NCBI RefSeq assembly: GCF_009901525.1
Contig: NZ_CP019288.1
Location: 4,493,501 to 4,557,500, forward strand
Origin: Kordia antarctica
GTDB taxonomy: Bacteria > Bacteroidota > Bacteroidia > Flavobacteriales > Flavobacteriaceae
Direction of reading: 5' to 3'
DNA length: 64,000 bases
Part shown: in pieces, positions 1 to 64,000 of the stretch
Layout: each line of letters starts with the position of its first letter
How positions within the stretch are numbered: the first letter of the stretch is position 1
Position numbers and translations under genes: made by a program
The notes under the pieces: model-generated
Database searches by the model: none
Told to the model about the DNA's origin: nothing
Seen by the model: the letters and a program-made list of their open reading frames with translations, nothing else

Positions 1-513
1 GGAGACCTATCTATTACTAACAATGTAAATTTAGATGAATGTTGTGTGCTTTCTCGTTTTTATACTGATGGAGCAATCAATGGATCACTTGTTATTAGTG
101 GAAACAATACAAATTGTGATAGTAACCGCGATGTTTTAGATAATTGTGGTGAAGATGGCGTTATTGCAAATGATAACTGTCAAGACACAAGCAACCCAGA
201 CCAAACAGATACAGACAATGATGGCGTTGGTGATGTGTGTGATAATTGTCCTTCTGTAGCCAACAACAATCAATTAGACTCAGATAATGACGGAATTGGT
301 GATGTTTGCCAAACACTAGCAGGCGTAAATACAGGTTTTGTTGGAATCAGTACCAATACACCAATGAGTAAATTTCATGTTGAAGATGGCGACGTATTTA
401 TAAGTAACATCAATCGTGGAATTATCATGAAAACAGCAGACGGAAAATGTTTCCGTTACCAACCAGATACAAATGGTATTTTGGTTGGAAAACTAATTGC
501 CTGTCCACAATAA
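1..513 (+). CDS. C-terminal part of a TSP3-repeat surface protein (5' end outside window)
   Basis: The reading frame is already open at base 1, so only the last 170 residues of this gene are present. It has two thrombospondin type 3-like Ca2+-binding repeats ([14 protein letters not shown] and [11 protein letters not shown], roughly residues 65-100). A closing module follows with the motifs [20 protein letters not shown] and [11 protein letters not shown], ending in CPQ. This stretch aligns without gaps to the last 513 bases of the next gene and to the same length in the third, so the three are tandem paralogues. Upstream residues (GDLSITNN...[11 protein letters not shown]) match the end of the leucine-rich repeat part of gene 2, so the missing part is probably the same repeat array. 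It is likely an exported or surface protein. There is no type IX sorting domain at the C-terminus. Its ligand is unknown. Confidence 0.85.
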
Positions 514-534
514 AAATATAACATTGAAATGAAT

Positions 535-2730
535 ATGAAAAAATATTTTTTAACAACTATATTGATGCTTTTATGTATTATGATGAATTCACAAAATTAT
601 TGTGGATTTTCTAATTCATTTAGATCTCAAGGTTTTACCACACAAGCACAGATTGATTCTTTCGTTGCAAACCATGGATCATGTAATGCAATTGGTAATA
701 GTAATTTAACTATTGGAAGTACTTCTGGTCCAAGCGATATTGTAGATATTTCTGGTTTATCTTTTCTTGTAGAGATATTACAAGGAGGACTTACTATTGC
801 TAATACACAATTAACAACATTAGATGGACTTCAAAATTTGACCACATTGGGTAGTTATAACCATAGCATAATTATTACTGGAAATCCAAATTTGACATCT
901 ATTAGTGCTCTACAAGGTGCAACCAACAGTCCAGGAGGACTGCTAAATACTATTGTTATTAGAGACAACCCATTATTACAAAATTTGAATGGTTTAGAAC
1001 TATTTTCGGTAAAAACTACATTTAACTTGGTTAACACTGGTGTAGCTTCATTGTCAGGGCTAAATCTTAGTCAAAGTTCATTATATTTTATAGCAACTGA
1101 TAATCCTAATCTTGGAGATTTTTCAGGAATGACAATGGCTTCAGGAACTAATTTCGATCTAATTTCTATAAAAAATAATGCTTCTTTAAGTTCTCTTGCA
1201 GGTTTAGAATCAATAACGACCGCTGGAGAAATTATTGTAGAGAATAATGGACTTGTAACATTGAATGGTTTGAATAATTTGACTACAGTGTCTACTACAC
1301 TTACAATCAAAGAGAACAATAGCCTAAACTCATTAGACGGATTAAATAGCTTGAGTTCTGTTGGAACTAATCTCCTAATAAACTTAAACTCAAACCTAAC
1401 AAGTATTTCTGCACTAAGTAATTTGACATCCGTAGGAAATGATATTTACGTCATAAATCACCCAAATTTAGCGTCATTAGTAGGGTTGGAAGGGTTAAAT
1501 ACAGTAGATGAAGTGCAGATAACAAATAATCAAGCTATTACTGCTGCGGATTTTACAGGGCTTACTGATGTAACTAACTTTACTATATATAACAATGGTC
1601 AGTTGCAAACCCTAAGTATGCCTAATTTGACGAATGTAAGTAATCAACTATCTATTTACGGACATAGTTCATTGCAAACAATTTCACTAAACTCAACAAC
1701 AGCAACTTCAATTAATAAACTTAGAGTTTTTACAAATCCTTCATTAACTCAGATAAACGGAATGCTAGCTAATCATGTGACAGCTACAAATATAGAAGGT
1801 GTTTTAATTGAAAACAATCTTACACTTACTTCCTTAGATATTCTTACAGATATAACAAACTATAAAAAAGGAATTACAATCAAGAATAATTCAAGTTTAG
1901 CAAATCTTGGTGATCTTCAAAACTTACAAGAATCTGGCGATATACGTATAGATGGTAATTCAGGATTAGTAAATATTGATGCGCTGCAAGGTTTACAAGA
2001 ATCAAATAATATTACGCTAAATAATAATGCTTCCTTAGCAACTATTGATGGTTTGCAAAACTTAATCAAAACAAATAATTTAACGATTAGTAATAATCAA
2101 AGCATAACGACATTAAATAATTTAGGGCAACGAATAGAAATTTTTGGAGATCTTACAGTTACAGGAAACCAAAATTTAACAGATATCGATTATCTAGAAG
2201 ATCTTATAAAAGTATATGGAGATCTATCTATTACTAACAATGTAATTTTAGATGAATGTTGTGTGCTTTCTCGTTTTTACACAGGTGGAGCACTTAATGG
2301 TTCAATAATTATAAGTGGTAATAATACAAATTGTGATAGCAATCGTGATGTTTTAGATAATTGCGGTGAAGATGGCGTCATTACAAATGACAATTGCCAA
2401 GATACGAGCAATCCAGACCAAACAGATACAGACAATGATGGCGTTGGCGATGCGTGTGATAACTGTCCTTCAGTTGCAAATAACAATCAATTAGATTCTG
2501 ACAATGACGGAATTGGTGATGTTTGCCAAACACAAGCTGGCGCAAATACAGGTTTTGTTGGAATCAGTACCAATACACCAATGAGTAAACTTCACATTGA
2601 AGATGGCGATGTGTTTTTAAGTAATATCAACCGTGGGATTATTATGAAAACAGCTTCAGGAAGGTGTTTTCGCTTTCAACCTAATGAACAAGGAAAATTG
2701 GTTGGAAAAGAGGTTGCGTGTCCACAATAA
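535..2730 (+). CDS. Secreted leucine-rich L-domain-like protein with TSP3 repeats
   Basis: This 731-residue protein has a signal peptide ([20 protein letters not shown]). About 20 short repeats of the type [11 protein letters not shown].g.l.I.nN..L follow (residues about 60-560), resembling receptor L-domain or leucine-rich solenoids. After a Cys-containing linker ([10 protein letters not shown]) come two TSP3-like Asp-rich Ca2+ repeats (about residues 625-665) and the shared C-terminal module ending in CPQ. An ATG at 529 adds two residues; I chose 535 because the downstream paralogue starts directly with MKKYY. The gap to the preceding gene is 21 bp and to the next 16 bp, so the three are probably co-transcribed. 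The family suggests adhesion or surface binding; the ligand is unknown. Confidence 0.85.
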
Positions 2731-2746
2731 TAATATTAAAAAAAAT

Positions 2747-4351
2747 ATGAAAAAATATTACATCACAATTATCTTTAGTTTTATAATGTTTGTTGTACAG
2801 GCACAACCATGTTCTACAACAAACATTACTTTAAATAGTCAAGCAGAAGTAGATAGTTTTATTATCAATAATGCAGGAACATGTACAACTTCATCATTTA
2901 CATTAACCGTTACGGGAAGCGATGTTGTTGATATTTCGGGTTTATCCTTTATTACTTCAGTTGGAAGAAGTTTGGTCATAGAAAATACAGGTTTGACCAC
3001 GTTGGACGGACTTCAAAATATTACCGCTATTGGAAATCCTACTTTGTCATATTCCTTAACGATCAATAATAATCCAAATTTAGTATCTCTACAAGCATTA
3101 AGCGGCTTAACTTCACTAACAGAAAGTTTAATTATAACTAATAATGCGAGTTTGCCTAACTTACTCGGTTTAGAAGGTTTGGCTAGCTTGGAAGGAACAG
3201 TAACTATTACAGGCAACGCCAATTTACAATCACTAACAGGACTTGATAATTTAACTTCTTCTGATACATTTACTGTTACAAACAATCAAACATTAAACAC
3301 CTTAACATTAAACGCACTTTCTACATCAAACTTTATAACAATTTATGATAATGCGCAATTGCAAACGATTAATATGCCAGGTTTGGCGACAGTTTCCGAG
3401 AGACTCATCATCAATACTAGTACTGCTTTACAAACGATTTCTTTAGGTTCAGGAGGTTTGGTTTCCATAAAAAAAATAATAATAAAAGACAATCCTGCTT
3501 TAACAGAAATAGGTGGTTTTACATTAGCAAACGATACAACAGGATATGTTCTTGAAGGTATTTTGATTCAAAACAATTTGGCACTAACATCATTGAACTT
3601 TTTCGCAAATGTTACTGAATATAGAAGCGGTATCACTATCAGGAATAATTCGAGTCTTGTTGATATGGACGATTTTCAAAATTTGAGAAAATCAGGGAGA
3701 TTCATCATAAATAATAATTCAGGATTAACTTCTATGGATAACTTTGGAAATAACTTAGAAGTTTTCGGAGATTTGATTATCTCAGTAAATCAAAACTTAA
3801 CAGATATATCTTATTTAGATGATGTAATCCGAATATTTGAAGATTTGAATATTAGCGGAAACCCAACCCTGGATGAATGTTGTGTTTTACAGCGTTTTTA
3901 CACTAATGGAGCTGTTGTGGGAAGCATTGCTATTTATTCAAACAATGCTAACTGTAATTCCATTGATGACATTTTAGACGGTTGCGGCGAAGATGGCGTC
4001 ATTGCAAATGATAACTGCCAAGACACCAGCAATCCAGATCAACTAGATTCAGATAATGACGGAATTGGTGACGCTTGTGATAATTGCGGAACTGTGGCAA
4101 ATAACAATCAATTAGACAGTGATGGAGACGGAATTGGCGATGCGTGCCAAACACAAGCAGGAACAAATACAGGTTTTGTTGGCGTAAGCACAAACAACCC
4201 GTTGAGTAAATTTCATGTAGAAGATGGCGATGTATTTATCAGTAATCTCAATAGAGGAATTATCATGAAAACACCCGAAGGAAAATGTTATCGATACCAA
4301 CCTAAAGAAAATGGATTATTAGTCGGGAAACAAATTACGTGTCCGCAATAA
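2747..4351 (+). CDS. Secreted leucine-rich L-domain-like protein with TSP3 repeats, third paralogue
   Basis: This 534-residue paralogue of the preceding gene is shorter because it has fewer leucine-rich repeats (residues about 55-370). The signal peptide is [20 protein letters not shown]. An upstream in-frame start at 2684 overlaps the previous gene and puts 21 charged residues before the signal peptide, so ATG 2747 is preferred. The C-terminal 170 residues keep the Ca2+ repeats ([25 protein letters not shown]) and the [20 protein letters not shown] module. It is the last gene of the tandem set and is followed by a repeat-rich spacer before the convergent rpe gene. Confidence 0.85.
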
Positions 4352-4376
4352 TAATAGGATAAAAATCAAAACACAA

Positions 4377-4517
4377 AAAAAAGCTATCTGAAAAGATTTA
4401 AACAACGTCATTACGAGAAATTTTTCATTTCGAAGTAATCTGTTTGTCAGTAACTTAAACTTGACAGATTACTTCATTTCATTCGCAATGATTGCTTTTC
4501 AGACAGCCTCTTTTGTT
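4377..4517. repeat. Nested inverted repeat, REP-like intergenic element
   Basis: An inner perfect 12-bp stem pairs GAAGTAATCTGT (4432-4443) with ACAGATTACTTC (4464-4475). An imperfect outer stem pairs the stretch reading ctatctgaaaag near 4384 with cttttcagacag near 4495. The sequence around CGTCATTACGAG and CGCAATGA resembles dispersed palindromes common between Bacteroidetes genes; a related one is at 31.69 kb. It lies between convergent genes (third surface protein and rpe), so it may also serve as a bidirectional terminator. Confidence 0.6.
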
Positions 4518-4538
4518 TTTTATGATAATATTAATTTC

Positions 4539-5198
4539 TCAAGAAACAATCTTCTTCAAATTAGCAATAGTTGCTGTTGGGTTTTCAGACTTAAACACAA
4601 AACTTCCTGCCACTAACACATCTGCGCCAGCATCAATCAAATCTTTTGCATTCTTGTCATTTACGCCGCCATCAATTTCAATCTCTGTTGTTGCGCCTTT
4701 TTCAATTATTAAATCTTTCAATCTTTTAATTTTAGAAAATGTGTTTTCTATAAACGATTGTCCGCCAAAACCAGGATTCACACTCATAATACATACCAAA
4801 TCAATATCTTTAATAACATCTTCTAACAAATTTACATTTGTATGCGGATTCAACGCAACGCCAGCTTTCATTCCAGCGGCTTTAATAGCTTGTAAAGTTC
4901 TGTGCAAATGTGGACACGCTTCGTAATGAACCGTTAAAACATTCGCGCCCAAATCTGCAAACGTCTGAATATACCGATCAGGATCAACGATCATCAAATG
5001 AACATCAATTGTTTTAGTTGCATGTTTGCTAATGGCTTTCAAAACGGGCATTCCAAAAGAAATATTCGGGACAAAAACGCCGTCCATAATATCAATATGA
5101 AACCAATCGGCTTCACTTTGGTTCACCATTTCAATATCGCGTTGTAAATTGGCAAAATCTGCGGCTAGGATAGAAGGCGCAATTCTTTTTATAGACAT
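4539..5198 (-). CDS. rpe: Ribulose-phosphate 3-epimerase
   Basis: This is a TIM-barrel enzyme of the pentose phosphate pathway that interconverts D-ribulose 5-phosphate and D-xylulose 5-phosphate in the cytoplasm. Family motifs are visible: N-terminal KRIAPSILAADFANL, WFHIDIMDGVFVPNISFG with the metal-binding His/Asp, HLMIVDP, VHYEAC, MSVNPGFGGQSFI and EIDGGVN. The start was placed at the ATG giving MSIKRIAPS (219 residues, the usual length). An upstream in-frame ATG would add 12 Asn/Thr-rich residues with no family support. It lies downstream of rpoD on the same strand, separated by a terminator-like hairpin. Confidence 0.95.
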   Translation of the reverse strand: MSIKRIAPSILAADFANLQRDIEMVNQSEADWFHIDIMDGVFVPNISFGMPVLKAISKHATKTIDVHLMIVDPDRYIQTFADLGANVLTVHYEACPHLHRTLQAIKAAGMKAGVALNPHTNVNLLEDVIKDIDLVCIMSVNPGFGGQSFIENTFSKIKRLKDLIIEKGATTEIEIDGGVNDKNAKDLIDAGADVLVAGSFVFKSENPTATIANLKKIVS

Positions 5199-5250
5199 AA
5201 CTGAGGAATTTGTTGTGTTGTTGTTTGCCAGCAAAAGTAGTATAAAATAA

Positions 5251-5274
5251 ACGCTCCCGCAAAAGCGAGAGCGT
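5251..5274 (-). terminator. Probable rho-independent terminator of rpoD
   Basis: ACGCTCCCGC / GCGAGAGCGT form a 10-bp stem with one mismatch and an AAAA loop. Read on the minus strand it is followed by a T-rich stretch (TTTATTTTA). It lies between the end of rpoD and the start of rpe. Confidence 0.6.
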
Positions 5275-5339
5275 CATTCATCAATCAAAAAACGAACAGT
5301 TATGTTATAAAAACTAAACTGCTGTGCGGTTTTAGGAAT

Positions 5340-6203
5340 TTATCCTAAATATGTTTTTAATATTTTACTACGTGAAGTGTGTTTCAAACGACGAATCGCT
5401 TTTTCTTTAATCTGACGTACACGCTCGCGAGTTAAGTCGAAAGTCTCACCAATTTCTTCCAAGGTCATTGGATGTTGGTTTCCTAATCCGAAATACAAAC
5501 GAATTACGTCTGCTTCTCTTGGTGTTAACGTCTCTAATGCACGCTCAATCTCTGTTTTTAAAGACTCATGTAATAACTCTTTATCAGGATTTGGCGATTC
5601 ACCAGAATTCAATACATCGTATAAGTTAGAATCTTCTCCTTCTACAAGTGGCGCATCCATTGATACGTGACGACCTGAGTTTTTCATCGATTCTTTAACG
5701 TCATTCACAGTCATGTCTAACTCTTTTGCAATTTCTTCTGCAGAAGGAATACGTTCATGACTTTGTTCTAAATATGCGAAGGTTTTATTAATCTTGTTAA
5801 TAGAACCAATTTTGTTTAATGGTAATCGAACAATACGAGATTGTTCTGCTAATGCTTGAAGGATAGATTGTCTAATCCACCATACGGCATACGAAATAAA
5901 TTTAAAACCACGCGTTTCATCAAAACGTTGTGCGGCTTTAATAAGACCCAAATTCCCTTCATTGATCAAATCAGGAAGTGTTAATCCTTGATTTTGATAC
6001 TGTTTTGCAACCGAAACTACGAAACGAAGGTTAGCCTTTGTTAATTTTTCTAGAGCAATCTGGTCTCCAGCCTTAATTCTTTGTGCTAATTCTACTTCCT
6101 CGTCTGCTGTAATAAGGTCAACTTTACCGATTTCTTGAAGATATTTGTCTAAGGATGCAGTTTCCCTGTTGGTAACCTGCTTGGTAATTTTAAGTTGTCT
6201 CAT
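5340..6203 (-). CDS. rpoD: Primary RNA polymerase sigma factor (sigma-70 family)
   Basis: This 287-residue protein is the short housekeeping sigma factor typical of Bacteroidetes, which lack the long N-terminal region of E. coli RpoD. Region 1.2 is at about residues 17-47 ([19 protein letters not shown]). Region 2 includes [18 protein letters not shown] and [13 protein letters not shown]. Region 3 is at about 130-200. Region 4 ends with the helix-turn-helix [20 protein letters not shown] at about 248-267. It directs core polymerase to the phylum's unusual -33 TTTG / -7 TAnnTTTG promoters. The gene stands alone, with its own terminator before rpe. Confidence 0.95.
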
Positions 6204-6339
6204 GTAATTTGCTTGGGATTTTAATCGTTATGCTTACGCTCTTAGTTATACGTAGCAACTATTAAAAATGTTACAGAAGTTTATGAATTATTTTAAATAA
6301 AGTGAATCTTAAAAACGTAATTAATTCATAACTAATAAA

Positions 6340-7101
6340 TTACACGCCTCTTTTATCGCCATAAATATGTACGTGTAAGCGATCTGTATAATTAAATTGA
6401 TGCTTTTTACAGATTTCTATCAGCCATTGTTGCTTTTTTTGTAATGCTTCTGGATTCGTTCCTTCGGGCATTAAATATACTTTCCGATTCGGAATTTTAT
6501 AGGTTTCGCAGATTTCTAACACTTCCGTGAGATCGTTCTCAGCGGAAATCACAAACTTAAAAACTGCTTTCTCATTCGCAGAAAAGTAATTGTACGCTTC
6601 CGGTTTTTCGCGTAATTTTTTCGGATTATTAGAGTTTGCCAACTTTGGCGATACATTATATTGATGTATCAAACCTTCAAAAGTAGCATCTGGCACTAAA
6701 GTTCCGTTGGTTTCAATCTCAAAAAAATAATCAGTTGCTTTTGTGTTGAAAAACTGCATCAACTCAGATAATTCATCCAATTGCATCATTGGTTCGCCGC
6801 CAGTTAAGACAATATTTTTGCAACCACTTTTAAAAACCTCCTCGTATATTTCTTCTAGCGTAAGCGAAATAATTAGTTCGTCCATCTTATATTTCGTATA
6901 CGTTGGATCTGTATCTTTTACATGTGCAAAACGCGTTTTTTCCCAATTCCATGTATAATCGGTGTCACACCAAATACAATGCAAATTGCAAAGTGACGTT
7001 CGGATAAACACACTTGGTTGCCCAATATTTTTTCCTTCTCCTTGTATGGAATGAAAAATTTCTGGTTTTCCGTCAAGATTTGCAATTTTTACTGTGGTCA
7101 T
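6340..7101 (-). CDS. queE: 7-carboxy-7-deazaguanine synthase (radical SAM)
   Basis: QueE converts 6-carboxy-tetrahydropterin to 7-carboxy-7-deazaguanine in queuosine (tRNA wobble base) synthesis. The radical SAM cluster motif is C38-x3-C42-x2-C45 (CNLHCIWC), preceded by the FHSIQGEG substrate motif. VLTGGEPMMQ is the glycine-rich SAM-binding segment and FEIETNGT follows. The length of 253 is on the long side for the family, as is common in Bacteroidetes. No other queuosine genes are nearby and no preQ1 riboswitch was recognised upstream. Confidence 0.93.
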   Translation of the reverse strand: MTTVKIANLDGKPEIFHSIQGEGKNIGQPSVFIRTSLCNLHCIWCDTDYTWNWEKTRFAHVKDTDPTYTKYKMDELIISLTLEEIYEEVFKSGCKNIVLTGGEPMMQLDELSELMQFFNTKATDYFFEIETNGTLVPDATFEGLIHQYNVSPKLANSNNPKKLREKPEAYNYFSANEKAVFKFVISAENDLTEVLEICETYKIPNRKVYLMPEGTNPEALQKKQQWLIEICKKHQFNYTDRLHVHIYGDKRGV

Positions 7102-7243
7102 AAATGATTCTTAAAAGTCGATGACAAAATTAAAGTATTCACAACAAACTATATATAGTTGCATCCGAATATGTTTAATATTTAGCTATTAAGCGGTAAT
7201 AAATAACCTATTACTAGTATAATTTATCCGATTTTTTCATCAA

Positions 7244-7261
7244 ATGAAGATTTCGGACATT
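7244..7261. repeat. 18-bp direct repeat, copy 1 (upstream of membrane AraC gene)
   Basis: ATGAAGATTTCGGACATT, identical to 8532-8549. It lies about 130 bp before the AraC start codon. It may be an operator or the trace of a duplication. Confidence 0.6.
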
Positions 7262-7394
7262 AAATTTTAATAAAAAATTAAAATTTAATCCAAACTTGTG
7301 ATAAGGAAAATAATCTAGAGAATTGAGCATAAATAAAATGTTAGATTTTTTCAATTTCATCCTAAGTTTCCTACTTTCACAACAAATAAAATAA

Positions 7395-8510
7395 ATGGGT
7401 TCTAATTTTTTTAATTTCTTATTAATTGCTGGTGCGGTTCAAGGATTTATCTTTAATGGAGTTACGTTGTTATCAAGGAAAAAAGTTGACAAGGTTATCA
7501 TCTTTTTAAATTTAACAGTTTTCTTTTTATCGCTAAACAACTTGCAAGCGTGGTTAATTGCAGAAGAATATCGATTTGATATGTTTTTTCTACGACAATT
7601 TTTAGTGCCTTGGTATCTATTTATTATGCCGATGTTTTACATGTTTTTAATTCATTACTTAAAAATTCAAGATAAAGTAAAAGACTATTTAAAAATTGCA
7701 ATTGTATTATTTTTAGTTGAATTAATTGCCAGAATAGTTCTCATCGCAAGTGTTCCTGAAAATGACACATCAGCTATAAGAATATATACATCAACCGAAG
7801 AAATTATAAATGCAACATTTTCAATTTTCCTATTCTGTAAATGCTTTCAAATTATATTCAAACGAAGTAAACTGCTTGATTTTATTGCGGATTATGACAA
7901 TATAAAATGGTTGAAAATTTTTCTAATTCTTGGCGGATTTGTGCTTATTTTTTGGGTCTTGGCAATCATACTAAACAATTATTTCAACGATGATCGCGCG
8001 TATTATCCGCTGCGTTTGGCAACTTCTATATTATTATATTGGATTGGTTATCAAGGGTTTTTTAGATATACAATTGTACACGATCGAATTTTATTACGTG
8101 GAAAATTAGCGGAGTTAAAGTCAGGAAATACACAGAAAGTTGTTGTGCAAACGGAAACTAATTTAGTTGAAAAGCATCAACAAGAATTTGAAAACATAGC
8201 GAATTATATCATTGCCGAACAACGATTTTTAGACACCAAATTAAGCTTAGAACAATTGTCTGACGAATTGGAAATCAGCGCCGGACATTTATCAAAACTC
8301 ATCAATACATATAGTGAATACAACTTTTCCGATTACATCAATTCATTACGCGTTTCGCAAGCAAAAGTATTTCTAAAAGATGATGATTTTGACAATTATA
8401 CGATTGTTGCTATTGGATTGGAATGCGGTTTCAATTCGCGATCTACGTTCTACACAGCGTTCAAAAAATTTACCGATCAAACACCTTCCGAATATCGAAA
8501 ATTAAGTTAA
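7395..8510 (+). CDS. AraC-family regulator with N-terminal multi-pass membrane domain
   Basis: The 371-residue protein has about seven hydrophobic segments (residues 3-235), then a cytoplasmic linker and a C-terminal AraC/XylS double helix-turn-helix (about 275-370). LSLEQLSDELEISAGHLSKL is the first HTH, and CGFNSRSTFYTAFKKFTDQTPSEYRK is the conserved second. This membrane-AraC arrangement is common in Flavobacteriaceae as a one-component sensor; the signal is unknown. No gene is close on the same strand. A perfect 18-bp direct repeat sits on both sides of the gene (7244-7261 and 8532-8549) and may be its binding site. Confidence 0.85.
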   Translation: MGSNFFNFLLIAGAVQGFIFNGVTLLSRKKVDKVIIFLNLTVFFLSLNNLQAWLIAEEYRFDMFFLRQFLVPWYLFIMPMFYMFLIHYLKIQDKVKDYLKIAIVLFLVELIARIVLIASVPENDTSAIRIYTSTEEIINATFSIFLFCKCFQIIFKRSKLLDFIADYDNIKWLKIFLILGGFVLIFWVLAIILNNYFNDDRAYYPLRLATSILLYWIGYQGFFRYTIVHDRILLRGKLAELKSGNTQKVVVQTETNLVEKHQQEFENIANYIIAEQRFLDTKLSLEQLSDELEISAGHLSKLINTYSEYNFSDYINSLRVSQAKVFLKDDDFDNYTIVAIGLECGFNSRSTFYTAFKKFTDQTPSEYRKLS

Positions 8511-8839
8511 ACTGTCTTAAATTTTCACTCGATGAAGATTTCGGACATTTCAAAAACAGTATCATAACACAAACTTTTCTTTCATTTTTCTTCTCTATAT
8601 CAGTCAAGCTGAAAGTAATTGTGTTTCAAAGTAAATTCTTCTTCAATCATTCGTATTCATTGCTATTTAAGAACTTTTCTTCAAATTAGATTCCTATTGA
8701 AGCGACTCTTTTGCGATACTATTTCAACAAAAAAACACCAACAAAAAACGTCCGAATTTCCCCGTTGGAGCATATTTCGGATGCCAAACTTCCAAATCAC
8801 GTTTACATTCGTTTCATATTAATCTAAAAACCATTTGTT
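8511..8839. other. Intergenic region without a convincing gene
   Basis: Two short open frames here (ending at 8689 and 8822) overlap each other and the AraC 3' end. They have no family-like features and are read as noise. The only structured signals are the direct-repeat copy at 8532-8549 and a related TTTCGGAT at about 8775. It presumably holds the promoter of the gene at 8840. Confidence 0.5.
8532..8549. repeat. 18-bp direct repeat, copy 2 (downstream of membrane AraC gene)
   Basis: Perfect copy of 7244-7261, beginning 21 bp after the AraC stop codon. It lies about 290 bp upstream of the next gene on the same strand, so it could act as an operator for that gene. Confidence 0.6.
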
Positions 8840-9628
8840 ATGAAAATCTTCAAATTTCTTAGTGTTTTAATTTTTATAAGTTGCGCTTCATGCGGAGTTG
8901 ATAGAGTATATACAAGTGCTAGTTATGGAGATTTAAAATCGCATACCGCTAAACCCGAATATCAAGGAAAGCAAGAAAAAGCACTTTATGTATCTGCGGC
9001 ATATAGTAAAGGAAAACATAATCAATTGGGCAATGCAGAACAATACAATGATAAGAAATCTATAATTTCTGCAAACATTCATAAAAGTGTTACTGGGAAA
9101 TATTATAACTATTATTATGGAATTGGTGGCGCTTTTGGAAACTACACATTCATTAAAGGTTTAGATGAAAACGTTCAAGACAATGAACGAAAAAACTTTT
9201 TCAATGTAAACTCAAAAGTTGGAATTAATTATACATGGACACGAAAAAAATTCGACTTTCGTTTTATTGGTTTGGAAGTCGCCTATCATTATGAATTTGG
9301 TTCATACCAAGATAAATTGAAAGAGTTAGAAGAAGAATACAAAGACAATTCAGCAATATTGATATTCAAAGAAGAATCCATGTTTTCATGGAATTTGTAT
9401 TCAGAAGTCGTGTACAAAATAAACAAAAACAATGCTTTAGAGTTCGGAATATTTGCAGGAGCTATTTTTCTTTCTCCTAGAGAAAGAGTAAATAATAGAT
9501 CAAGTTTTGTGGGATACACATTGGCATATCGCTATAAAAGATTTACTGGAAGCTTTGTCTTTTCAAGCGCAAGTGCTGCTGATCCAATTAGAGGAAGTCG
9601 TTACGGATTGACCTATCGATTGGACTAA
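8840..9628 (+). CDS. Putative lipoprotein / outer-membrane-associated protein, unknown function
   Basis: I do not recognise this 262-residue protein. It begins MKIFKFLSVLIFISCASCGVD, a lipoprotein-like signal with candidate lipid-attached Cys15 or Cys18. The rest is rich in alternating aromatic strands (YYNYYYGIGGAFGNYTF, NYTWTRKKFDFRFIGLEVAYHYEF, LEFGIFAGAIFL, GYTLAYRYKRFTGSFVF), as in a small outer-membrane beta-barrel. A similar barrel-like gene follows 32 bp downstream, suggesting a two-gene envelope operon. The upstream membrane AraC gene is a plausible regulator by position only. Confidence 0.75.
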   Translation: MKIFKFLSVLIFISCASCGVDRVYTSASYGDLKSHTAKPEYQGKQEKALYVSAAYSKGKHNQLGNAEQYNDKKSIISANIHKSVTGKYYNYYYGIGGAFGNYTFIKGLDENVQDNERKNFFNVNSKVGINYTWTRKKFDFRFIGLEVAYHYEFGSYQDKLKELEEEYKDNSAILIFKEESMFSWNLYSEVVYKINKNNALEFGIFAGAIFLSPRERVNNRSSFVGYTLAYRYKRFTGSFVFSSASAADPIRGSRYGLTYRLD

Positions 9629-9660
9629 TTTTTAACTCATTAATTTTAAAATCATTTATC

Positions 9661-10167
9661 ATGAAAAAATATATCATCATAATACTGTTAGCACCCATAT
9701 TTTGTGTCTCACAAGAAACAAGTAAGATCAAATTTAAGTCAATAGCTATAAATCCATTATCAATCTATTTGGAAAATGATTCTGGTGGTTTTGCTATAAG
9801 TGCGGACGTTGGGTTGTCTTACAAGGAAAATATTTTTCTAGTGTCCACACAGTTTGGATATGAGTTTGCAGTATTCACCACATATCTTGATTCTTTCTCT
9901 GAATTAAGTCTATTGTGGGGAAGAGAATTTAAACTTACAAGTTGGTTGCGATGGGACGGATTTGCTGGATTGGGTTATTTTTATTTGAAAGAAGGAAATT
10001 TTGATATTAGAGGTCATGATCGAAATTCAACGGTTGGTTTTCCATTAATTTCAAAACTAAAATGTATGATTGGAAACCATTTTTCACTCGGTATCCAACT
10101 CAGGGGAAATTTCAATTCTCTACAAACAATCGGTAGTGCAGGATTAATTTTACAAGTAGATTTTTAA
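9661..10167 (+). CDS. Small exported protein, probable beta-barrel, unknown function
   Basis: The 168-residue protein has a signal peptide (MKKYIIIILLAPIFCVSQ). Amphipathic strands follow (FAISADVGLSYKENIFLVSTQFGYEF, WDGFAGLGYFYL, FSLGIQLRGNF) and it ends in a strand closing with Phe (GSAGLILQVDF), the usual end of outer-membrane barrels. It is probably co-transcribed with the gene 32 bp upstream and is followed by a strong terminator. No family was recognised. Confidence 0.75.
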   Translation: MKKYIIIILLAPIFCVSQETSKIKFKSIAINPLSIYLENDSGGFAISADVGLSYKENIFLVSTQFGYEFAVFTTYLDSFSELSLLWGREFKLTSWLRWDGFAGLGYFYLKEGNFDIRGHDRNSTVGFPLISKLKCMIGNHFSLGIQLRGNFNSLQTIGSAGLILQVDF

Positions 10168-10190
10168 ATCTCAGTAATTATAAAAAACAA

Positions 10191-10220
10191 AAAAACGCCT
10201 CGAAATTTCGAGGCGTTTTT
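10191..10220. terminator. Bidirectional rho-independent terminator
   Basis: A perfect palindrome with AACGCCTCGAAA paired with TTTCGAGGCGTT, with A and T runs on the two flanks. It lies between the convergent small barrel gene and pnp and can serve both. Confidence 0.93.
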
Positions 10221-10238
10221 ACTATATGTGAGAAAAGA

Positions 10239-12476
10239 TTAATTCTTATCTTCTCTTGGTTTGCGATCTTCACGAGGTTTTCTATCGTCTCGTCTGTTAT
10301 CACGCCCGCCACTTGGGCGTTTGTCATCTCTTGGTGGTCTTGCAACATACCCTTCAGGTTTTGGTAAGATTGCTTTACGAGAAACTTTCTCTTTACGTGT
10401 CTTTGGATCAACTCCAAAATACTTAACGTCCAAAACATCTCCCATATTCACAATGTCAGTTACGTTATCTGTGCGTTCCCAAGCCAATTCAGAAATATGT
10501 AATAACACTTCGTTTCCTGGTGCTTCTATATATTCTACAACAGCTCCAAAGTCTAGCATTTTTACAACTTTCACTTCGTAAATGCTTCCTTTTTCTGGTT
10601 TGAACAATAAAGAATCTATTTTTGCCATTACAGCTTCAATACCTGCTTTTCCAACTCCTAAAATTTCAACAATACCTTCTTCAGTTACTGGATCTTCGTT
10701 AATAACGATTGTTGTCTCAGTTACTTTTTGCATCTCTTGAATTACTTTTCCACCAGGTCCAATTAAGGCTCCAATAAATTCGTTAGGAATTCTACGTGTA
10801 ACCATTGTTGGCGCGTGTTCTTTTACGTCAGCATTTGGTGTAGCAATCGTATCTGTTAGTTTAGTTAAAATATGTAAACGTCCGTCACGAGCTTGTTTTA
10901 AAGCATTCACAAGAATTTCGTATGACAATCCTTTTACTTTAATATCCATTTGACATGCTGTAATTCCTTCAGCAGTTCCAGTCACTTTAAAGTCCATATC
11001 TCCTAAATGATCTTCATCACCTAAAATATCAGACAATACAGCATATTTTCCAGATTCAGCATCAGAAATTAATCCCATTGCAATCCCAGAAACTGGTCTT
11101 ATCATTTGAACACCTGCGTCCATTAATGCCATTGTACCAGCACAAACAGTTGCCATTGAAGACGAACCGTTAGATTCTAATACTTCAGATACAACACGAA
11201 CTGTGTACGGGCAACTTTCAGGAATCATTCCTTTTAATCCACGTTGTGCTAAATTTCCATGTCCAACTTCTCTACGAGATGTTCCACGAATAGGTCTTGC
11301 TTCACCTGTACAAAAAGGAGGGAAGTTATAATGTAAATAGAAATTTTCTTCACCTTCGAATGATGGCATATCTATTTTATTTGCATCTCTAGACGTTCCT
11401 AAAGTTACAGTTGCTAATGCTTGCGTTTCTCCACGCGTAAATATAGACGAACCGTGTGTTGATGGTAAGTAATCTATCTCACACCAAATTGGTCTAATCT
11501 CGTCAGTTTTACGACCATCTAAACGTAAACCTTCATTTAAGGTTAAATCTCTAATGGCAGCTTTTTCAGCTTTGCGATAATAATCAGAAACTAAACCACC
11601 ATAATCTTCTAATTCTTCTTCAGAAAAAGTTGCTTTGATATCTGCTTTAATTTCTGCAAATGCAGCACTTCTTTCGTGTTTAGCCGATCCAGCTTTTGCA
11701 ATAGCATATACTTTATCGTATGCCATATCATGAACCTTCTTCTCTAAATCTGCATCTGTTCTTTCTCCTTCGTATTCACGAACTTCTTTCTTTCCGAATG
11801 CTTCTGCTAATCTTAGTTGAGCAGCACATTGTACTTTAATAGCTTCATGTGCAAACTTAATTGCGTCAGCCATTTCGTCTTCAGAAATTTCATCCATTTC
11901 ACCTTCAACCATCATTACAGAATCAGCGGAAGCTCCAATCATCATATCGATGTCAGATTCTGCTAATTGTGCTCTAGTTGGGTTGATAATGAATTCACCA
12001 TTTACACGACCAACTCTTGCTTCAGAGATGGCGCATTCAAATGGAAAATCTGATAATTGAATAGCTGCTGATGCTGCTAAACCTGCCATAGCGTCTGGCA
12101 TTACATTTTCGTCATGAGACATTAACTGAATCATCACTTGCGTTTCTGCTGTATAATCTTTTGGGAATAATGGACGTAAAACTCTGTCTACTAAACGCAT
12201 CGTTAACACCTCGCCATCACTTGGTCTTGCTTCTCTTTTGAAGAAACCACCAGGATACCGACCTGCAGCCGCAAATTTCTCTCTGTAATCTACCGTTAAG
12301 GGTAGAAAACCAAGATCTTTTTGTTCGTAATTGGAAACAACTGTACATAATAGCATACATTTTCCAGACTGAACAACAACAGAACCATGTGCCTGCTTTG
12401 CTAATTTTCCGGTTTCGATAGAAATTTCTCTTCCGTCACCAAGGTCTATAACCTCTTTAAAAACTTTTGGAATCAT
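10239..12476 (-). CDS. pnp: Polyribonucleotide nucleotidyltransferase (PNPase)
   Basis: PNPase is a phosphorolytic 3'-5' exoribonuclease that degrades mRNA in the cytoplasm. The order is standard: first RNase PH domain (about 12-145), all-alpha domain, second RNase PH domain (about 325-460, with [20 protein letters not shown] and [17 protein letters not shown]), KH domain (about 555-615, IGPGGK loop) and S1 domain (about 620-690). A basic, disordered Arg/Asp tail ([19 protein letters not shown]) probably adds RNA affinity. It lies downstream of rpsO on the same strand, the classic rpsO-pnp order, with a hairpin and about 165 bp between them. Confidence 0.96.
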
Positions 12477-12612
12477 AAATTTTTTTTAATTCTAATTAAA
12501 CAAAGGTCGTTGTGTTGTTGTTGTGTGTAGTTGTTGTTTTGACCCAATGAAAAACCAGTGATAATAGCTTTTTATTACTTTTCACTTTCGTGAGAAGGCA
12601 CTCTTATATATT

Positions 12613-12637
12613 AAAAAAAGAGGCACGAAGCCTCTTT
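12613..12637 (-). terminator. Terminator or processing hairpin between rpsO and pnp
   Basis: AAAGAGGC (12617-12624) pairs with GCCTCTTT (12630-12637) around a five-base loop. On the minus strand it is followed by a run of T's. It would end rpsO transcripts or attenuate read-through to pnp. Confidence 0.85.
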
Positions 12638-12642
12638 AGTTT

Positions 12643-12912
12643 TTATTTTCTTAATCCTAATTCTACAATTATCGCACGATATCTGTTGATCTCAGTTTTC
12701 TTTAAGTAATCAAGTAAGCTTCTTCTTTTACCTACTAACATTACTAGAGAGCGCTCTGTATTATAATCTTTACGATTTTTCTTTAAATGCTCTGTTAAGT
12801 GATTAATTCTGTGCGTGAATAATGCAATCTGACATTCTGATGTTCCAGTGTCAGTTGCTGATTTTCCATGCTTTGCGAAAATTTCCGCTTTAACTTCTTT
12901 AGTTAAGTACAT
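12643..12912 (-). CDS. rpsO: 30S ribosomal protein S15
   Basis: The 89-residue protein is the standard S15 length. Motifs include GTSECQIALFTHRINHLTEHLKKN and HKKD-region equivalents RKDYNTERSLVMLVGKRRSLLDYL, which bind the 16S rRNA central domain during early 30S assembly. It is the first gene of the rpsO-pnp pair. In many bacteria S15 represses its own mRNA through a leader structure; I did not identify one here. Confidence 0.97.
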   Translation of the reverse strand: MYLTKEVKAEIFAKHGKSATDTGTSECQIALFTHRINHLTEHLKKNRKDYNTERSLVMLVGKRRSLLDYLKKTEINRYRAIIVELGLRK

Positions 12913-13153
12913 GCCAATATTAATTTTAATGATTTTTATGTATCAATACGTATCTCGTATCAAGCGGCAAATATACTACTATTTTTTAGATACCAAATTA
13001 ATAATTAAACCTTTTTGATTGCTAACAGTCTTATAATCATAAATGTTAAAAATTGTTAATTATGAAATGAGCCATCACAATTGGTTGGTACCAAACTGAT
13101 AGGATTATTGGCGAATTCCATCTAACAAAATTAAAAATTTAAAAACAAAACAG

Positions 13154-13984
13154 ATGAAAACCACATTCAAAATGCAACGAGGGATTTTCTTTTTAGTAGT
13201 AAGTCTCTTATTAATTACAACAGCTTGTCAAAACGAAGATGAAACTTCTTTAGCTGCAGAAGGAGCCGAACTAAACAGCGAACTTGCACTCCGAAGTGCA
13301 GACATTGATTTAATTTCTGATGATATTGGAATTATCGTAGAAGAAGCCTATCAAGAAGACGAATCACAGGTGTCTTTTTTACCAACTTGCGTCACCATTA
13401 CAACAGTACTTACCACAGGTTCTAGAACACGAACTATAGATTTTGGTCAAGGATGCGAATTACCCAATGGAAATGTGCTTAGTGGAATTATTACCATAAG
13501 CCACGAAGTTGACAACAATCCGGCTCGAAGAATGATTGCCGTTACTTTTGATAATTTTCACAGAAATGATGTATTAATAGAAGGAACACGAAGCATAGAA
13601 CGTGTTGTATCAAATGATGCTGGAAATCCACAATCAACTGCAACAGTAAATATGCAGGTTACTTGGCCAAATGGCGCGACATATTCACGTGAAGGAACAA
13701 GAATCCGTGAATGGATTGAAGGTGTTGGTTCAGGAACTTGGACGGACAATGTATTTTCTATTACGGGAAGCGTAACGACCACAGGAGTGCTTGGAAATAC
13801 GCATGCAGCTACTATTACAACTGCATTACGTAGAGAATTAGCGTGTCCTTTTATTGTAAGCGGAACCGTAATTTTATCCAGAAATAGTGCATCAGGAACA
13901 TTAGTTTTTGGTGACGGAAGTTGTGATAATGAAGCTTCTTGGACGAATCCAAACGGAGTAACACAAACAATTTATTTAAACTAG
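13154..13984 (+). CDS. Putative lipoprotein of unknown function
   Basis: The 276-residue protein has a lipoprotein signal (FFLVVSLLLITTAC, Cys25 as lipid site) followed by an acidic linker. The rest is Thr/Gly/Ser-rich beta structure with repeated RTIDFGQGCELPNG and GTLVFGDGSCDNEASW segments, the paired Cys suggesting disulfides. I do not recognise a named family, though proteins of this look are widespread in Flavobacteriaceae. It stands alone between rpsO and accD with its own long 3' spacer. Confidence 0.75.
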   Translation: MKTTFKMQRGIFFLVVSLLLITTACQNEDETSLAAEGAELNSELALRSADIDLISDDIGIIVEEAYQEDESQVSFLPTCVTITTVLTTGSRTRTIDFGQGCELPNGNVLSGIITISHEVDNNPARRMIAVTFDNFHRNDVLIEGTRSIERVVSNDAGNPQSTATVNMQVTWPNGATYSREGTRIREWIEGVGSGTWTDNVFSITGSVTTTGVLGNTHAATITTALRRELACPFIVSGTVILSRNSASGTLVFGDGSCDNEASWTNPNGVTQTIYLN

Positions 13985-14377
13985 AAATCTAACAACCTGA
14001 GTTCGATATAAGTTTACTCAAATGAAATTTTAAACATATTTTTAAAACAAGTGCTAAGTATCTGATTTTCATTTTTTTATTTTCGTTTTCTTTGTTCGCA
14101 CAAAGAATACTGAATCAAGTTCAGCACAGGCTTCACAAAAGAAAGTGCGCTTTTCCAGAGGTATTTTTAGTTTTTCTTTTAAGGAAAAACTAAAACCGCA
14201 TGAATTTTTCTAAATTTTCTCCAAGGATTCGAAAATTCTTAACGAAAAATCCCTGCTATACTGCGGAAAAGACAAAAAACAATCTGAAACTTTATATCGA
14301 ACTCACGTTAACAGTTTTAGGAAATAAAAAAGCATCCAATTGGATGCTTTTTTTGTACGATATGTTTTAAAACAAAA
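13985..14377. other. Intergenic spacer with hairpins
   Basis: No gene was seen. It holds an inverted repeat in which TTTTAGTTTTTC (from 14165) pairs with GAAAAACTAAAA (to about 14195). A repeat-like segment (TGAATCAAGTTCAGCACAGG near 14111) resembles dispersed intergenic palindromes. It ends in a strong terminator at 14326. Confidence 0.55.
14326..14354. terminator. Bidirectional rho-independent terminator
   Basis: AAAAAGCATCCAA pairs with TTGGATGCTTTTT, a perfect stem followed by T's. It serves the convergent lipoprotein gene and accD. Confidence 0.92.
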
Positions 14378-15235
14378 TTACGCGCGTATTGGCTGATTTT
14401 GAATTAAATCAATATATAAGTTGATTTTGTTTTTGAGTGCTTTTCTGTGTGTAATGAAATCCAAAAATCCGTGCTCTAATAAAAATTCAGAGGTTTGAAA
14501 ACCTTCTGGCAAATCTTTTCCAACGGTATCACGCACAACTCTTGGTCCTGCAAATGCAATTAATGCGCCTGGTTCTGCAATATTAATATCTCCCAGCATT
14601 GCAAATGAAGCAGTTGTTCCTCCAGTTGTTGGATCGGTACATAATGAAATATACGGAATTCCAGCGTCTGCTAATTGTGCTAGTTTTGCAGAAGTTTTTG
14701 CCAATTGCATTAATGATAAAGCTGCTTCCATCATACGTGCACCACCAGATTTTGAAATAATCATGAATGGAATGTTGTTTTTTAGTGAATATTCTGCGGC
14801 ACGCGCAATTTTTTCTCCAACAACACTTCCCATAGAACCTCCAATAAAAGAGAAATCCATACAAGCAATGACTAAATCTTTTCCTTTCGATTTTCCAACA
14901 GCAGTTCTAACAGCATCTTTCAATCCTGTTTTTTCTTTGGCATCTTTTAGTCTGTCAACGTATTTTTTACTGTCTTCAAATTTTAAAGGATCTTTAGAAG
15001 TTAGATTTTTATCTAATTCTTTAAATTCTCCTTCATCGAATAATATTTCGAAATATTCTTTACTTCCAATACGAACGTGATATCCATCTTCGGGACTTAC
15101 GTAATAGTTTTTTGCCAATTCTTCTGAATCTACAATTTTCCCCGTTGGTGATTTGTACCAAAGTCCTTTAGGAGTATCTTTTTTATTTTCTGTGGAAGTT
15201 TGAATTCCTTTTTCTTTTCTTTTAAACCAAGACAT
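14378..15235 (-). CDS. accD: Acetyl-CoA carboxylase carboxyltransferase subunit beta
   Basis: AccD, with AccA, transfers CO2 from carboxybiotin to acetyl-CoA to make malonyl-CoA for fatty acid synthesis. The crotonase-type core is clear: [56 protein letters not shown] and [10 protein letters not shown] (residues about 120-250). The length of 285 is normal. The N-terminal zinc-ribbon region ([18 protein letters not shown]...[12 protein letters not shown]) has no cysteines: the positions of the usual CPxC and CxxCGYH read SPTG and SPEDGYH. This subunit therefore probably binds no zinc. Confidence 0.94.
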
Positions 15236-15632
15236 AATGATCTATAATTTATGATTTAGATTGAATGTTCAATCTGTATCGTTGGTATCAATTAGTTAGT
15301 TTTTACTTGCGTAAGCTGACAAAATTACTGTTTTTATTAGTGAAACTCAAAATTTGAATCCGCTATCTATCATTTTGATGCTTTATAGTCCTAAAAAACC
15401 TCGTTTATAAACTGATTTTACTCAGTATAAACGAGGTTCTTGTTTTTGATTATTTTTTTGTTTTTCACTTTCCACTTTCGTGAGAATAGCCGCGTTAGGG
15501 ATTGAGGCATTTGTTGAAGCTCTTTTGAGATTCCTGCCTACGCAGGAATGACAAAAAGCGACTGCCGAAAGCCCGACGATTTTAGTTTGCTGAGGTTTTC
15601 TCGAAGCGAACTAAAATGGGAACGCCCAAATT
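15236..15632. other. Intergenic region with terminator and REP-like hairpins
   Basis: No gene was seen. From fbaA towards accD it holds three structures. First is an imperfect stem ATTTTAGTTTGC (15579-15590) / GCGAACTAAAAT (15606-15617). Second is a perfect 8-bp stem ATTCCTGC-CTAC-GCAGGAAT (15530-15549), typical of dispersed repeats reading CCTGCGTAGGCAGGAATG. Third is the probable fbaA terminator at 15397. The accD promoter must also be here. Confidence 0.6.
15397..15438 (-). terminator. Probable rho-independent terminator of fbaA
   Basis: AACCTCGTTTATA (15397-15409) pairs with TATAAACGAGGTT (15426-15438). On the minus strand the stem is followed by TTTTTTAGG. Confidence 0.75.
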
Positions 15633-16700
15633 TTACAACGTATTCACATTGTTCAAATCTTCAAATGCTTGTTTTAAACGTGTTTTGAACGTCAATTCGC
15701 CTTCACGTAACCATTTTCTTGGATCGTATGTTTTTTTGTTAGGAATGTCGTCTCCGTCAGGATTTCCAATTTGTGCCGCTAAGTATCTTTGATTGGTTAA
15801 CATATAATCACGAATTCCTGACATGAATGCGAATTGCAAGTCCGTATCAATGTTCATTTTAATTACTCCGTAACCGATTGCTTCTCTGATTTCTTCTAGC
15901 GTAGAACCAGATCCGCCGTGAAATACAAAGTCAATATGATTGTGCTCAACATTGTATTTTTTAGAGATATGTTCTTGCGAATTTTTTAAGATTTTCGGCG
16001 TTAATTTCACGTTTCCTGGCTTATAAACTCCGTGAACGTTTCCAAAAGCAGCCGCAATTGTAAATCGTGGACTTACTTTCATCAACTCTTCGTATGCGTA
16101 GGCAACTTCTTCTGGTTGTGTGTATAATTTAGAATCGTCCACATCGCTGTTGTCAACTCCATCTTCTTCACCGCCAGTTATTCCTAATTCTATTTCTAAC
16201 GTCATGCCCATTTTGCTCATGCGCGTTAAATATTTTTTACAAATTTCGATATTTTCTTCAATTGGTTCTTCCGAAAGATCGATCATATGTGAACTATATA
16301 ATGGTTTTCCAGTTTCGGCGAAGTGTTTTTCGCTTGCGTCTAACAAACCATCAATCCAAGGTAATAATTTTTTTGCGCAATGATCGGTGTGTAAAATAAC
16401 AGGAACTCCATATGCTTCTGCCATTACATGTACATGTTTTGCGCCTGCAATAGAACCTGCGATTGCTGCTTTTTGGTCTTCGTTGGAAAGTCCTTTTCCA
16501 GCGTTAAAATGTCCGCCACCATTAGAGAATTGTATAATTACGGGAGCATTTAATTCTGCGGCTGTTTCTAAAACACCGTTTATAGTGTTTGATCCAACAA
16601 CATTTACAGCTGGTAAAGCAAAGCCTTTTTCTTTGGCTAATTTAAAAATTTCTTGTACTTCATTTCCAGTAGCAACTCCTGCTTTGATTGTATGACTCAT
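15633..16700 (-). CDS. fbaA: Class II fructose-bisphosphate aldolase
   Basis: This is a zinc-dependent glycolytic/gluconeogenic aldolase that cleaves fructose 1,6-bisphosphate to DHAP and glyceraldehyde 3-phosphate. The 355-residue length and sequence match the class IIA (E. coli FbaA) type. Visible motifs are LHTDHCAKKLLPWIDGLL with zinc-binding His and active-site Asp, LEIELGITGGEEDGVDN, AAFGNVHGVY, FVFHGGSGS and KMNIDTDLQFA. It is monocistronic, with hairpins downstream. Confidence 0.96.
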   Translation of the reverse strand: MSHTIKAGVATGNEVQEIFKLAKEKGFALPAVNVVGSNTINGVLETAAELNAPVIIQFSNGGGHFNAGKGLSNEDQKAAIAGSIAGAKHVHVMAEAYGVPVILHTDHCAKKLLPWIDGLLDASEKHFAETGKPLYSSHMIDLSEEPIEENIEICKKYLTRMSKMGMTLEIELGITGGEEDGVDNSDVDDSKLYTQPEEVAYAYEELMKVSPRFTIAAAFGNVHGVYKPGNVKLTPKILKNSQEHISKKYNVEHNHIDFVFHGGSGSTLEEIREAIGYGVIKMNIDTDLQFAFMSGIRDYMLTNQRYLAAQIGNPDGDDIPNKKTYDPRKWLREGELTFKTRLKQAFEDLNNVNTL

Positions 16701-16956
16701 TGCGTTTTAGTTTTTTTGTTTGGTTTACAAAAGTACTAAAAATGTAAAGAGTTTTTACGTAGTTGCTAATTTTAGAAGCGAATGAGCAATCACTTTTACG
16801 AATTTGATAATTTATTGCGTTTTGATGTTGTGATAACTGCTAAAATGTTTGTGTTTTTGCTGAAAAATTGATTTGTTGTTGGTGGTTTTGAAGAAGAATT
16901 TTAGTGTGATTTGTAACTGTCTGATGGCGCAAACGTTATAGTTTGGTTTTCAATAT

Positions 16957-17931
16957 TTAGTGTGCGACTAAGTTCTTATCTATTTTCAATGCTACTTCTC
17001 TTTCTAATGTTGATAAAGTTTGTCTTATCTCGTTAGCTATTGCTTCTATAACAGGAACTGCTACAGAATTTCCCATTTGTCTATACATTTGTGTACGAGA
17101 TACAGGAAAAATAAAGTCTTTAGGGAAACCCATAGTAGCTTTACATTCGTTTTCTGATAATAGCCTCAAACCCGTTTCACCATCTTTAACAAAAGTACCT
17201 GTTAATCGTTGGATTTTATGATAACTAGAAACTAATGTTTTAATTGGAAAATTTGAATTTTCATCTACAATTTGCGGTCTTCCATCATTTTTTTTGAAAA
17301 TATATGAGTTTTGTAAATGTTTAGAAATATTATAACCTTGTTCATGTGTTTCTATAAATTTACCAATTCCAACCTTGGTTTCGGATTGCTTTGGCCAATT
17401 AAAATCAATTAAACTATTAGAATCATTCTTAAATCCAACAATATATATTCTTTTTCTATGTTGAGGAACTTTAAAATCGGCAGAATCTAAAATTTTGAAA
17501 TCAACCCAGTATCCAAGTTCATTTCTTAAAGTATCAATAATGGTATCAAATGTTTTTCCTTTATCATGATTCTTTAAACCAGCAACATTTTCTAGTAAGA
17601 AACTACTAGTTTTTTTTTCCTTTAAAATTCGTACTATGTCAAAAAACAATGTTCCTTGTGTTGGATGTTGAAATCCTTCCCGTTTACCTATAGTGCTAAA
17701 AGGTTGACACGGAAATCCAGCAGTTAATACATCATGATTAGGAATAGACTTTATATCAATTTTTGTAATATCTCCACTTGGCATTTCAGCAAAATTTTTC
17801 AAATAAGTTTTTTGGCTAAAAGTATCCCATTCAGAACTAAATACACATTCAAATTCATTTCTTTCAAAACCCATTCGAATTCCTCCAATGCCAGCAAATA
17901 AGTCTATAAATTTGAATTTTTCTTTATTCAT
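16957..17931 (-). CDS. DNA (cytosine-5-)-methyltransferase of a type II R-M system
   Basis: The 324-residue C5-cytosine methylase protects host DNA. The conserved motifs are in order: SAM-binding DLFAGIGGIRMGFE (I, residues 10-23), GFPCQPFS with catalytic Cys75 (IV), ENVAGL (VI, 114-119), QHRKRIYIVGF (VIII), a target-recognition stretch, and RLLSENECKATMGFP (IX) with QMGNSVAVPVIEAIA (X). It follows the nuclease gene by 63 bp on the same strand, so the two form an operon with the nuclease first. If the partner is MspI-like the target could be CCGG; that is an inference. Confidence 0.93.
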   Translation of the reverse strand: MNKEKFKFIDLFAGIGGIRMGFERNEFECVFSSEWDTFSQKTYLKNFAEMPSGDITKIDIKSIPNHDVLTAGFPCQPFSTIGKREGFQHPTQGTLFFDIVRILKEKKTSSFLLENVAGLKNHDKGKTFDTIIDTLRNELGYWVDFKILDSADFKVPQHRKRIYIVGFKNDSNSLIDFNWPKQSETKVGIGKFIETHEQGYNISKHLQNSYIFKKNDGRPQIVDENSNFPIKTLVSSYHKIQRLTGTFVKDGETGLRLLSENECKATMGFPKDFIFPVSRTQMYRQMGNSVAVPVIEAIANEIRQTLSTLEREVALKIDKNLVAH

Positions 17932-17994
17932 GAATATTGTTTTGTTAAAAATAATTTTTTTTAATTAAAACTTTACGATTATCATAAAAAGTTA

Positions 17995-19266
17995 TCAATT
18001 ATTTATTGAAGATAAAATAGGCATTTTTAATTGAATTCTTTTTCCTCTTTGTTTTGATGGATATGTCCAAGAAAATGGTGTTGAAAATTTTAATGTTGAG
18101 TTTTTCATTATATAATCAATATACTTATCATACTCGAAAAAGTGAATCTTTCCGTTCGAATTTATTAGTACGAAGTTTGAAATTTGTTTTGATGAATCTA
18201 TTAAGTTTTCGATGTCGTGAGAGCCTTTAAGACACCATTCTGTCAATAATTTTGCTTTACCTTTCATTAGATTTGAAAATTCTTCAATTGTGTAATTTAT
18301 TGGAAGATTGTCTTCAAATTCCGAATACGTAGGATAATTTTGAAATAATTTTAAGTAGGTTTCTAATTTTGTACCTGCACAGTTAAGAACTCTAATAAAG
18401 TCATCTGCTTTATAATCATGACAACTTACCCTTTTTTTTGTAGTATTCTTAATGGAAATTGTTTCTGAAATAATTTCACCATCTATAGTTGTTATTTGTA
18501 TAAAAAGATCCGTTTTAGGATTACCTCCATTCTTGAGTAACGGAATTGAATTTGTTGTGTGAATTTTTATAATATCATTTTTGTTTAACTGATACTTTTT
18601 TAAAATAGTATCAATGATAATGTCATAAGTTGAATACTCTTTGATTGCTTTATATCTTTTGAGATACGTTTTATTATTTAACCACTCAGAAATTTCTTTT
18701 TCTAATTTATTTCCTTGAATGCCATAAAAACTTCCAGCTTCTCGTATGGATTTAAACTTTTGTTCGGATTGAATATCTTCAAATAAAGATGATTTTTCCT
18801 CGTAATATGTTTGCAAGAATTCAACAAACTCTGATAAAGTGAATAGGTGAGTTGCAGGACAATAAAATTCTTTATTGATGAACTTTTCTCTTAAACTAAT
18901 AAAATTTGAGTTCTGTAGTTCTTCATCGGAAACAAGATATATTGTAGAAATGATATCTTCTGATAGATTTGATAATCTTAATATTCCATCAAGATCATAA
19001 AATCCAATTTTTGCTCTATCACTTCTAAATGAATTTGATGACCTAACTATAATTCTTTTATCATCAACAGTATGTATTACAAAGTTTGCTAAAAACTGAT
19101 CTTCATAATCAAAAGCTCTATGTTTAAAATTGACTTTCTTTTCAAAATCTTGAATTATTCCATGATTTTTTAATTCAGAAAGTTGAGTTGTTATAAATAA
19201 AGTCATTCCTTGTCCTGAAAGGACTTTACTTTTGTTACTTTCGGATAAGGCTTTTTTTATGTCCAT
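17995..19266 (-). CDS. MspI-family type II restriction endonuclease
   Basis: This 423-residue protein is paired with a C5-cytosine methylase. The region around residues 247-284 reads GGNPKTDLF...SIKNTTKKRVSCHDY. It matches, from memory, the catalytic block of R.MspI (SPKTD...NIKHSSKKKVS..EYD), with the same spacing from Asp253 to Lys273. A C-terminal SWTYPSKQRGKRIQLK segment matches MspI's NWTYASGSKAKKMQFK. It is about 160 residues longer than MspI, with an extra N-terminal domain of unknown role. The MspI catalytic Asn117 position is Ser271 here. It starts 31 bp after the end of tamL on the same strand. Confidence 0.82.
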   Translation of the reverse strand: MDIKKALSESNKSKVLSGQGMTLFITTQLSELKNHGIIQDFEKKVNFKHRAFDYEDQFLANFVIHTVDDKRIIVRSSNSFRSDRAKIGFYDLDGILRLSNLSEDIISTIYLVSDEELQNSNFISLREKFINKEFYCPATHLFTLSEFVEFLQTYYEEKSSLFEDIQSEQKFKSIREAGSFYGIQGNKLEKEISEWLNNKTYLKRYKAIKEYSTYDIIIDTILKKYQLNKNDIIKIHTTNSIPLLKNGGNPKTDLFIQITTIDGEIISETISIKNTTKKRVSCHDYKADDFIRVLNCAGTKLETYLKLFQNYPTYSEFEDNLPINYTIEEFSNLMKGKAKLLTEWCLKGSHDIENLIDSSKQISNFVLINSNGKIHFFEYDKYIDYIMKNSTLKFSTPFSWTYPSKQRGKRIQLKMPILSSINN

Positions 19267-19297
19267 TTAATAGGGTTTTGTAATTTAGAGAACCAAC

Positions 19298-21838
19298 CTA
19301 AAAAGGATAATTAATCCCAATATTATACACAGCATTTCCAAAGTTATAATCATTAAACCAACGATTGCCAATAGGATATGCAGGATCGTACGTTTTGAAA
19401 CCTGTATCAAATCGCAATACAAAAAAGCTAAAGTCGTACCGAATTCCAAAACCAGTTCCGAGTGCAATATCTTGCAAAGAAGAAAATCCGTTAAACTCTC
19501 TATCTTTATCTCCAATATCATCAAACACATTCCAAATGTTTCCGGCATCGGCAAAAAATGCACCTTTGAAGCTTCCGACCAAATCAAAACGATATTCTAC
19601 GTTAAATGCTAATTTTAAATTTGCTTCGTTAAAATCTAACAGACTCGCCGAACGTCCTGGACCTAATTGATACGCGCTCCAAGCTCTGTTGTCATTCGAT
19701 CCGCCACCAAAGTAACTTCGTGCAAACGGAATATTATCTGAGTTTCCATACGGAATTGCAATCCCGAAAAAGCTACGAAATGCCAATACATCTTGCTTTG
19801 CCGAAATTTCCCAATGTTTTATATAATCGAACTCAGTTTTTATATATTGTGAATACTGAACGCCGAAAAGCTCATATTTTCCACGCGCATTTTTATCTAA
19901 TTTTGTCACATTAGCAATTGCAGACAAAAAGTTTCCTGCAAATTCTAGTTCTGTACGGAATTGGAAAAAAGTATTATCCGAAATATTTTCTTTGTTGTTG
20001 TGTAAAAAATTAATCTTCGAAGAAGCAATCAAGTTATCTTGTGTCAATCGGAATTGACGTTGTTCCACACTCAAAACTGTAGATAATTGATCTGCGGTTA
20101 CCGAAAAAGCATTGTTCACAACATCTTCTATAAACTGATCTGTTTCGCCCAAAGCGATATCCAAAGAAGCGTCATCCGCAATATAATTAGAATTTTGAGC
20201 AACCTCATTTAAGCGATCATACGAACTTGTATACACGTTAAAATAGTTACTTGTGTTTAAGTTTCTAATGAATTGAACATTGAATAATTCCAGATTAAAT
20301 GTATTCTTCTTACTTGGTGTCCAATTGTAACGAATCAATCCTGTAAACGTTTGTCTGTCCAATCCAATATTTTGTTGCACACTTGTTCCCAATGATAAAA
20401 CCGTAGTTGGCAACATGTATTTTGGAATGATTTTATCCGTATTAAACGGAAAGAAGAAACGCGGAAAATTTAATCGAATATCAGCTCCAATTTCAGAAAT
20501 ATTGAAGAATTGATCTTCCGAATCGGCTAAATCTTTGGAAGCACCTAATGTTCCTCTCGCAGAAATTTCTAACGTTTCTGCGCCGCGAAATACATTTCTG
20601 CTTAACAACGATGTGCTAAACGAAAATCCGTAATCCTGAATGTTAGAATGTGTAACATCAATATCAAAACCAAGCGAGAATTTTTTCAGCGGACTCAAAT
20701 ATATATCCGTCACTAAATCGGTAAGACTATCGGTATCGTATTTATACTGAATATTTGGGTATTTAAACGTTCGTAAATTACTAATGTGTTTGTATGTCAA
20801 TGTCCGATCATTATCGCGATATACATCACCTGGATGAACAAAAATCGCATCTGTAATTGCCTTTGGACGAAAACGCAACTTCTCATTCGAATAAATGGTA
20901 TACTCATTATAAGTAACCGAATCAATATATTCTGATCGCGAATTGGCAAAGGTATTATCTGTATAAATATTTACTTTTTTGATGCGATGCACTTTGTATG
21001 GTTTTTCAACAATTGTATCCTGTTTCCGCTCTTGTAAGTTGTTAATTTTGATCAATGTTGGAAGTTTATAATCAGGTGTTATTGAATCAATTCCAACCGT
21101 AGGTTTAATAGAATTTAACTGAAAATTATAAATTCCGGAGTTTCTAAACAAAACAGTTAAGCGTTCACGTTCATTGTAAAAATCAGCCGTATTGTATTGT
21201 TTTCCTTGCTTTACAAGCGATTTGTCTTTGTGTAAATTGTAGATAGAATCCAAATCGGGCGATTTAATCACTACTTGCAAACTATCAATAAAATATGGAT
21301 TTCCTTTTACTATCGTATAATCGATACTTGCTCTTTTTTTCTGTTCGGAAGAAATAACTTCGTAGCGCGCTTTTGCATTAAAATATCCTTTATTTTGATA
21401 ATATACCTTTAAACGATTGGTTGTTTTCTTGGTCTTTTTTTCGTCGATAATCACAGGCGCTTCACCAATTTTTTTCAACCAATTATTAAAACCAACTTTA
21501 TAGCTTCTCATTTCTTCCACTTGCTTTTCAGAATAACGTCTGTACAAACGTTCTCTTCGCGTCGGATCGCGATCAAGCCAAGCTGTAAACACAGAATCAG
21601 GATCAACCCCTGCGGCATTATAAATATTTAATCGCAACGGATACCCCAAAATACGACTGTTTGGTTTTTGGTACATTTGACTCAACGCATCAGGATCGTT
21701 TGATTTCTCTCCGTCAACGATTAAGTTGTTGTTAATCAGTAATTGCTCACTTTCTTTCACGCGCTTAATAGAATTACACGAGCCAATGAATGCGACAATT
21801 ATAATAAATAATGATATTTTTGCTAAATAAGATTTCAA
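19298..21838 (-). CDS. tamL: Translocation and assembly module lipoprotein TamL (BamA/TamA superfamily)
   Basis: The 846-residue outer-membrane protein has a lipoprotein signal (FIIIVAFIGSCNS, Cys21), which distinguishes Bacteroidetes TamL from TamA. POTRA-like segments fill roughly residues 40-390 (for example NRLKVYYQNKGYFNAKARYEV and FRPKAITDAIFVHPGDVYRD). A C-terminal 16-strand barrel follows, with GPGRSASLLDFNEANLKLAFNVEYRF and a final strand ending GINYPF. TamL works with a TamB-like protein in outer-membrane protein insertion; the partner is not in this window. It is divergent from the methyltransferase gene, with 38 bp between starts. Confidence 0.9.
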   Translation of the reverse strand: MKSYLAKISLFIIIVAFIGSCNSIKRVKESEQLLINNNLIVDGEKSNDPDALSQMYQKPNSRILGYPLRLNIYNAAGVDPDSVFTAWLDRDPTRRERLYRRYSEKQVEEMRSYKVGFNNWLKKIGEAPVIIDEKKTKKTTNRLKVYYQNKGYFNAKARYEVISSEQKKRASIDYTIVKGNPYFIDSLQVVIKSPDLDSIYNLHKDKSLVKQGKQYNTADFYNERERLTVLFRNSGIYNFQLNSIKPTVGIDSITPDYKLPTLIKINNLQERKQDTIVEKPYKVHRIKKVNIYTDNTFANSRSEYIDSVTYNEYTIYSNEKLRFRPKAITDAIFVHPGDVYRDNDRTLTYKHISNLRTFKYPNIQYKYDTDSLTDLVTDIYLSPLKKFSLGFDIDVTHSNIQDYGFSFSTSLLSRNVFRGAETLEISARGTLGASKDLADSEDQFFNISEIGADIRLNFPRFFFPFNTDKIIPKYMLPTTVLSLGTSVQQNIGLDRQTFTGLIRYNWTPSKKNTFNLELFNVQFIRNLNTSNYFNVYTSSYDRLNEVAQNSNYIADDASLDIALGETDQFIEDVVNNAFSVTADQLSTVLSVEQRQFRLTQDNLIASSKINFLHNNKENISDNTFFQFRTELEFAGNFLSAIANVTKLDKNARGKYELFGVQYSQYIKTEFDYIKHWEISAKQDVLAFRSFFGIAIPYGNSDNIPFARSYFGGGSNDNRAWSAYQLGPGRSASLLDFNEANLKLAFNVEYRFDLVGSFKGAFFADAGNIWNVFDDIGDKDREFNGFSSLQDIALGTGFGIRYDFSFFVLRFDTGFKTYDPAYPIGNRWFNDYNFGNAVYNIGINYPF

Positions 21839-21876
21839 TAAGTGGTATTTTTCAAATTCAAAAATAAACTATTTGC

Positions 21877-22608
21877 ATGGTAAGCAAAAGACAAATAAAA
21901 ATAATAACGAGTCTACATCAAAAAAAGTACCGAAAATCAATTGGTTTATTCGTTGCGGAAGGAAAAAAGGTCATTGACGAGTTTTTAAACTCTCATTTTG
22001 AGCTTGATTCATTATTTACTACGGACGAAAATTTATTTGCTGTACATCCAAAAGTAACCGTTATTTCTGAAGCTGAACTTAAAAAAATAAGTTTTTTAAA
22101 AACACCGAATAAAGCACTTGCACTTTTTAAAATTTCTGATGATAAAATCGCTTCCGCAGAAGGCTTCATAGTTGCACTTGATGATGTCCGAGATCCTGGA
22201 AATTTAGGAACCATCATTCGTTTGTGCGATTGGTTTGGCGTAAAACAACTCGTATGTTCTGAAGCTACTGTTGATTGTTACAACCCAAAAGTAATCCAGG
22301 CAACAATGGGTTCGTTAACACGTGTAAATGTTGTATATACAGATTTAGGAAAATATCTAGCCGAAGCAAAACTTCCAGTATTTGGTGCGTTTATGGATGG
22401 AGATAATGTCTATAAAACAAAACTGCCGAAAGACGGAATTTTAGTCATGGGAAATGAAGCAAATGGTGTTTCTGAGGAAGTTTCAAAATTAATCACACAA
22501 AAAATAAGCATTCCACGATTTGGAGAAATTCAAGCAACCGAAAGTTTAAATGTCGCAACAGCCACAGGAATATTGTTGAATGAGTTTAAAAGGAGTTTGT
22601 TTTTGTAG
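21877..22608 (+). CDS. TrmH/SpoU-family RNA 2'-O-methyltransferase
   Basis: The 243-residue SPOUT-fold methyltransferase has an N-terminal substrate-binding domain (KRQIKIITSLHQKKYRKSIGLFVAEGKKVI, residues 4-33). The knotted SAM-binding core follows: ALDDVRDPGNLGTIIRLCDWFG (motif 1), GILVMGNEANGVSEEV (motif 2) and PRFGEIQATESLNVATATGILLNEF (motif 3). It most likely methylates 23S rRNA or tRNA ribose; the exact site cannot be read from sequence. It shares a very short divergent promoter region with tamL. Confidence 0.92.
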   Translation: MVSKRQIKIITSLHQKKYRKSIGLFVAEGKKVIDEFLNSHFELDSLFTTDENLFAVHPKVTVISEAELKKISFLKTPNKALALFKISDDKIASAEGFIVALDDVRDPGNLGTIIRLCDWFGVKQLVCSEATVDCYNPKVIQATMGSLTRVNVVYTDLGKYLAEAKLPVFGAFMDGDNVYKTKLPKDGILVMGNEANGVSEEVSKLITQKISIPRFGEIQATESLNVATATGILLNEFKRSLFL

Positions 22609-23060
22609 TATCGTTTACCACATTTTCAGTCTCATTAAGATATTCAAGCAAACAAAAATTAGTTAATATTTTGATTTTACGGTTTACCGTAAGGTCAGAA
22701 TATTTCTTATTTGTATGTAGTTTTTTATTATTAGAAATCCCGTAATTGAAGTAATGTAAAACCGTATTTACCTGGTTGTTAAATGGTTATATTTGCTGTG
22801 TTAAAAATATTCATTGAATTATTATTCAGCAATGTAATCGTCATATTGAAATTAGTATTACACGCTCTCATTTGAAATCAAATTATGCTTCTGTCAATTA
22901 TATGTTTACTATTCGCGTAAAGTAAATCATTATTTGCTCAAAAAAGACTATTTCTATTAGCAATTGTTATAGGTGTAATTTTGCTCTATTTAGTTAATTT
23001 ATCAATGATTTTGCCGAAAATCCTCTTATGATTAGGTATCATCAAAATAACAAGCGAAAA
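22609..23060. other. Intergenic region with a palindrome shared with 41.48 kb
   Basis: No gene was seen, although an in-frame upstream start at 23028 would extend the next gene by 11 residues. The main feature is a perfect palindrome, TTACGGT-TT-ACCGTAA, at 22677-22692. A second partial ACCGTATTTAC lies near 22760. Confidence 0.55.
22677..22692. promoter_or_regulatory. Palindromic candidate operator TTACGGT-TT-ACCGTAA
   Basis: Perfect 7-bp half sites around TT. A related site TACGGT-GAA-ACCGTA lies at 41478-41492, upstream of a GG-leader peptide gene. It is about 370 bp upstream of the metalloprotease-like lipoprotein gene. No regulator is known. Confidence 0.45.
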
Positions 23061-24866
23061 ATGAAAAAACACATTTTTATATATTTTATTTTACTCTTTT
23101 TATTCTCATGTGATAATGATGAATTTCATGAAGCAGAAGAATTAGAGAATCACGTATCAACAGACTTAAGAATTCAGTACAAGCGAGGAAGTGAAGTTTC
23201 TGCCTCTGCACTTGACTTCATCAAATCAAGAACGAATAATACATTTACTGTCACTAGCAAAAAGGGTGAAGTTAAATTGAATAGTTCTCTATCATTATCG
23301 AAAAATAATGAATTGGGAACAGTAGATACTTCAAAAGAAATTGTTGTTATTAATGAAAATAATACAAAACATACTTTTAAGGTAATTGCACCCTCAGAAC
23401 ATTCAAACACTGTTATAAACCTTATTGTAGTGGAAAAGGAGACGGATAGTTATGAGTACTTTTTAAAATATACTTTCGCTGGAGAACTTCCAATAAATGA
23501 AGAAACAGGAACAACAGATTTTTCAGAATTTAATGGAACAATAGAGACCTTTAATGCGGATGGTGCTTTGATAGGCTCAATGACAATTGAAAACGGTATT
23601 ATAACAAACGATCAAGGTCAACTGTCTCCTTGCCCTGACGACAGCCAAGAACCTACTGATGATAACACTAATGTAGATTCTAATACAGGAGGTTCAGACA
23701 GTAGTACTGGAATACCAAATGACGACAATACAGATGACCCTTTGAGTAGTGGAAACGGTGACCCTAATCAGAGTTCTCAATTTACTGATCCAAATGGAGA
23801 TTGCGGTTTAACTTGGGCTTATGAGTCTTGCGGATGTGGAGGTAGTCCTAATGGTCATGCTCCTCAAGGAGTTGATTGTTGTCAAGGAAGTCCTTTGGTA
23901 ATAAGAGACTGTAATGGCACTGTTATTGCTCAAAGAGATTCAAATACATCAACAACAATCTTTAAAAGAAACGGTTTTGATCCTTGTGATGATGGTGATG
24001 TAGGTGTAATTTTAGACGATGATGTTTTATGCGCTATGGATAATGATAGTTTTAATGCTTACTATTCTAACAAATCTCCTTTCGATGTTGATTTGAATGA
24101 TGTGAGGAGATACTGTGATTCTATTACACCTCCAGATCCAGAAAATGAAAAATTTATGTGTGTTTATAATAAACTAGTAAATTCTCCGAAGTTTAAACAT
24201 TTATTTACTGATGTTTTTGGTGACAGCGAAAATTTAAATGTGAAATTTGAAATTGTTGATGTAGTGTCTGCTACAAACCCTCATATTAATGCTAATTGTC
24301 AGGCTTCAGGAACTCTTGACTCAAATGGTAATTTGGTAAATGCCCTTATGACTATTAAGATTAAAAGATCGCATATAAATGGGGACCCAAGAATTTCTCT
24401 AGCTAAAACTATATTACATGAATGCATACACGCTTACATAAAACTGAAAAAACTTGACAGTAATCAAGGTACAACCTTCCAAGATATAAACAATGAAACG
24501 TTAGGGCAACTTATAAATCAATATTATGGGAATGGACAGTTTAGCAACGGTCAACATGGACATGAATTTATGTTTGATTATATGTTGCCAAGTATGCAAC
24601 AGATGCTAAGTGACGTTAGAGACAATCTTGTCCCGGAAAATCATAGACAGATAGTTGAATCAAGAAACTATCAATCTTCTAGTAATCCTGTTGTCTCAAA
24701 TCATCCATGGGATTGGAATGAATTTTATTACTATTACAGCTTACTCGGTTTACATAATACAAATGCATTTGAACAACAAATAGAATCTAATCCAATAAAA
24801 AACTATCTTTATGGTAAATATAATGGAGATGGAGAATTACTAAGCAGTTCTTATTGTCAAGACTAA
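23061..24866 (+). CDS. Lipoprotein with HExxH zinc-protease-like motif
   Basis: The 601-residue protein, started at ATG 23061, gives a clean lipoprotein signal (MKKHIFIYFILLFLFSC, Cys17); the upstream start at 23028 adds charged residues in front. There is an N-terminal beta region (about 35-190), then a low-complexity Asp/Asn/Ser/Thr linker (190-240). A Cys-rich patch follows (about 248-285, CGLTWAYESCGCGG...CCQG). Near the C-terminus, LHECIHAYI (HECIH at 453-457) and a later HGHEF (499-503) form a plausible zinc site with a distal His ligand. The protease role is inferred from the motif only. The next gene starts 10 bp downstream. Confidence 0.8.
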   Translation: MKKHIFIYFILLFLFSCDNDEFHEAEELENHVSTDLRIQYKRGSEVSASALDFIKSRTNNTFTVTSKKGEVKLNSSLSLSKNNELGTVDTSKEIVVINENNTKHTFKVIAPSEHSNTVINLIVVEKETDSYEYFLKYTFAGELPINEETGTTDFSEFNGTIETFNADGALIGSMTIENGIITNDQGQLSPCPDDSQEPTDDNTNVDSNTGGSDSSTGIPNDDNTDDPLSSGNGDPNQSSQFTDPNGDCGLTWAYESCGCGGSPNGHAPQGVDCCQGSPLVIRDCNGTVIAQRDSNTSTTIFKRNGFDPCDDGDVGVILDDDVLCAMDNDSFNAYYSNKSPFDVDLNDVRRYCDSITPPDPENEKFMCVYNKLVNSPKFKHLFTDVFGDSENLNVKFEIVDVVSATNPHINANCQASGTLDSNGNLVNALMTIKIKRSHINGDPRISLAKTILHECIHAYIKLKKLDSNQGTTFQDINNETLGQLINQYYGNGQFSNGQHGHEFMFDYMLPSMQQMLSDVRDNLVPENHRQIVESRNYQSSSNPVVSNHPWDWNEFYYYYSLLGLHNTNAFEQQIESNPIKNYLYGKYNGDGELLSSSYCQD

Positions 24867-24876
24867 GATAAAAATT

Positions 24877-25857
24877 ATGAAAAAAATCATACTAATTATT
24901 CTATTGTCAAGTTATGGGCTTTTTGCTCAAACAATTGACGATTTGAAAAAATCAGATTCAATCTATTTTTACTTTTCTTCAAGTGGATCTCAAGAAAAAA
25001 AGGTTTCTAATGAAGATAGTTACACAAAAGATACCATAGTAAGTTATTCTTATTTCAAAAATGGGAAAGAGTTTTTAGGTTTTAGATACTCAAAATATAA
25101 AAATTTTGATGCTATTGATGCGAAAAAAGAAACATATAAACAATATCATAAAAAGGAATTTCTAATAAAAAATGAACAACAAATTGTTGATATTAAATTT
25201 TTGAATAAATTAAGCTTACATACTTTTGAATTTAGAAATATAATACAGGGAAAAAAACTTTTTTTGATAGATGACGAAGAAATTACAGGCGAAAAAATTC
25301 TAATCCGTGAAGTTTTTATAAATATGTTAGATGCTGCAATATGTGATGACACAGAAAATATAAAAGTAACTACTGTAAAAGATATTCCTCCTTTTTATTA
25401 CGAAATGCGAAGCAAGGATGAGTTTTATACTTTTTTAAAACCCAAGAAAGATGATGGAAACGAAAACTTATATGTGCTATTTAAACCTTCTAATAATACC
25501 TATAAAAATAGTTATAAGTATACTACATTAAATGGATCAATACGCTCTGAGTCTAAAATTCAAGAACAATTTACGTTTAAGCTTACTATAAAAAATCAAA
25601 AAGTGTTTTTTCAACTCACTAATAAGAGAAAACAAAAAATGATACTTTTAAAAAAAGATGATCTGTTTAGTGGGAAGTACAATACTGTCTCCCATGAGAA
25701 ACTCAGTACTTTATCAGAAAAGCAGTTTGAAAATTTATTTTCAACAGTAAAAAATATTTATGTTGTAGAAAATTTTGAAAATAGTGAATTTGTAACTCTT
25801 AAATTGGTAAAAATTTCTGCCGAAGCAAATGATTTTATAAGAAAGGACTATGAATAA
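24877..25857 (+). CDS. Exported protein of unknown function
   Basis: The 326-residue protein has a signal peptide (MKKIILIILLSSYGLFAQ). The mature part is Lys/Glu/Phe-rich with no recognised motif. It begins 10 bp after the metalloprotease-like lipoprotein gene, so the two are almost certainly co-transcribed and may act together at the cell surface. Its base composition is very AT-rich, like its partner's. Confidence 0.8.
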   Translation: MKKIILIILLSSYGLFAQTIDDLKKSDSIYFYFSSSGSQEKKVSNEDSYTKDTIVSYSYFKNGKEFLGFRYSKYKNFDAIDAKKETYKQYHKKEFLIKNEQQIVDIKFLNKLSLHTFEFRNIIQGKKLFLIDDEEITGEKILIREVFINMLDAAICDDTENIKVTTVKDIPPFYYEMRSKDEFYTFLKPKKDDGNENLYVLFKPSNNTYKNSYKYTTLNGSIRSESKIQEQFTFKLTIKNQKVFFQLTNKRKQKMILLKKDDLFSGKYNTVSHEKLSTLSEKQFENLFSTVKNIYVVENFENSEFVTLKLVKISAEANDFIRKDYE

Positions 25858-25987
25858 ACTATCACTTCAGATTTTATTTGGTACTACGGCTATAGTGAAC
25901 GATGTTATAAGGTTTTAATAATTTTATTGTGAGTAAGTTTCAATAAGATTAACATTTTCTTAAAAGCTGTGAAAATAAAGTTGTAGC

Positions 25988-26707
25988 TTACTGAAACGTA
26001 AAATTAATAAAAACGCCACGCGATTTCATTGCCTTAATATTTCCTGTCCATGGACTATTTGGATCTACATCACGAACCAATTCATCATTCAAAGCAAAAA
26101 CGCCACGAATAGAAGGTGTGAATTTAAAATAGTATAAGTAAAAATCGACTCCGAAACCTACTTCGTAATAATACGTCGCTTTCTTCATGCGAAACTGATT
26201 GTTACTATTATCATCAGGATTGTCTTGATTGCTAGATAAATTCAACGAAGTAGAAAATCCTCCAACAACAAAAGGCTTAAAATTATTTATTCGTTTCGTG
26301 CTAAATTTCAAAAGTAACGGAACATGCACATAACTCGATTTTATTTCGCGCGCTCTATCCACAGGATCTGTCAATCCGTAACTTTCTGGATATTCTAAAT
26401 TTCGTGTCGAAAAGAAAATTCCTGGCTCTAAACGTATGTTTACATAATTGTTCAACTTTACGTCTCCAACCAATCCAACATTAAAACCTGTGGCTGGTTT
26501 TCGGACAATAGCTTCTGCATTTGTGTTGTACGTAAACTTAAAATCGTAACTATTAAATCCTAAATAATAACCCCAAGTTAGGATGTTATTGTCTATTTGA
26601 CCATTTCCTCCACTAGCATCATTTAATACTTTCTTCTTGCTGAATAACTGAGAATAAGCAGGTTGTAATGTAAAAACACAACAGATGATTACCAAAATCT
26701 TCTTCAT
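25988..26707 (-). CDS. porT: Type IX secretion / gliding protein PorT family (outer-membrane barrel)
   Basis: The 239-residue protein has a signal peptide (MKKILVIICCVFTLQPAYSQ) and an 8-strand-type barrel. Strands include WGYYLGFNSYDFKFTY, FNVGLVGDVKLNNYVNIRLEPGIFF, VHVPLLLKFST, YYYEVGFGVDFYLYYFKFTPSI and C-terminal GVFINFTFQ. Length, sequence style and position directly after ubiE fit the PorT (SprT) protein of Bacteroidetes, which is needed for type IX secretion. It starts 5 bp after ubiE ends, so they form an operon. A generic porin-family protein remains possible. Confidence 0.8.
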   Translation of the reverse strand: MKKILVIICCVFTLQPAYSQLFSKKKVLNDASGGNGQIDNNILTWGYYLGFNSYDFKFTYNTNAEAIVRKPATGFNVGLVGDVKLNNYVNIRLEPGIFFSTRNLEYPESYGLTDPVDRAREIKSSYVHVPLLLKFSTKRINNFKPFVVGGFSTSLNLSSNQDNPDDNSNNQFRMKKATYYYEVGFGVDFYLYYFKFTPSIRGVFALNDELVRDVDPNSPWTGNIKAMKSRGVFINFTFQ

Positions 26708-26712
26708 AAATT

Positions 26713-27441
26713 CTATTTTGTTGCGGTGTAAATACTTGCTACACCAAACGTTTGTGGTTTATCGTTCACATCTATAAACCCAATTTTTCGTAAAATATTG
26801 TTGAAGTTCTCACCATATGGAAAAGCGGCTGCCGATTCTGACAAATATCCATACGCAGAATTATCTTTAGAAAACAGTTTTCCGATGAGTGGTAGGATGT
26901 TTTTTGTGTAAAATTTATAAAATTGTTTGAATGGCGTTTTTACAGGAACTGAAGTTTCTAACACAACAAAAATTCCAGTTGGTTTTAAAACTCTCAAAAT
27001 TTCTTGCAATCCCTGTTCTAAGTTTTCAAAATTCCGAACACCAAAAGCAACGGTAATTGCATCAAAAGAATCATTTTCAAACGGAAGTTTTTCTCCATCG
27101 CCTAATACCATTTCTATCTTATCGCTTAATGCTTTCTTTTCAATTTTTTCTTTTCCTACTTCCAACATTCCTGGCGAAATATCGAGTCCTACAATACGTT
27201 CAGCACTTGTTTCTGCTAAGTTAATTGCTAAGTCGGCAGTTCCAGTGGCAATATCTAAAATTGTCTTCGGATTTGTTGCGCCCACTAATTTTACTACTCT
27301 TTTTCGCCATTTAATATCAATTCCAAAAGAAATCACACGATTCAGTCCATCATAATTCTTAGAAATCGTATCAAACATCTCTGTAACTTGCTCTTTTTTG
27401 CCCAGATTCGACTCTTTATACGGTGTTACATTCTTTGACAT
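26713..27441 (-). CDS. ubiE: Demethylmenaquinone / 2-polyprenyl benzoquinol methyltransferase
   Basis: This SAM-dependent methyltransferase performs the last step of menaquinone synthesis (menaquinone being the usual quinone of this phylum). Motifs are VTEMFDTISKNYDGLNRVISFGID, ILDIATGTADLAI (motif I), GLDISPGMLEVG, GDGEKLPFENDSFDAITVAFGVRNF and GIFVVLETSVP. The start was placed at the ATG giving MSKNVTPYKESNLGKKEQV (242 residues, normal length). The longer frame adds 46 residues unlike the family. It is upstream of porT in one operon and divergent from trkA. Confidence 0.95.
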   Translation of the reverse strand: MSKNVTPYKESNLGKKEQVTEMFDTISKNYDGLNRVISFGIDIKWRKRVVKLVGATNPKTILDIATGTADLAINLAETSAERIVGLDISPGMLEVGKEKIEKKALSDKIEMVLGDGEKLPFENDSFDAITVAFGVRNFENLEQGLQEILRVLKPTGIFVVLETSVPVKTPFKQFYKFYTKNILPLIGKLFSKDNSAYGYLSESAAAFPYGENFNNILRKIGFIDVNDKPQTFGVASIYTATK

Positions 27442-27568
27442 ATAGGAAATTTTGGCAAATATAATTAATCCTATGATGAATGTAACGTTGCAAAGCCTAT
27501 AATTTACATAGGATATACAATTCTGATACTCAACACTAAAAGTAATGGTGTAAATAGCTTTTTTGCCG

Positions 27569-27576
27569 TATATTTG
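27569..27576 (+). promoter_or_regulatory. Candidate -7 element for trkA
   Basis: TATATTTG fits the Bacteroidetes -7 consensus TAnnTTTG and lies 25 bp before the trkA start codon. No clear -33 TTTG was seen at the usual distance. Confidence 0.35.
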
Positions 27577-27601
27577 CATACTTTTTCAATACGATTCATA
27601 A

Positions 27602-28951
27602 ATGAAAATTATTATTGCTGGAGCTGGTGAGGTTGGGTATCATTTAGCAAAACTCCTTTCTTACGAATCTCAAGATATTACGTTAATTGACTGTAATAAA
27701 GACAACTTAGAATATGCAGATGCTCACTTAGATATACGTGTCATTAAAGGCGATGCGACGTCTGTAAGTATCTTAAAAGACGCCAGAGTTGCAACCGCAG
27801 ATTTGGTAATTACCGTAACTTCTTCCGAAACTACAAACATTACCATTTGCGTATTGGCAAAGCAATTGGGTTGTAAACGAACTATTGCACGAATTTCAAA
27901 TACTGAATTTATAGATAATCAAGAAGAATTACGATTCAAAGATTTAGGAATCGATGAATTAATTTCTCCTGAAAAGTTGGCTGCTGCCGAAATAAGATTA
28001 TTACTAAATCAATCAGCATTTAATGATAGTTACCAGTTTGAAGATGGCGCTTTAACAATGGTTGGAACTACGTTACAGCGTACCGCACCATTTATTGGAA
28101 AAAGTGTGAAAGAAACTGCAAATGTGTTTCCAGAATTACACTTTGCGCCAATTGCCATTCAACGATTTGGAACACAATATACGTTAATTCCTCGCGGAGA
28201 TACTATATTCAAAGAAGGCGATCAAGTATATTTTATCACTTCAAAACAAGGTGTAGACGAATTATACAAATTAATCGGAAAGGTAAAAGAAGAGATCAAG
28301 AATGTCATGATTCTTGGCGGAAGTAATATTGGTTTTAAAACTGCGCGCGATCTTTGTCAGAATAAATTCAATGTAAAATTAATTGAAAAAGATAAAGTGA
28401 GAGCTTTTGAATTGGCAGACGATTTGCCAAATGCATTAGTAATTCAAGGTGACGGACGAAATGTAGAATTGCTTGAAGAAGAAGGTGTATACGATATGGA
28501 CGCGTTTATTGCCGTTACTGGAAATTCAGAAACAAATATTATGTCGTGCTTGGTTGCGAAGTCGAAAAATATCCGAAAAACCATTGCGTTGGTTGAAAAT
28601 ATGGACTATTTTCAACTCTCACAATCTATCGGAATTGATACATTGATTAATAAAAAATTACTAGCTGCAAACAATATATTTAGACACATTCGTAAAGGTG
28701 ACGTTGTCGATATGACGCGGCTCAACAATATGAATGCCGAACTATTAGAATTTATCGTAAAGCCAACTTCTCGCGTATGCGATAAAAAAATAATAGACTT
28801 AGATTTTCCTCGATCAGCCATTATTGGCGGCGTCATTCGTGATGGAGAAGGAATGATTGCTTTGGGCGATTTTCACATAAAATCAGGTGATAGAGTTGTC
28901 GTTTGTAGCTTACCAAGATCAATCAATAAAATAGAACGCATGTTTCTCTAA
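27602..28951 (+). CDS. trkA: Trk potassium uptake system, NAD-binding regulatory subunit TrkA
   Basis: The 449-residue peripheral membrane protein gates the TrkH K+ channel. Two RCK halves are present, each with a Rossmann domain: IIAGAGEVGYHLAKLL (residues 3-18) with acidic IDCNKD, and MILGGSNIGFKTARDL (about 236) with IEKD. Each is followed by a TrkA_C domain (about 140-225 and 370-449). It lies 9 bp upstream of trkH. Confidence 0.95.
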   Translation: MKIIIAGAGEVGYHLAKLLSYESQDITLIDCNKDNLEYADAHLDIRVIKGDATSVSILKDARVATADLVITVTSSETTNITICVLAKQLGCKRTIARISNTEFIDNQEELRFKDLGIDELISPEKLAAAEIRLLLNQSAFNDSYQFEDGALTMVGTTLQRTAPFIGKSVKETANVFPELHFAPIAIQRFGTQYTLIPRGDTIFKEGDQVYFITSKQGVDELYKLIGKVKEEIKNVMILGGSNIGFKTARDLCQNKFNVKLIEKDKVRAFELADDLPNALVIQGDGRNVELLEEEGVYDMDAFIAVTGNSETNIMSCLVAKSKNIRKTIALVENMDYFQLSQSIGIDTLINKKLLAANNIFRHIRKGDVVDMTRLNNMNAELLEFIVKPTSRVCDKKIIDLDFPRSAIIGGVIRDGEGMIALGDFHIKSGDRVVVCSLPRSINKIERMFL

Positions 28952-28960
28952 TCATTGATC

Positions 28961-30451
28961 ATGAAGGTAAATTATAAAATCATTTTTCATTTAATGGGAC
29001 TGCTGTTAGTTTGCAACGGCGGATTTATGCTTATAGCCACATTGGTAAGTTATTTGTATGAAGATGGCATCACATTTCAGCTCTTTTTAGCAGCATTAGT
29101 GACAATTATTACTGGTTCACTTTTAATGGTAACGACAAGAGATCATGTCAAAGAAATCAAAAAACGAGAAGGATACATTGTCGTAACTTTTGGTTGGATT
29201 TTTATGTCCCTTTCGGGAATGTTTCCGTATTTATTTACCAAAACAATTCCAAGTTTTACAAATGCTTTCTTTGAAACTATGTCTGGTTATACCACAACAG
29301 GCGCAACAATTCTTGAAAAAATAGAAGGTTTGCCAGAAGGGATATTATTCTGGAGAAGTATGACACATTGGATTGGTGGAATGGGAATTATTGTATTGGC
29401 AATTGCAATTTTACCATTATTAGGAATAGGAGGAATGCAGTTATTTGCTGCGGAAGCGCCTGGACCAAGTGCCGACAAATTACACCCAAGAATTACAGAT
29501 ACAGCCAAACGTTTGTGGCTTATTTACGTAGGATATACAATTGCAGAAACCATTCTGTTACAGATTGCAGGAATGTCGTTTTTTGACGCTATTAACCATG
29601 CAATGTGTACATTATCTACGGGAGGATTTTCTACAAAAGACGCAAGTATTGCGCATTGGAATGATACTCCAATCATTCAATATATTATTATTTTCTTTAT
29701 GTTTTTAGCAGGAACAAACTTTGTGTTGAGTTATTTCGCCTTTAAAGGAAAAATTCAAAAAGTGCTGAGAGACGAAGAATTCCGTTTTTACCTAATTTTT
29801 ACGTTGTTGTTTACCATAATTGTCACGGCAATCATTCATACACAAGTAAATGTGGAACCTTCTGCGTATCATCCGATGGTTTGGGGCGAAGCGGAAAGTG
29901 GATTTAGACACTCGTTGTTTCAAGTTGTTGCAGTCATTACAACCACAGGATTTGTCACTGCAGATTTCACTTCTTGGACCACATTTTTAACGATTTTCTT
30001 TTTTGGTTTAATGTTTCTTGGAGGTTCCGCAGGCTCTACTTCTGGAGGTGTAAAAGTTGTACGACATTTATTGATGATTAAAAATGGTTTTTTAGAATTT
30101 AAACGAATGTTGCATCCGCGCGCAATTATTCCTGTGCGTTATAACAACAAATCTGTTTCTGAACAGATTGTATATAATATTTTAGGTTTCTTTATTCTTT
30201 ACATGTTGCTATTTATTATTGGCGCACTAGTTTTAGGATTTGTTGGATTAGATTTTGAATCGGCAATTGGAGGCGCAGCATCTTCTTTAGGAAATGTTGG
30301 TCCAGCTTTGGGCAGTTTGAATCCGCTTGAAAATTATAATAATATACCAGCTTTTGGAAAATGGTGGTGTGCATTTTTGATGCTTCTCGGACGTTTAGAA
30401 TTATTTACGGTATTGATTCTGATTACGCCATTCTTCTGGAGAAATCGCTAG
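28961..30451 (+). CDS. trkH: Trk potassium uptake channel subunit TrkH
   Basis: The 496-residue integral membrane K+ channel has the four-repeat MPM fold. Selectivity-loop segments are visible: MSGYTTTGATIL, CTLSTGGFST, VVAVITTTGFVTADF and GGAASSLGNVGPALG, together with the KMxK-type intramembrane loop GGSAGSTSGGVKVVRHLL. The ATG at 28961 is preferred to an in-frame TTG at 28955. It forms an operon with trkA. Confidence 0.95.
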   Translation: MKVNYKIIFHLMGLLLVCNGGFMLIATLVSYLYEDGITFQLFLAALVTIITGSLLMVTTRDHVKEIKKREGYIVVTFGWIFMSLSGMFPYLFTKTIPSFTNAFFETMSGYTTTGATILEKIEGLPEGILFWRSMTHWIGGMGIIVLAIAILPLLGIGGMQLFAAEAPGPSADKLHPRITDTAKRLWLIYVGYTIAETILLQIAGMSFFDAINHAMCTLSTGGFSTKDASIAHWNDTPIIQYIIIFFMFLAGTNFVLSYFAFKGKIQKVLRDEEFRFYLIFTLLFTIIVTAIIHTQVNVEPSAYHPMVWGEAESGFRHSLFQVVAVITTTGFVTADFTSWTTFLTIFFFGLMFLGGSAGSTSGGVKVVRHLLMIKNGFLEFKRMLHPRAIIPVRYNNKSVSEQIVYNILGFFILYMLLFIIGALVLGFVGLDFESAIGGAASSLGNVGPALGSLNPLENYNNIPAFGKWWCAFLMLLGRLELFTVLILITPFFWRNR

Positions 30452-30554
30452 TTTTCAGTAATTTGAGAAATATTTTTTGTGTTTTTTTTGAAAAATCCTG
30501 TAACATTAATTGTGTTGAGCCGTCTTACTTATATAATCAATCAAAAAAAACATC

Positions 30555-30815
30555 ATGAGACCAACACATCAATTACAGCCAATTTCAATTCCTATTGAAT
30601 CTACACAAAATCATTCAGATTTCTTCAGCAGAGGAATGTTAACTTCTAGTTATAAAGAAGAAATTAAGGAAAACTTTCGCAATTTAAAATCAAACTCTTT
30701 GTTTAGTTTAAAGCAATTAGTAAAAACGAATCAACTCCGATTTACATCTGCAATTGGAACTATTTTAAAGGTTTCTGTATTCGTAATCGCTTATTTGATT
30801 GTTTATACCAATTAA
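30555..30815 (+). CDS. Small membrane-anchored protein of unknown function
   Basis: The 86-residue protein has an N-terminal polar half (MRPTHQLQPISIPIEST) and one C-terminal hydrophobic helix (SAIGTILKVSVFVIAYLIVY), so it is probably a tail-anchored membrane protein. It begins 104 bp after trkH on the same strand. No family was recognised. Codon use and the clean start suggest a real gene. Confidence 0.6.
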   Translation: MRPTHQLQPISIPIESTQNHSDFFSRGMLTSSYKEEIKENFRNLKSNSLFSLKQLVKTNQLRFTSAIGTILKVSVFVIAYLIVYTN

Positions 30816-31059
30816 AATTTAAAATGACAGTTTAAAATTGTTTCTATATCCTTACTGCTTTAACATAAAACAGAACCGTAACTAAGGTTATGCTTAGGTT
30901 TTCTATCTCACATAAAGAAAATATAATTCAATTTTTCATCAATCATTTTAAACATTAGTTGGTATTTTATATAAAATATGCGAGAAAGGGGAAAAATCCC
31001 CTTTTACACTTCAAATGTTTTAGTGATATTTACAGTAATTATCAAAAGCATTAAAACAA

Positions 31060-31356
31060 ATGTTAAAGAAGTTTAATTTTCTGGAATTTTGCTGGTTAGT
31101 TACCGTTGTACTATTGACAAGTACTGTTGTAATGATTTTTATAAGTTCAGACTTTACAGTACAATCTGCGCCAGCACGAACATTTTTCGGAATCGATTTG
31201 ACATATTGCATTGTTATTTTTTATGCTTTTAATACCTTTCTGTTTTTCGGAATTAAAGAATTTTTCTGGCGTTACGAACGGAAGTTTCCAAACTCCATCA
31301 TCATGTTAAGTGGTGCTATACTAACGATTTCACTTTTAGTACTCAATATAATTTAG
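31060..31356 (+). CDS. Small integral membrane protein, unknown function
   Basis: The 98-residue protein has three predicted membrane helices (about 10-29, 45-65 and 78-97) separated by short charged loops (IKEFFWRYERKFPNS). No family was recognised. The gene is isolated between intergenic repeats on the right and the 86-residue gene on the left. Confidence 0.6.
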   Translation: MLKKFNFLEFCWLVTVVLLTSTVVMIFISSDFTVQSAPARTFFGIDLTYCIVIFYAFNTFLFFGIKEFFWRYERKFPNSIIMLSGAILTISLLVLNII

Positions 31357-31443
31357 TTAATTAGTTAATCTCAACCGAGCCAAAAGATGTCCTTATCAAA
31401 CATTTTTTGGCTTATTTTTTTTGGATAACTTCACTTTTGTTGA

Positions 31444-31471
31444 TTTGTTTGTTTGTTTGTTTGTTTGTTTG
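31444..31471. repeat. Tetranucleotide tandem repeat (TTTG)7
   Basis: Seven perfect TTTG units, about 90 bp after the small membrane protein gene and not inside any gene. Such runs can vary in length by slippage. Confidence 0.95.
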
Positions 31472-31531
31472 TGAAAAAAACTTTTAACTTTTATATTTTG
31501 CGTTTTATATTTTTGATTTCACTCAAAACGT

Positions 31532-31597
31532 CACTTCGAGTGATTTTCTGTCACATTGAGCGGAGTCGAAATGGATAGAAAATTGTATCGAGAAGTA
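31532..31597. repeat. REP-like palindrome
   Basis: Imperfect inverted repeat: ACTTCGAGTGATTTTCTGT on the left pairs with ATAGAAAATTGTATCGAGAAGT-type sequence on the right. The core GAGCGGAGTCGAAATGG is a common dispersed Bacteroidetes intergenic motif. Confidence 0.6.
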
Positions 31598-31690
31598 CTA
31601 TGAATTCTACATTTTTTTAGAATATAGTTATTCTTTATTTAATTTTTCGATCTAGAGAAAGCAACAAAACTGTCTATTGAATGAGTAACA

Positions 31691-31724
31691 GATTGCTACG
31701 AATTTTTAGCAAAATTCTCGCAAT
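31691..31724. repeat. REP-like palindrome related to the one at 4.4 kb
   Basis: GATTGCTACGAATTTT pairs with AAAATTCTCGCAATGAC around TAGC. It shares the GATTGC/GCAATGA tips with the element at 4377-4517. Confidence 0.55.
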
Positions 31725-31737
31725 GACAAGACAAAAA

Positions 31738-31767
31738 AAAAGCTGCATTCTTTCGAAAACAGCTTTT
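31738..31767 (-). terminator. Rho-independent terminator of the aminotransferase gene
   Basis: AAAAGCTG (31738-31745) pairs with CAGCTTTT (31760-31767). On the minus strand a run of T's follows. It begins 27 bp after the gene's stop codon. Confidence 0.8.
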
Positions 31768-31794
31768 ATACTATATTTTAAAAATAGACTTTAT

Positions 31795-32976
31795 TTAAAG
31801 TACTTCTTTGATTTGTTTGATGGCAGTTCGTAGTTGTTCTTCGGAAGCTGCATACGAAATTCGGATACAGTTTGGGCTTCCAAAAGCATCTCCAGTTACC
31901 GTAGCAACTAATGCTTCATCTAATAAATACAACGAAAAATCAGTAGCATTGTTGATCGTTTTTCCACGTAATGTTTTCCCAAAGAAATACGAAATATCTG
32001 GAAATACATAAAAAGCACCTTCTGGAACATTTACCTTGAATCCTTCGATTTCGCCTAATAATTCTAATACAATATCTCTACGCTTTAAAAACTCATCAAT
32101 CATGTATTGAATTTTGTCTTTAGAAGCATTTAAAGCAGCAATTGTAGCACGTTGTGCAATACAATTAGCACCACTTGTAATTTGTCCTTGAATCTTGTTA
32201 CAAGCTCTTGCAATTTCTGTTGGTCCACCAATATATCCAATTCGCCAACCTGTCATTGCAAATGCTTTGGAAACTCCATTTACCGTAATCGTACGATTGT
32301 ACATAGATGGAATTCTCGCAATACTGAAATGCTCGTTGGTAAAGTTGATATGTTCGTAAATTTCATCAGAAACTACATAAATATTTGGATGTTTTTCTAG
32401 AACTATTGCTAATGCTCTTAATTCTGCTTCGCTATACACAGAACCACTAGGATTACATGGAGAGCTGAACCAAATCATTTTTGTTTTTGGTGTAATTGCA
32501 GCTTCTAATTGCGCAGGCGTTATTTTAAAATCAGTTTCAATAGACGTTGCGACTTCCACAGGAACGCCTTCTGCCAATTTTACAATATCGCTATAACTTA
32601 CCCAATAAGGTGCTGGAAGAATTACTTCATCGCCATCATTTAATAAAACCATCGCAATATTTGCCAACGATTGTTTTGCTCCCGTAGAAACTACAATTTG
32701 AGAAGGTTCATATGTTAATTGATTGTCTCGCTGAAATTTGTGAATAATCGCTTCTTTGAGTTCTGCATATCCATCAACTGGCGTATAACTATTGTAGTTA
32801 TCATTAATTGCCTGAATGGCTGCTTCTTTAATGAAATCAGGTGTATTGAAGTCTGGTTCGCCCAAACTTAATCCAATGATATTTTTCCCTTCATTTCTCA
32901 ATTCTCTTGCTTTTGCTGCCATTGCTAGCGTAGCAGAAGTGGACATGTTTAAAACTCTTTCAGATAATATTGACAT
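31795..32976 (-). CDS. aspC: PLP-dependent aminotransferase, aspartate aminotransferase type
   Basis: The 393-residue class I fold aminotransferase most likely interconverts aspartate and 2-oxoglutarate with oxaloacetate and glutamate. Motifs are SLGEPDFNTP, SYTPVDGYAELK, STGAKQSLAN, SSPCNPSGSVYS (Asn contacts PLP), VVSDEIYEHI and the Schiff-base Lys237 in NGVSKAFAMTGWRIGY. The family has broad substrate range, so a related specificity is possible. It is monocistronic, with a terminator downstream. Confidence 0.9.
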   Translation of the reverse strand: MSILSERVLNMSTSATLAMAAKARELRNEGKNIIGLSLGEPDFNTPDFIKEAAIQAINDNYNSYTPVDGYAELKEAIIHKFQRDNQLTYEPSQIVVSTGAKQSLANIAMVLLNDGDEVILPAPYWVSYSDIVKLAEGVPVEVATSIETDFKITPAQLEAAITPKTKMIWFSSPCNPSGSVYSEAELRALAIVLEKHPNIYVVSDEIYEHINFTNEHFSIARIPSMYNRTITVNGVSKAFAMTGWRIGYIGGPTEIARACNKIQGQITSGANCIAQRATIAALNASKDKIQYMIDEFLKRRDIVLELLGEIEGFKVNVPEGAFYVFPDISYFFGKTLRGKTINNATDFSLYLLDEALVATVTGDAFGSPNCIRISYAASEEQLRTAIKQIKEVL

Positions 32977-33135
32977 TGTTGTATTGATTATATTGTTTGA
33001 AACTGAATCTTGCGAAATTAGTTATTTTATAATTTAAGACGAAACAATGTTAATACTAATTATTGGGTTTTGTGTTATGATTTTTTCTTTTTGAAGAAAT
33101 CTCAAAGATTCACTTTTAATTGTGGTAATAAACAA

Positions 33136-33161
33136 AAAAAAGCCTACTAAAGTAGACTTTT
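33136..33161 (-). terminator. Terminator of the desaturase gene
   Basis: AAAAGCCTACT pairs with AGTAGACTTTT. The single non-Watson-Crick position is a C-A mismatch on the plus strand but a G-U wobble in minus-strand RNA, which matches the minus-strand gene. Confidence 0.75.
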
Positions 33162-33184
33162 TCATAATTGTATGTTGTTTGAAG

Positions 33185-34237
33185 TTAGCTTGCTACGCGA
33201 ACTTTTTCTAGTCTGTAGTATTCTCTAAACGTAATCATACGTTGTTGTTCTTCATCCCATAATTTGTGAAACATCATTTTTAATCCATCTTTAAAGGAAA
33301 GCGTAGTTACGTATTTTGATAAGATTTTATTCTCCGTAAAACACTTTTTTAAGTTGTAATTAGGAATTCTACTGTTTAAGTGGTGAATGTGGTGAATTCC
33401 AATATGTCCTGTAAACCATTCCATGATTCTTGGAAGTTTTATGTAACTACTTCCTTTGATAGCAGATAATACAAAATTCCATTCTTCTTTCCATTTCTTG
33501 TATGAGAATTCATGTTGATGCTGAACGTAGAAAAACCAAAATGCAATGATTCCGAAGAAAAATAAAATGATAAATTGAACCGCAAAAAAGTCTGCCCAAC
33601 CTATTAAATATCCCAATACTAAATAAGGAACAATCATTACAATGTTATCTTTAATGAGTAAATACGTGGTTCTTTTCCAGTTATTAAATTTTAAGAAAGG
33701 ATATTTTGTTGTGATAATTAAATAATATGCTGGTGCAATTACAAAAATTACAATTGGACTTCTGAATACTTTGTATTTGAATTTTCCCCACCAATTTTTT
33801 GCTCTAAATTCTTCAACGGTTAATGTTGGTAAATCACCAACTTGGCGTACATTTTTTTCTAATTGTCCGTTATGTCCGTGGTGAAATGTGTGTGTTTCTG
33901 CCCAATATTTAAAAGGTAAAAAACTAAATACACTACAAAAATATCCTATAAAGTTACTTGCTTTTTGTGATTTGATAAAGGAATTATGTCCACAATCATG
34001 TTGAATGATAAAGATTCGAACTAAGAAAAATGCATTTACAATTCCTAGTAAGAATGTTAGTATTAGTGAAAAATCAAGTGTGAAATACATTAATGCCCAG
34101 ACGGCTATAAAAGGTAAAAACGAGGAAGCCATTTGACCGATCGCTTTTTTAGTACTTTTTTTCTTATACTTTGCTATGATTGATTTCCAATTCTTTAATG
34201 ATTCTACGATTTCTTGATCGTCATTTTGTTGCGTCAT
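33185..34237 (-). CDS. Membrane fatty acid desaturase
   Basis: The 350-residue di-iron membrane desaturase has the three His boxes: HDCGHNS (about 120-126), HTFHHGHNG (about 156-164) and HIGIHHIHHLN (about 290-300). Several membrane helices lie between them (SFLPFIAVWALMYFTLDFSLILTFLLG near the N-terminus and two more at 175-245). It introduces a double bond into acyl chains, likely for membrane fluidity in a cold or marine setting. It is divergent from rsmG. Confidence 0.9.
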   Translation of the reverse strand: MTQQNDDQEIVESLKNWKSIIAKYKKKSTKKAIGQMASSFLPFIAVWALMYFTLDFSLILTFLLGIVNAFFLVRIFIIQHDCGHNSFIKSQKASNFIGYFCSVFSFLPFKYWAETHTFHHGHNGQLEKNVRQVGDLPTLTVEEFRAKNWWGKFKYKVFRSPIVIFVIAPAYYLIITTKYPFLKFNNWKRTTYLLIKDNIVMIVPYLVLGYLIGWADFFAVQFIILFFFGIIAFWFFYVQHQHEFSYKKWKEEWNFVLSAIKGSSYIKLPRIMEWFTGHIGIHHIHHLNSRIPNYNLKKCFTENKILSKYVTTLSFKDGLKMMFHKLWDEEQQRMITFREYYRLEKVRVAS

Positions 34238-34354
34238 GGAGGAACTATTTTTCTTTTATGAGTAACGATACTTTGTTACTTTATATTGCAAATATCGTGA
34301 TTTGAAAATAATAAATTCACATAATCACAAATAAAGATTAGTTTTGTCGAAGAT

Positions 34355-34984
34355 ATGGAAATTATACAAAAATATTTTAAAGAGTTAACGGAGATTCAAG
34401 TTGCTCAATTTGAACAACTAGAAGCGTTATATAAAGAATGGAATGCACAGATTAATGTGATTTCGAGAAAAGACATTGACGAATTGTACATTCGACACGT
34501 ATTGCACGCGTTGGCAATTGCAAAGGTACAACCGTTTGTGTCAGGTTCGCGAATACTAGATGTTGGTACAGGCGGCGGTTTTCCTGGAATTCCTTTGGCT
34601 ATACTGTTTCCAGAAGTTCAATTTGTGTTGGTTGATGCAATTGGAAAAAAAATAAAAGTAGTAGAAGCTGTTGCGGAAAGTTTGAAGTTAACGAATGTTT
34701 CTGGACATCATATGCGCGCCGAAAATGTGAAAGGTTTGTTCGATTTTATTGTGAGCAGAGCTGTTACTAATATGCCCGATTTTGTAAAATGGGTTCGCAA
34801 GAAAGTTGCCAAAAAGCAACATCATGAATTGAAAAACGGAATCTTATATTTAAAAGGTGGCGATTTGTCTGAGGAATTGAAAGATTTCCCGAAAGCAACC
34901 TTGTATTCAATTTCAGATTATTTTGAAGAAGCGTTTTTTGAAACAAAGAAAGTAGTACATGTTCCTTTGAAGTATAAACCTTGA
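34355..34984 (+). CDS. rsmG: 16S rRNA (guanine(527)-N7)-methyltransferase
   Basis: The 209-residue SAM methyltransferase modifies G527 in the 530 loop of 16S rRNA. Motifs are LYKEWNAQINVISRKDIDELYIRHVLHALA, ILDVGTGGGFPGIPLAILFP (SAM motif I), LVDAIGKKIKVVEAVA and DFIVSRAVT. In other bacteria loss of this gene gives low-level streptomycin resistance. It has a short leader, with a possible -7 TAGTTTTG at 34339-34346. Confidence 0.95.
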   Translation: MEIIQKYFKELTEIQVAQFEQLEALYKEWNAQINVISRKDIDELYIRHVLHALAIAKVQPFVSGSRILDVGTGGGFPGIPLAILFPEVQFVLVDAIGKKIKVVEAVAESLKLTNVSGHHMRAENVKGLFDFIVSRAVTNMPDFVKWVRKKVAKKQHHELKNGILYLKGGDLSEELKDFPKATLYSISDYFEEAFFETKKVVHVPLKYKP

Positions 34985-35030
34985 TAGTTTAGAATTATGA
35001 ATTTTCCTTTTTCTGAATGATAAAAAAATA

Positions 35031-35064
35031 AAATCCCTTATGCAAAATACATAAGGGATTTTTT
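35031..35064. terminator. Bidirectional rho-independent terminator
   Basis: AAATCCCTTATG (35031-35042) pairs perfectly with CATAAGGGATTT (35050-35061), followed by T's. It separates convergent rsmG and the DUF6029 gene. Confidence 0.92.
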
Positions 35065-35092
35065 GTGGTTAGTTGGTTTGGTTGTAAGTTTT

Positions 35093-36772
35093 CTAAAATG
35101 CTGTTGATATATTAACGGTCAATCCTGTACTTTGTGGTACAAAACGACAAACACCTCCAACACATACTAATCCGCCACGTTGACGTCCGTAGTTTAAGGC
35201 AATTCTTGATGCACCTTTACTGAAACTTCCGCCAACATTGTAATAGTGAATTTGTTCATCTTCTATGTCATTTCCGTAGTTGTAAATATCAGTCACGTAA
35301 AATGATAATCTTGGCGTTACGTTGAACTCTAGCGTTCCACCTGCCCAGTTTTTGTCATCATCTGGCGTCCATAAATGTTGTGCTTCTAAACGAATTGATT
35401 GTTTTGAGCTTATTCTATACGTTGCTTCTGCAACAGCAATATTTGAGTTTACAACGCCACGTTCGTCAATAATATACCGTTGGTTGTAATATTGGTTTAC
35501 ATAGTAAAAGATACTACGCCATTTAGAATTCCATTTTTTACGAACTTCTAAACTAACTTCTGAAAAATACTTCTGTCCGAAACCAAAATATTCTATTTCA
35601 GCGTCTCTGTCTGTAAAATTAAAATCGCCTCTTAATCCTGCCCAATAGGAAGCATTCATAGCAACTTTAGTTCCATATTTCCCACCTAATGTAGATCCTT
35701 TTTCAAAGTTATAGAATATATCTATTTGTCCGCCAATCTCACCAAATTTAAGTAAAGATGGATCAGGGACAGAAATTGCAGGTTGCGCTTGGTATACATA
35801 AATGTTTGTCAACGCGTAATCGTGCTGTTTTGTTAATGCAGGTAAATAGTTTACAATGTTTTCGTTGAATACGTTTCCTGTGGCATCTCTATCCGAAAAG
35901 AAATTCATGTTTTCTAATCTTCTAAAAGTAGCGTCAATTCCAAGTCCTTTTTCAGAATATCCGAAGTTTACTAAAAGTGCATTTCCTTTTTCTACAAAGT
36001 TTTCAATGTATCGTTGTGAATTTACAATAGCATCTTTTCCTTTCGTGATGAATTCAATTCCAGAATAAAAAGAGTTTCCAGAATAATCTAATCGTGCAGA
36101 AAAAGCGTTTGTTAGTTCGTCAAAACCAGTATTTTGGAATTCTTCTGGAATGTCTTGTTTTCTTCCCACATAACTTACACCTGCAGAAAGCGAAGAAGTT
36201 TCTAAGTTGAATGCAGTTGTTAGGTCAATTTCTGAGTTGAATCCGAAAACTTCACCTTCTGACAATTTGAAACCTTCGCGTTGTCTTCCATACATTCCGG
36301 TAAATGATAAAGAGTTTGAAGGATCATATTTAATTCTTCCTCCTCTAAATGCGTTATTAATTCCTAACGGACGATTTTCCCATGCTCTTAAAATAAGTCC
36401 ACTTCCAAATTGCTCATAAAAATAACCGGCAGTTACTTCCAGTTTTTCGGTTTTATATTTTGCATAGTATAATGCAACATTTGTATCGTCAAGTTTTGGA
36501 GAATAGTTAAGTAATGGCATTGGCGCATACGATTCTACTTGAATACCAACAAACCATTTTCCGTAATTATAGTCTAATTTTAGATAGTTGTTTGATCTAA
36601 AATGTTCGTCTTCGGCAAATTTTCCTAGTTTCGTATCATCATTATACCATTGCATATTAGATTCAAATCCACCAGTGAGTGTTCCCCAATCTTTTTTGTC
36701 TTCATCATCTTGTTCTTGCGCAAATCCTACAGAAAAAGCCAATGCAACAGAAAGGTATAGTAATTTTTTCAT
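35093..36772 (-). CDS. DUF6029-type outer-membrane beta-barrel protein
   Basis: The 559-residue protein has a signal peptide (MKKLLYLSVALAFSVGFAQ) and strand-rich sequence throughout (NYLKLDYNYGKWFVGIQVES, LEVTAGYFYEQFGSGLIL, LSFTGMYGRQREGFKL). It ends in a closing strand (STGLTVNISTAF). It resembles the Bacteroidetes proteins annotated DUF6029. A pair of Cys (CVGGVC) near the C-terminus could form a disulfide. It lies 40 bp after the TlpA-like gene in one operon, which suggests a link to thiol chemistry or metal handling; its function is unknown. Confidence 0.8.
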   Translation of the reverse strand: MKKLLYLSVALAFSVGFAQEQDDEDKKDWGTLTGGFESNMQWYNDDTKLGKFAEDEHFRSNNYLKLDYNYGKWFVGIQVESYAPMPLLNYSPKLDDTNVALYYAKYKTEKLEVTAGYFYEQFGSGLILRAWENRPLGINNAFRGGRIKYDPSNSLSFTGMYGRQREGFKLSEGEVFGFNSEIDLTTAFNLETSSLSAGVSYVGRKQDIPEEFQNTGFDELTNAFSARLDYSGNSFYSGIEFITKGKDAIVNSQRYIENFVEKGNALLVNFGYSEKGLGIDATFRRLENMNFFSDRDATGNVFNENIVNYLPALTKQHDYALTNIYVYQAQPAISVPDPSLLKFGEIGGQIDIFYNFEKGSTLGGKYGTKVAMNASYWAGLRGDFNFTDRDAEIEYFGFGQKYFSEVSLEVRKKWNSKWRSIFYYVNQYYNQRYIIDERGVVNSNIAVAEATYRISSKQSIRLEAQHLWTPDDDKNWAGGTLEFNVTPRLSFYVTDIYNYGNDIEDEQIHYYNVGGSFSKGASRIALNYGRQRGGLVCVGGVCRFVPQSTGLTVNISTAF

Positions 36773-36812
36773 GCAAATATGTTAGTTAGTTTAGTTTAAT
36801 TTTTGGTTAGGT

Positions 36813-37301
36813 TTACTTCGTGTTTTTCTTAACTACTTCGTAAAGTTGATCTTCTGCACCAGGAAAGTATCCTGTGTGGCGATATACAATTTCTCCATCT
36901 TTAATTACAATTACGTGTGGCATTGTTGTGATATTTAACGCCCGTTGTAAATCTTGATTTTCATCTAAAAGAATTTTGTATTCCCAACCTTTACCATTAA
37001 TTAATGGCTTAATTCTTTTTTTAGTTCTTGCGTCGTCAGTTGCAATAGCAATTAATTCTACATTAGTTTCATCTTTCCAATCGTCATACACTTCACTAAT
37101 TGCATCTAACTCATTAATACAAGGAACACACCAAGTTGCCCAAAAACTAATAATTTTTACGCCTTTTACTTTCGTGATTTCATCCATGTTTAATGAAGTT
37201 CCGTCTAAGGTTTTTACAGAAATATTAGGAATTTCTTTTTGCGCATTTGCATGTAGTGTAAATAGTAAGAATACAACAGCAATACTTATAATTGATTTCA
37301 T
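36813..37301 (-). CDS. TlpA-like thioredoxin-fold thiol:disulfide protein
   Basis: The 162-residue exported thioredoxin (signal MKSIISIAVVFLLFTLHANAQ) has the active site SFWATWCVPCINEL (WCVPC), a central EDWKDETNVELIAIATDD region and cis-Pro TTMPHVIVI. It probably acts in the periplasm as a disulfide reductase. It is first gene of the operon with the DUF6029 barrel and is divergent from an Omp28-type lipoprotein that also carries a CxxC thioredoxin-like motif. Confidence 0.9.
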   Translation of the reverse strand: MKSIISIAVVFLLFTLHANAQKEIPNISVKTLDGTSLNMDEITKVKGVKIISFWATWCVPCINELDAISEVYDDWKDETNVELIAIATDDARTKKRIKPLINGKGWEYKILLDENQDLQRALNITTMPHVIVIKDGEIVYRHTGYFPGAEDQLYEVVKKNTK

Positions 37302-37526
37302 ATTTTTTAGTTTAATAGTGAGAATTTCGTAAATATATAAAAGGATATTTTAAAAAAGCAATAATAATAAAATAAATCGATTTCACAATTTTCTCCACAT
37401 TCTCTATATAATTAATAGGCTATTTAGTTGATTTACTGTTTATTGTATTTTTCTTTTTTTTAACAAAAATTTACTATAATTTAGTACGCAAAATAAACCA
37501 AATCAAAACTTTAAAAAAAAGTCTTT

Positions 37527-38837
37527 ATGAAAACAAGAAACATCTTAAAATGCTTAGTCGCTGTAGTCGCTATATTTACCTACTCTTGTAGTAGTGATTC
37601 AGACGGAGGCGGAACACCTACAACACCAACGCCGGGCGGCTCAGGAATTACATCTATAACAGTAACTTCAAGTGACAGTTCAATAGAGTTAGGTGGTTCC
37701 GTTACATTTACAGTAACAGCTAATGATGGAAGCAACGTAACATCGACTTCAACTATATTAGTAAACAACAGTTCTATTCAAGGCGTATCTTATACACCAA
37801 CTGCAACTGGTTCATTTACTATCAAAGCTTCTTACGAAGGATTAACAAGTGCTAATATTAATTTAAATGTGTTACCTCCAGTACTTACTGCTTTACGTGT
37901 AGAAAGTGCAGATACAAGTATTAAAGTAGGAGATACTGCTGCTTTTATTGTTATCGGAACAGATGCTTCAGGAAACGATTATACAATTACAGATTCTGCT
38001 GATATTTCAGTAAATGGAACTGCTATTGTTGGAAATAGATTTATGGCAACAGCTATGGGAGATTTAGAAGCAACAGCTACTAAAGATGCACTTACTTCAA
38101 CTATATTTACATTGCCTGTAACTGCTGAAACTGCGCCAGGAACTTTCGCTAGAAATGCGGTAATTGAAGATTTCACAGGAACATGGTGCGGATGGTGCCC
38201 AAGAGTTTCATATGCTATTGAGCAAGTTGAAGCACAATCAGATAGAGTATTTGCTATTGCAGCGCACAGTGGAGATAATATGGAAAATTCATTTAGCTCT
38301 ACATTAGTATCTCAATTTAATCCAGGTGGAAGTTACCCAACAGCAGTAATTAACAGAGATGCTGAATGGACATATCCTGAGCCAAGTAATGTTGCACAAG
38401 CTACAAACTTAGCTACTGGAACAACTACTTCAGGATTATCAATAAACTCTATGGTAGTTGGAAATCAATTGCAAGTATATGTTAGTACTGCATTTGCACA
38501 AAGTACATCAGGAGCAAAATTGGTAGTATTGGTTCTTGAAGACGGAATTGTAGCTTCACAAGGTAATTATACAAGTTATTATGGAGGAGTAGATCCAATT
38601 CCACAATTTGAGCACAATCATACATTAAGACATTCAATGACGAATGTATTAGGTGATGCTATTGCTAATACAGCTGCAAACTCAAAGAATGATAAATTAT
38701 TTGATATTGCTATACCAGCTTTGGTAAATGATAGAAGCAAAATGTCAATCGTTGCTATGATTGTTGCTTCTGATAATACAGTAATCAATGCTACAGGAGC
38801 ACATGTTGGAACTGATAAAGATTATGAAGCTAATTAA
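37527..38837 (+). CDS. Omp28-related lipoprotein with Ig-like repeats and CxxC thioredoxin-like domain
   Basis: The 436-residue lipoprotein (VVAIFTYSCSSDSDGGG, Cys21) has a Ser/Gly/Thr linker and then two Big-type Ig-like repeats (about 40-120 and 120-200, each with SVELGGSVTF / SIKVGDTAAF-type segments). From about residue 208 comes an Omp28-like region with VIEDFTGTWCGWCPRVSYAIEQVE, a thioredoxin-like CxxC. It is divergent from the TlpA gene, and all three neighbours are envelope proteins. It may be surface-exposed; its function is unknown. Confidence 0.85.
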   Translation: MKTRNILKCLVAVVAIFTYSCSSDSDGGGTPTTPTPGGSGITSITVTSSDSSIELGGSVTFTVTANDGSNVTSTSTILVNNSSIQGVSYTPTATGSFTIKASYEGLTSANINLNVLPPVLTALRVESADTSIKVGDTAAFIVIGTDASGNDYTITDSADISVNGTAIVGNRFMATAMGDLEATATKDALTSTIFTLPVTAETAPGTFARNAVIEDFTGTWCGWCPRVSYAIEQVEAQSDRVFAIAAHSGDNMENSFSSTLVSQFNPGGSYPTAVINRDAEWTYPEPSNVAQATNLATGTTTSGLSINSMVVGNQLQVYVSTAFAQSTSGAKLVVLVLEDGIVASQGNYTSYYGGVDPIPQFEHNHTLRHSMTNVLGDAIANTAANSKNDKLFDIAIPALVNDRSKMSIVAMIVASDNTVINATGAHVGTDKDYEAN

Positions 38838-38860
38838 TAATTAGTTATACTTCTTAAATT

Positions 38861-38896
38861 ATTAAAAAAGCAGCTCAATTGAGCTGCTTTTTTAAT
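38861..38896. terminator. Bidirectional rho-independent terminator
   Basis: Perfect palindrome with core GCAGCTCAATTGAGCTGC flanked by AAAAAA and TTTTTT. It lies between convergent genes. Confidence 0.95.
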
Positions 38897-38914
38897 ACTA
38901 CTATGTCTTAAAAT

Positions 38915-41311
38915 TTAATGAACTATAACCTTTTCTACCTGTATTTTATCATTATATCCTAATTGAAGTATATACATTCCAGCGTTTAATTTCATTGGAA
39001 TTGTTATGTTGTTTGATGTGTTAACTATATTTTTCTCTAAAATCAATCTTCCGGAAATATCATAAATTGAAACAGCTAATTGCGTTAAATCAATAGGGAT
39101 ATTTAGTATTAATTGTTCTTTAACTGGATTGAGAACAATTATAAAATCATCTTGTATATTGTCGTTTATTCCTAAAGAATTATTCACAATTTCATTCCAT
39201 GCAAAATTAACATTTTCAGGAGAAAGTGAAATGTGATTTTCATTATTCACAGGCATGTGCCAAGCGTCAAAAGGTGTTTCATTTACGTTTTCTGCAGTAG
39301 TTGGAGTAGGTATTGCATACCAATTGTTTTGATTTTTTAATGCCATTGAACTTATGGTGGGAATAAAATTAAAATAATCAGTTTGTAAATTCATGAAGAA
39401 AGCATCAATCGTAGGATCTCCGCCTGTGAATGTAGTTGATAAAGCGCCTAAATCAAAAAGTCCGCCCATTGCTGCATCAATTCCATTTGAAAAACTTTCC
39501 GCTCTAGAATCTGCATCGGCATAAATATCGCAAAAACATAAAACGGGTGCATCTACCCAAATATCACTAACTTCTGCGGTAGTTCCGCTAGTTGGTCCAT
39601 ACCATACTTTTAAATGAACATCCGTAAGAAATGCTACATCTTCTATAAGTGCATCTAACACTTGTCTTCCAGGCAAAATAGGATTATTCATTTTGTCTAA
39701 ATAAGGATTTCCAAAACCACTCCCGTTAATCATGGTTACTTTTCTTAAATTTTCAGGATAACCAGATGTTCCTGTGCCATTTAATCGATTAAAGAAAAGG
39801 TCAAAATAAGGATGCGGTTGCGGTAAAACAACACTATCATCAAATTCTGCAATTTGTCCACTTTGTAAATGTGATTCCATATGATCAGTAAGCATTTGTC
39901 TTGCTGCTGGCGATTTTAACATTCCGTCAACAACGGGTCGTAAAGAAACTACACTAAAATTACCAACCCAAGTATCTAATCCGTATGCTAAATAGTTGAA
40001 TAAGTGTTGAAATCCAATAGGAACATTTGCACCTAAATGTGGCGCATCAAATGAAATCCATAAACGTGTATCGTGCGAAAGCGAGTTATCTTCCATATAC
40101 TTTAAGGCGTATCTAGAAATTAATCCGCCCATGCTAGGACCAATAATTACATTTTCTTCATTTCCGACTTTCTGGCTGTTAATAGTAGTAATTAGTTGAA
40201 CCAATGTCATTGCATTTCGTTCAATAAAATCTGCGCCTCCATCAACTAAAGTGCTTCCAACAGGATAATCAGTTTCATCAATAACCAAATCTCCATTTGT
40301 GTCAGTAATAGTACTTAACAGTTGTAATGTATTATCTGTTAATTTTAAATACTGTGGCAGATTTAAAATAACAATATCAAAATCTTCATCAGCTCTAATT
40401 CTGTCTCCTAAATTTTGAGTCGCTCCACCAGCGTCTGTATACGTTAGTAAATCATAAATTGCGTTGATATCTCTTGTATCATCAGGATCAAAGCCATCAA
40501 TTACAATGATAGGTTTATCTAATGAATTATCTGCGCCTAAAAATATTTCATATTCTCCCATTCCTGGGAAACTGTCTACACCTGAATAAATAGACAATGC
40601 AGGATCAATAGTTGCGGTTACAGTATGCATATTTTCTGGCGAGTTTGAACCACTTACAAATAAGGTTGAAGTAGATTCAGTTTCTTCACCATTAGCAAAA
40701 CGTACATTAAATGTAAGTGTCTTTTTTCCAGCATTTACATAAGAAATTTGAATTGGAGTATTGAAAGGAATAGTTCTAAAATCCTGTCCATCTCCAAAAT
40801 CTATTCTTAGTTCTGAAATAGAATTTGTAGTTGTATTTTTGAATAAATTACTATCCACATAAAAACTAGTTGCCAAACCTCTTTTATGCGTAGTTAATGA
40901 TGCAATAATTGTTTTGGTTTTCTTCTGAAAGATATTAGAAACATTCAATCTAACTTTATAACCATCACCAGAAACAATGACATCATTTCTCGAAATAGCT
41001 TCAGGATGTATAGTTTCAAAAGTAGTATGAATTCCTCCAATTTTTATAGTTTCATTATAAGAAGTAGTTCGCATTGATTTTTCTAGTGTTTGACTGTCAA
41101 AATCAAGTCCAGCAGCATTCAATTCATTGACCGATTGAAGCAAATTATACATTCCGTAATACTCATAATCTGCATTCAACACAGAAAAAGGAGCCATTTT
41201 AGTAACTACAATTCCTGTTTCAGACGGAACAGTTTTAAGATCAACATACGTATCATTTGATTGTGCAATTATAAATAAAGGGAAAATTAAAAAAAGTAGT
41301 TTTATCTTCAT
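38915..41311 (-). CDS. Type IX-secreted protein with alpha/beta-hydrolase-like domain
   Basis: The 798-residue protein, started at ATG 41311, gives signal MKIKLLFLIFPLFIIAQ; an upstream in-frame start adds 20 residues before it. An alpha/beta-hydrolase-like domain lies at about 265-560: IIVIDGFDPDD, then IIGPSMGGLISRYAL with nucleophile Ser393 in a GPSMGG elbow, resembling PGAP1/lipase-type hydrolases. The last 75 residues (LNPVKEQLILNIP...SIYDISGRLIL...LNAGMYILQL...EKVIVH) are a type A T9SS sorting domain, so the protein is exported by the type IX system. The substrate, probably a lipid ester, is inferred. Confidence 0.85.
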   Translation of the reverse strand: MKIKLLFLIFPLFIIAQSNDTYVDLKTVPSETGIVVTKMAPFSVLNADYEYYGMYNLLQSVNELNAAGLDFDSQTLEKSMRTTSYNETIKIGGIHTTFETIHPEAISRNDVIVSGDGYKVRLNVSNIFQKKTKTIIASLTTHKRGLATSFYVDSNLFKNTTTNSISELRIDFGDGQDFRTIPFNTPIQISYVNAGKKTLTFNVRFANGEETESTSTLFVSGSNSPENMHTVTATIDPALSIYSGVDSFPGMGEYEIFLGADNSLDKPIIVIDGFDPDDTRDINAIYDLLTYTDAGGATQNLGDRIRADEDFDIVILNLPQYLKLTDNTLQLLSTITDTNGDLVIDETDYPVGSTLVDGGADFIERNAMTLVQLITTINSQKVGNEENVIIGPSMGGLISRYALKYMEDNSLSHDTRLWISFDAPHLGANVPIGFQHLFNYLAYGLDTWVGNFSVVSLRPVVDGMLKSPAARQMLTDHMESHLQSGQIAEFDDSVVLPQPHPYFDLFFNRLNGTGTSGYPENLRKVTMINGSGFGNPYLDKMNNPILPGRQVLDALIEDVAFLTDVHLKVWYGPTSGTTAEVSDIWVDAPVLCFCDIYADADSRAESFSNGIDAAMGGLFDLGALSTTFTGGDPTIDAFFMNLQTDYFNFIPTISSMALKNQNNWYAIPTPTTAENVNETPFDAWHMPVNNENHISLSPENVNFAWNEIVNNSLGINDNIQDDFIIVLNPVKEQLILNIPIDLTQLAVSIYDISGRLILEKNIVNTSNNITIPMKLNAGMYILQLGYNDKIQVEKVIVH

Positions 41312-41477
41312 AAGATATTTTTTAGAAAAAGAATAATAGAACAAAATACCATTTATTTTCTTCACTGACAAAAACTTGAAAAATACGGGACTCCCTTTTT
41401 ATTTTAAGATGGAACTGAGAATTATGTAAAAGATATTTTTTTCTGCAGATGATGTATTTAATTGACAATTAGTTTTT

Positions 41478-41492
41478 TACGGTGAAACCGTA
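41478..41492. promoter_or_regulatory. Palindromic candidate operator TACGGT-GAA-ACCGTA
   Basis: Perfect 6-bp half sites, 55 bp upstream of the GG-leader peptide start codon. The related site is at 22677-22692. Confidence 0.5.
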
Positions 41493-41546
41493 CTAGAAAT
41501 CGCTTTTGAATATGTACTTTTAGTTTATAACTTAAAATTAAACGTC

Positions 41547-41714
41547 ATGAAAAAAAGAAATTTCAAGAAAATTAGCCTAAACAAAAAAATAATTTCAAAC
41601 TTAAAAGCAGGAACTGTAAAAGGTGGAGCGCCATCTCAGCGATGTAGCGATGTATACTACGAAGATGATGACGGAATGATTATTTGCTGTACTTTTCAAG
41701 GACACGGATGTTAA
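41547..41714 (+). CDS. GG-leader RiPP precursor (lanthipeptide-like), 55 residues
   Basis: The gene is too short to stand out but its frame is clean from ATG to TAA. The leader reads MKKRNFKKISLNKKIISNL and ends at a double glycine (KGGAPS, residues 25-30). It matches the LNKK.xSNL...GG leaders at 50.9 and 51.2 kb. The core is acidic, with Cys33, adjacent Cys47-Cys48 and a terminal Cys55, plus Ser and Tyr residues. Such peptides are usually modified by LanB/LanC-type enzymes and cut after GG during export; none of these enzymes is in the window. A palindrome lies upstream and a strong terminator downstream. Confidence 0.75.
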   Translation: MKKRNFKKISLNKKIISNLKAGTVKGGAPSQRCSDVYYEDDDGMIICCTFQGHGC

Positions 41715-41748
41715 TTAATCATCAATAGTACCAATAAATAAAGAAGAA

Positions 41749-41783
41749 AAAAAGCCAGTGTATTTTATGTACACTGGCTTTTT
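41749..41783. terminator. Bidirectional rho-independent terminator
   Basis: AAAAAGCCAGTGTA pairs with TACACTGGCTTTTT around a 7-base loop. It ends both the precursor peptide gene and the convergent pruA-type gene. Confidence 0.95.
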
Positions 41784-41806
41784 GAATTTATAAATTATTT
41801 TAGGTT

Positions 41807-43432
41807 TTATCCTAAAAACGGATATCTGTAATCTATTGGTGTTACAAATGTTTCTTTAATTAATCGTGGAGAAACCCAACGTAACAAGTTCTGTGGAGAA
41901 CCTGCTTTGTCATTTGTTCCTGATGCTCTTGCGCCACCAAATGGTTGTTGTCCAACAACAGCTCCAGTTGGTTTGTCATTCACATAAAAGTTCCCTGCGC
42001 AGTTTACCAAAGCCTTTGTAGCTTCTTCAACCGCATACCGATCTCTAGAGAAAACAGCTCCTGTTAACGCGTATTCTGAAGTTTGGTCAACTAATTGTAG
42101 CGTTTCCGACCAATCAGCATCGTCATACACATAAACAGTCATAACAGGTCCAAATAATTCCGTTTCCATTGTTGTATACTTTGGATCTTTTGCAACAATT
42201 ACAGTTGGCTCAATAAAGTATCCTTTTGACTTGTCATAATTTCCACCAATAATAACTTCTGCGTCTGCATCAGCTTTTGCTTGGTCTATATATTTTGCCA
42301 ATTTATCAAACGAACCTTCATGAATTACCGCTGTAATATAGTTTCCTAAATCGGCAGGCGAACCCATTTTAAAAGAAGCAACATCTTCTTTTACATAGTT
42401 TAATACTTCATCAGCCATTGATTTTGGTAAATATGCTCTTGAAGCAGCACTACATTTTTGTCCTTGAAACTCAAATGCACCACGTGTAATTCCGGTAGCA
42501 ACTTGTTTAGGATCTGCACTTGGATGCGCAATGATGAAATCTTTTCCACCAGTTTCTCCAACAATTTTTGGATATGTTTTATATGTGTGAATTTTGTTTC
42601 CAATCTTCTTCCAAAGCTCTTTAAATACGTAGGTAGAACCTGTAAAGTGAACTCCAGCAAAATCAGGACTTTCCAAAACAGTATCTGTAATCATAACAGG
42701 ATCACCGTAAACAACGTTTATAACGCCATCTGGTACACCAGCTTCTTTAAAAATATCTACCAATACTTTCGCAGAGAAAATTTGACTATCACTAGGTTTC
42801 CAAACTACTGCATTTCCCATCATGGCAGCACTTGCAGGTAAATTTGCTGCAATCGCTGTAAAGTTAAAAGGCGTAATTGCGTATACAAATCCTTCTAATG
42901 GTCTATATTCAACACGATTCCAAACGCCTTCTCCAGAATCTGGTTGTTCAGCATAAATTTGAGACATAAACTCTACGTTAAAACGTAAAAAGTCAATCAA
43001 CTCACAAGAAGCATCAATCTCTGCTTGGTGTACATTCTTAGATTGCGCAATCATGGTCGCAGCGTTTATTTTTGCTCTATAAGGACCAGCAATCAATTCA
43101 GCAGCTTTCAAAAAGATAGCAGCACGTTCTTCCCATGCTATTTGCGACCATTTTTTTCTAGCTTCCAAAGCGTTTTCAATAGCGTGTGTTACATGCTTCT
43201 TTTCTGCTAAATGATACGTTCCAACAATATGTTTATGATCGTGTGGCGGAGACATTGTATTGGTGTTTCCAGTTCTTACTTCCTCACTACCAATATACAT
43301 TGGTACATCTACATTTCCATTAAAATACGTTTCGTATTGAGCAATAACAGCAGCTCTTTCTGGAGTTCCTGGTGCGTACGATTTTACAGTTTCGTTAATT
43401 GCAGTTGGAACTTGAAAAAATCCTTTTCCCAT
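41807..43432 (-). CDS. pruA: L-glutamate gamma-semialdehyde (1-pyrroline-5-carboxylate) dehydrogenase
   Basis: The 541-residue NAD-dependent aldehyde dehydrogenase oxidises glutamate semialdehyde to glutamate in proline breakdown. Motifs are AITPFNFTAIAANLPA, VWKPSDSQI, VHFTGSTYVFKELW, general base Glu293 in VGETGGKDF and nucleophile Cys327 in EFQGQKCSAASR. It is monofunctional, without a proline dehydrogenase domain. The upstream region to 43641 shows no gene. Confidence 0.94.
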   Translation of the reverse strand: MGKGFFQVPTAINETVKSYAPGTPERAAVIAQYETYFNGNVDVPMYIGSEEVRTGNTNTMSPPHDHKHIVGTYHLAEKKHVTHAIENALEARKKWSQIAWEERAAIFLKAAELIAGPYRAKINAATMIAQSKNVHQAEIDASCELIDFLRFNVEFMSQIYAEQPDSGEGVWNRVEYRPLEGFVYAITPFNFTAIAANLPASAAMMGNAVVWKPSDSQIFSAKVLVDIFKEAGVPDGVINVVYGDPVMITDTVLESPDFAGVHFTGSTYVFKELWKKIGNKIHTYKTYPKIVGETGGKDFIIAHPSADPKQVATGITRGAFEFQGQKCSAASRAYLPKSMADEVLNYVKEDVASFKMGSPADLGNYITAVIHEGSFDKLAKYIDQAKADADAEVIIGGNYDKSKGYFIEPTVIVAKDPKYTTMETELFGPVMTVYVYDDADWSETLQLVDQTSEYALTGAVFSRDRYAVEEATKALVNCAGNFYVNDKPTGAVVGQQPFGGARASGTNDKAGSPQNLLRWVSPRLIKETFVTPIDYRYPFLG

Positions 43433-43641
43433 AGGTTATATTTTTAATTAAATTTGATTAGAATTTCGAGGTGCAAAGATACAAAAAAAAAGCACCTTAA
43501 CTTGCGGTTCACTTTTTTATCACTTTTAAAGTAGTATGTTGATTTTGAAGCTGTTTTTCTAAAAAACATACATTTCGTAATTTGCTCAATATCTAGGGAA
43601 AATTTTGTAAGTTGCTTCCCTAAAGTTAGACAAAAGCTTCT

Positions 43642-44367
43642 ATGTGTACAGTTAGTTTTATATATAAAGGAAATGAGGAGTTTGTAATAACATCAAACCG
43701 AGATGAATCGCCAATGCGAGAAACATACAAACCTAATTTTTACAATACTTTAGATACAAAAATGATATTTCCAAAAGATGCCGTTGAAGGCGGAACTTGG
43801 ATTGGAACAAGTGATAAAAAACGTGTTGTTTGCCTGTTAAATGGTGGTTTTGAAATGCAGGCGCATTTGCCAAAGTATCGTCACAGTCGCGGTATTGTTG
43901 TCAAAGATTTTTTAGCTTCCACAGATATTACAAAAACTGTTACTAATTATAATTTAGATCTCATAGAACCGTTTACGATTGTTATTGTTGATTGGAATAC
44001 AACAGTTCAACTTTTTGAATTAATTTGGGATGGAACTCAAAAACACTTCCAAAAACTTCCGTTAAAACCTCGTATTTGGTCGTCTTCTACATTATATACT
44101 GAAAAAATGAAAGAAATGCGACGCAATTGGTTTACTGCTTTTCAGCAAGAAGAAACACTGAATGCAACTTCAATACTCAACTTTCACAAAACGGCAGGAA
44201 TCAACGATCCAAATGTTGATGTGATTATGAATAGAGGTTTTGTGCAAACAATCAGTATCACGCAAGTGGAAAAAATAGCAAAAAATGTTACGATGAATTA
44301 TTACGATCTTGTCAAAAAATCGCATACTATTAATTCTTTTAATCCAATAGAAGCAGTATATGAATAA
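43642..44367 (+). CDS. NRDE family (TANGO2-like) protein
   Basis: The 241-residue protein starts with the family signature MCTVSFIYKG...FVITSNRDESPMRE; Cys2 and the Asn-Arg-Asp-Glu motif define the NRDE/TANGO2 family. GGTWIGTSDKKRVVCLLNGG is another conserved block. An Ntn-hydrolase-like fold is likely, but the substrate is not established. The next gene overlaps it by 8 bp, so the two are translationally linked. Confidence 0.9.
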   Translation: MCTVSFIYKGNEEFVITSNRDESPMRETYKPNFYNTLDTKMIFPKDAVEGGTWIGTSDKKRVVCLLNGGFEMQAHLPKYRHSRGIVVKDFLASTDITKTVTNYNLDLIEPFTIVIVDWNTTVQLFELIWDGTQKHFQKLPLKPRIWSSSTLYTEKMKEMRRNWFTAFQQEETLNATSILNFHKTAGINDPNVDVIMNRGFVQTISITQVEKIAKNVTMNYYDLVKKSHTINSFNPIEAVYE

Positions 44368-45373
44368 TTCGGGTATTATACTTGCGCTGGCATATCCTGA
44401 CACTATTGTACGAACTGCCGAAGAATGGTATTCGCCTTTTATGAGGTTCGTAGGAATTGGTAAAAAACACTACATTCGTGCTGGTCATGCGGCTTTGGTG
44501 CTCATTGAAAAATCGACAGGAACTATTGCGTATCACGATTATGGACGTTATGTTACAAAACTGTCTTACGGACGCGTACGATCAAAAGTGCGCGATCGTG
44601 AACTCGATTTTCCGCTAAAAGCAATCATTCGTAATAACGAAATTGTCAATCTAGACGAATTATTACACTTCTTTGGAAACAATCCAAAATTAACACATGG
44701 CGAAGGAAAAATGGTGGCTTCTGTATGCGATCAAGTTGATTATGAAATAGCTAGAAATTATATTGATTATTGCCTGCGACACGGTTCCACAACGTACGCG
44801 GCTTTCTTGAAAAATGCTTCCAATTGTGCGCGATTTGTTACAGATACTTTAATTGAATCCGTGACCAATCCGAAAGTGAAAAAGCGATTAAAAAAATCAA
44901 CATGGTTTACGCCAAGTACTGTCGGAAACGTCGTGTTGGCAAATACAACGAAACATATATATGAAGTTATTGGCGAAAATATCCAAGTGTTCAATTCTAC
45001 TTCTCGAAAAGAAATAATACGTTGTTTTTTAGATCGATTAAAAACTCATGAACCAAATACAACAGGGAATTTAGTACCAAAATCACTTCCTACTATTTCA
45101 GAAAACGCGCAATGGCTTTCAGGAATTGGTGCTGGCGTATGGTTTGAAATTGAGCAACTTCCGGCAATTACCTATTGTTTTAGAATCCGTAGAATTTCTC
45201 CGTATGGAAATGTAGATGTGGACGGAATTTTTAAAGTAAATGATCCACGATTTGATTTGCAACAACCCTACGAATTCATTCATGATTCCAACTGTTCGTA
45301 TTGTAACATTCTACAAAACGATAAAGTGTATTACTTTAGTTTTCAAGAGGATTATACGTTGGCTATATCCTAA
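44360..45373 (+). CDS. DUF6695-type conserved protein
   Basis: The 337-residue soluble protein resembles Bacteroidetes proteins annotated DUF6695. Its first two thirds (GIILALAYPDTIVRTAEEWYSPF, HAALVLIEKSTGTIAYHDYGRY, NASNCARFVTDTLI) look like a papain-like or NlpC-like fold with a possible His/Cys pair. The active residues are not proven. The start overlaps the NRDE gene by 8 bp, indicating coupled expression. Confidence 0.8.
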   Translation: MNNSGIILALAYPDTIVRTAEEWYSPFMRFVGIGKKHYIRAGHAALVLIEKSTGTIAYHDYGRYVTKLSYGRVRSKVRDRELDFPLKAIIRNNEIVNLDELLHFFGNNPKLTHGEGKMVASVCDQVDYEIARNYIDYCLRHGSTTYAAFLKNASNCARFVTDTLIESVTNPKVKKRLKKSTWFTPSTVGNVVLANTTKHIYEVIGENIQVFNSTSRKEIIRCFLDRLKTHEPNTTGNLVPKSLPTISENAQWLSGIGAGVWFEIEQLPAITYCFRIRRISPYGNVDVDGIFKVNDPRFDLQQPYEFIHDSNCSYCNILQNDKVYYFSFQEDYTLAIS

Positions 45374-45383
45374 ATATTTACTT

Positions 45384-45989
45384 TCATAATGGAGTATTTA
45401 TTTTTTTATAATGTAGACATTCGTCAGAAGCGCTACCTGCGGCGAAAAAGAAGACAGAACCAATACTTTTTATAAAATGATTAATCATTAAATCACCTTT
45501 ATGAGAGACACCAATTCGGAGTTTTTTATGATAAACACTTTCGAAAATAAACGGAACTCCTTTTCGTTTTTTTTCTTCCAATTCGATTAAATGAATAAAG
45601 CCATCATTTCTCAATTCCATATTCATTGTAATAGTTGCAAACACATTATTTTTGTGCTCTTCTTCTCTAAAGATAAATTGGATTTTAGTGTCTGATACTA
45701 TACTTATATCAACTACATACGGAGTAAATGTATGCAAAGCTATTTCCTGTTCTAATATAAAATGTGCAACCGTAGATTCGTTTTTTCTTGTGCCTGTATA
45801 TACAGTTTTTGAGTGCGAATTTATTCTCTTAGAAAAGTTAAGTTGATAAGTTCCGTCAATTTTGTGAATGGTATTCTGAGTAAGTGCAATACTGTCTTTT
45901 TTTGAAATTTTATTTGTAAATGATGCGCCACAACTTGACAAACATGCAATTGAAAGTACTATTACAATGATGAGATTTATTTTTTTCAT
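45384..45989 (-). CDS. Small lipoprotein, unknown function (tandem copy 2)
   Basis: The 201-residue lipoprotein has signal MKKINLIIVIVLSIACLSSC (Cys20). It overlaps the gene before it by 4 bp (ATGA). The two share a layout: lipobox, IDGTY / INGLY segment, LK-type strands with KIQFIF / KIKITYL, and DGFIHL / DGYLYL. They are therefore diverged tandem paralogues. No family name was recognised. Confidence 0.8.
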   Translation of the reverse strand: MKKINLIIVIVLSIACLSSCGASFTNKISKKDSIALTQNTIHKIDGTYQLNFSKRINSHSKTVYTGTRKNESTVAHFILEQEIALHTFTPYVVDISIVSDTKIQFIFREEEHKNNVFATITMNMELRNDGFIHLIELEEKKRKGVPFIFESVYHKKLRIGVSHKGDLMINHFIKSIGSVFFFAAGSASDECLHYKKINTPL

Positions 45990-46576
45990 AATATTGATTG
46001 TATTTTTTCATACGTACGTCTATATCTCCATGTTTTCCATGATAAAAAGCCAACACCGCCAATGGCACCTGAGCGATGATTATAAACATCAAATACTAAA
46101 TTTTCATCTTTGTCTAATGTCAATCGCGTTCTTTTCACATCAACGGCGCCAAAAACGTATGGAATTAACACGAAACCGATATTCTTATTTTTTAGATACA
46201 AATAGCCATCTTTTTTAAGTTTCGTTTTTAGGAAGCGTTCTCTAAATATGACATCATTTTCAAGATACGTAATCTTTATTTTTTTCTTATTAATAATCTT
46301 TAGTTCAAATGTATAGTTTTTTGCACTATCAATTTGCAAGGTATCTTTTAAAAGCTTTCTGTCTATTTCTCGTAAAAAATTATTTCCAGTCCAAAAAAGT
46401 TTTGAAGGATATAATTCAGAAAGGCTATCAAATCCCATTTCTTCAATATCATACAGACCATTTATATTGTTTAAACTGTTTTTTTGCAAGCGATTTGGAT
46501 TCTTCAAGTTTTTATCAAATACGCCACAACTTGTCAAACAAATGGCGACAATAACTACTAATAGTATTTTTTTCAT
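45986..46576 (-). CDS. Small lipoprotein, unknown function (tandem copy 1)
   Basis: The 196-residue lipoprotein has signal MKKILLVVIVAICLTSC (Cys17). It is first of the two-gene overlapping pair with the paralogue at 45384. The mature part has INGLYDIEEMGFDSLSEL near the N-terminus and a Gly-rich IGGVGFLSW near the end. Function is unknown; lipidation suggests a membrane-anchored periplasmic role. Confidence 0.8.
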   Translation of the reverse strand: MKKILLVVIVAICLTSCGVFDKNLKNPNRLQKNSLNNINGLYDIEEMGFDSLSELYPSKLFWTGNNFLREIDRKLLKDTLQIDSAKNYTFELKIINKKKIKITYLENDVIFRERFLKTKLKKDGYLYLKNKNIGFVLIPYVFGAVDVKRTRLTLDKDENLVFDVYNHRSGAIGGVGFLSWKTWRYRRTYEKIQSIL

Positions 46577-46681
46577 AATAAATCATTTTTGAATTATAGC
46601 TCAAATCTATTGCAATAATTACAAGTAAAATCGTTGGAATAGCAATTGAGAAACTTTATTTTTGTGAAAATCGCAAATCAT

Positions 46682-47644
46682 ATGCAAGAATTCTTTCTAT
46701 CAAAATTAAAAGACGCGTTACCCGCGAATGTTTCCTTAATAGATACCGTAGCGGAAATACTCGACATCAGTTACGATGCCGCGCACAGACGCACAAGCAT
46801 GAAAAGCAAATTGTCGTTGGAAGAAGCGGTAAAACTTTCTCGTCATTTTAATATGTCTATCGATCAGTTGTATGAAATTGGTTTGCAAAATGTCATTGCT
46901 GTAGAGAAAACTCAAATGATTAAATCGCAAAAAGACTTAGAAACGTATTTTTTGGCTTCGTATGAAAATATTCAAAAATTGCTAGCGATGGAAGATTCTG
47001 AAATCATTTATTCCGCAAAAGATTTACCAATATTTTATACAGCTTCCGACAATGTGTTATCACGATTCAAAATGTTTGTTTGGTTGCAATTATTAAGCGA
47101 AGAACAAAAAGTACTTACTTTTGAAAACTTTGCACCTTCGGTTTCGTTGGTTTCAGAAGCTTCTCGTTTGGGAGAATTATATTCAAATTTGAATGTAACC
47201 GAAATTTGGGATGTAACTACAATTAACAGTACGTTGAAGCAAATTCATTATTATTACAAAGCTACATTACTCACGGAAAAAGTGGCGTTGAATTTGTGTG
47301 ATGATTTAAAAGAACTCTTGGAAACGATTGAAAATAAAGTCGCGAATGATGTACAATACAAATTATATTACAATGAATTGTTGCTGATGAATAACTCGGT
47401 AATGGTAAAAACGCCGATTATAAAAACGTTATTCGTTGCGTATACAATTTTGTCGTATTACAAAACAAGCGATACAGAAACATTGGCACAAGTTGATGAA
47501 CATTTACAACGACAAATGCGGAATTCAAAACTACTATCTACTGCAGGAAAAAAAGAACAACGTATCTTTTTCAATAAAATGTATAAAAAAATTGAAGCGT
47601 TAAGGCATTTGATACAAGCGGAAAATGTATTGGATTTTGAGTGA
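46682..47644 (+). CDS. Helix-turn-helix transcription factor-like protein
   Basis: The 320-residue protein, started at ATG 46682, gives MQEFFLSKLKDALPANVSLIDTVAEILDIS. A TTG at 46646 would add 12 residues without support. The N-terminal 75 residues look like a Cro/C1-type HTH (LIDTVAEILDISYDAAHRRTSMKSKLSLEEAVKLSRHFNMSIDQLYE). The remaining ~240 residues are mostly helical with no named domain. It stands alone, divergent from the tandem lipoproteins, which it could control by position. Confidence 0.75.
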   Translation: MQEFFLSKLKDALPANVSLIDTVAEILDISYDAAHRRTSMKSKLSLEEAVKLSRHFNMSIDQLYEIGLQNVIAVEKTQMIKSQKDLETYFLASYENIQKLLAMEDSEIIYSAKDLPIFYTASDNVLSRFKMFVWLQLLSEEQKVLTFENFAPSVSLVSEASRLGELYSNLNVTEIWDVTTINSTLKQIHYYYKATLLTEKVALNLCDDLKELLETIENKVANDVQYKLYYNELLLMNNSVMVKTPIIKTLFVAYTILSYYKTSDTETLAQVDEHLQRQMRNSKLLSTAGKKEQRIFFNKMYKKIEALRHLIQAENVLDFE

Positions 47645-47698
47645 TTTTTGGACTCGCTTTGCTTTTGGAATGTTGGTATCGCTGTCGCTCTTGGAAAC

Positions 47699-47810
47699 GG
47701 CTTCGCCTTTAGTATCGCTGCGCTCTTGGTATTTTGGTATGTGAATTTTTTACATATTAGATAAACTTATAAACCTTTCAACTCTTAAACTAAAATTCTA
47801 CTTTAGGATT
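47699..47810. repeat. ~112-bp direct repeat, left copy, bracketing the RiPP island
   Basis: Begins GGCTTCGCCTTTAGTATCG and ends near CTTTAGGATT. It matches 51888-52000 with roughly nine in ten bases identical. Copies are about 4.2 kb apart and enclose the peptide cassette. Confidence 0.8.
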
Positions 47811-48127
47811 GTTTGACAGGCTACGCTGTTACTAAATTCTGATTATAAATACATTCTCTTCTTTTTCTGTATTCTAAGTTTTGCAGTTGATGTCCAATCA
47901 TAAAACAAAGTTATAGTCAGTTTAGAAACTGTATGAAAGAGTTATGAAGAAAGAGATATGGTAAGAGTAAAACTATTAAATGAATTAGTGTATTCGTATT
48001 ACAGAGTCAAGATGAGTTCAATACTAATAAAACTTGATAATATTTAGATCAATCATAAATACTAGCCGATACTTTACAATTTAAAAAAGGAAAAGGTATA
48101 TACTACCGAAGACTCAGTATACTAAAA

Positions 48128-48162
48128 CAGGATTAAATTATAACTAATTTAATCCTGAGTTT
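48128..48162. terminator. Bidirectional terminator at the end of the minus-strand precursor genes
   Basis: CAGGATTAAATTA (48128-48140) pairs perfectly with TAATTTAATCCTG (48145-48157), with T-runs on both strands. It would end transcripts from the two minus-strand precursor genes. Confidence 0.85.
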
Positions 48163-48192
48163 TTAAAACTTATACAGTTTGTGAGATGTTCC

Positions 48193-48245
48193 CATTTAAG
48201 GATAAAACATTACCCGTCACATTCATTAGTTTCAGCAAAACCTTC
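48193..48245. repeat. 53-bp tandem duplication covering precursor 3' ends, copy 1
   Basis: Begins CATTTAAGGATAAAACATTA and matches 48393-48445 at an offset of exactly 200 bp, with about three mismatches. It covers the stop codon and last codons of the 46-residue precursor. Confidence 0.8.
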
Positions 48246-48350
48246 CAATGTTCTTGTTCCACCATTTGTTCCTCCTTTAATTCTATAAAGTTTAATAACT
48301 GAGACAGTTTTTTTGTTTAAATTAAGTGGCTTTAAATTCTTTGTTTTCAT
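48210..48350 (-). CDS. Short GG-leader RiPP precursor, probable truncated copy, 46 residues
   Basis: The gene is very short but clean from ATG to TAA. The leader MKTKNLKPLNLNKKTVSVI ends at KGG (residues 25-27). The core is only TNGGTRTLEGFAETNECDG, with one Cys. It shares its last 20 or so residues and its 3' flank with the larger precursor at 48410, lying exactly 200 bp away in the non-coding flank. It therefore looks like an internally deleted duplicate. Whether it is expressed is unknown. Confidence 0.65.
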   Translation of the reverse strand: MKTKNLKPLNLNKKTVSVIKLYRIKGGTNGGTRTLEGFAETNECDG

Positions 48351-48392
48351 AATGTTTAAAATTTAATTTTTAGAAATATACAAAATTCACTT

Positions 48393-48445
48393 CATTTAAG
48401 GATAAAACATTACCCACCACATTCATTAGTTTCGGCAAAACCTCC
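48393..48445. repeat. 53-bp tandem duplication covering precursor 3' ends, copy 2
   Basis: Partner of 48193-48245, covering the 3' end of the 83-residue precursor. Confidence 0.8.
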
Positions 48446-48661
48446 TGTTACATTTCCTAGTGTTTTTGTTCCACCATTTGTTGTTTGACAGCTAGTACCA
48501 AAAGGGTCTTCGGTTTCTCTTGGTGGGCAAGTAAAAGTGTCTGGCAAACAATTATTAATAACAGTTTGCTGATAGCTAACTGGTTGATTGTTTCCACCTA
48601 AAATCATGCTCAAATTGTTAATCTTAGCGATTTTGATTTTTTTAAACTTTAAATTTTTCAT
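48410..48661 (-). CDS. GG-leader RiPP precursor (lanthipeptide-like), 83 residues
   Basis: The leader MKNLKFKKIKIAKINNLSM ends at LGG (residues 21-23). The core is rich in Thr, Ser and Cys: NCLPDTFTCPP, TSCQTTNGGT and NECGG give four Cys. The CLPDTFTC segment resembles GCPDTFLNTC in the precursor at 50.9 kb. Modification and export genes are absent here, so processing must use enzymes elsewhere. A 22-bp palindromic site lies 70-91 bp upstream of its start, between it and the AraC-type regulator. Confidence 0.75.
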   Translation of the reverse strand: MKNLKFKKIKIAKINNLSMILGGNNQPVSYQQTVINNCLPDTFTCPPRETEDPFGTSCQTTNGGTKTLGNVTGGFAETNECGG

Positions 48662-48730
48662 AATGCGAATTATTTGTTTTGTTATCTATGGCAAGATGAG
48701 AAATCTTTTTAAAATCTGCTAATTGTTTAA

Positions 48731-48752
48731 TTGATGCTTTATAAAACATCAA
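48731..48752. promoter_or_regulatory. 22-bp palindromic candidate operator, copy 1
   Basis: Half sites TTGATG and CATCAA enclose CTTTATAAAA, and the symmetry extends outward one more base pair as AATTGATG / CATCAATT. It matches the tandem pair at 50634-50677. It lies upstream of the minus-strand precursor genes. Confidence 0.6.
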
Positions 48753-48761
48753 TTTTGTATG

Positions 48762-50471
48762 TCATTGATTATTAATGCTTTTGATGTAATGTGAAGGAAG
48801 CATTTTTGTTTGCGCTTTAAAGGCTTTAGAGAACGTTTCTTGGCGTTTAAAACCAAACTCTTCAGCAATTGCCTTGATGGTATATGCTCTTAATTTCTGG
48901 TCATTTCTTAAGCGAATTAGTGCAGCGTTGATTCGTAATTCGGTAAGGTAGGATGTAAACGGTTTTTCTTTATAGGTATTAATCACATTTGATAAATAAG
49001 ATGTATTGGTTTTTAACTTTTTGGCAACAAATCCTAAGGTGCAATCTTGTCGTAAGTAATATTTTTTTTCCTCAAAAGTTTTCAAACCTTCTAAAATTTC
49101 CAATACACTTTCATCTGTAATCACCGAAGTTGTCGTTTTTACTAGTTGCGATTCGGTTTTAGATTGCTCCAACGCATCTATAGTTTGTAATAGCTCTTGA
49201 AAGCGTTTTTTAGCTTGTTGTTGTTTTTTTCTGTATAAGAAGAAAAATAATAGTAATGATAGAATCAAAACCCCAGAGATACTATACCATAAAGTTGCAC
49301 GACTTTTTTGTTGTTGCCCATAATCATCTAAAGATTCTATTTTTTCTTTTAAAGGTACTATGTCGTTTTTTATGTGTAGTTCATTATTTACTATTACATT
49401 GATACTATCGTATTTCTGGTCAAACGTTGCAGCTAATTTTTGGTTTTCAAGACTCTTTTCTTTGTCACCTATTTTTGTGTAGCAAATACCTAAGGAGTGA
49501 TGCACTTCTTTTAGTTCGGGGAATTCAAAATCTTCTTTTGCGGTAATTACTTTAATTTTTTCAAAATACTTAATAACACTATCGCATTCCTGTAATTGTA
49601 GGTAATTTTTACCTAAATAAAGGTAAGATGTTGTTAGATATTGTCGATCACCAAACTCTAAAATACCATGAATTAAAGAATTTATATGATTGATACTTAT
49701 TTTATATTTTTTCTGTTGAAAGCTAATAATAAATTTACTAACAGAATTATAAATATACAAATCTTGAAATTTTTTAAAAGAAGTTTTTTGTAATGCTTCA
49801 TTAGCATATAATTCAGCATTTTTATAATCTTGCATTTTTAAATACGTATCTGAAAGAAAACTTAGACTTTTAATTTCAAGGCGTTCCAAATCACTACTTT
49901 TTTGCTGACGAATTAATTCTAAATTTTCAGTAAATATTTGCACTGCTTCTTTTAGATCATTAGTTTGTTTTTTTAGAAAACCTATGTTGTGATTTATATT
50001 TAAAATAGCATTAATACTGCCCATACTTTTCGCAATATCTTTTGCTGATAAATATTGATCAGTAGCATTTTTATAATCTCCCTTTAATGAAAAAATATTC
50101 CCTTTTAGAACAATATTCTTTAAGATTAAAGAGTCACTATTTATTTTTTTTGCAATAGAAAGCGAATTTTCCACATGTTTAAAAGCATCATCATTGTCAT
50201 TTAATGATTGAGCTATAAAAGCTTTTCTAAATAGAGCTTCCCCAATTTTCCTGTCATCTTTAGTCATTTGAACTTTAACATAGAGCTCATCTGCATATAT
50301 TTTAGCCTTTTTAGGATTGTTATATCTATAAACCAAATACAAAGAATCTAAATCTTCATACGATTTCTGCGCTAAAGAATCTGATTGTGCATACAGCATT
50401 GAAAAGTTACAAAAGAGTATAAATAATAAAACTCTTTTAAGAATATTAGGGGATGGTTGACTATTAAACAT
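48762..50471 (-). CDS. TPR-transmembrane-AraC transcription regulator
   Basis: The 569-residue protein has an N-terminal signal or anchor (VLLFILFCNFSMLYAQ) and tetratricopeptide-like helices over about residues 30-370. A membrane helix follows near 393-412 (ATLWYSISGVLILSLLLFFFLY), then a coiled linker. A C-terminal AraC-type HTH (about 465-565) includes LGFVAKKLKTNTSYLSNVIN and EFGFKRQETFSKAFKAQTKMLPSHYIKS. This one-component layout places TPRs outside and the HTH inside the cell. It lies between the two pairs of precursor peptide genes, and 22-bp palindromes flank it on both sides; it is the likely local regulator. Confidence 0.85.
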   Translation of the reverse strand: MFNSQPSPNILKRVLLFILFCNFSMLYAQSDSLAQKSYEDLDSLYLVYRYNNPKKAKIYADELYVKVQMTKDDRKIGEALFRKAFIAQSLNDNDDAFKHVENSLSIAKKINSDSLILKNIVLKGNIFSLKGDYKNATDQYLSAKDIAKSMGSINAILNINHNIGFLKKQTNDLKEAVQIFTENLELIRQQKSSDLERLEIKSLSFLSDTYLKMQDYKNAELYANEALQKTSFKKFQDLYIYNSVSKFIISFQQKKYKISINHINSLIHGILEFGDRQYLTTSYLYLGKNYLQLQECDSVIKYFEKIKVITAKEDFEFPELKEVHHSLGICYTKIGDKEKSLENQKLAATFDQKYDSINVIVNNELHIKNDIVPLKEKIESLDDYGQQQKSRATLWYSISGVLILSLLLFFFLYRKKQQQAKKRFQELLQTIDALEQSKTESQLVKTTTSVITDESVLEILEGLKTFEEKKYYLRQDCTLGFVAKKLKTNTSYLSNVINTYKEKPFTSYLTELRINAALIRLRNDQKLRAYTIKAIAEEFGFKRQETFSKAFKAQTKMLPSHYIKSINNQ

Positions 50472-50633
50472 ATAATAAAATTCTTGAGATTACCCAAATA
50501 TAATGAGAAATTCCATTCCATTGAAGAAGAAGAGTCACCTAAATATATTAATTAATATTTAGACGGTTTTGTGAGCATACAAAAATGTAAAAACTTACAT
50601 ATAGTGCTATATATATTATCTGCAAAAACACAA

Positions 50634-50677
50634 TTGGTACTTTATAAAAGGTCAATTGATGTTTTATAAAAGGTCAA
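50634..50677. promoter_or_regulatory. Tandem pair of 22-bp candidate operators
   Basis: Two adjacent units, 50634-50655 and 50656-50677, each TTGRT...TTTATAAAAGGTCAA, repeating with an exact 22-bp period (about two helical turns). The third copy at 48731-48752 is the most symmetric. Confidence 0.65.
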
Positions 50678-50767
50678 GTACATTCCTTTGTTTATCTGTA
50701 TTAACTTGTTTTCTTTGAATCAATAATTCATTTAAAACATGTACTGTTATGAAAGAAAATGTTTTAA

Positions 50768-50899
50768 AATTTTAAGAATGTTGAGTTAACGAAAAAGACT
50801 CATATCCAAGTTCATGAAGGTCATAACACTCAATGGTTGCAACATATTACGAAAAATGGATTAGTAAGATCAAACGAAAATATAGCTATATCACTTTAA
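50768..50899 (+). pseudogene. Possible gene remnant upstream of the precursor peptide
   Basis: A 43-codon open frame without an ATG reads ...LTKKTHIQVHEGHNTQWLQHI..., ending at TAA 50897-50899. Composition looks protein-like rather than AT-rich noise, but it is short and unrecognised. It could be a decayed gene end. Confidence 0.3.
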
Positions 50900-50928
50900 T
50901 ATTAACATTTTAATTAAAACTACAAATT

Positions 50929-51171
50929 ATGAAAAAACAAAAAATGAACGCTTTAACACTAAACAAAAAGCGAGTATCTAACTTAAACACACTTCTTGGT
51001 GGCGCACCAAACTATACGCATGCACCACAACGCACACGAGATGACAGATGTATCGTTTCTGCACATTATGGTTGTCCAGACACGTTTCTAAATACATGTA
51101 ACTTGTCTGAAGCCGGACCATCTGTATGTGCAAACTGTCCTGTAGAACCATCAGGTCCAGTAGATCTTTAA
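50929..51171 (+). CDS. GG-leader RiPP precursor (lanthipeptide-like), 80 residues
   Basis: The leader MKKQKMNALTLNKKRVSNLN ends at LLGGAP (GG at residues 24-25). The core carries five Cys (DRCIV, YGCPDTF, NTCNL, VCANC) plus Ser/Thr, suitable for thioether or disulfide formation. A shared ATATTAACATT element (50899-50909) lies before it and again before the next gene (51208-51218). Together with the shared start MKKQ, this shows the pair arose by duplication. No LanB, LanC or ABC exporter is in the window. Confidence 0.8.
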   Translation: MKKQKMNALTLNKKRVSNLNTLLGGAPNYTHAPQRTRDDRCIVSAHYGCPDTFLNTCNLSEAGPSVCANCPVEPSGPVDL

Positions 51172-51232
51172 GGCAAAATAAATTATAATCACTACTTATT
51201 TTAATACATATTAACATTCAAAATTTTAAATT

Positions 51233-51430
51233 ATGAAAAAACAAAATTTTAAGTCATTGACATTAAAAAGAAACACAGTTTCTAATCTAGATTTAGTAGA
51301 AATTAATGGAGGAATTTCTGGAGGAGCTTGTGGTTCACATGGTAACTCTGCATGCTGTCCACAATCATATGGCAACTGTAATTCAGATCAAAGAACATGT
51401 ACTGATTCAGTTGTACACTGTAATGGGTAA
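51233..51430 (+). CDS. GG-leader RiPP precursor (lanthipeptide-like), 65 residues
   Basis: The leader MKKQNFKSLTLKRNTVSNLD ends at NGG (residues 26-27), with a second GG at 30-31 (ISGGACG). The core has six Cys, including a vicinal pair in SACCPQS, and many Ser and Asn. It lies 61 bp after the 80-residue precursor, on the same strand, and is closed by a hairpin terminator. Confidence 0.8.
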   Translation: MKKQNFKSLTLKRNTVSNLDLVEINGGISGGACGSHGNSACCPQSYGNCNSDQRTCTDSVVHCNG

Positions 51431-51458
51431 TTAGAAAGTTTATACAAACTTAACAATT

Positions 51459-51486
51459 ATGGTCGGAAGAAATTTCGACCATTTTT
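51459..51486 (+). terminator. Terminator of the plus-strand precursor genes
   Basis: ATGGTCG (51459-51465) pairs with CGACCAT (51476-51482), followed by TTTTTAT. Confidence 0.75.
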
Positions 51487-51516
51487 ATTAAACAACACTT
51501 AAATTTTATATAAATT

Positions 51517-51768
51517 ATTAGTAGTGTCCGATAAAAGATATAAGACCGCTTACTTCGACTTCGCTCAGCACAAGCCGACCATAGAGCCAAGAATAAAGAC
51601 TTTATGCTAACTATTTGACAACCAGCAGTAATTTAAAATAGAATATTGTGTTTCTACCTTTTCAAAAATTGTTTTTAAAAGCAAGGTGTTGTTGCAGTAA
51701 AACACTTAGACTTCAATTATAAATAGACTTTGAGACATTTCAAATAATTTTGATCGGACACAACTAAT
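51517..51768. mobile_element. 252-bp MITE-like element or IS remnant with terminal inverted repeats
   Basis: The left end ATTAGTAGTGTCCGATAAAA is the near-complement of the right end TTTTGATCGGACACAACTAAT (51748-51768), about 20 bp with two mismatches. Ends starting with TGTCCGAT are typical of some IS families in Bacteroidetes. No transposase frame is present inside. A dispersed CTTCGACTTCGCTCAGCACAAG-like segment is included. It is probably a non-autonomous derivative. Confidence 0.65.
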
Positions 51769-51780
51769 AATTTTAGTAAT

Positions 51781-51954
51781 ATTAAAGATCCAGCACACAA
51801 ACTCGTGTTAATGGAAGCAGCACATGGTCAGGCAATTAATGATGATACAAATTTACCATGGTCGGTATTCAGTCCGGAGTTAGTCACGGCTTCGTCTATA
51901 GTATCGCTGTCGCTCTTGGTATTTTGGTATGTGAATTATTTACACATGAGATAA
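51781..51954 (+). pseudogene. Gene fragment beside the inverted-repeat element
   Basis: An open frame without a start of its own reads IKDPAHKLVLMEAAHGQAIN and NLPWSVFSPELV, protein-like in composition. It then runs into the direct repeat (codons from about 51888 on) and stops at 51952-51954. It looks like the truncated remainder of a gene whose 5' part was lost next to the mobile element. Confidence 0.45.
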
Positions 51955-52000
51955 ACTTATAAACCTATCAACTTTTAAACTAAAATTTTACTGTTAGATT
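51888..52000. repeat. ~113-bp direct repeat, right copy, bracketing the RiPP island
   Basis: Matches 47699-47810, beginning GGCTTCGTCTATAGTATCG and ending near GTTAGATT. Confidence 0.8.
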
Positions 52001-52100
52001 CGCTTCGCTTTTGGAATATCGAACAAAGAATATCGAATGTTGAAGTTTTCTGAAGAAATTTTAAATTATGAATGTTGAATTTTAAATAAAAAAATATTTT

Positions 52101-52149
52101 ACCTAATACCTAATACCTAATACCTAATACCTAATACCTAATACCTAAT
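52101..52149. repeat. Heptamer tandem repeat (ACCTAAT)7 over the apaG stop codon
   Basis: Seven perfect 7-bp units. The last reaches past the apaG stop codon (CTA at 52145-52147 on the plus strand), so length changes could alter the very end of ApaG. Confidence 0.95.
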
Positions 52150-52531
52150 TAAGCGCAAAAGGCGCACTCAATTTAAAAGTAGGAATAAAAACTCGGAACT
52201 TTTTTGTAGTTGTGAAATTCACCATATTAAAATGCCCGCGCATGGCTCCAATTGGAGACGAAAGCAACGAACCTGATTGATATGTGTGTGATTCTCCTGG
52301 TTTTAAAACAGGCTTTTTGCCAATAACACCTTCGCCATCTACAATTTCAATACTATTTAAAGCATCAAAAATTTGCCAATGTCTTGAGGTTAATTGTACA
52401 GAATCTTTACTTTGATTTGCAATCGTGATTTGATACCCAAAAGCAAAATGCATCTTGTAGTTCTTGAAGAATGTACCTTCAAAACTTGTCTCTACCGAAA
52501 TTTTTATACCTCTAGTTACCTGTTGAATCAT
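52145..52531 (-). CDS. apaG: ApaG family protein (Co2+/Mg2+ efflux protein)
   Basis: The 128-residue protein matches ApaG, an Fn3-like single-domain protein: TRGIKISVETSFEGTFFKN, FAFGYQITIANQSKDSVQL and LTSRHWQIFDALNSIEIVDGEGV, followed by GVIGKKPVLKPGESHTY and SGSLLSSPIGAMRGHFNMV. The family has been linked to cobalt/magnesium resistance, with no firm molecular role. It is downstream of the T9SS plug gene on the same strand with about 295 bp between. The stop codon falls inside the heptamer repeat. Confidence 0.93.
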   Translation of the reverse strand: MIQQVTRGIKISVETSFEGTFFKNYKMHFAFGYQITIANQSKDSVQLTSRHWQIFDALNSIEIVDGEGVIGKKPVLKPGESHTYQSGSLLSSPIGAMRGHFNMVNFTTTKKFRVFIPTFKLSAPFALN

Positions 52532-52786
52532 CTGTGATTTGTATAAGTACTCAAAACAAATAGCTTTTAGGGTTTTATAGCTATTCTTTCTCCCTTTTTC
52601 TGTGTTAAAATTTTAAACCGTAACTGCTGCTATGCTTAAAAATTTTGCCTTGATAAAGAAAAAAATAATTTTCTCTAAATTCCCGAAAATCTAAATGTAT
52701 TGAGTATAAATGATTACGCTCGTTTTGTTATCTATACAAAAGCAATACACTCAAAAATACGAATTTTCTATTTACTTCTTCCAAAG

Positions 52787-52814
52787 ACACTGAAAATTTA
52801 ACGATTTTCAGTGT
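52787..52814 (-). terminator. Probable terminator of the T9SS plug gene
   Basis: ACACTGAAAAT pairs with ATTTTCAGTGT around TTAACG, 13 bp beyond the stop codon. The T-run on the minus strand is weak (CTTTGG). Confidence 0.5.
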
Positions 52815-52826
52815 AAAAACTGCCTT

Positions 52827-54086
52827 TTAATTTTTAATTACGCTAGAATTTGTAGTGCCAATTCCTATAATACTATCATAGGTTTCGCCAAATTTTCGGA
52901 AATATACGATAATCAAATAGTCGTTTTCTGTTTCAAAATTAGAACCGCTAATTTTACTTGATTCAATTTCGTTTTTACCATTTACAACTACATATTTATA
53001 ATTGTAAAATCCTTGTTTTAGCAAAATTGCTGCTTCATACAAGTCCGTTTCAGAATTGTAAAGCAGTTGATTCTCTTCTGTCAAAGCATAATTATTAAAA
53101 CGTCCGTAGACATATACTTTGCTGTTTTCTAACGTCATATAATTGGCAAGCGAAAAATGGATCATTGCATAATCAGCTTCAATAGAAGGATCATCTCCTT
53201 GAATTGTATTGACAACAAAATTACCATTAATGTCAGGGTAAAAAGTATACGGTTCTGAAGCGCGCGTAGCATCTACATGTAAAAAATTATGGTAAATATC
53301 TTTGAGTTCAAAGGTTCTGATGCTAATATTTCCGCCACGAATTTCTTTATTATCAAAGTTATAAAATTCGTTTCCTCCTGGAAAACTCGTTTCAGTATTG
53401 TAACGATACATTAATTTAGAACCTAACGTATATTGTGGTTTGATGTTTGTAATTGCAGTATTCCACTGATAATTCTGTAAAATGGCAACTTTTACTTCGC
53501 GTTCTGGATTTCGTAATAATAAGTTTGGCGAATTGATCTCAAACTGAATCAATTGATTTTGCTGAATCGTACTCAAATCACGTGTTCTATGAACTGCTGC
53601 GCCAACATTTACATCATTTTGAAACACAATAAACTTTCTGGAAAACATTAATTCATCTTCATCATTATAAATAGAAAGCATATAATTCCCTGTCAATAAC
53701 AAGGTTGTCAGTCTATTAGGAATCGTCAATCGATAATTGGAATATAACTGTAATGTATTAAATGAATTTTCATAATTGATAATGCGTTGATTGTCAAATC
53801 CTTTTAAATATTGTGCTTTCGCTAAATTGGAAGGTGTCCAATCGTAATTGCAGTGTACAATTTTATAATAATAATCAGCTTCATCGCCATTTACATCATC
53901 AAAAGTAACTTTCAAAGGTTCGCCTAATCGTAACACAGGAAATTGATCGCCTGTATTCGTTCCAGCTAATACAATACTTTTAATAAAATTTGGTGGTGCA
54001 ACTTCTTCCAAAGGCGCAACTTGCGCTTGTGTGTAAAAGCTTATAAATGACAATAATGAGAAGATATAAAAATTGCGAAGCATCAT
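52827..54086 (-). CDS. Type IX secretion system plug protein (DUF5103 family)
   Basis: The 419-residue protein has a signal peptide (LRNFYIFSLLSFISFYTQAQ) and then two beta-sandwich-like halves. Conserved blocks include FPVLRLGEPLKVTFDDVNGDEADYYYKIVHCNYDW, YQWNTAITNIKP and VYVYGRFNNYALTEENQL. This matches the family formerly named DUF5103, the plug of the SprA translocon of the type IX system. It is divergent from nqrA, and the arrangement with apaG and nqr is common in flavobacteria. Confidence 0.85.
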   Translation of the reverse strand: MMLRNFYIFSLLSFISFYTQAQVAPLEEVAPPNFIKSIVLAGTNTGDQFPVLRLGEPLKVTFDDVNGDEADYYYKIVHCNYDWTPSNLAKAQYLKGFDNQRIINYENSFNTLQLYSNYRLTIPNRLTTLLLTGNYMLSIYNDEDELMFSRKFIVFQNDVNVGAAVHRTRDLSTIQQNQLIQFEINSPNLLLRNPEREVKVAILQNYQWNTAITNIKPQYTLGSKLMYRYNTETSFPGGNEFYNFDNKEIRGGNISIRTFELKDIYHNFLHVDATRASEPYTFYPDINGNFVVNTIQGDDPSIEADYAMIHFSLANYMTLENSKVYVYGRFNNYALTEENQLLYNSETDLYEAAILLKQGFYNYKYVVVNGKNEIESSKISGSNFETENDYLIIVYFRKFGETYDSIIGIGTTNSSVIKN

Positions 54087-54241
54087 TAGTTTTAGAATTT
54101 ATGTAAAGATATGCAAAATGTATGCCCAAACGAGGTTCTTAGCTTTGTAGGTTTAAAACGAGTGATTAAATTATTAATTTAGAACGAATATAAATAACTT
54201 TTATAGTGGCGCAATGGCTTTTAGTTGAGTGTATAAATGTT

Positions 54242-54249
54242 TAAATTTG
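54242..54249 (+). promoter_or_regulatory. Candidate -7 element for the nqr operon
   Basis: TAAATTTG matches TAnnTTTG and lies 30 bp before nqrA. A weak TTG is found 14 bp upstream, so the -33 is unclear. Confidence 0.4.
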
Positions 54250-54279
54250 CACGTTTTTTAGTAAAAAAAATCTATAACT

Positions 54280-55629
54280 ATGTCAAAAGACATTCGCATA
54301 AAAAAAGGCTTAGATATTAAGCTTGTTGGCGAAGCAGAAAAAACTACAATTGCAGTAAAGGCAAGTAGTTTTTATGCTGTAAAGCCAGAAGATTTTCACA
54401 GCATCATTCCCAAAATGTTAGTGAAAGTTGGTCACAAAATAAAAGCCGGTGAGGCATTATTTCATTCCAAAACAGATGAAGCATTACTTTTTCCTTCTCC
54501 CGTAAGTGGAGAAATTGCAGAAATCATACGAGGAGCAAAGCGTAAAATTTTAGAAATTAGAATTGAAGCAGATGCAACTCAAGAATACCATGATTTCGGC
54601 AAAAAAGATGCTGCTAAAATGTCTGGAGACGAAGTAAAAGCACATTTGCGCGCTACAGGTTGTTGGCCATTTATAAAACAGCGTCCGTACGACGTAATCG
54701 CTAATGCAGGAAAGTCGCCAAAAGCGATTTTTGTTTCAGGACACAACAGTGCTCCTTTAGCTGCAGACTTCGATTATGTGTTGGCAGGAAAAGAAGCTGA
54801 ATTAAAAGCCGCATTAACCGCGCTCACAAAACTTACTGAAGGAAGTGTTCATGTAGCAACAAAGAAAGGTGGAAATTCTCCATTGGCAAACGTTGTAGGA
54901 ACAATTTCACATCAAGTTTCTGGACCGCATCCATCAGGAAATGTTGGAACGCACATTAATAAAATTGATCCTGTAAATAAAGGTGAAGCTGTTTGGACAG
55001 TATCTGCACACGATTTGGTAATTATCGGAGAATTGTTACTTACGGGTAAATTCAACGCTACTAGAACAATTGCAGTAACTGGTTCGCAAATTACAAAACC
55101 TACATACGTAACCGCAATTGCTGGTGCAAGTATAAAGGATCTTGTTGCAAACAACATCAACTTAGACAACACTCGTATTATTAGTGGAAACGTATTGTCA
55201 GGAAAACAACAAGCTGAAGATGGCGCTATTGGATATTACGATAACCAAATCACGGCAATTCCAGAAGGTGACGATTACGAATTATTTGGATGGAACAAGC
55301 CAATTTTCAATAAAGTAAGTACTTCTAGAGCATTTACATTTTCTTGGTTAACGCCAAATAAAAAATTCGACCTTAATACAAATACAAACGGTGAACATCG
55401 TGCTTTTGTAACTACAGGAACGTATGAAGAAGTATTTCCATTAGACATTTTTCCGATGCAAACACTAAAAGCGTGTATGTATGCAGATTTAGATGAAATG
55501 GAAGCTTTAGGTATGTACGAAGTAGCACCTGAAGATTTTGCATTGACAGAATTTGTATGTGTTTCAAAGCAGCCACATCAAAAAATTATTAGAGAAGGTT
55601 TAGACTTAATGCTTAAAGAAATAGGATAA
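54280..55629 (+). CDS. nqrA: Na+-translocating NADH:quinone reductase subunit A
   Basis: The 449-residue peripheral subunit of the Na+-pumping complex is involved in quinone interaction at the cytoplasmic face. Family blocks are IKKGLDIKLVGEAE, FPSPVSGEIAEIIRGAKRKIL, KGGNSPLANVVGTISHQVSGPHPSGNVGTHI and FPLDIFPMQTLKACM. It is first gene of nqrABCDEF, with nqrB starting 4 bp later. Confidence 0.96.
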   Translation: MSKDIRIKKGLDIKLVGEAEKTTIAVKASSFYAVKPEDFHSIIPKMLVKVGHKIKAGEALFHSKTDEALLFPSPVSGEIAEIIRGAKRKILEIRIEADATQEYHDFGKKDAAKMSGDEVKAHLRATGCWPFIKQRPYDVIANAGKSPKAIFVSGHNSAPLAADFDYVLAGKEAELKAALTALTKLTEGSVHVATKKGGNSPLANVVGTISHQVSGPHPSGNVGTHINKIDPVNKGEAVWTVSAHDLVIIGELLLTGKFNATRTIAVTGSQITKPTYVTAIAGASIKDLVANNINLDNTRIISGNVLSGKQQAEDGAIGYYDNQITAIPEGDDYELFGWNKPIFNKVSTSRAFTFSWLTPNKKFDLNTNTNGEHRAFVTTGTYEEVFPLDIFPMQTLKACMYADLDEMEALGMYEVAPEDFALTEFVCVSKQPHQKIIREGLDLMLKEIG

Positions 55630-55633
55630 CGCT

Positions 55634-56905
55634 ATGAGCTTAAAAAGTAAATTACATACTATAAAAGAGAAGTATAAAGGAACCAAAATGGCGCCTGCGT
55701 TTAATGCATTGCATACGTTTTTATACTTACCTAATGAAACTACGCACAACGGAACGCACATTAAAGTAGCGGACGATTTGAAGCGTACGATGAACACCGT
55801 AATTATGGCGTTAGTGCCATGTTTAATTTTCGGAATGTTCAATGCAGGTTACCAACATTACTTAGCATTAGGAGAAATAGAAGCAGCCAGCGGATTTTTT
55901 GGAGCTTCTTTTTGGACTTTAGATAATTTAATTCTTGGAGCATGGCAAGTATTACCACTTGTAATTGTTTCTTATGGAGTTGGACTAGCTGTTGAATTTT
56001 TATTCGCAGTCATCAAAGGACACGAAGTTGAAGAAGGATATTTAGTAACAGGAATGTTAGTTCCATTAATTGTACCAGTTGATATTCCATTATGGATGTT
56101 AACAGTTGCGGTAATTTTTGGAGTTGTCATTGGAAAAGAAGTTTTTGGTGGAACTGGAATGAACATTTTAAATCCTGCGTTAACCATTAGAGCTTTCTTA
56201 TTCTTTGCATATCCAACGTGGATGTCTGGAGATCAAGTTTGGGTTCACGGAGCTGTTGAACGTGCTGGAACACCAGATGCAATATCAGGAGAAACTTTAC
56301 TTGGTTTCTATGCGAAATCAGGTCAAGAACTCACGATTGCAGGTACAAATGGCGGATCGGAAATAGTCACAACGTACGGAGAAAGAGCTGCCGATTTATA
56401 TTCCTATTGGGATATGTTTTGGGGATTAATTCCTGGATCTGTTGGAGAAACGTCTAAAATACTAATCATCGTTGGCGCATTATTCCTAATCTTCACGAAA
56501 ATTGGAAGTTGGAGAATCATGTTAAGTACCGTAATTGGTGCTTTAGCAATGGGATTAATTTTTAACGGAGTTGTGGATGCTGGATGGATTCCAGAAACAA
56601 GCAAATTCTTTGGATTAATGAGTATTCCTTTTTGGCAACACTTAATCATTGGTAGTATCCTGTTTGGAGCTGTTTATATGGCAACCGATCCGGTAACGGC
56701 ATCACAAACAAACAAAGGAAAGTGGATTTACGGATTCCTAATTGGTTTTATATCAATTATGATTCGTGTATTCAATCCAGCATATCCAGAAGGTGTATTC
56801 TTAGCAATCTTGTTAATGAATGTATTTGCACCAACTATTGATCATTATGTGGTTCAAGCAAATGTGAAGAAAAGAATGAAACGTCTAAAAGTAAAAACAA
56901 CTTAA
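55634..56905 (+). CDS. nqrB: Na+-translocating NADH:quinone reductase subunit B
   Basis: The 423-residue membrane subunit has about ten helices and binds FMN covalently on a Thr and riboflavin non-covalently. Blocks such as GKEVFGGTGMNILNPALTIRAFLFFAYP and MATDPVTASQTNKGKWIYGF are conserved. The usual flavinylation motif D..SGAT appears as DAISGETLL here, near residue 215, with Glu in place of Ala but the Thr kept. The gene is followed after 2 bp by nqrC. Confidence 0.95.
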   Translation: MSLKSKLHTIKEKYKGTKMAPAFNALHTFLYLPNETTHNGTHIKVADDLKRTMNTVIMALVPCLIFGMFNAGYQHYLALGEIEAASGFFGASFWTLDNLILGAWQVLPLVIVSYGVGLAVEFLFAVIKGHEVEEGYLVTGMLVPLIVPVDIPLWMLTVAVIFGVVIGKEVFGGTGMNILNPALTIRAFLFFAYPTWMSGDQVWVHGAVERAGTPDAISGETLLGFYAKSGQELTIAGTNGGSEIVTTYGERAADLYSYWDMFWGLIPGSVGETSKILIIVGALFLIFTKIGSWRIMLSTVIGALAMGLIFNGVVDAGWIPETSKFFGLMSIPFWQHLIIGSILFGAVYMATDPVTASQTNKGKWIYGFLIGFISIMIRVFNPAYPEGVFLAILLMNVFAPTIDHYVVQANVKKRMKRLKVKTT

Positions 56906-56907
56906 CG

Positions 56908-57702
56908 ATGGAAAAGAGAACAGATAAAAATTCATATACCATACTATTCGCCATTGGAATGGTGTTTGTAGTTGGTTCGTTGCTAGCATATTTGGCAATG
57001 GTATTAAAACCATTGATTACTGAGAATGAACGTTTAGAGAAGCAACAAAATATTCTCTATACAATGGGAATCAATAATAATGATGAAAGTAGCGCTACAT
57101 TTATTTCTACGAAAGAAGCTCCTAAAGAATTTTCAAAATACATAACAGAACAAATTGTTTTAGTTGTGAAAAATGGAAAAATAGTAAGTGAGCAAACTAG
57201 AGAAGAATACAAAGCAGAAAATAACGGGCAAGAACCATATTTGATTGATGTTAAAAAACAACAAGCAAATGTAAAAGCAGGGAAACCTAGAAAGTTGCCT
57301 TTGTTTATTGGGGAAAAAGATGGAAAAAAATTCTACATCGCGCCGATCAGAGGAAAAGGACTTTGGGATGCAATTTGGGGTTATGTTGCTATGGATGAAA
57401 ACATGGTTGTGCAAGGTGTATACTTTGACCACAAAGGAGAAACGCCAGGACTTGGAGCAAACATCAAGCAACGTTATTTCATGGATGATTTCACAGGAGA
57501 GCGTTTATTGACAGAAAGTGGATCTTTTAAAGGAATTACCATTTCTAAAACAAATGCAGATCCTATCAACACAGACAAAGACGATTACGAAATAGATGCC
57601 ATCGCAGGTGCAACAATTACCGGTGATGGAGTTACAGCAATGATCAAAAAAGATTTGAAGTTGTACTTACCATATTTTCAAAACTTAAAAAACAACAAAT
57701 AA
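56908..57702 (+). CDS. nqrC: Na+-translocating NADH:quinone reductase subunit C
   Basis: The 264-residue subunit has one N-terminal membrane helix (SYTILFAIGMVFVVGSLLAYLA) and a periplasmic domain carrying covalent FMN on the Thr in IDAIAGATITGDGV (about residue 236). GKGLWDAIWGYVA and GETPGLGANI are conserved. It is 4 bp upstream of nqrD. Confidence 0.95.
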   Translation: MEKRTDKNSYTILFAIGMVFVVGSLLAYLAMVLKPLITENERLEKQQNILYTMGINNNDESSATFISTKEAPKEFSKYITEQIVLVVKNGKIVSEQTREEYKAENNGQEPYLIDVKKQQANVKAGKPRKLPLFIGEKDGKKFYIAPIRGKGLWDAIWGYVAMDENMVVQGVYFDHKGETPGLGANIKQRYFMDDFTGERLLTESGSFKGITISKTNADPINTDKDDYEIDAIAGATITGDGVTAMIKKDLKLYLPYFQNLKNNK

Positions 57703-57705
57703 GTC

Positions 57706-58353
57706 ATGGGAAAAGATAGTAGATTAATATTAGACCCATTAGCAGACAATAACCCAATTACCATTCAGGTATTAGGTATTTGTTCCGCACTGGCAATTAC
57801 AGCAGAGCTTGAAGCTTCTATTGTAATGTCTATATCCGTATTATTTGTATTAGCAGTTGGAAACGTGGTGATCTCTTTAATGAGAAACATTATACCTTCA
57901 AAAATTAGAATTATTGTACAATTAATCGTTGTAGCAACACTTGTAATTATTGTCGATTTAGTACTAAAAGCATTTGCTTATGAATTAAGTAAAACACTTT
58001 CAGTATTTGTTGGATTAATTATTACAAACTGTATCATTATGGGACGTTTTGAAGCATTTGCTTTAGGAAATGGACCTTGGAGAGCATTCTTAGACGGAAT
58101 TGGAAACTCATTAGGATATGCACTTATCTTAATCATTGTAGGATTCTTTAGAGAATTATTAGGTTCTGGAACACTATTAGGAATTCAAATATTAGGAGAT
58201 CCAATCGGAACAGCTACAACTGGACCAACAGGATTGTACGCTTTTGGCTATGAAAATAACGGTTTCATGTTATTATCGCCAATGGCATTAATCGTGGTAG
58301 GAATCATCATTTGGGTACAACGTTCAAGAAACAAAGCTTTAATAGAAGACTAA
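57706..58353 (+). CDS. nqrD: Na+-translocating NADH:quinone reductase subunit D
   Basis: The 215-residue six-helix membrane subunit, homologous to RnfE, has repeats of the type NPITIQVLGICSALAIT and VGLIITNCIIMGRFEAFALGNGPWRAFLDGIGNSLGYALILIIVGFFREL. NqrD and NqrE form the Na+-translocating core with a shared [2Fe-2S] cluster; the NqrD cluster Cys are in ICSAL and TNCIIMG. It is separated from nqrE by a 79-bp spacer with an extended hairpin, unusual in this operon. Confidence 0.95.
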   Translation: MGKDSRLILDPLADNNPITIQVLGICSALAITAELEASIVMSISVLFVLAVGNVVISLMRNIIPSKIRIIVQLIVVATLVIIVDLVLKAFAYELSKTLSVFVGLIITNCIIMGRFEAFALGNGPWRAFLDGIGNSLGYALILIIVGFFRELLGSGTLLGIQILGDPIGTATTGPTGLYAFGYENNGFMLLSPMALIVVGIIIWVQRSRNKALIED

Positions 58354-58356
58354 AAA

Positions 58357-58420
58357 TTAGTTGTTAGTTTATAGTTGCTGGTTGTTAGAAATGCACCAAC
58401 AACAAATAACTAACAACTAA
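58357..58420. repeat. Hairpin spacer between nqrD and nqrE
   Basis: TTAGTTGTTAGTT (58357-58369) pairs perfectly with AACTAACAACTAA (58408-58420); the stretch between also contains GGTTGTT / AACAACA-type complementarity. It is the only large gap in an otherwise 2-4 bp spaced operon and could act as an RNA processing or stability element, or be an inserted repeat. Confidence 0.75.
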
Positions 58421-58432
58421 AAACCAAAACAT

Positions 58433-59158
58433 ATGGAACACATAGAATTATTATTCAAATCAATATTCATAGATAACATGGTATTTGCAACATTCCTAGG
58501 AATGTGTTCATACCTTGCTGTATCTAAAAAAGTAACGACTGCTGTTGGACTTGGAGCCGCAGTTATATTCGTACTTGCGATCACAGTTCCTTTAAATTGG
58601 CTGTTAGATCAATACATCTTACAACCTGGAGCATTATCTTGGTTAGGATCAGAATATGCAAGTTACGATCTTAGTTTCTTATCATTTATCATGTTCATTG
58701 CAACCATTGCAACCATGGTACAATTGGTAGAAATTATTGTAGAGAAATTTTCACCTTCATTATACAACTCACTTGGTATCTTTTTACCTTTAATTGCTGT
58801 AAACTGTGCAATATTAGGTGGATCACTTTTCATGCAATCAAGAGAAATTGCAACCTTAGGATTGGCAACAACCTACGGGATTGGTTCAGGAATCGGTTGG
58901 TTCTTAGCAATCTTAGCGATTGCAGCTATTCGTGAAAAAATCAGATACTCTAACGTGCCACCAGCTTTAAGAGGTTTAGGAATTACCTTTATAATCACAG
59001 GCTTAATGGCAATTGGATTTATGAGTTTTGGAGGAATGTTAACAGGTGGTGATGAAGAAGGAGAAGCATTAGAAAATAATGATGGAGCTCAAATCGAAAC
59101 CATACAAGACAATAGTACTACAAATGAAATCGCTAACAATATAAAAGTAATTGATTAA
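58433..59158 (+). CDS. nqrE: Na+-translocating NADH:quinone reductase subunit E
   Basis: The 241-residue six-helix membrane subunit, homologous to RnfA, partners NqrD. Cluster Cys are in MCSYLAVS and NCAILGG, and [34 protein letters not shown] is conserved. Usual NqrE is about 200 residues; this copy has an extra acidic C-terminal tail of about 40 residues ([14 protein letters not shown]...). The gene ends 1 bp before the nqrF start. Confidence 0.95.
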
Positions 59159-59159
59159 T

Positions 59160-60467
59160 ATGATATTAGCAGCAAGTACATTAGGAACAGTAATAGCAAC
59201 CGTAGCAGCCTTTTTACTAATTACGTTAGTATTGGTTTCTCTATTGCTATTTGTAAAGCAAAAACTATCTCCATCAGGACCTGTAATGATTACAATCAAT
59301 GGGGAACGAGAAATTCAAGTGGCTTCAGGAAGTACACTTTTAACTACGTTAAGTAGCGAAAAAATATTCTTACCATCAGCTTGTGGTGGTGGAGGAACAT
59401 GTATTCAATGTGAATGTCACGTATTAGAAGGTGGTGGAGAAGCATTGCCAACTGAAGTTCCGCATTTTACACGTAAAGAATTAAAACACGGAGCACGTTT
59501 AGCTTGTCAAGTAAAAGTAAAGCAAGACATGAACATTACAATTCCAGAAGAAGTATTTGGAATTAAAAAATGGGAAGCAACGGTTGTTCGTAACTATAAC
59601 GTAGCATCATTTATTAAGGAATTTGTAGTAGAAATTCCAGAAGATATGGGTTACAAAGCAGGTGGATATATTCAAATTGAAATTCCTCCATGTGAGATAA
59701 AATACGCAGACATGGACATTACTGCGCATCCTGAAGAGCATGAAACGCCAGACAAATTCCAAGCAGAATGGGACAAGTTCGGATTATGGCCTTTAGTGAT
59801 GAAAAACAATGAAACCGTAGAACGAGCATACTCAATGGCTTCTTTCCCTGCGGAAGGTCGCGAAATTATGTTGAATGTTCGTATTGCATCGCCGCCGTGG
59901 GACAGAGCTAAAAATGCTTGGATGAGTGTAAATCCAGGAATTGCTTCGTCATACATATTTGCACAAAAACCAGGAGACAAAGTAACAATTTCAGGACCTT
60001 ACGGTGAATTTTTCATCAATGAGTCTGATTCAGAAATGTTATATGTTGGTGGTGGAGCAGGAATGGCGCCAATGCGTTCACACTTGTATCATCTATTCAA
60101 AACCTTACGAACAGGTCGTAAAGTTACATATTGGTACGGAGGACGTTCTAAGCGAGAATTATTCTACTTAGATCATTTCTATGAATTAGAAAGAGAATTT
60201 CCAAACTTTAAGTTCTACTTAGCATTATCTGAACCATTAGAAGAAGATAATTGGAAAGTTAAAAAAGATATTGATGATGAAGGAGATGGTTTTGTAGGAT
60301 TCATTCACAACTGTGTAATTGACAACTATTTAAATCATCATGAGTCGCCAGAAGATATTGAATTATACTTCTGTGGACCACCATTAATGAACCAAGCAGT
60401 TCAAAAAATGGGAGAAGATTTCGGAATTCCGGATGAACATATCCGATTTGATGATTTCGGAGGATAA
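59160..60467 (+). CDS. nqrF: Na+-translocating NADH:quinone reductase subunit F (NADH-oxidising)
   Basis: The 435-residue electron-input subunit has an N-terminal membrane helix (residues 9-32). A [2Fe-2S] ferredoxin domain follows with Cys75-x5-Cys81-x2-Cys84 and Cys116. The FAD- and NADH-binding reductase domain (RAYSMASFPAEGREIM, GPYGEFFI, YVGGGAGMAPMRSHL, YFCGPPLM) ends with the conserved DDFGG. The in-frame TTG at 59151 is rejected in favour of ATG 59160. A strong terminator follows. Confidence 0.96.
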   Translation: MILAASTLGTVIATVAAFLLITLVLVSLLLFVKQKLSPSGPVMITINGEREIQVASGSTLLTTLSSEKIFLPSACGGGGTCIQCECHVLEGGGEALPTEVPHFTRKELKHGARLACQVKVKQDMNITIPEEVFGIKKWEATVVRNYNVASFIKEFVVEIPEDMGYKAGGYIQIEIPPCEIKYADMDITAHPEEHETPDKFQAEWDKFGLWPLVMKNNETVERAYSMASFPAEGREIMLNVRIASPPWDRAKNAWMSVNPGIASSYIFAQKPGDKVTISGPYGEFFINESDSEMLYVGGGAGMAPMRSHLYHLFKTLRTGRKVTYWYGGRSKRELFYLDHFYELEREFPNFKFYLALSEPLEEDNWKVKKDIDDEGDGFVGFIHNCVIDNYLNHHESPEDIELYFCGPPLMNQAVQKMGEDFGIPDEHIRFDDFGG

Positions 60468-60490
60468 AAAAACTTCATTCAAAATATATA

Positions 60491-60527
60491 AAAAGATCGT
60501 TTACGTAAAGTAGACGATCTTTTTTTG
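60491..60527 (+). terminator. Rho-independent terminator of the nqr operon
   Basis: AAAAGATCGTTTAC (60491-60504) pairs with GTAGACGATCTTTT (60510-60523), with one G-U wobble, followed by T's. The following 120-residue gene starts 175 bp later. Confidence 0.9.
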
Positions 60528-60701
60528 CATTCAAAAGCTTTTGTAAATATTGTGTTATCTGAAATTAAAGTATCTTTATACGGTTGTAAATTCTTAAGTA
60601 AATAAAGTATGTTGCTGAGGTTTATCGCAAAAAAATAAAACAATAAAAAGCACTATCAATACATCAATACTTTCATTCGTATTGAACTATTATTTCTACT
60701 A

Positions 60702-61064
60702 ATGGAAAAGCTAACAAAACAAGAACTCCACAATCTTGCGATGAATATCGTAGGAAAAGAACTGGAAGAAAAAGGATATGAATTTTTGGCGGTAAACAGT
60801 CAACTGAAAAAGCATCCGCAATTTGTCTGTATTGATAAACTTAATAAAAAGAAATTCGTACTTGTAAAAGCAGTTACGTATCCTGAAGATCCTAAAGAAT
60901 ACGATACCGTTTGGATGGAAACATTCCGACAACACGTAGAAAAGTTTGAAGGCGAATTGTATTTTGCTGGTGTTGGACTCGGAAATGCAGACAATCCGTT
61001 AGAAGAAGTATTAAAAGATCAGCCATACATTTTAGATTACGATGGTTTAATTCAAATTACATGA
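60702..61064 (+). CDS. Conserved protein of unknown function between nqrF and apbE
   Basis: The 120-residue soluble protein (MEKLTKQELHNLAMNIVGKELEEKGYEFL, KHPQFVCIDKLNKKKFVLVKA, DPKEYDTVWMETFRQHVEKFEGELYFAGVGLGNA) resembles small proteins that databases sometimes mislabel NqrF. It lacks the ferredoxin Cys set and flavin motifs, so that name is not supported. It overlaps apbE by 4 bp (ATGA), so it is translationally coupled to the FMN transferase and may help flavinylate NqrB/NqrC. A nuclease-like fold is also possible. Confidence 0.8.
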   Translation: MEKLTKQELHNLAMNIVGKELEEKGYEFLAVNSQLKKHPQFVCIDKLNKKKFVLVKAVTYPEDPKEYDTVWMETFRQHVEKFEGELYFAGVGLGNADNPLEEVLKDQPYILDYDGLIQIT

Positions 61065-62092
61065 ATATAAAAGCAGTTAAAATATCATTGTACGTATGTA
61101 TTGCATTATTTATAACATCTTGCGCAGACAAGCCAAAAGATGTCATTATGCGTGCCAATACGGGTTTTGCATTGGGAACTACGTATTCTATTCAGTATGA
61201 AATTTTTGATGAAAAAGAAGATTATAAAAACGATATTGAAAATGTATTTTTTGAAGTGAATCAATCAATTTCGACCTACATACGAACTTCGGATATTTCC
61301 AGAATCAATAAAGGAGAAAAGGATATTGTGATTGATGATTATTTTAAAACAGTCTATGAATTTTCAAGAGAAGTCTACGAAAAAACAGACGGTTATTACG
61401 ATCCTAGTGTTGGCGCTTTGGTTAATGCTTGGGGATTTGGCCCAGAAAAACCAATCAATAATCTAAACAAACAGCAAGTAGACAGTATTTTACTATTTAC
61501 AGGATTTGATAAAGTACGCGTTACGAAAGAAGGAAAAGTAGAAAAAGATCATCCTTCAGTGACGTTTGACTTTAATTCTTTAGGAAAAGGATACGCAATT
61601 GACCTTATTGGAGAAATGCTTGATAAAAAAGGAAGTAAAAACTACATCATTGAAGTTGGTGGCGAAATCTTAACTAAAGGAATAAATACGAGCAAATCTA
61701 AAAAATGGTTTGTTGGTATAGACAGTCCAATTCAAGATGAAGAAGAACGTCAATATATAGAATACATTACGCTTGAAAATAAAGCAATGGCGACTTCTGG
61801 AAACTACCGAAAATTCAGAATTGATCCAATAACTGGCGATCACTATGTACATATCCTAAATGCAAAAACAGGATATCCAATGAAAAATAATGTATTGAGT
61901 GTTTCTGTCGTAGCAGATAATTGCATGAAAGCAGACGCATACGCAACCGCTTTTATGGTGATGCCTTATGAAAAAACAAAGCAATTGCTCAGCGAACTAA
62001 AAGATGTAGATGCATATATTGTGAGCAAAGATGAACAAGGAAACATGCAAACATATAGTACAAAAGGTTTTCAAGATTTAATCATTAAATAA
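61061..62092 (+). CDS. apbE: FAD:protein FMN transferase (ApbE)
   Basis: The 343-residue lipoprotein (LYVCIALFITSC, Cys21) attaches FMN through a phosphoester to Thr residues of NqrB and NqrC, acting outside the membrane. Motifs are GFALGTTYSIQY, VGALVNAWGFGPEKP, FDFNSLGKGYAIDLIGEML, IEVGGEI, ATSGNYRKF and DHYVHILNAKTGYPMK, followed by the Mg2+/FAD site CMKADAYATAFMVM. It lies just downstream of the nqr operon, matching its job. Confidence 0.95.
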   Translation: MNIKAVKISLYVCIALFITSCADKPKDVIMRANTGFALGTTYSIQYEIFDEKEDYKNDIENVFFEVNQSISTYIRTSDISRINKGEKDIVIDDYFKTVYEFSREVYEKTDGYYDPSVGALVNAWGFGPEKPINNLNKQQVDSILLFTGFDKVRVTKEGKVEKDHPSVTFDFNSLGKGYAIDLIGEMLDKKGSKNYIIEVGGEILTKGINTSKSKKWFVGIDSPIQDEEERQYIEYITLENKAMATSGNYRKFRIDPITGDHYVHILNAKTGYPMKNNVLSVSVVADNCMKADAYATAFMVMPYEKTKQLLSELKDVDAYIVSKDEQGNMQTYSTKGFQDLIIK

Positions 62093-62252
62093 AGACAATT
62101 ACTTCACGTTAGTAGCGTTAACTTCCACATAAATATTTCAGAAAATTCAATTTCAAAAAAAAGTAAATTTAGACAGCAATACTTCACTTTCAGCAATTCA
62201 CACACTGCTTTCATAAAAAAAGTAACTGAATCAATTATTTAAAATTGTAATT

Positions 62253-64000
62253 TTGAGAGTTATAATTCTAAATACGTTGATTAAAAAACTACATTTTCTA
62301 TTCATATTGCTTTTTGCTACTGTTGCATTTGGGCAACATCCAATATATACGCAGTTTTCTGAAAAAGATGGTTTACCCGATATTGAGTTCTACAATATGA
62401 CGGAAGACAGCAAAGGTTTCATTTGGCTGGCTGCCAATAAAGGATTTTACAGGTATGATGGAAATCAATTCAAAATCTATACAAACAAGGAAAAAAGGGG
62501 TTTATCAGTCTTTGAACCCAAAGAAGATTCCAAAGGAAGAGTTTGGTGTTGTAACATTTCAGGACAATTTTTTTATGCTGAAAACGATGAACTCATCACC
62601 TTTATTGATTTAGAAAAAGAAATTAATGGGCGACTAGGAAGTTTCATCGTTACAGATAAACACTTATTAGTATTTACGTATCAAACAATTTATAAAATTT
62701 CATTAAAAACAAGAGAAATTGATACGCGTATACAAATCGGAAATCCCCTAATCGGAAGTCCTTACAGATATGGAAATGAAATATACGTAACTACTGGAGA
62801 AAGCATTGTTACATTAGATTTAGAATTAAATATAACCAAAAAAATTACTTCAGAAGCTATTTATGACGACTTATCTAAACGAAGTATAGGATCGCCATTA
62901 ATTACTGGAAGCAAAGGGAAAACATATTTAAAATTTATGGATAGAAATAGCCAATCATATCTATATCTATTTGATTTGAATTCAGGTCAGTACGAAGAAA
63001 TTGAATTGGAAGCAGCACTAAAAAACAGCAATATAGCTGCGATTAGTTTTTATAATGACGAAATGTTATTCTCATCCTCTAGCGGACTTTGGGTATATAG
63101 TATGGAAGGCGGGAATTTAGTTTATAAAAACAGGTATTTCAAAAATGAATATGTTTCAAAAGTAGTCGTAGATAGAAACGAAAATTACTGGGTTACAACG
63201 CTTCGTAATGGTGTATTTGTCATTCCAAATATCAACAACAATAACTACAATCTCCAAGATGGTATTGAAGGTTTTAAATACATCGAAAAAATAAATGAAG
63301 CATCGTTTTTCTTTGGAACTGCAACTGGAGATGCAGGTTTTTACAATATTGAAACTAATAAAATATCGCTGATTGATTTAAAAAAGAATACGCCTGTACA
63401 AGCGGCTTTTTATAATAAAAGCAACAAAAAGATGTACATAAGTCAACAAGATCAAGGAGTTATATACGATTTTGAGACAAAAACCATCACAACAAACCGT
63501 GATTTTTTCAATGCAAGAAGTATATCATATATAAACAAAAACACGTTTCTTCTTGCTAATTACCAAGGAGCTTCTGTTGTGGAAAATGGAAAAGTAGACT
63601 CCCGATTAAAATTTTTGCGAGCATATATTGGTTTTCACGATACCATCAGTAAAAATAGTTATGTCTCTTACGTGGACGATTTGGTAAAATATGATTCAAA
63701 ATTTAACGCAAAAATAATTCGCTATCAAGGAAAAAAAATTCATTCCGTTAGTATTACAAAAACCGACGACGGAACTATTTGGGTTTCTACATTTAAAGAT
63801 GGTTTATATGGTATTAAAAATGATAGTGTTGTTGTAAATTATACTACGGAAAATGGATTGGCTTCAAATTTTACTCAAAAAATAAAAGGAGACAGAAACT
63901 CACTTTGGATTGTTACCAATAAAGGAATTCAATTGCTAAATACTAAGACAGAAACGTTTAAAATACTAACTAAAGGTGACGGAATAAGCACGTATTTAAT
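62253..64000 (+). CDS. Propeller-type sensor/regulator, N-terminal part (3' end outside window)
   Basis: The open frame runs from about 62253 to the window end. No ATG is available at the beginning; TTG codons at 62253 and 62277 are the candidates, the second giving MIKKLHFLFILLFATVAFGQ, a good signal peptide. Propeller-type repeats are visible: EDSKGFIWLAANKGFYRYDG, EDSKGRVWCCN, DRNENYWVTTLRNGVFVIP and TKTDDGTIWVSTFKDGLYGIK. Such proteins in Bacteroidetes usually continue into a membrane helix and a histidine kinase, LuxR or AraC output, which is beyond the window. Confidence 0.7.
   Translation, partial: MRVIILNTLIKKLHFLFILLFATVAFGQHPIYTQFSEKDGLPDIEFYNMTEDSKGFIWLAANKGFYRYDGNQFKIYTNKEKRGLSVFEPKEDSKGRVWCCNISGQFFYAENDELITFIDLEKEINGRLGSFIVTDKHLLVFTYQTIYKISLKTREIDTRIQIGNPLIGSPYRYGNEIYVTTGESIVTLDLELNITKKITSEAIYDDLSKRSIGSPLITGSKGKTYLKFMDRNSQSYLYLFDLNSGQYEEIELEAALKNSNIAAISFYNDEMLFSSSSGLWVYSMEGGNLVYKNRYFKNEYVSKVVVDRNENYWVTTLRNGVFVIPNINNNNYNLQDGIEGFKYIEKINEASFFFGTATGDAGFYNIETNKISLIDLKKNTPVQAAFYNKSNKKMYISQQDQGVIYDFETKTITTNRDFFNARSISYINKNTFLLANYQGASVVENGKVDSRLKFLRAYIGFHDTISKNSYVSYVDDLVKYDSKFNAKIIRYQGKKIHSVSITKTDDGTIWVSTFKDGLYGIKNDSVVVNYTTENGLASNFTQKIKGDRNSLWIVTNKGIQLLNTKTETFKILTKGDGISTYL

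Follow-up and report, generated by a model that had tools for sequence, protein, structure and literature searches.

The window analysed here is a stretch of 64,000 nucleotides from Kordia antarctica (NZ_CP019288.1, positions 4,493,501–4,557,500), in which four short peptide genes surround the gene of a TPR-transmembrane-AraC regulator (Table 1). A preliminary description of this DNA had given the positions and strands of the four genes, all of which were reproduced exactly, and each gene begins with ATG. Its placing of a TPR-membrane-AraC gene between two divergent pairs also agrees with the Pfam matches, the hydrophobic segments, and the AlphaFold model of the product. On the whole, its interpretation is supported as broadly right; the module nature of the cassette, the putative operators, and the tie to LanB loci go beyond it.

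Table 1. Genes and candidate regulatory sites of the cassette (positions within the window; L numbers are Kordia loci).
Feature	Position	Strand	Description
GG-leader peptide 1	48210–48350	−	46 aa; NF038153 E = 0.11; counterparts in L089, L099, and L145
GG-leader peptide 2, regulator-adjacent	48410–48661	−	83 aa; divergent leader; 5 Cys in core
Putative operator O1, 22-bp palindrome TTGATGCTTTATAAAACATCAA	48731–48752		10 of 11 pairs matched; centred 80 nt ahead of the peptide 2 start
TPR-transmembrane-AraC regulator	48762–50471	−	569 aa; Pfam TPR and HTH_18
Putative operator copy O2a, TTGGTACTTTATAAAAGGTCAA	50634–50655		2 mismatches to pattern
Putative operator copy O2b, TTGATGTTTTATAAAAGGTCAA	50656–50677		1 mismatch to pattern
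Candidate −7 box TTTCTTTG	50710–50717	+	1 mismatch to TANNTTTG; 43 bp from O2b centre; directed at peptides 3 and 4
GG-leader peptide 3	50929–51171	+	80 aa; Cys-rich core; NF038153 E = 0.0084
GG-leader peptide 4	51233–51430	+	65 aa; Cys-rich core; NF038153 E = 0.19

Each of the four products begins with a basic MK and contains a GG, which is followed in every case by Ser/Thr and Cys, as had been claimed for the cores. The claim of a leader shared by all four was too broad, since the LNKK/LKR..VS segment is present in three of them and peptide 2 carries instead a divergent leader (MKNLKFKKIKIAKINNLSMILGG). Likewise, the assignment to the class I lanthipeptide type is only partly borne out by NCBIfam: the leader model NF038153 matched three of the peptides with 16.3, 12.7, and 11.9 bits, all under its curated cut-off of 22, and the search gave no match for peptide 2. 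The C-terminus of peptide 1 is similar to that of peptide 2.

Orthologues of peptide 2 were found in four Kordia loci (L088, L089, L099, and L145), all of which combine the regulator, the adjacent peptide, and a second leader peptide downstream; this recurrence suggests that the arrangement is more than chance. An upstream divergent peptide of the NF038153 type is present in L089 and in L099, where it resembles peptide 4; the upstream sequence of L145 is too short to judge. Upstream of L088 there are GG peptides with a leader of another type. Comparison of the adjacent peptide over its five copies gave a pN/pS of 0.10 for the leader and 0.42 for the core; the core motif LPDT.TCPP...CQTTN is conserved.

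The regulator has a hydrophobic N-terminus and one internal hydrophobic segment at about 392–415, the latter present in all 79 relatives tested. Its AlphaFold model (mean pLDDT 88) shows a TPR solenoid and a long helix in which the membrane segment lies, with the HTH at the C-terminus. This membrane-spanning protein probably controls the four peptide genes.

Judged from the sequences, the regulator and a GG peptide form a recurring two-gene module in many genera of the Flavobacteriaceae. In the K. antarctica genome, a GG peptide directly follows 19 of the 21 full-length paralogues (judged by eye) and is missing behind the other two; among loci from public genomes, one lies just downstream in 61 of 78, against 28 of 285 control ORFs (Fisher 9e-32). 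The adjacent peptides are a divergent subclass with weaker leader scores and, in other genera (including Flavobacterium loci), can be without Cys. In a sample of 299 genomes of the family, the regulator is encoded in 29 of the 32 LanB genomes, within 4 kb of LanB in 18. The spacing between regulator and peptide was 72–153 nt in 14 of 15 LanB loci of other genera. In 12 of these 15, no LanC was found in the stretch examined, and the peptides have 0–2 Cys; lanthionine formation need not hold for every peptide of this type. The module thus also leads to LanB loci in other genera where LanC is not nearby and the peptides are poor in Cys. A literature search, with most subscription papers outside its reach, returned no description of a TPR-transmembrane-AraC and GG-peptide module.

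The cassette encodes no modification or export enzymes, as had been proposed, the nearest set being 0.8 Mb away. There, at the only such locus of the genome, the single LanB match and the single LanC match lie together with a C39 peptidase-ABC exporter and HlyD-like genes. The LanC match bears Cys and Cys-His motifs, which we take to be those of LanC. Among its paralogues, the cassette regulator is closest to the one at the LanB locus (54%), whose peptide and palindrome have the same layout. The order LanC-LanB-regulator-peptide-HlyD-C39 recurs in nine other Kordia loci, each with at least one Cys-rich peptide carrying the common leader. Homologous leaders, the existence of which the preliminary description had presumed, are abundant: the genome holds at least 126 matches at E ≤ 1e-3 in 81 clusters, a lower bound because 150 of 248 candidates were scored with a profile built from its own leaders, and 20 leaders outside the cassette pass the NF038153 cut-off.

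The genome also encodes seven SPASM proteins, among them a TIGR04193 grasp-with-spasm maturase whose gene has a pair of precursors some 5 kb away. Together with the Cys-free cores of related modules, these proteins would fit a reading in which other enzymes (radical SAM/SPASM, grasp-with-spasm) or none modify the peptides and the shared leader marks C39 export only. We regard this as improbable, because in the 299 genomes LanB is found in 18 of 20 with the leader and 14 of 279 without it (at most 25 candidates were scored per genome, so copy numbers outside K. antarctica are not comparable), and because all 17 searched non-Kordia loci that have an adjacent leader peptide (L152 left out) sit in LanB genomes. 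On the same grounds of genome content, LanB and LanC quite probably modify at least some of the peptides in trans, and C39 is a similarly probable route of export.

Like the class I lanthipeptides of Bacteroidota, for which a mining paper gives LxLxKx5L-GG leaders (PMC7268733; NCBIfam NF038153), Kordia has leaders whose motif ends in GG, cores rich in Cys, Ser, and Thr, and LanB/LanC with a C39-ABC transporter in the genome. Unlike in those systems, the precursors of the cassette are far from the enzymes, their leaders score under the cut-off, and a TPR-membrane-AraC module is attached. That mining paper restricts the distance between precursor and enzyme to seven genes. Prochlorosins likewise have one enzyme set for many precursors, which are encoded away from it and combine a common leader with differing cores; however, theirs is a class II LanM, whereas the Kordia enzymes are of class I, the precursors are partly in regulator-linked modules, and modification in trans is what we infer here.

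A 22-bp palindrome of the form arm-TTYATRAA-arm' accompanies the module. In 58 of 80 modules, its core is found 75–90 nt ahead of the peptide start (shuffled control: mean 1.4, maximum 6 of 200); it is absent from that position in the other 22, including 7 of 17 in the K. antarctica genome. Such a core at a fixed distance is a better test than a plain search for pairs, in which 6 of 21 K. antarctica modules had at least 10 of 11 pairs, against 11 of 364 control windows behind stop codons (Fisher 1e-4). The arms covary: the score was 0.423 (47 of 60 motifs), whereas slid partners did not exceed 0.102 and shuffled ones 0.158. Over all 60 motifs, 4.78 of 7 arm positions pair versus 2.67, a value reached in none of 5000 shuffles; for the ten independent motifs only, the figures are 4.70 versus 4.04 (185 of 5000 shuffles), barely above shuffling. 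Leaving aside 3444544, the four best matches to the pattern in the genome are the three sites of the window and the LanB-locus site. The spaced pattern TTGAY-N-RTCAA alone was dropped, as its matches were mostly chance.

The palindrome usually stands 43 bp ahead of a flavobacterial −7 box, a fixed place relative to the promoter that can be read directly: 35 boxes match 42–46 bp from its centre, against a shuffled maximum of 16. An independent check, allowing at most one mismatch, placed the box at 43–44 bp in 4 of 10 cases and at 52–53 bp in 4 of 10, but a box that weak turns up by chance in the majority of stretches (36.5 of 58 when shuffled). Upstream of non-adjacent leaders, a box lies at 42–44 bp from the site in 12 of 43 cases, against a background of 59 of 782. 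A study of F. psychrophilum (PMC9723704) locates the −7 box between −12 and −5 and gives a median 5'UTR of 24 bp; on this basis the palindrome centre would fall at about −55 and the start codon at about +24. In the cassette, O1 has a poor −7 box of its own (CATCTTGC at +43). O2b is 195 nt before the regulator, and O2a/O2b are 262–284 nt before peptide 3 (O2b at 262), unlike the usual distance of about 80. Tandem upstream sites of this kind are also present in L088 and L089; upstream copies with at least 16 of 22 matches within 700 nt occur in 13 of 54 modules, as a raw count.

These features make the palindrome very probably the operator of the regulator. Since it lies directly past the regulator stop codon and its arms covary as those of a hairpin would, it might instead act at the RNA level, forming a hairpin, an attenuator, or a terminator downstream of the regulator gene. 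We hold this to be very improbable: the constant distance upstream of the −7 box places it outside the peptide transcript, copies also occur upstream of the regulator and of remote peptides, all 11 pairs are kept, including central ones that a hairpin loop cannot use, and Rfam gave no match in 46000–52500. The search for defence families likewise gave nothing useful.

With the palindrome taken as a DNA operator, we propose, with a probability of roughly two in three, that the cassette belongs to a set of about 19 satellite copies, scattered over the genome, of a regulator-peptide module that has its counterpart within the single class I lanthipeptide locus. The regulator would span the inner membrane, with the TPR sensor on the outer side and the AraC HTH in the cytoplasm, and a dimer would bind the palindrome centred near −55 of the peptide promoter; it would more likely activate than repress. 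O1 would serve peptides 2 and 1, and O2a/O2b would serve peptides 3 and 4 as well as, perhaps, the regulator itself; through the variable arms, each paralogue would have a set of targets of its own. The products would be dehydrated, and cyclised where Cys is present, by the sole LanB/LanC set, and then cut after GG and exported by the C39-ABC transporter of that locus. More than 100 orphan peptide genes of one genome would in this way be tied to one enzyme locus, and the matching of operator arms to regulators would amount to a readable regulatory code by which function can be tested gene by gene.

An extension of this explanation, which does not exclude it, is that the adjacent peptide is the ligand of its own regulator. 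Plausibly, the LanB-modified, C39-exported peptide would bind the periplasmic TPR and switch on AraC, as in a membrane-spanning counterpart of the RRNPP systems of Gram-positive bacteria. The adjacency of receptor and propeptide is nearly constant (14 of 15 and 19 of 21 in the counts above), the neighbour being kept even where it is without Cys; the divergence of the adjacent subclass and its conserved core motif point the same way, although two paralogues are without such a peptide. Among PDB TPR proteins, the regulator profile matches RapF, NprR, and Rap3T, and Foldseek ranks NprR, Rap3T, and RapF 29th, 41st, and 43rd, after LGN/Pins; matches of TPR proteins are, however, generic. RRNPP receptors are intracellular TPR proteins of 250–500 aa with an adjacent propeptide of 10–100 aa at −60 to 400 bp (PMC10075063 asks for it within 400 bp), which is exported by Sec and in its mature form binds the TPR. 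Like Rap, NprR, PlcR, PrgX, and Rgg, the Kordia receptor joins TPR to a DNA-binding domain, and its 83-aa propeptide, 100 nt downstream, is within range. Unlike them, the regulator spans the membrane, has an AraC domain, and at 569 aa (relatives 544–608) falls outside the size range, the propeptide has a GG leader and, by inspection, no Sec signal, and ligand binding is hypothetical here.

Divergence of the peptide core does not track that of the TPR: the partial rank correlation of core and TPR given HTH was 0.09 (−0.04 within the K. antarctica paralogues), and that of core and HTH given TPR was 0.30. For the operator arms, the correlation with HTH given TPR was 0.20 versus 0.26 with TPR given HTH. 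Neither expected dissociation (core with TPR, arms with HTH) was seen, so the coevolution test leaves the ligand proposal unsupported or counts against it, and we regard it as tentative. Somewhat more doubtful is its broadest form, in which the Flavobacteriaceae would have a family of membrane-spanning one-component peptide receptors. Each would detect in the periplasm the LanB-modified, C39-exported peptide of its own module and, by way of a palindromic operator private to it, drive the promoter of that peptide and those of peptide genes elsewhere; in Kordia the module would have multiplied about 20-fold into parallel channels with one modification set. The accessible part of PMC10352776 reports TPR genes in two Bacteroidales RiPP clusters and suggests pheromone binding there; it does not give them as TPR-membrane-AraC genes with an adjacent peptide and operator. 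If the adjacent peptide were the ligand, the cassette would represent a peptide-signalling architecture in Gram-negative Bacteroidota with modified peptides as signals.

The preliminary description had placed four short GG-leader peptide genes around a TPR-membrane-AraC regulator, and these positions were borne out. The regulator carries TPR and HTH_18 domains and an internal membrane segment, as had been claimed, and an internal hydrophobic segment was present in 79/79 of the relatives scanned. Its structure model was confident (pLDDT 88), and its closest relative in public genomes (79%) comes from a Kordia MAG. The assignment of the peptides to class I lanthipeptide leaders was supported, with limits: three of the four matched NF038153, weakly (E = 0.0084, 0.11, and 0.19, all below its cut-off of 22 bits), and the fourth gave no match at all to this profile. 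Peptides 1 and 2 share the C-terminal stretch TNGGT.TL...GFAETNEC.G, a likeness seen again in their counterparts at three other loci (L089, L099, and L145). The G+C content of the window is 32.8%. Elsewhere in it, beyond the range first described, 41547–41714 (+) encodes one more member of this leader-peptide family (55 aa, MKKRNFKKISLNKKIISNLKAGTVKGG...). Two small, overlapping lipoprotein-like genes at 45384–45989 and 45986–46576 (−), with sub-threshold Pfam matches only, adjoin the gene at 46646–47644, whose HTH match is weak.

Positions of the cassette, its candidate operators and the LanB locus of the same genome
Feature	Position	Strand	Location
Peptide 1	48210–48350	−	window
Peptide 2	48410–48661	−	window
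O1	48731–48752		window, before peptides 2 and 1
Regulator	48762–50471	−	window
O2a + O2b	50634–50677		window, between regulator and peptide 3
Peptide 3	50929–51171	+	window
Peptide 4	51233–51430	+	window
C39 peptidase-ABC	3733736–3735946	+	LanB locus
HlyD-like	3735948–3737342	+	LanB locus
GG peptide	3737609–3737872	−	LanB locus
Regulator	3737961–3739772	−	LanB locus
LanB_C	3740293–3741198	−	LanB locus
LanB_N	3741191–3743446	−	LanB locus
LanC	3743457–3744674	−	LanB locus

A search of the genome recovered the enzymes and further leaders that the preliminary description had named as a check. It gave one LanB-N and one LanC match, a C39 peptidase-ABC gene sharing their locus (one of three C39 matches altogether), and seven SPASM matches. 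NF038153 gave 87 matches at E≤10, 20 of them exceeding its cut-off, and a second profile, built from 72 of the matched leaders, gave at least 143 matches at E≤1 and at least 126 at E≤1e-3, falling in 81 clusters (150 of the 248 candidates were scored, so that these counts are lower bounds). Once a long ORF that is not a leader had been removed from the 87 first matches, 86 remained: the leader ended in GG in 76 and the core contained Cys in 85, with a median of 4 Cys and 7 Ser/Thr per core; leaders contained a single Cys in 2309 residues. Beside LanB_C, at 3740058–3740117 (−), is a leader-like frame with a Cys-bearing core and no in-frame ATG, which may reflect either a disrupted gene or an error in sequencing; in other Kordia (L093, L094) the leader peptide at roughly this position is intact. 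A grasp-with-spasm SPASM maturase (TIGR04193) is encoded at 1638210–1639277 (−), and a precursor pair of the lanthipeptide type lies some 5 kb away.

The association of regulator and peptide recurs well beyond the window. The genome has 21 full-length paralogues, the window copy included, and 13 have a strong leader within 1 kb, against 1.3 expected under random placement (17 with weaker leaders included). Judged by eye, 19/21 are followed by a GG peptide on the same strand; none was seen downstream of paralogues 1332818 and 3670619. In the 78 loci obtained from the best 80 of 174 public-genome relatives, a leader ORF above 8 bits lies within 300 nt in 61 (Kordia, 43/45; other genera, 18/33), compared with 28 of 285 other long ORFs from the same loci. 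Nine Kordia loci hold the module inside a LanC-LanB-HlyD-C39 locus, each with at least one Cys-rich peptide bearing the common leader. In three Flavobacterium loci, LanB, LanB_C, the regulator, and a Cys-free peptide are consecutive, with C39-ABC in two. Two Flavobacterium loci (L161, L165) have about 10 and about 16 leader-like ORFs arrayed around a related regulator, and the regulator of an Aquimarina locus (L143) has an in-frame stop codon.

Across the family, 299 evenly drawn genomes were searched for LanB, the leader (E≤0.01), and the regulator profile (E≤1e-60). LanB was found in 32. Of the 20 genomes with the leader, all but G161 and G173 are among these 32, which makes 18 with both (Fisher 2e-18, relatedness ignored). 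The regulator profile was found in 89 genomes, 29/32 with LanB and 60/267 without, and lies within 4 kb of LanB in at least 18 of the 32, up to four matches having been scored in each genome. LanB is present in 32 of the 35 genomes holding the compared regulator loci (27/30 outside Kordia; L152 left out). Among 15 of the 17 regulator-near-LanB loci outside the window's genome (two same-genus ones were left out), a GG peptide lies 72–153 nt behind the regulator in 14, and LanC is within the examined stretch in three only. The whole adjacent peptide has 0–3 Cys in these 15 loci (zero in L166, L173, and L174). In L166–L176 and L180, LanB_N and LanB_C adjoin the regulator, with a Cys-poor GG peptide and no LanC in the stretch examined; L180, unlike the others, has no GG peptide beside the regulator. 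The regulator is thus a regular component of LanB loci in many flavobacteria, and the cassette in the window, which as first described has no modification enzymes of its own, is best read as an enzyme-free satellite copy.

A candidate operator accompanies the module. Between the regulator stop and the peptide is a palindrome with the core TTYATRAA. Of 80 modules, 17 from this genome and 63 from public-genome loci, 58 have its centre 75–90 nt ahead of the ATG of the peptide (shuffled stretches, mean 1.4, maximum 6). Core sites at this distance occur 14 times before 110 non-adjacent leaders and before 10/506 other ORFs. The arms vary among paralogues and remain complementary: for 47 motifs the covariation score is 0.423 vs 0.158 shuffled and ≤0.102 slid, and over all 60 motifs 4.78 of the 7 arm pairs match vs 2.67; the ten motifs from non-Kordia LanB loci alone show a small gain (4.70 vs 4.04, reached by 185 of 5000 shuffles). 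In 10 of the 15 examined LanB loci the core is 73–94 nt before the start (one measured from an inner ATG). In the window's genome the 22-bp pattern has 26 matches, vs 7 for the reversed pattern; two of these are perfect, O1 and the site of the LanB locus, whereas O2b deviates by one mismatch and O2a and a site at 3444544–3444565 by two each. The upstream sites are seen again in L088, L089, and L099. Upstream of the regulator in L088, the place of peptides 3 and 4 is taken by two GG peptides whose leader is of another type (MKTSLF.KKEITKKEAG.I.GG); the one tested had no NCBIfam match. Remote peptides bear sites fitting other regulators, as before the peptide at 591448, where the site equals the operator of regulator 344440 in 21/22 bases.

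The sequence TANNTTTG (≤1 mismatch) begins 42–46 bp downstream of the palindrome centre 35 times in the 58 modules, and 23 of these starts fall at exactly 43 bp (best five-base window in shuffles, 16). Since in F. psychrophilum the −7 box lies at −12 to −5 and the median 5'UTR is 24 bp (PMC9723704), the start codon would be near +24 and the operator centre near −55. Four of ten independent promoters have a box 52–53 bp from the centre instead, one helical turn further on, which is suggestive only.

Most likely, the regulator would control the peptide genes through the candidate operator, and the peptides would mature in trans. It is also plausible that the adjacent peptide is a ligand of the regulator, as its adjacency, the divergence of adjacent peptides as a subclass, and the TPR fold, with RapF, NprR, and Rap3T among its PDB profile matches and LGN/Pins as the top Foldseek matches, would favor; partial correlations in a coevolution test lend this reading no support. 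By pN/pS, the leader of the adjacent peptide is its most constrained part (0.10; HTH, 0.12), and its core (0.42) is constrained about as much as the TPR domain (0.52).

Some elements of this picture have been published: the GG-ending leader motif of Bacteroidota class I precursors (PMC7268733), a LanB/LanC cluster of Kordia algicida (PMC3091789), and the richness of Kordia in RiPPs (PMC11118758, PMC10734526). A literature search covering few subscription papers returned no account of a module made of a TPR-membrane-AraC protein and a peptide, nor of the operator belonging to it or of its connection with LanB. TPR genes are reported in Bacteroidales RiPP clusters, where pheromone binding was guessed (PMC10352776).
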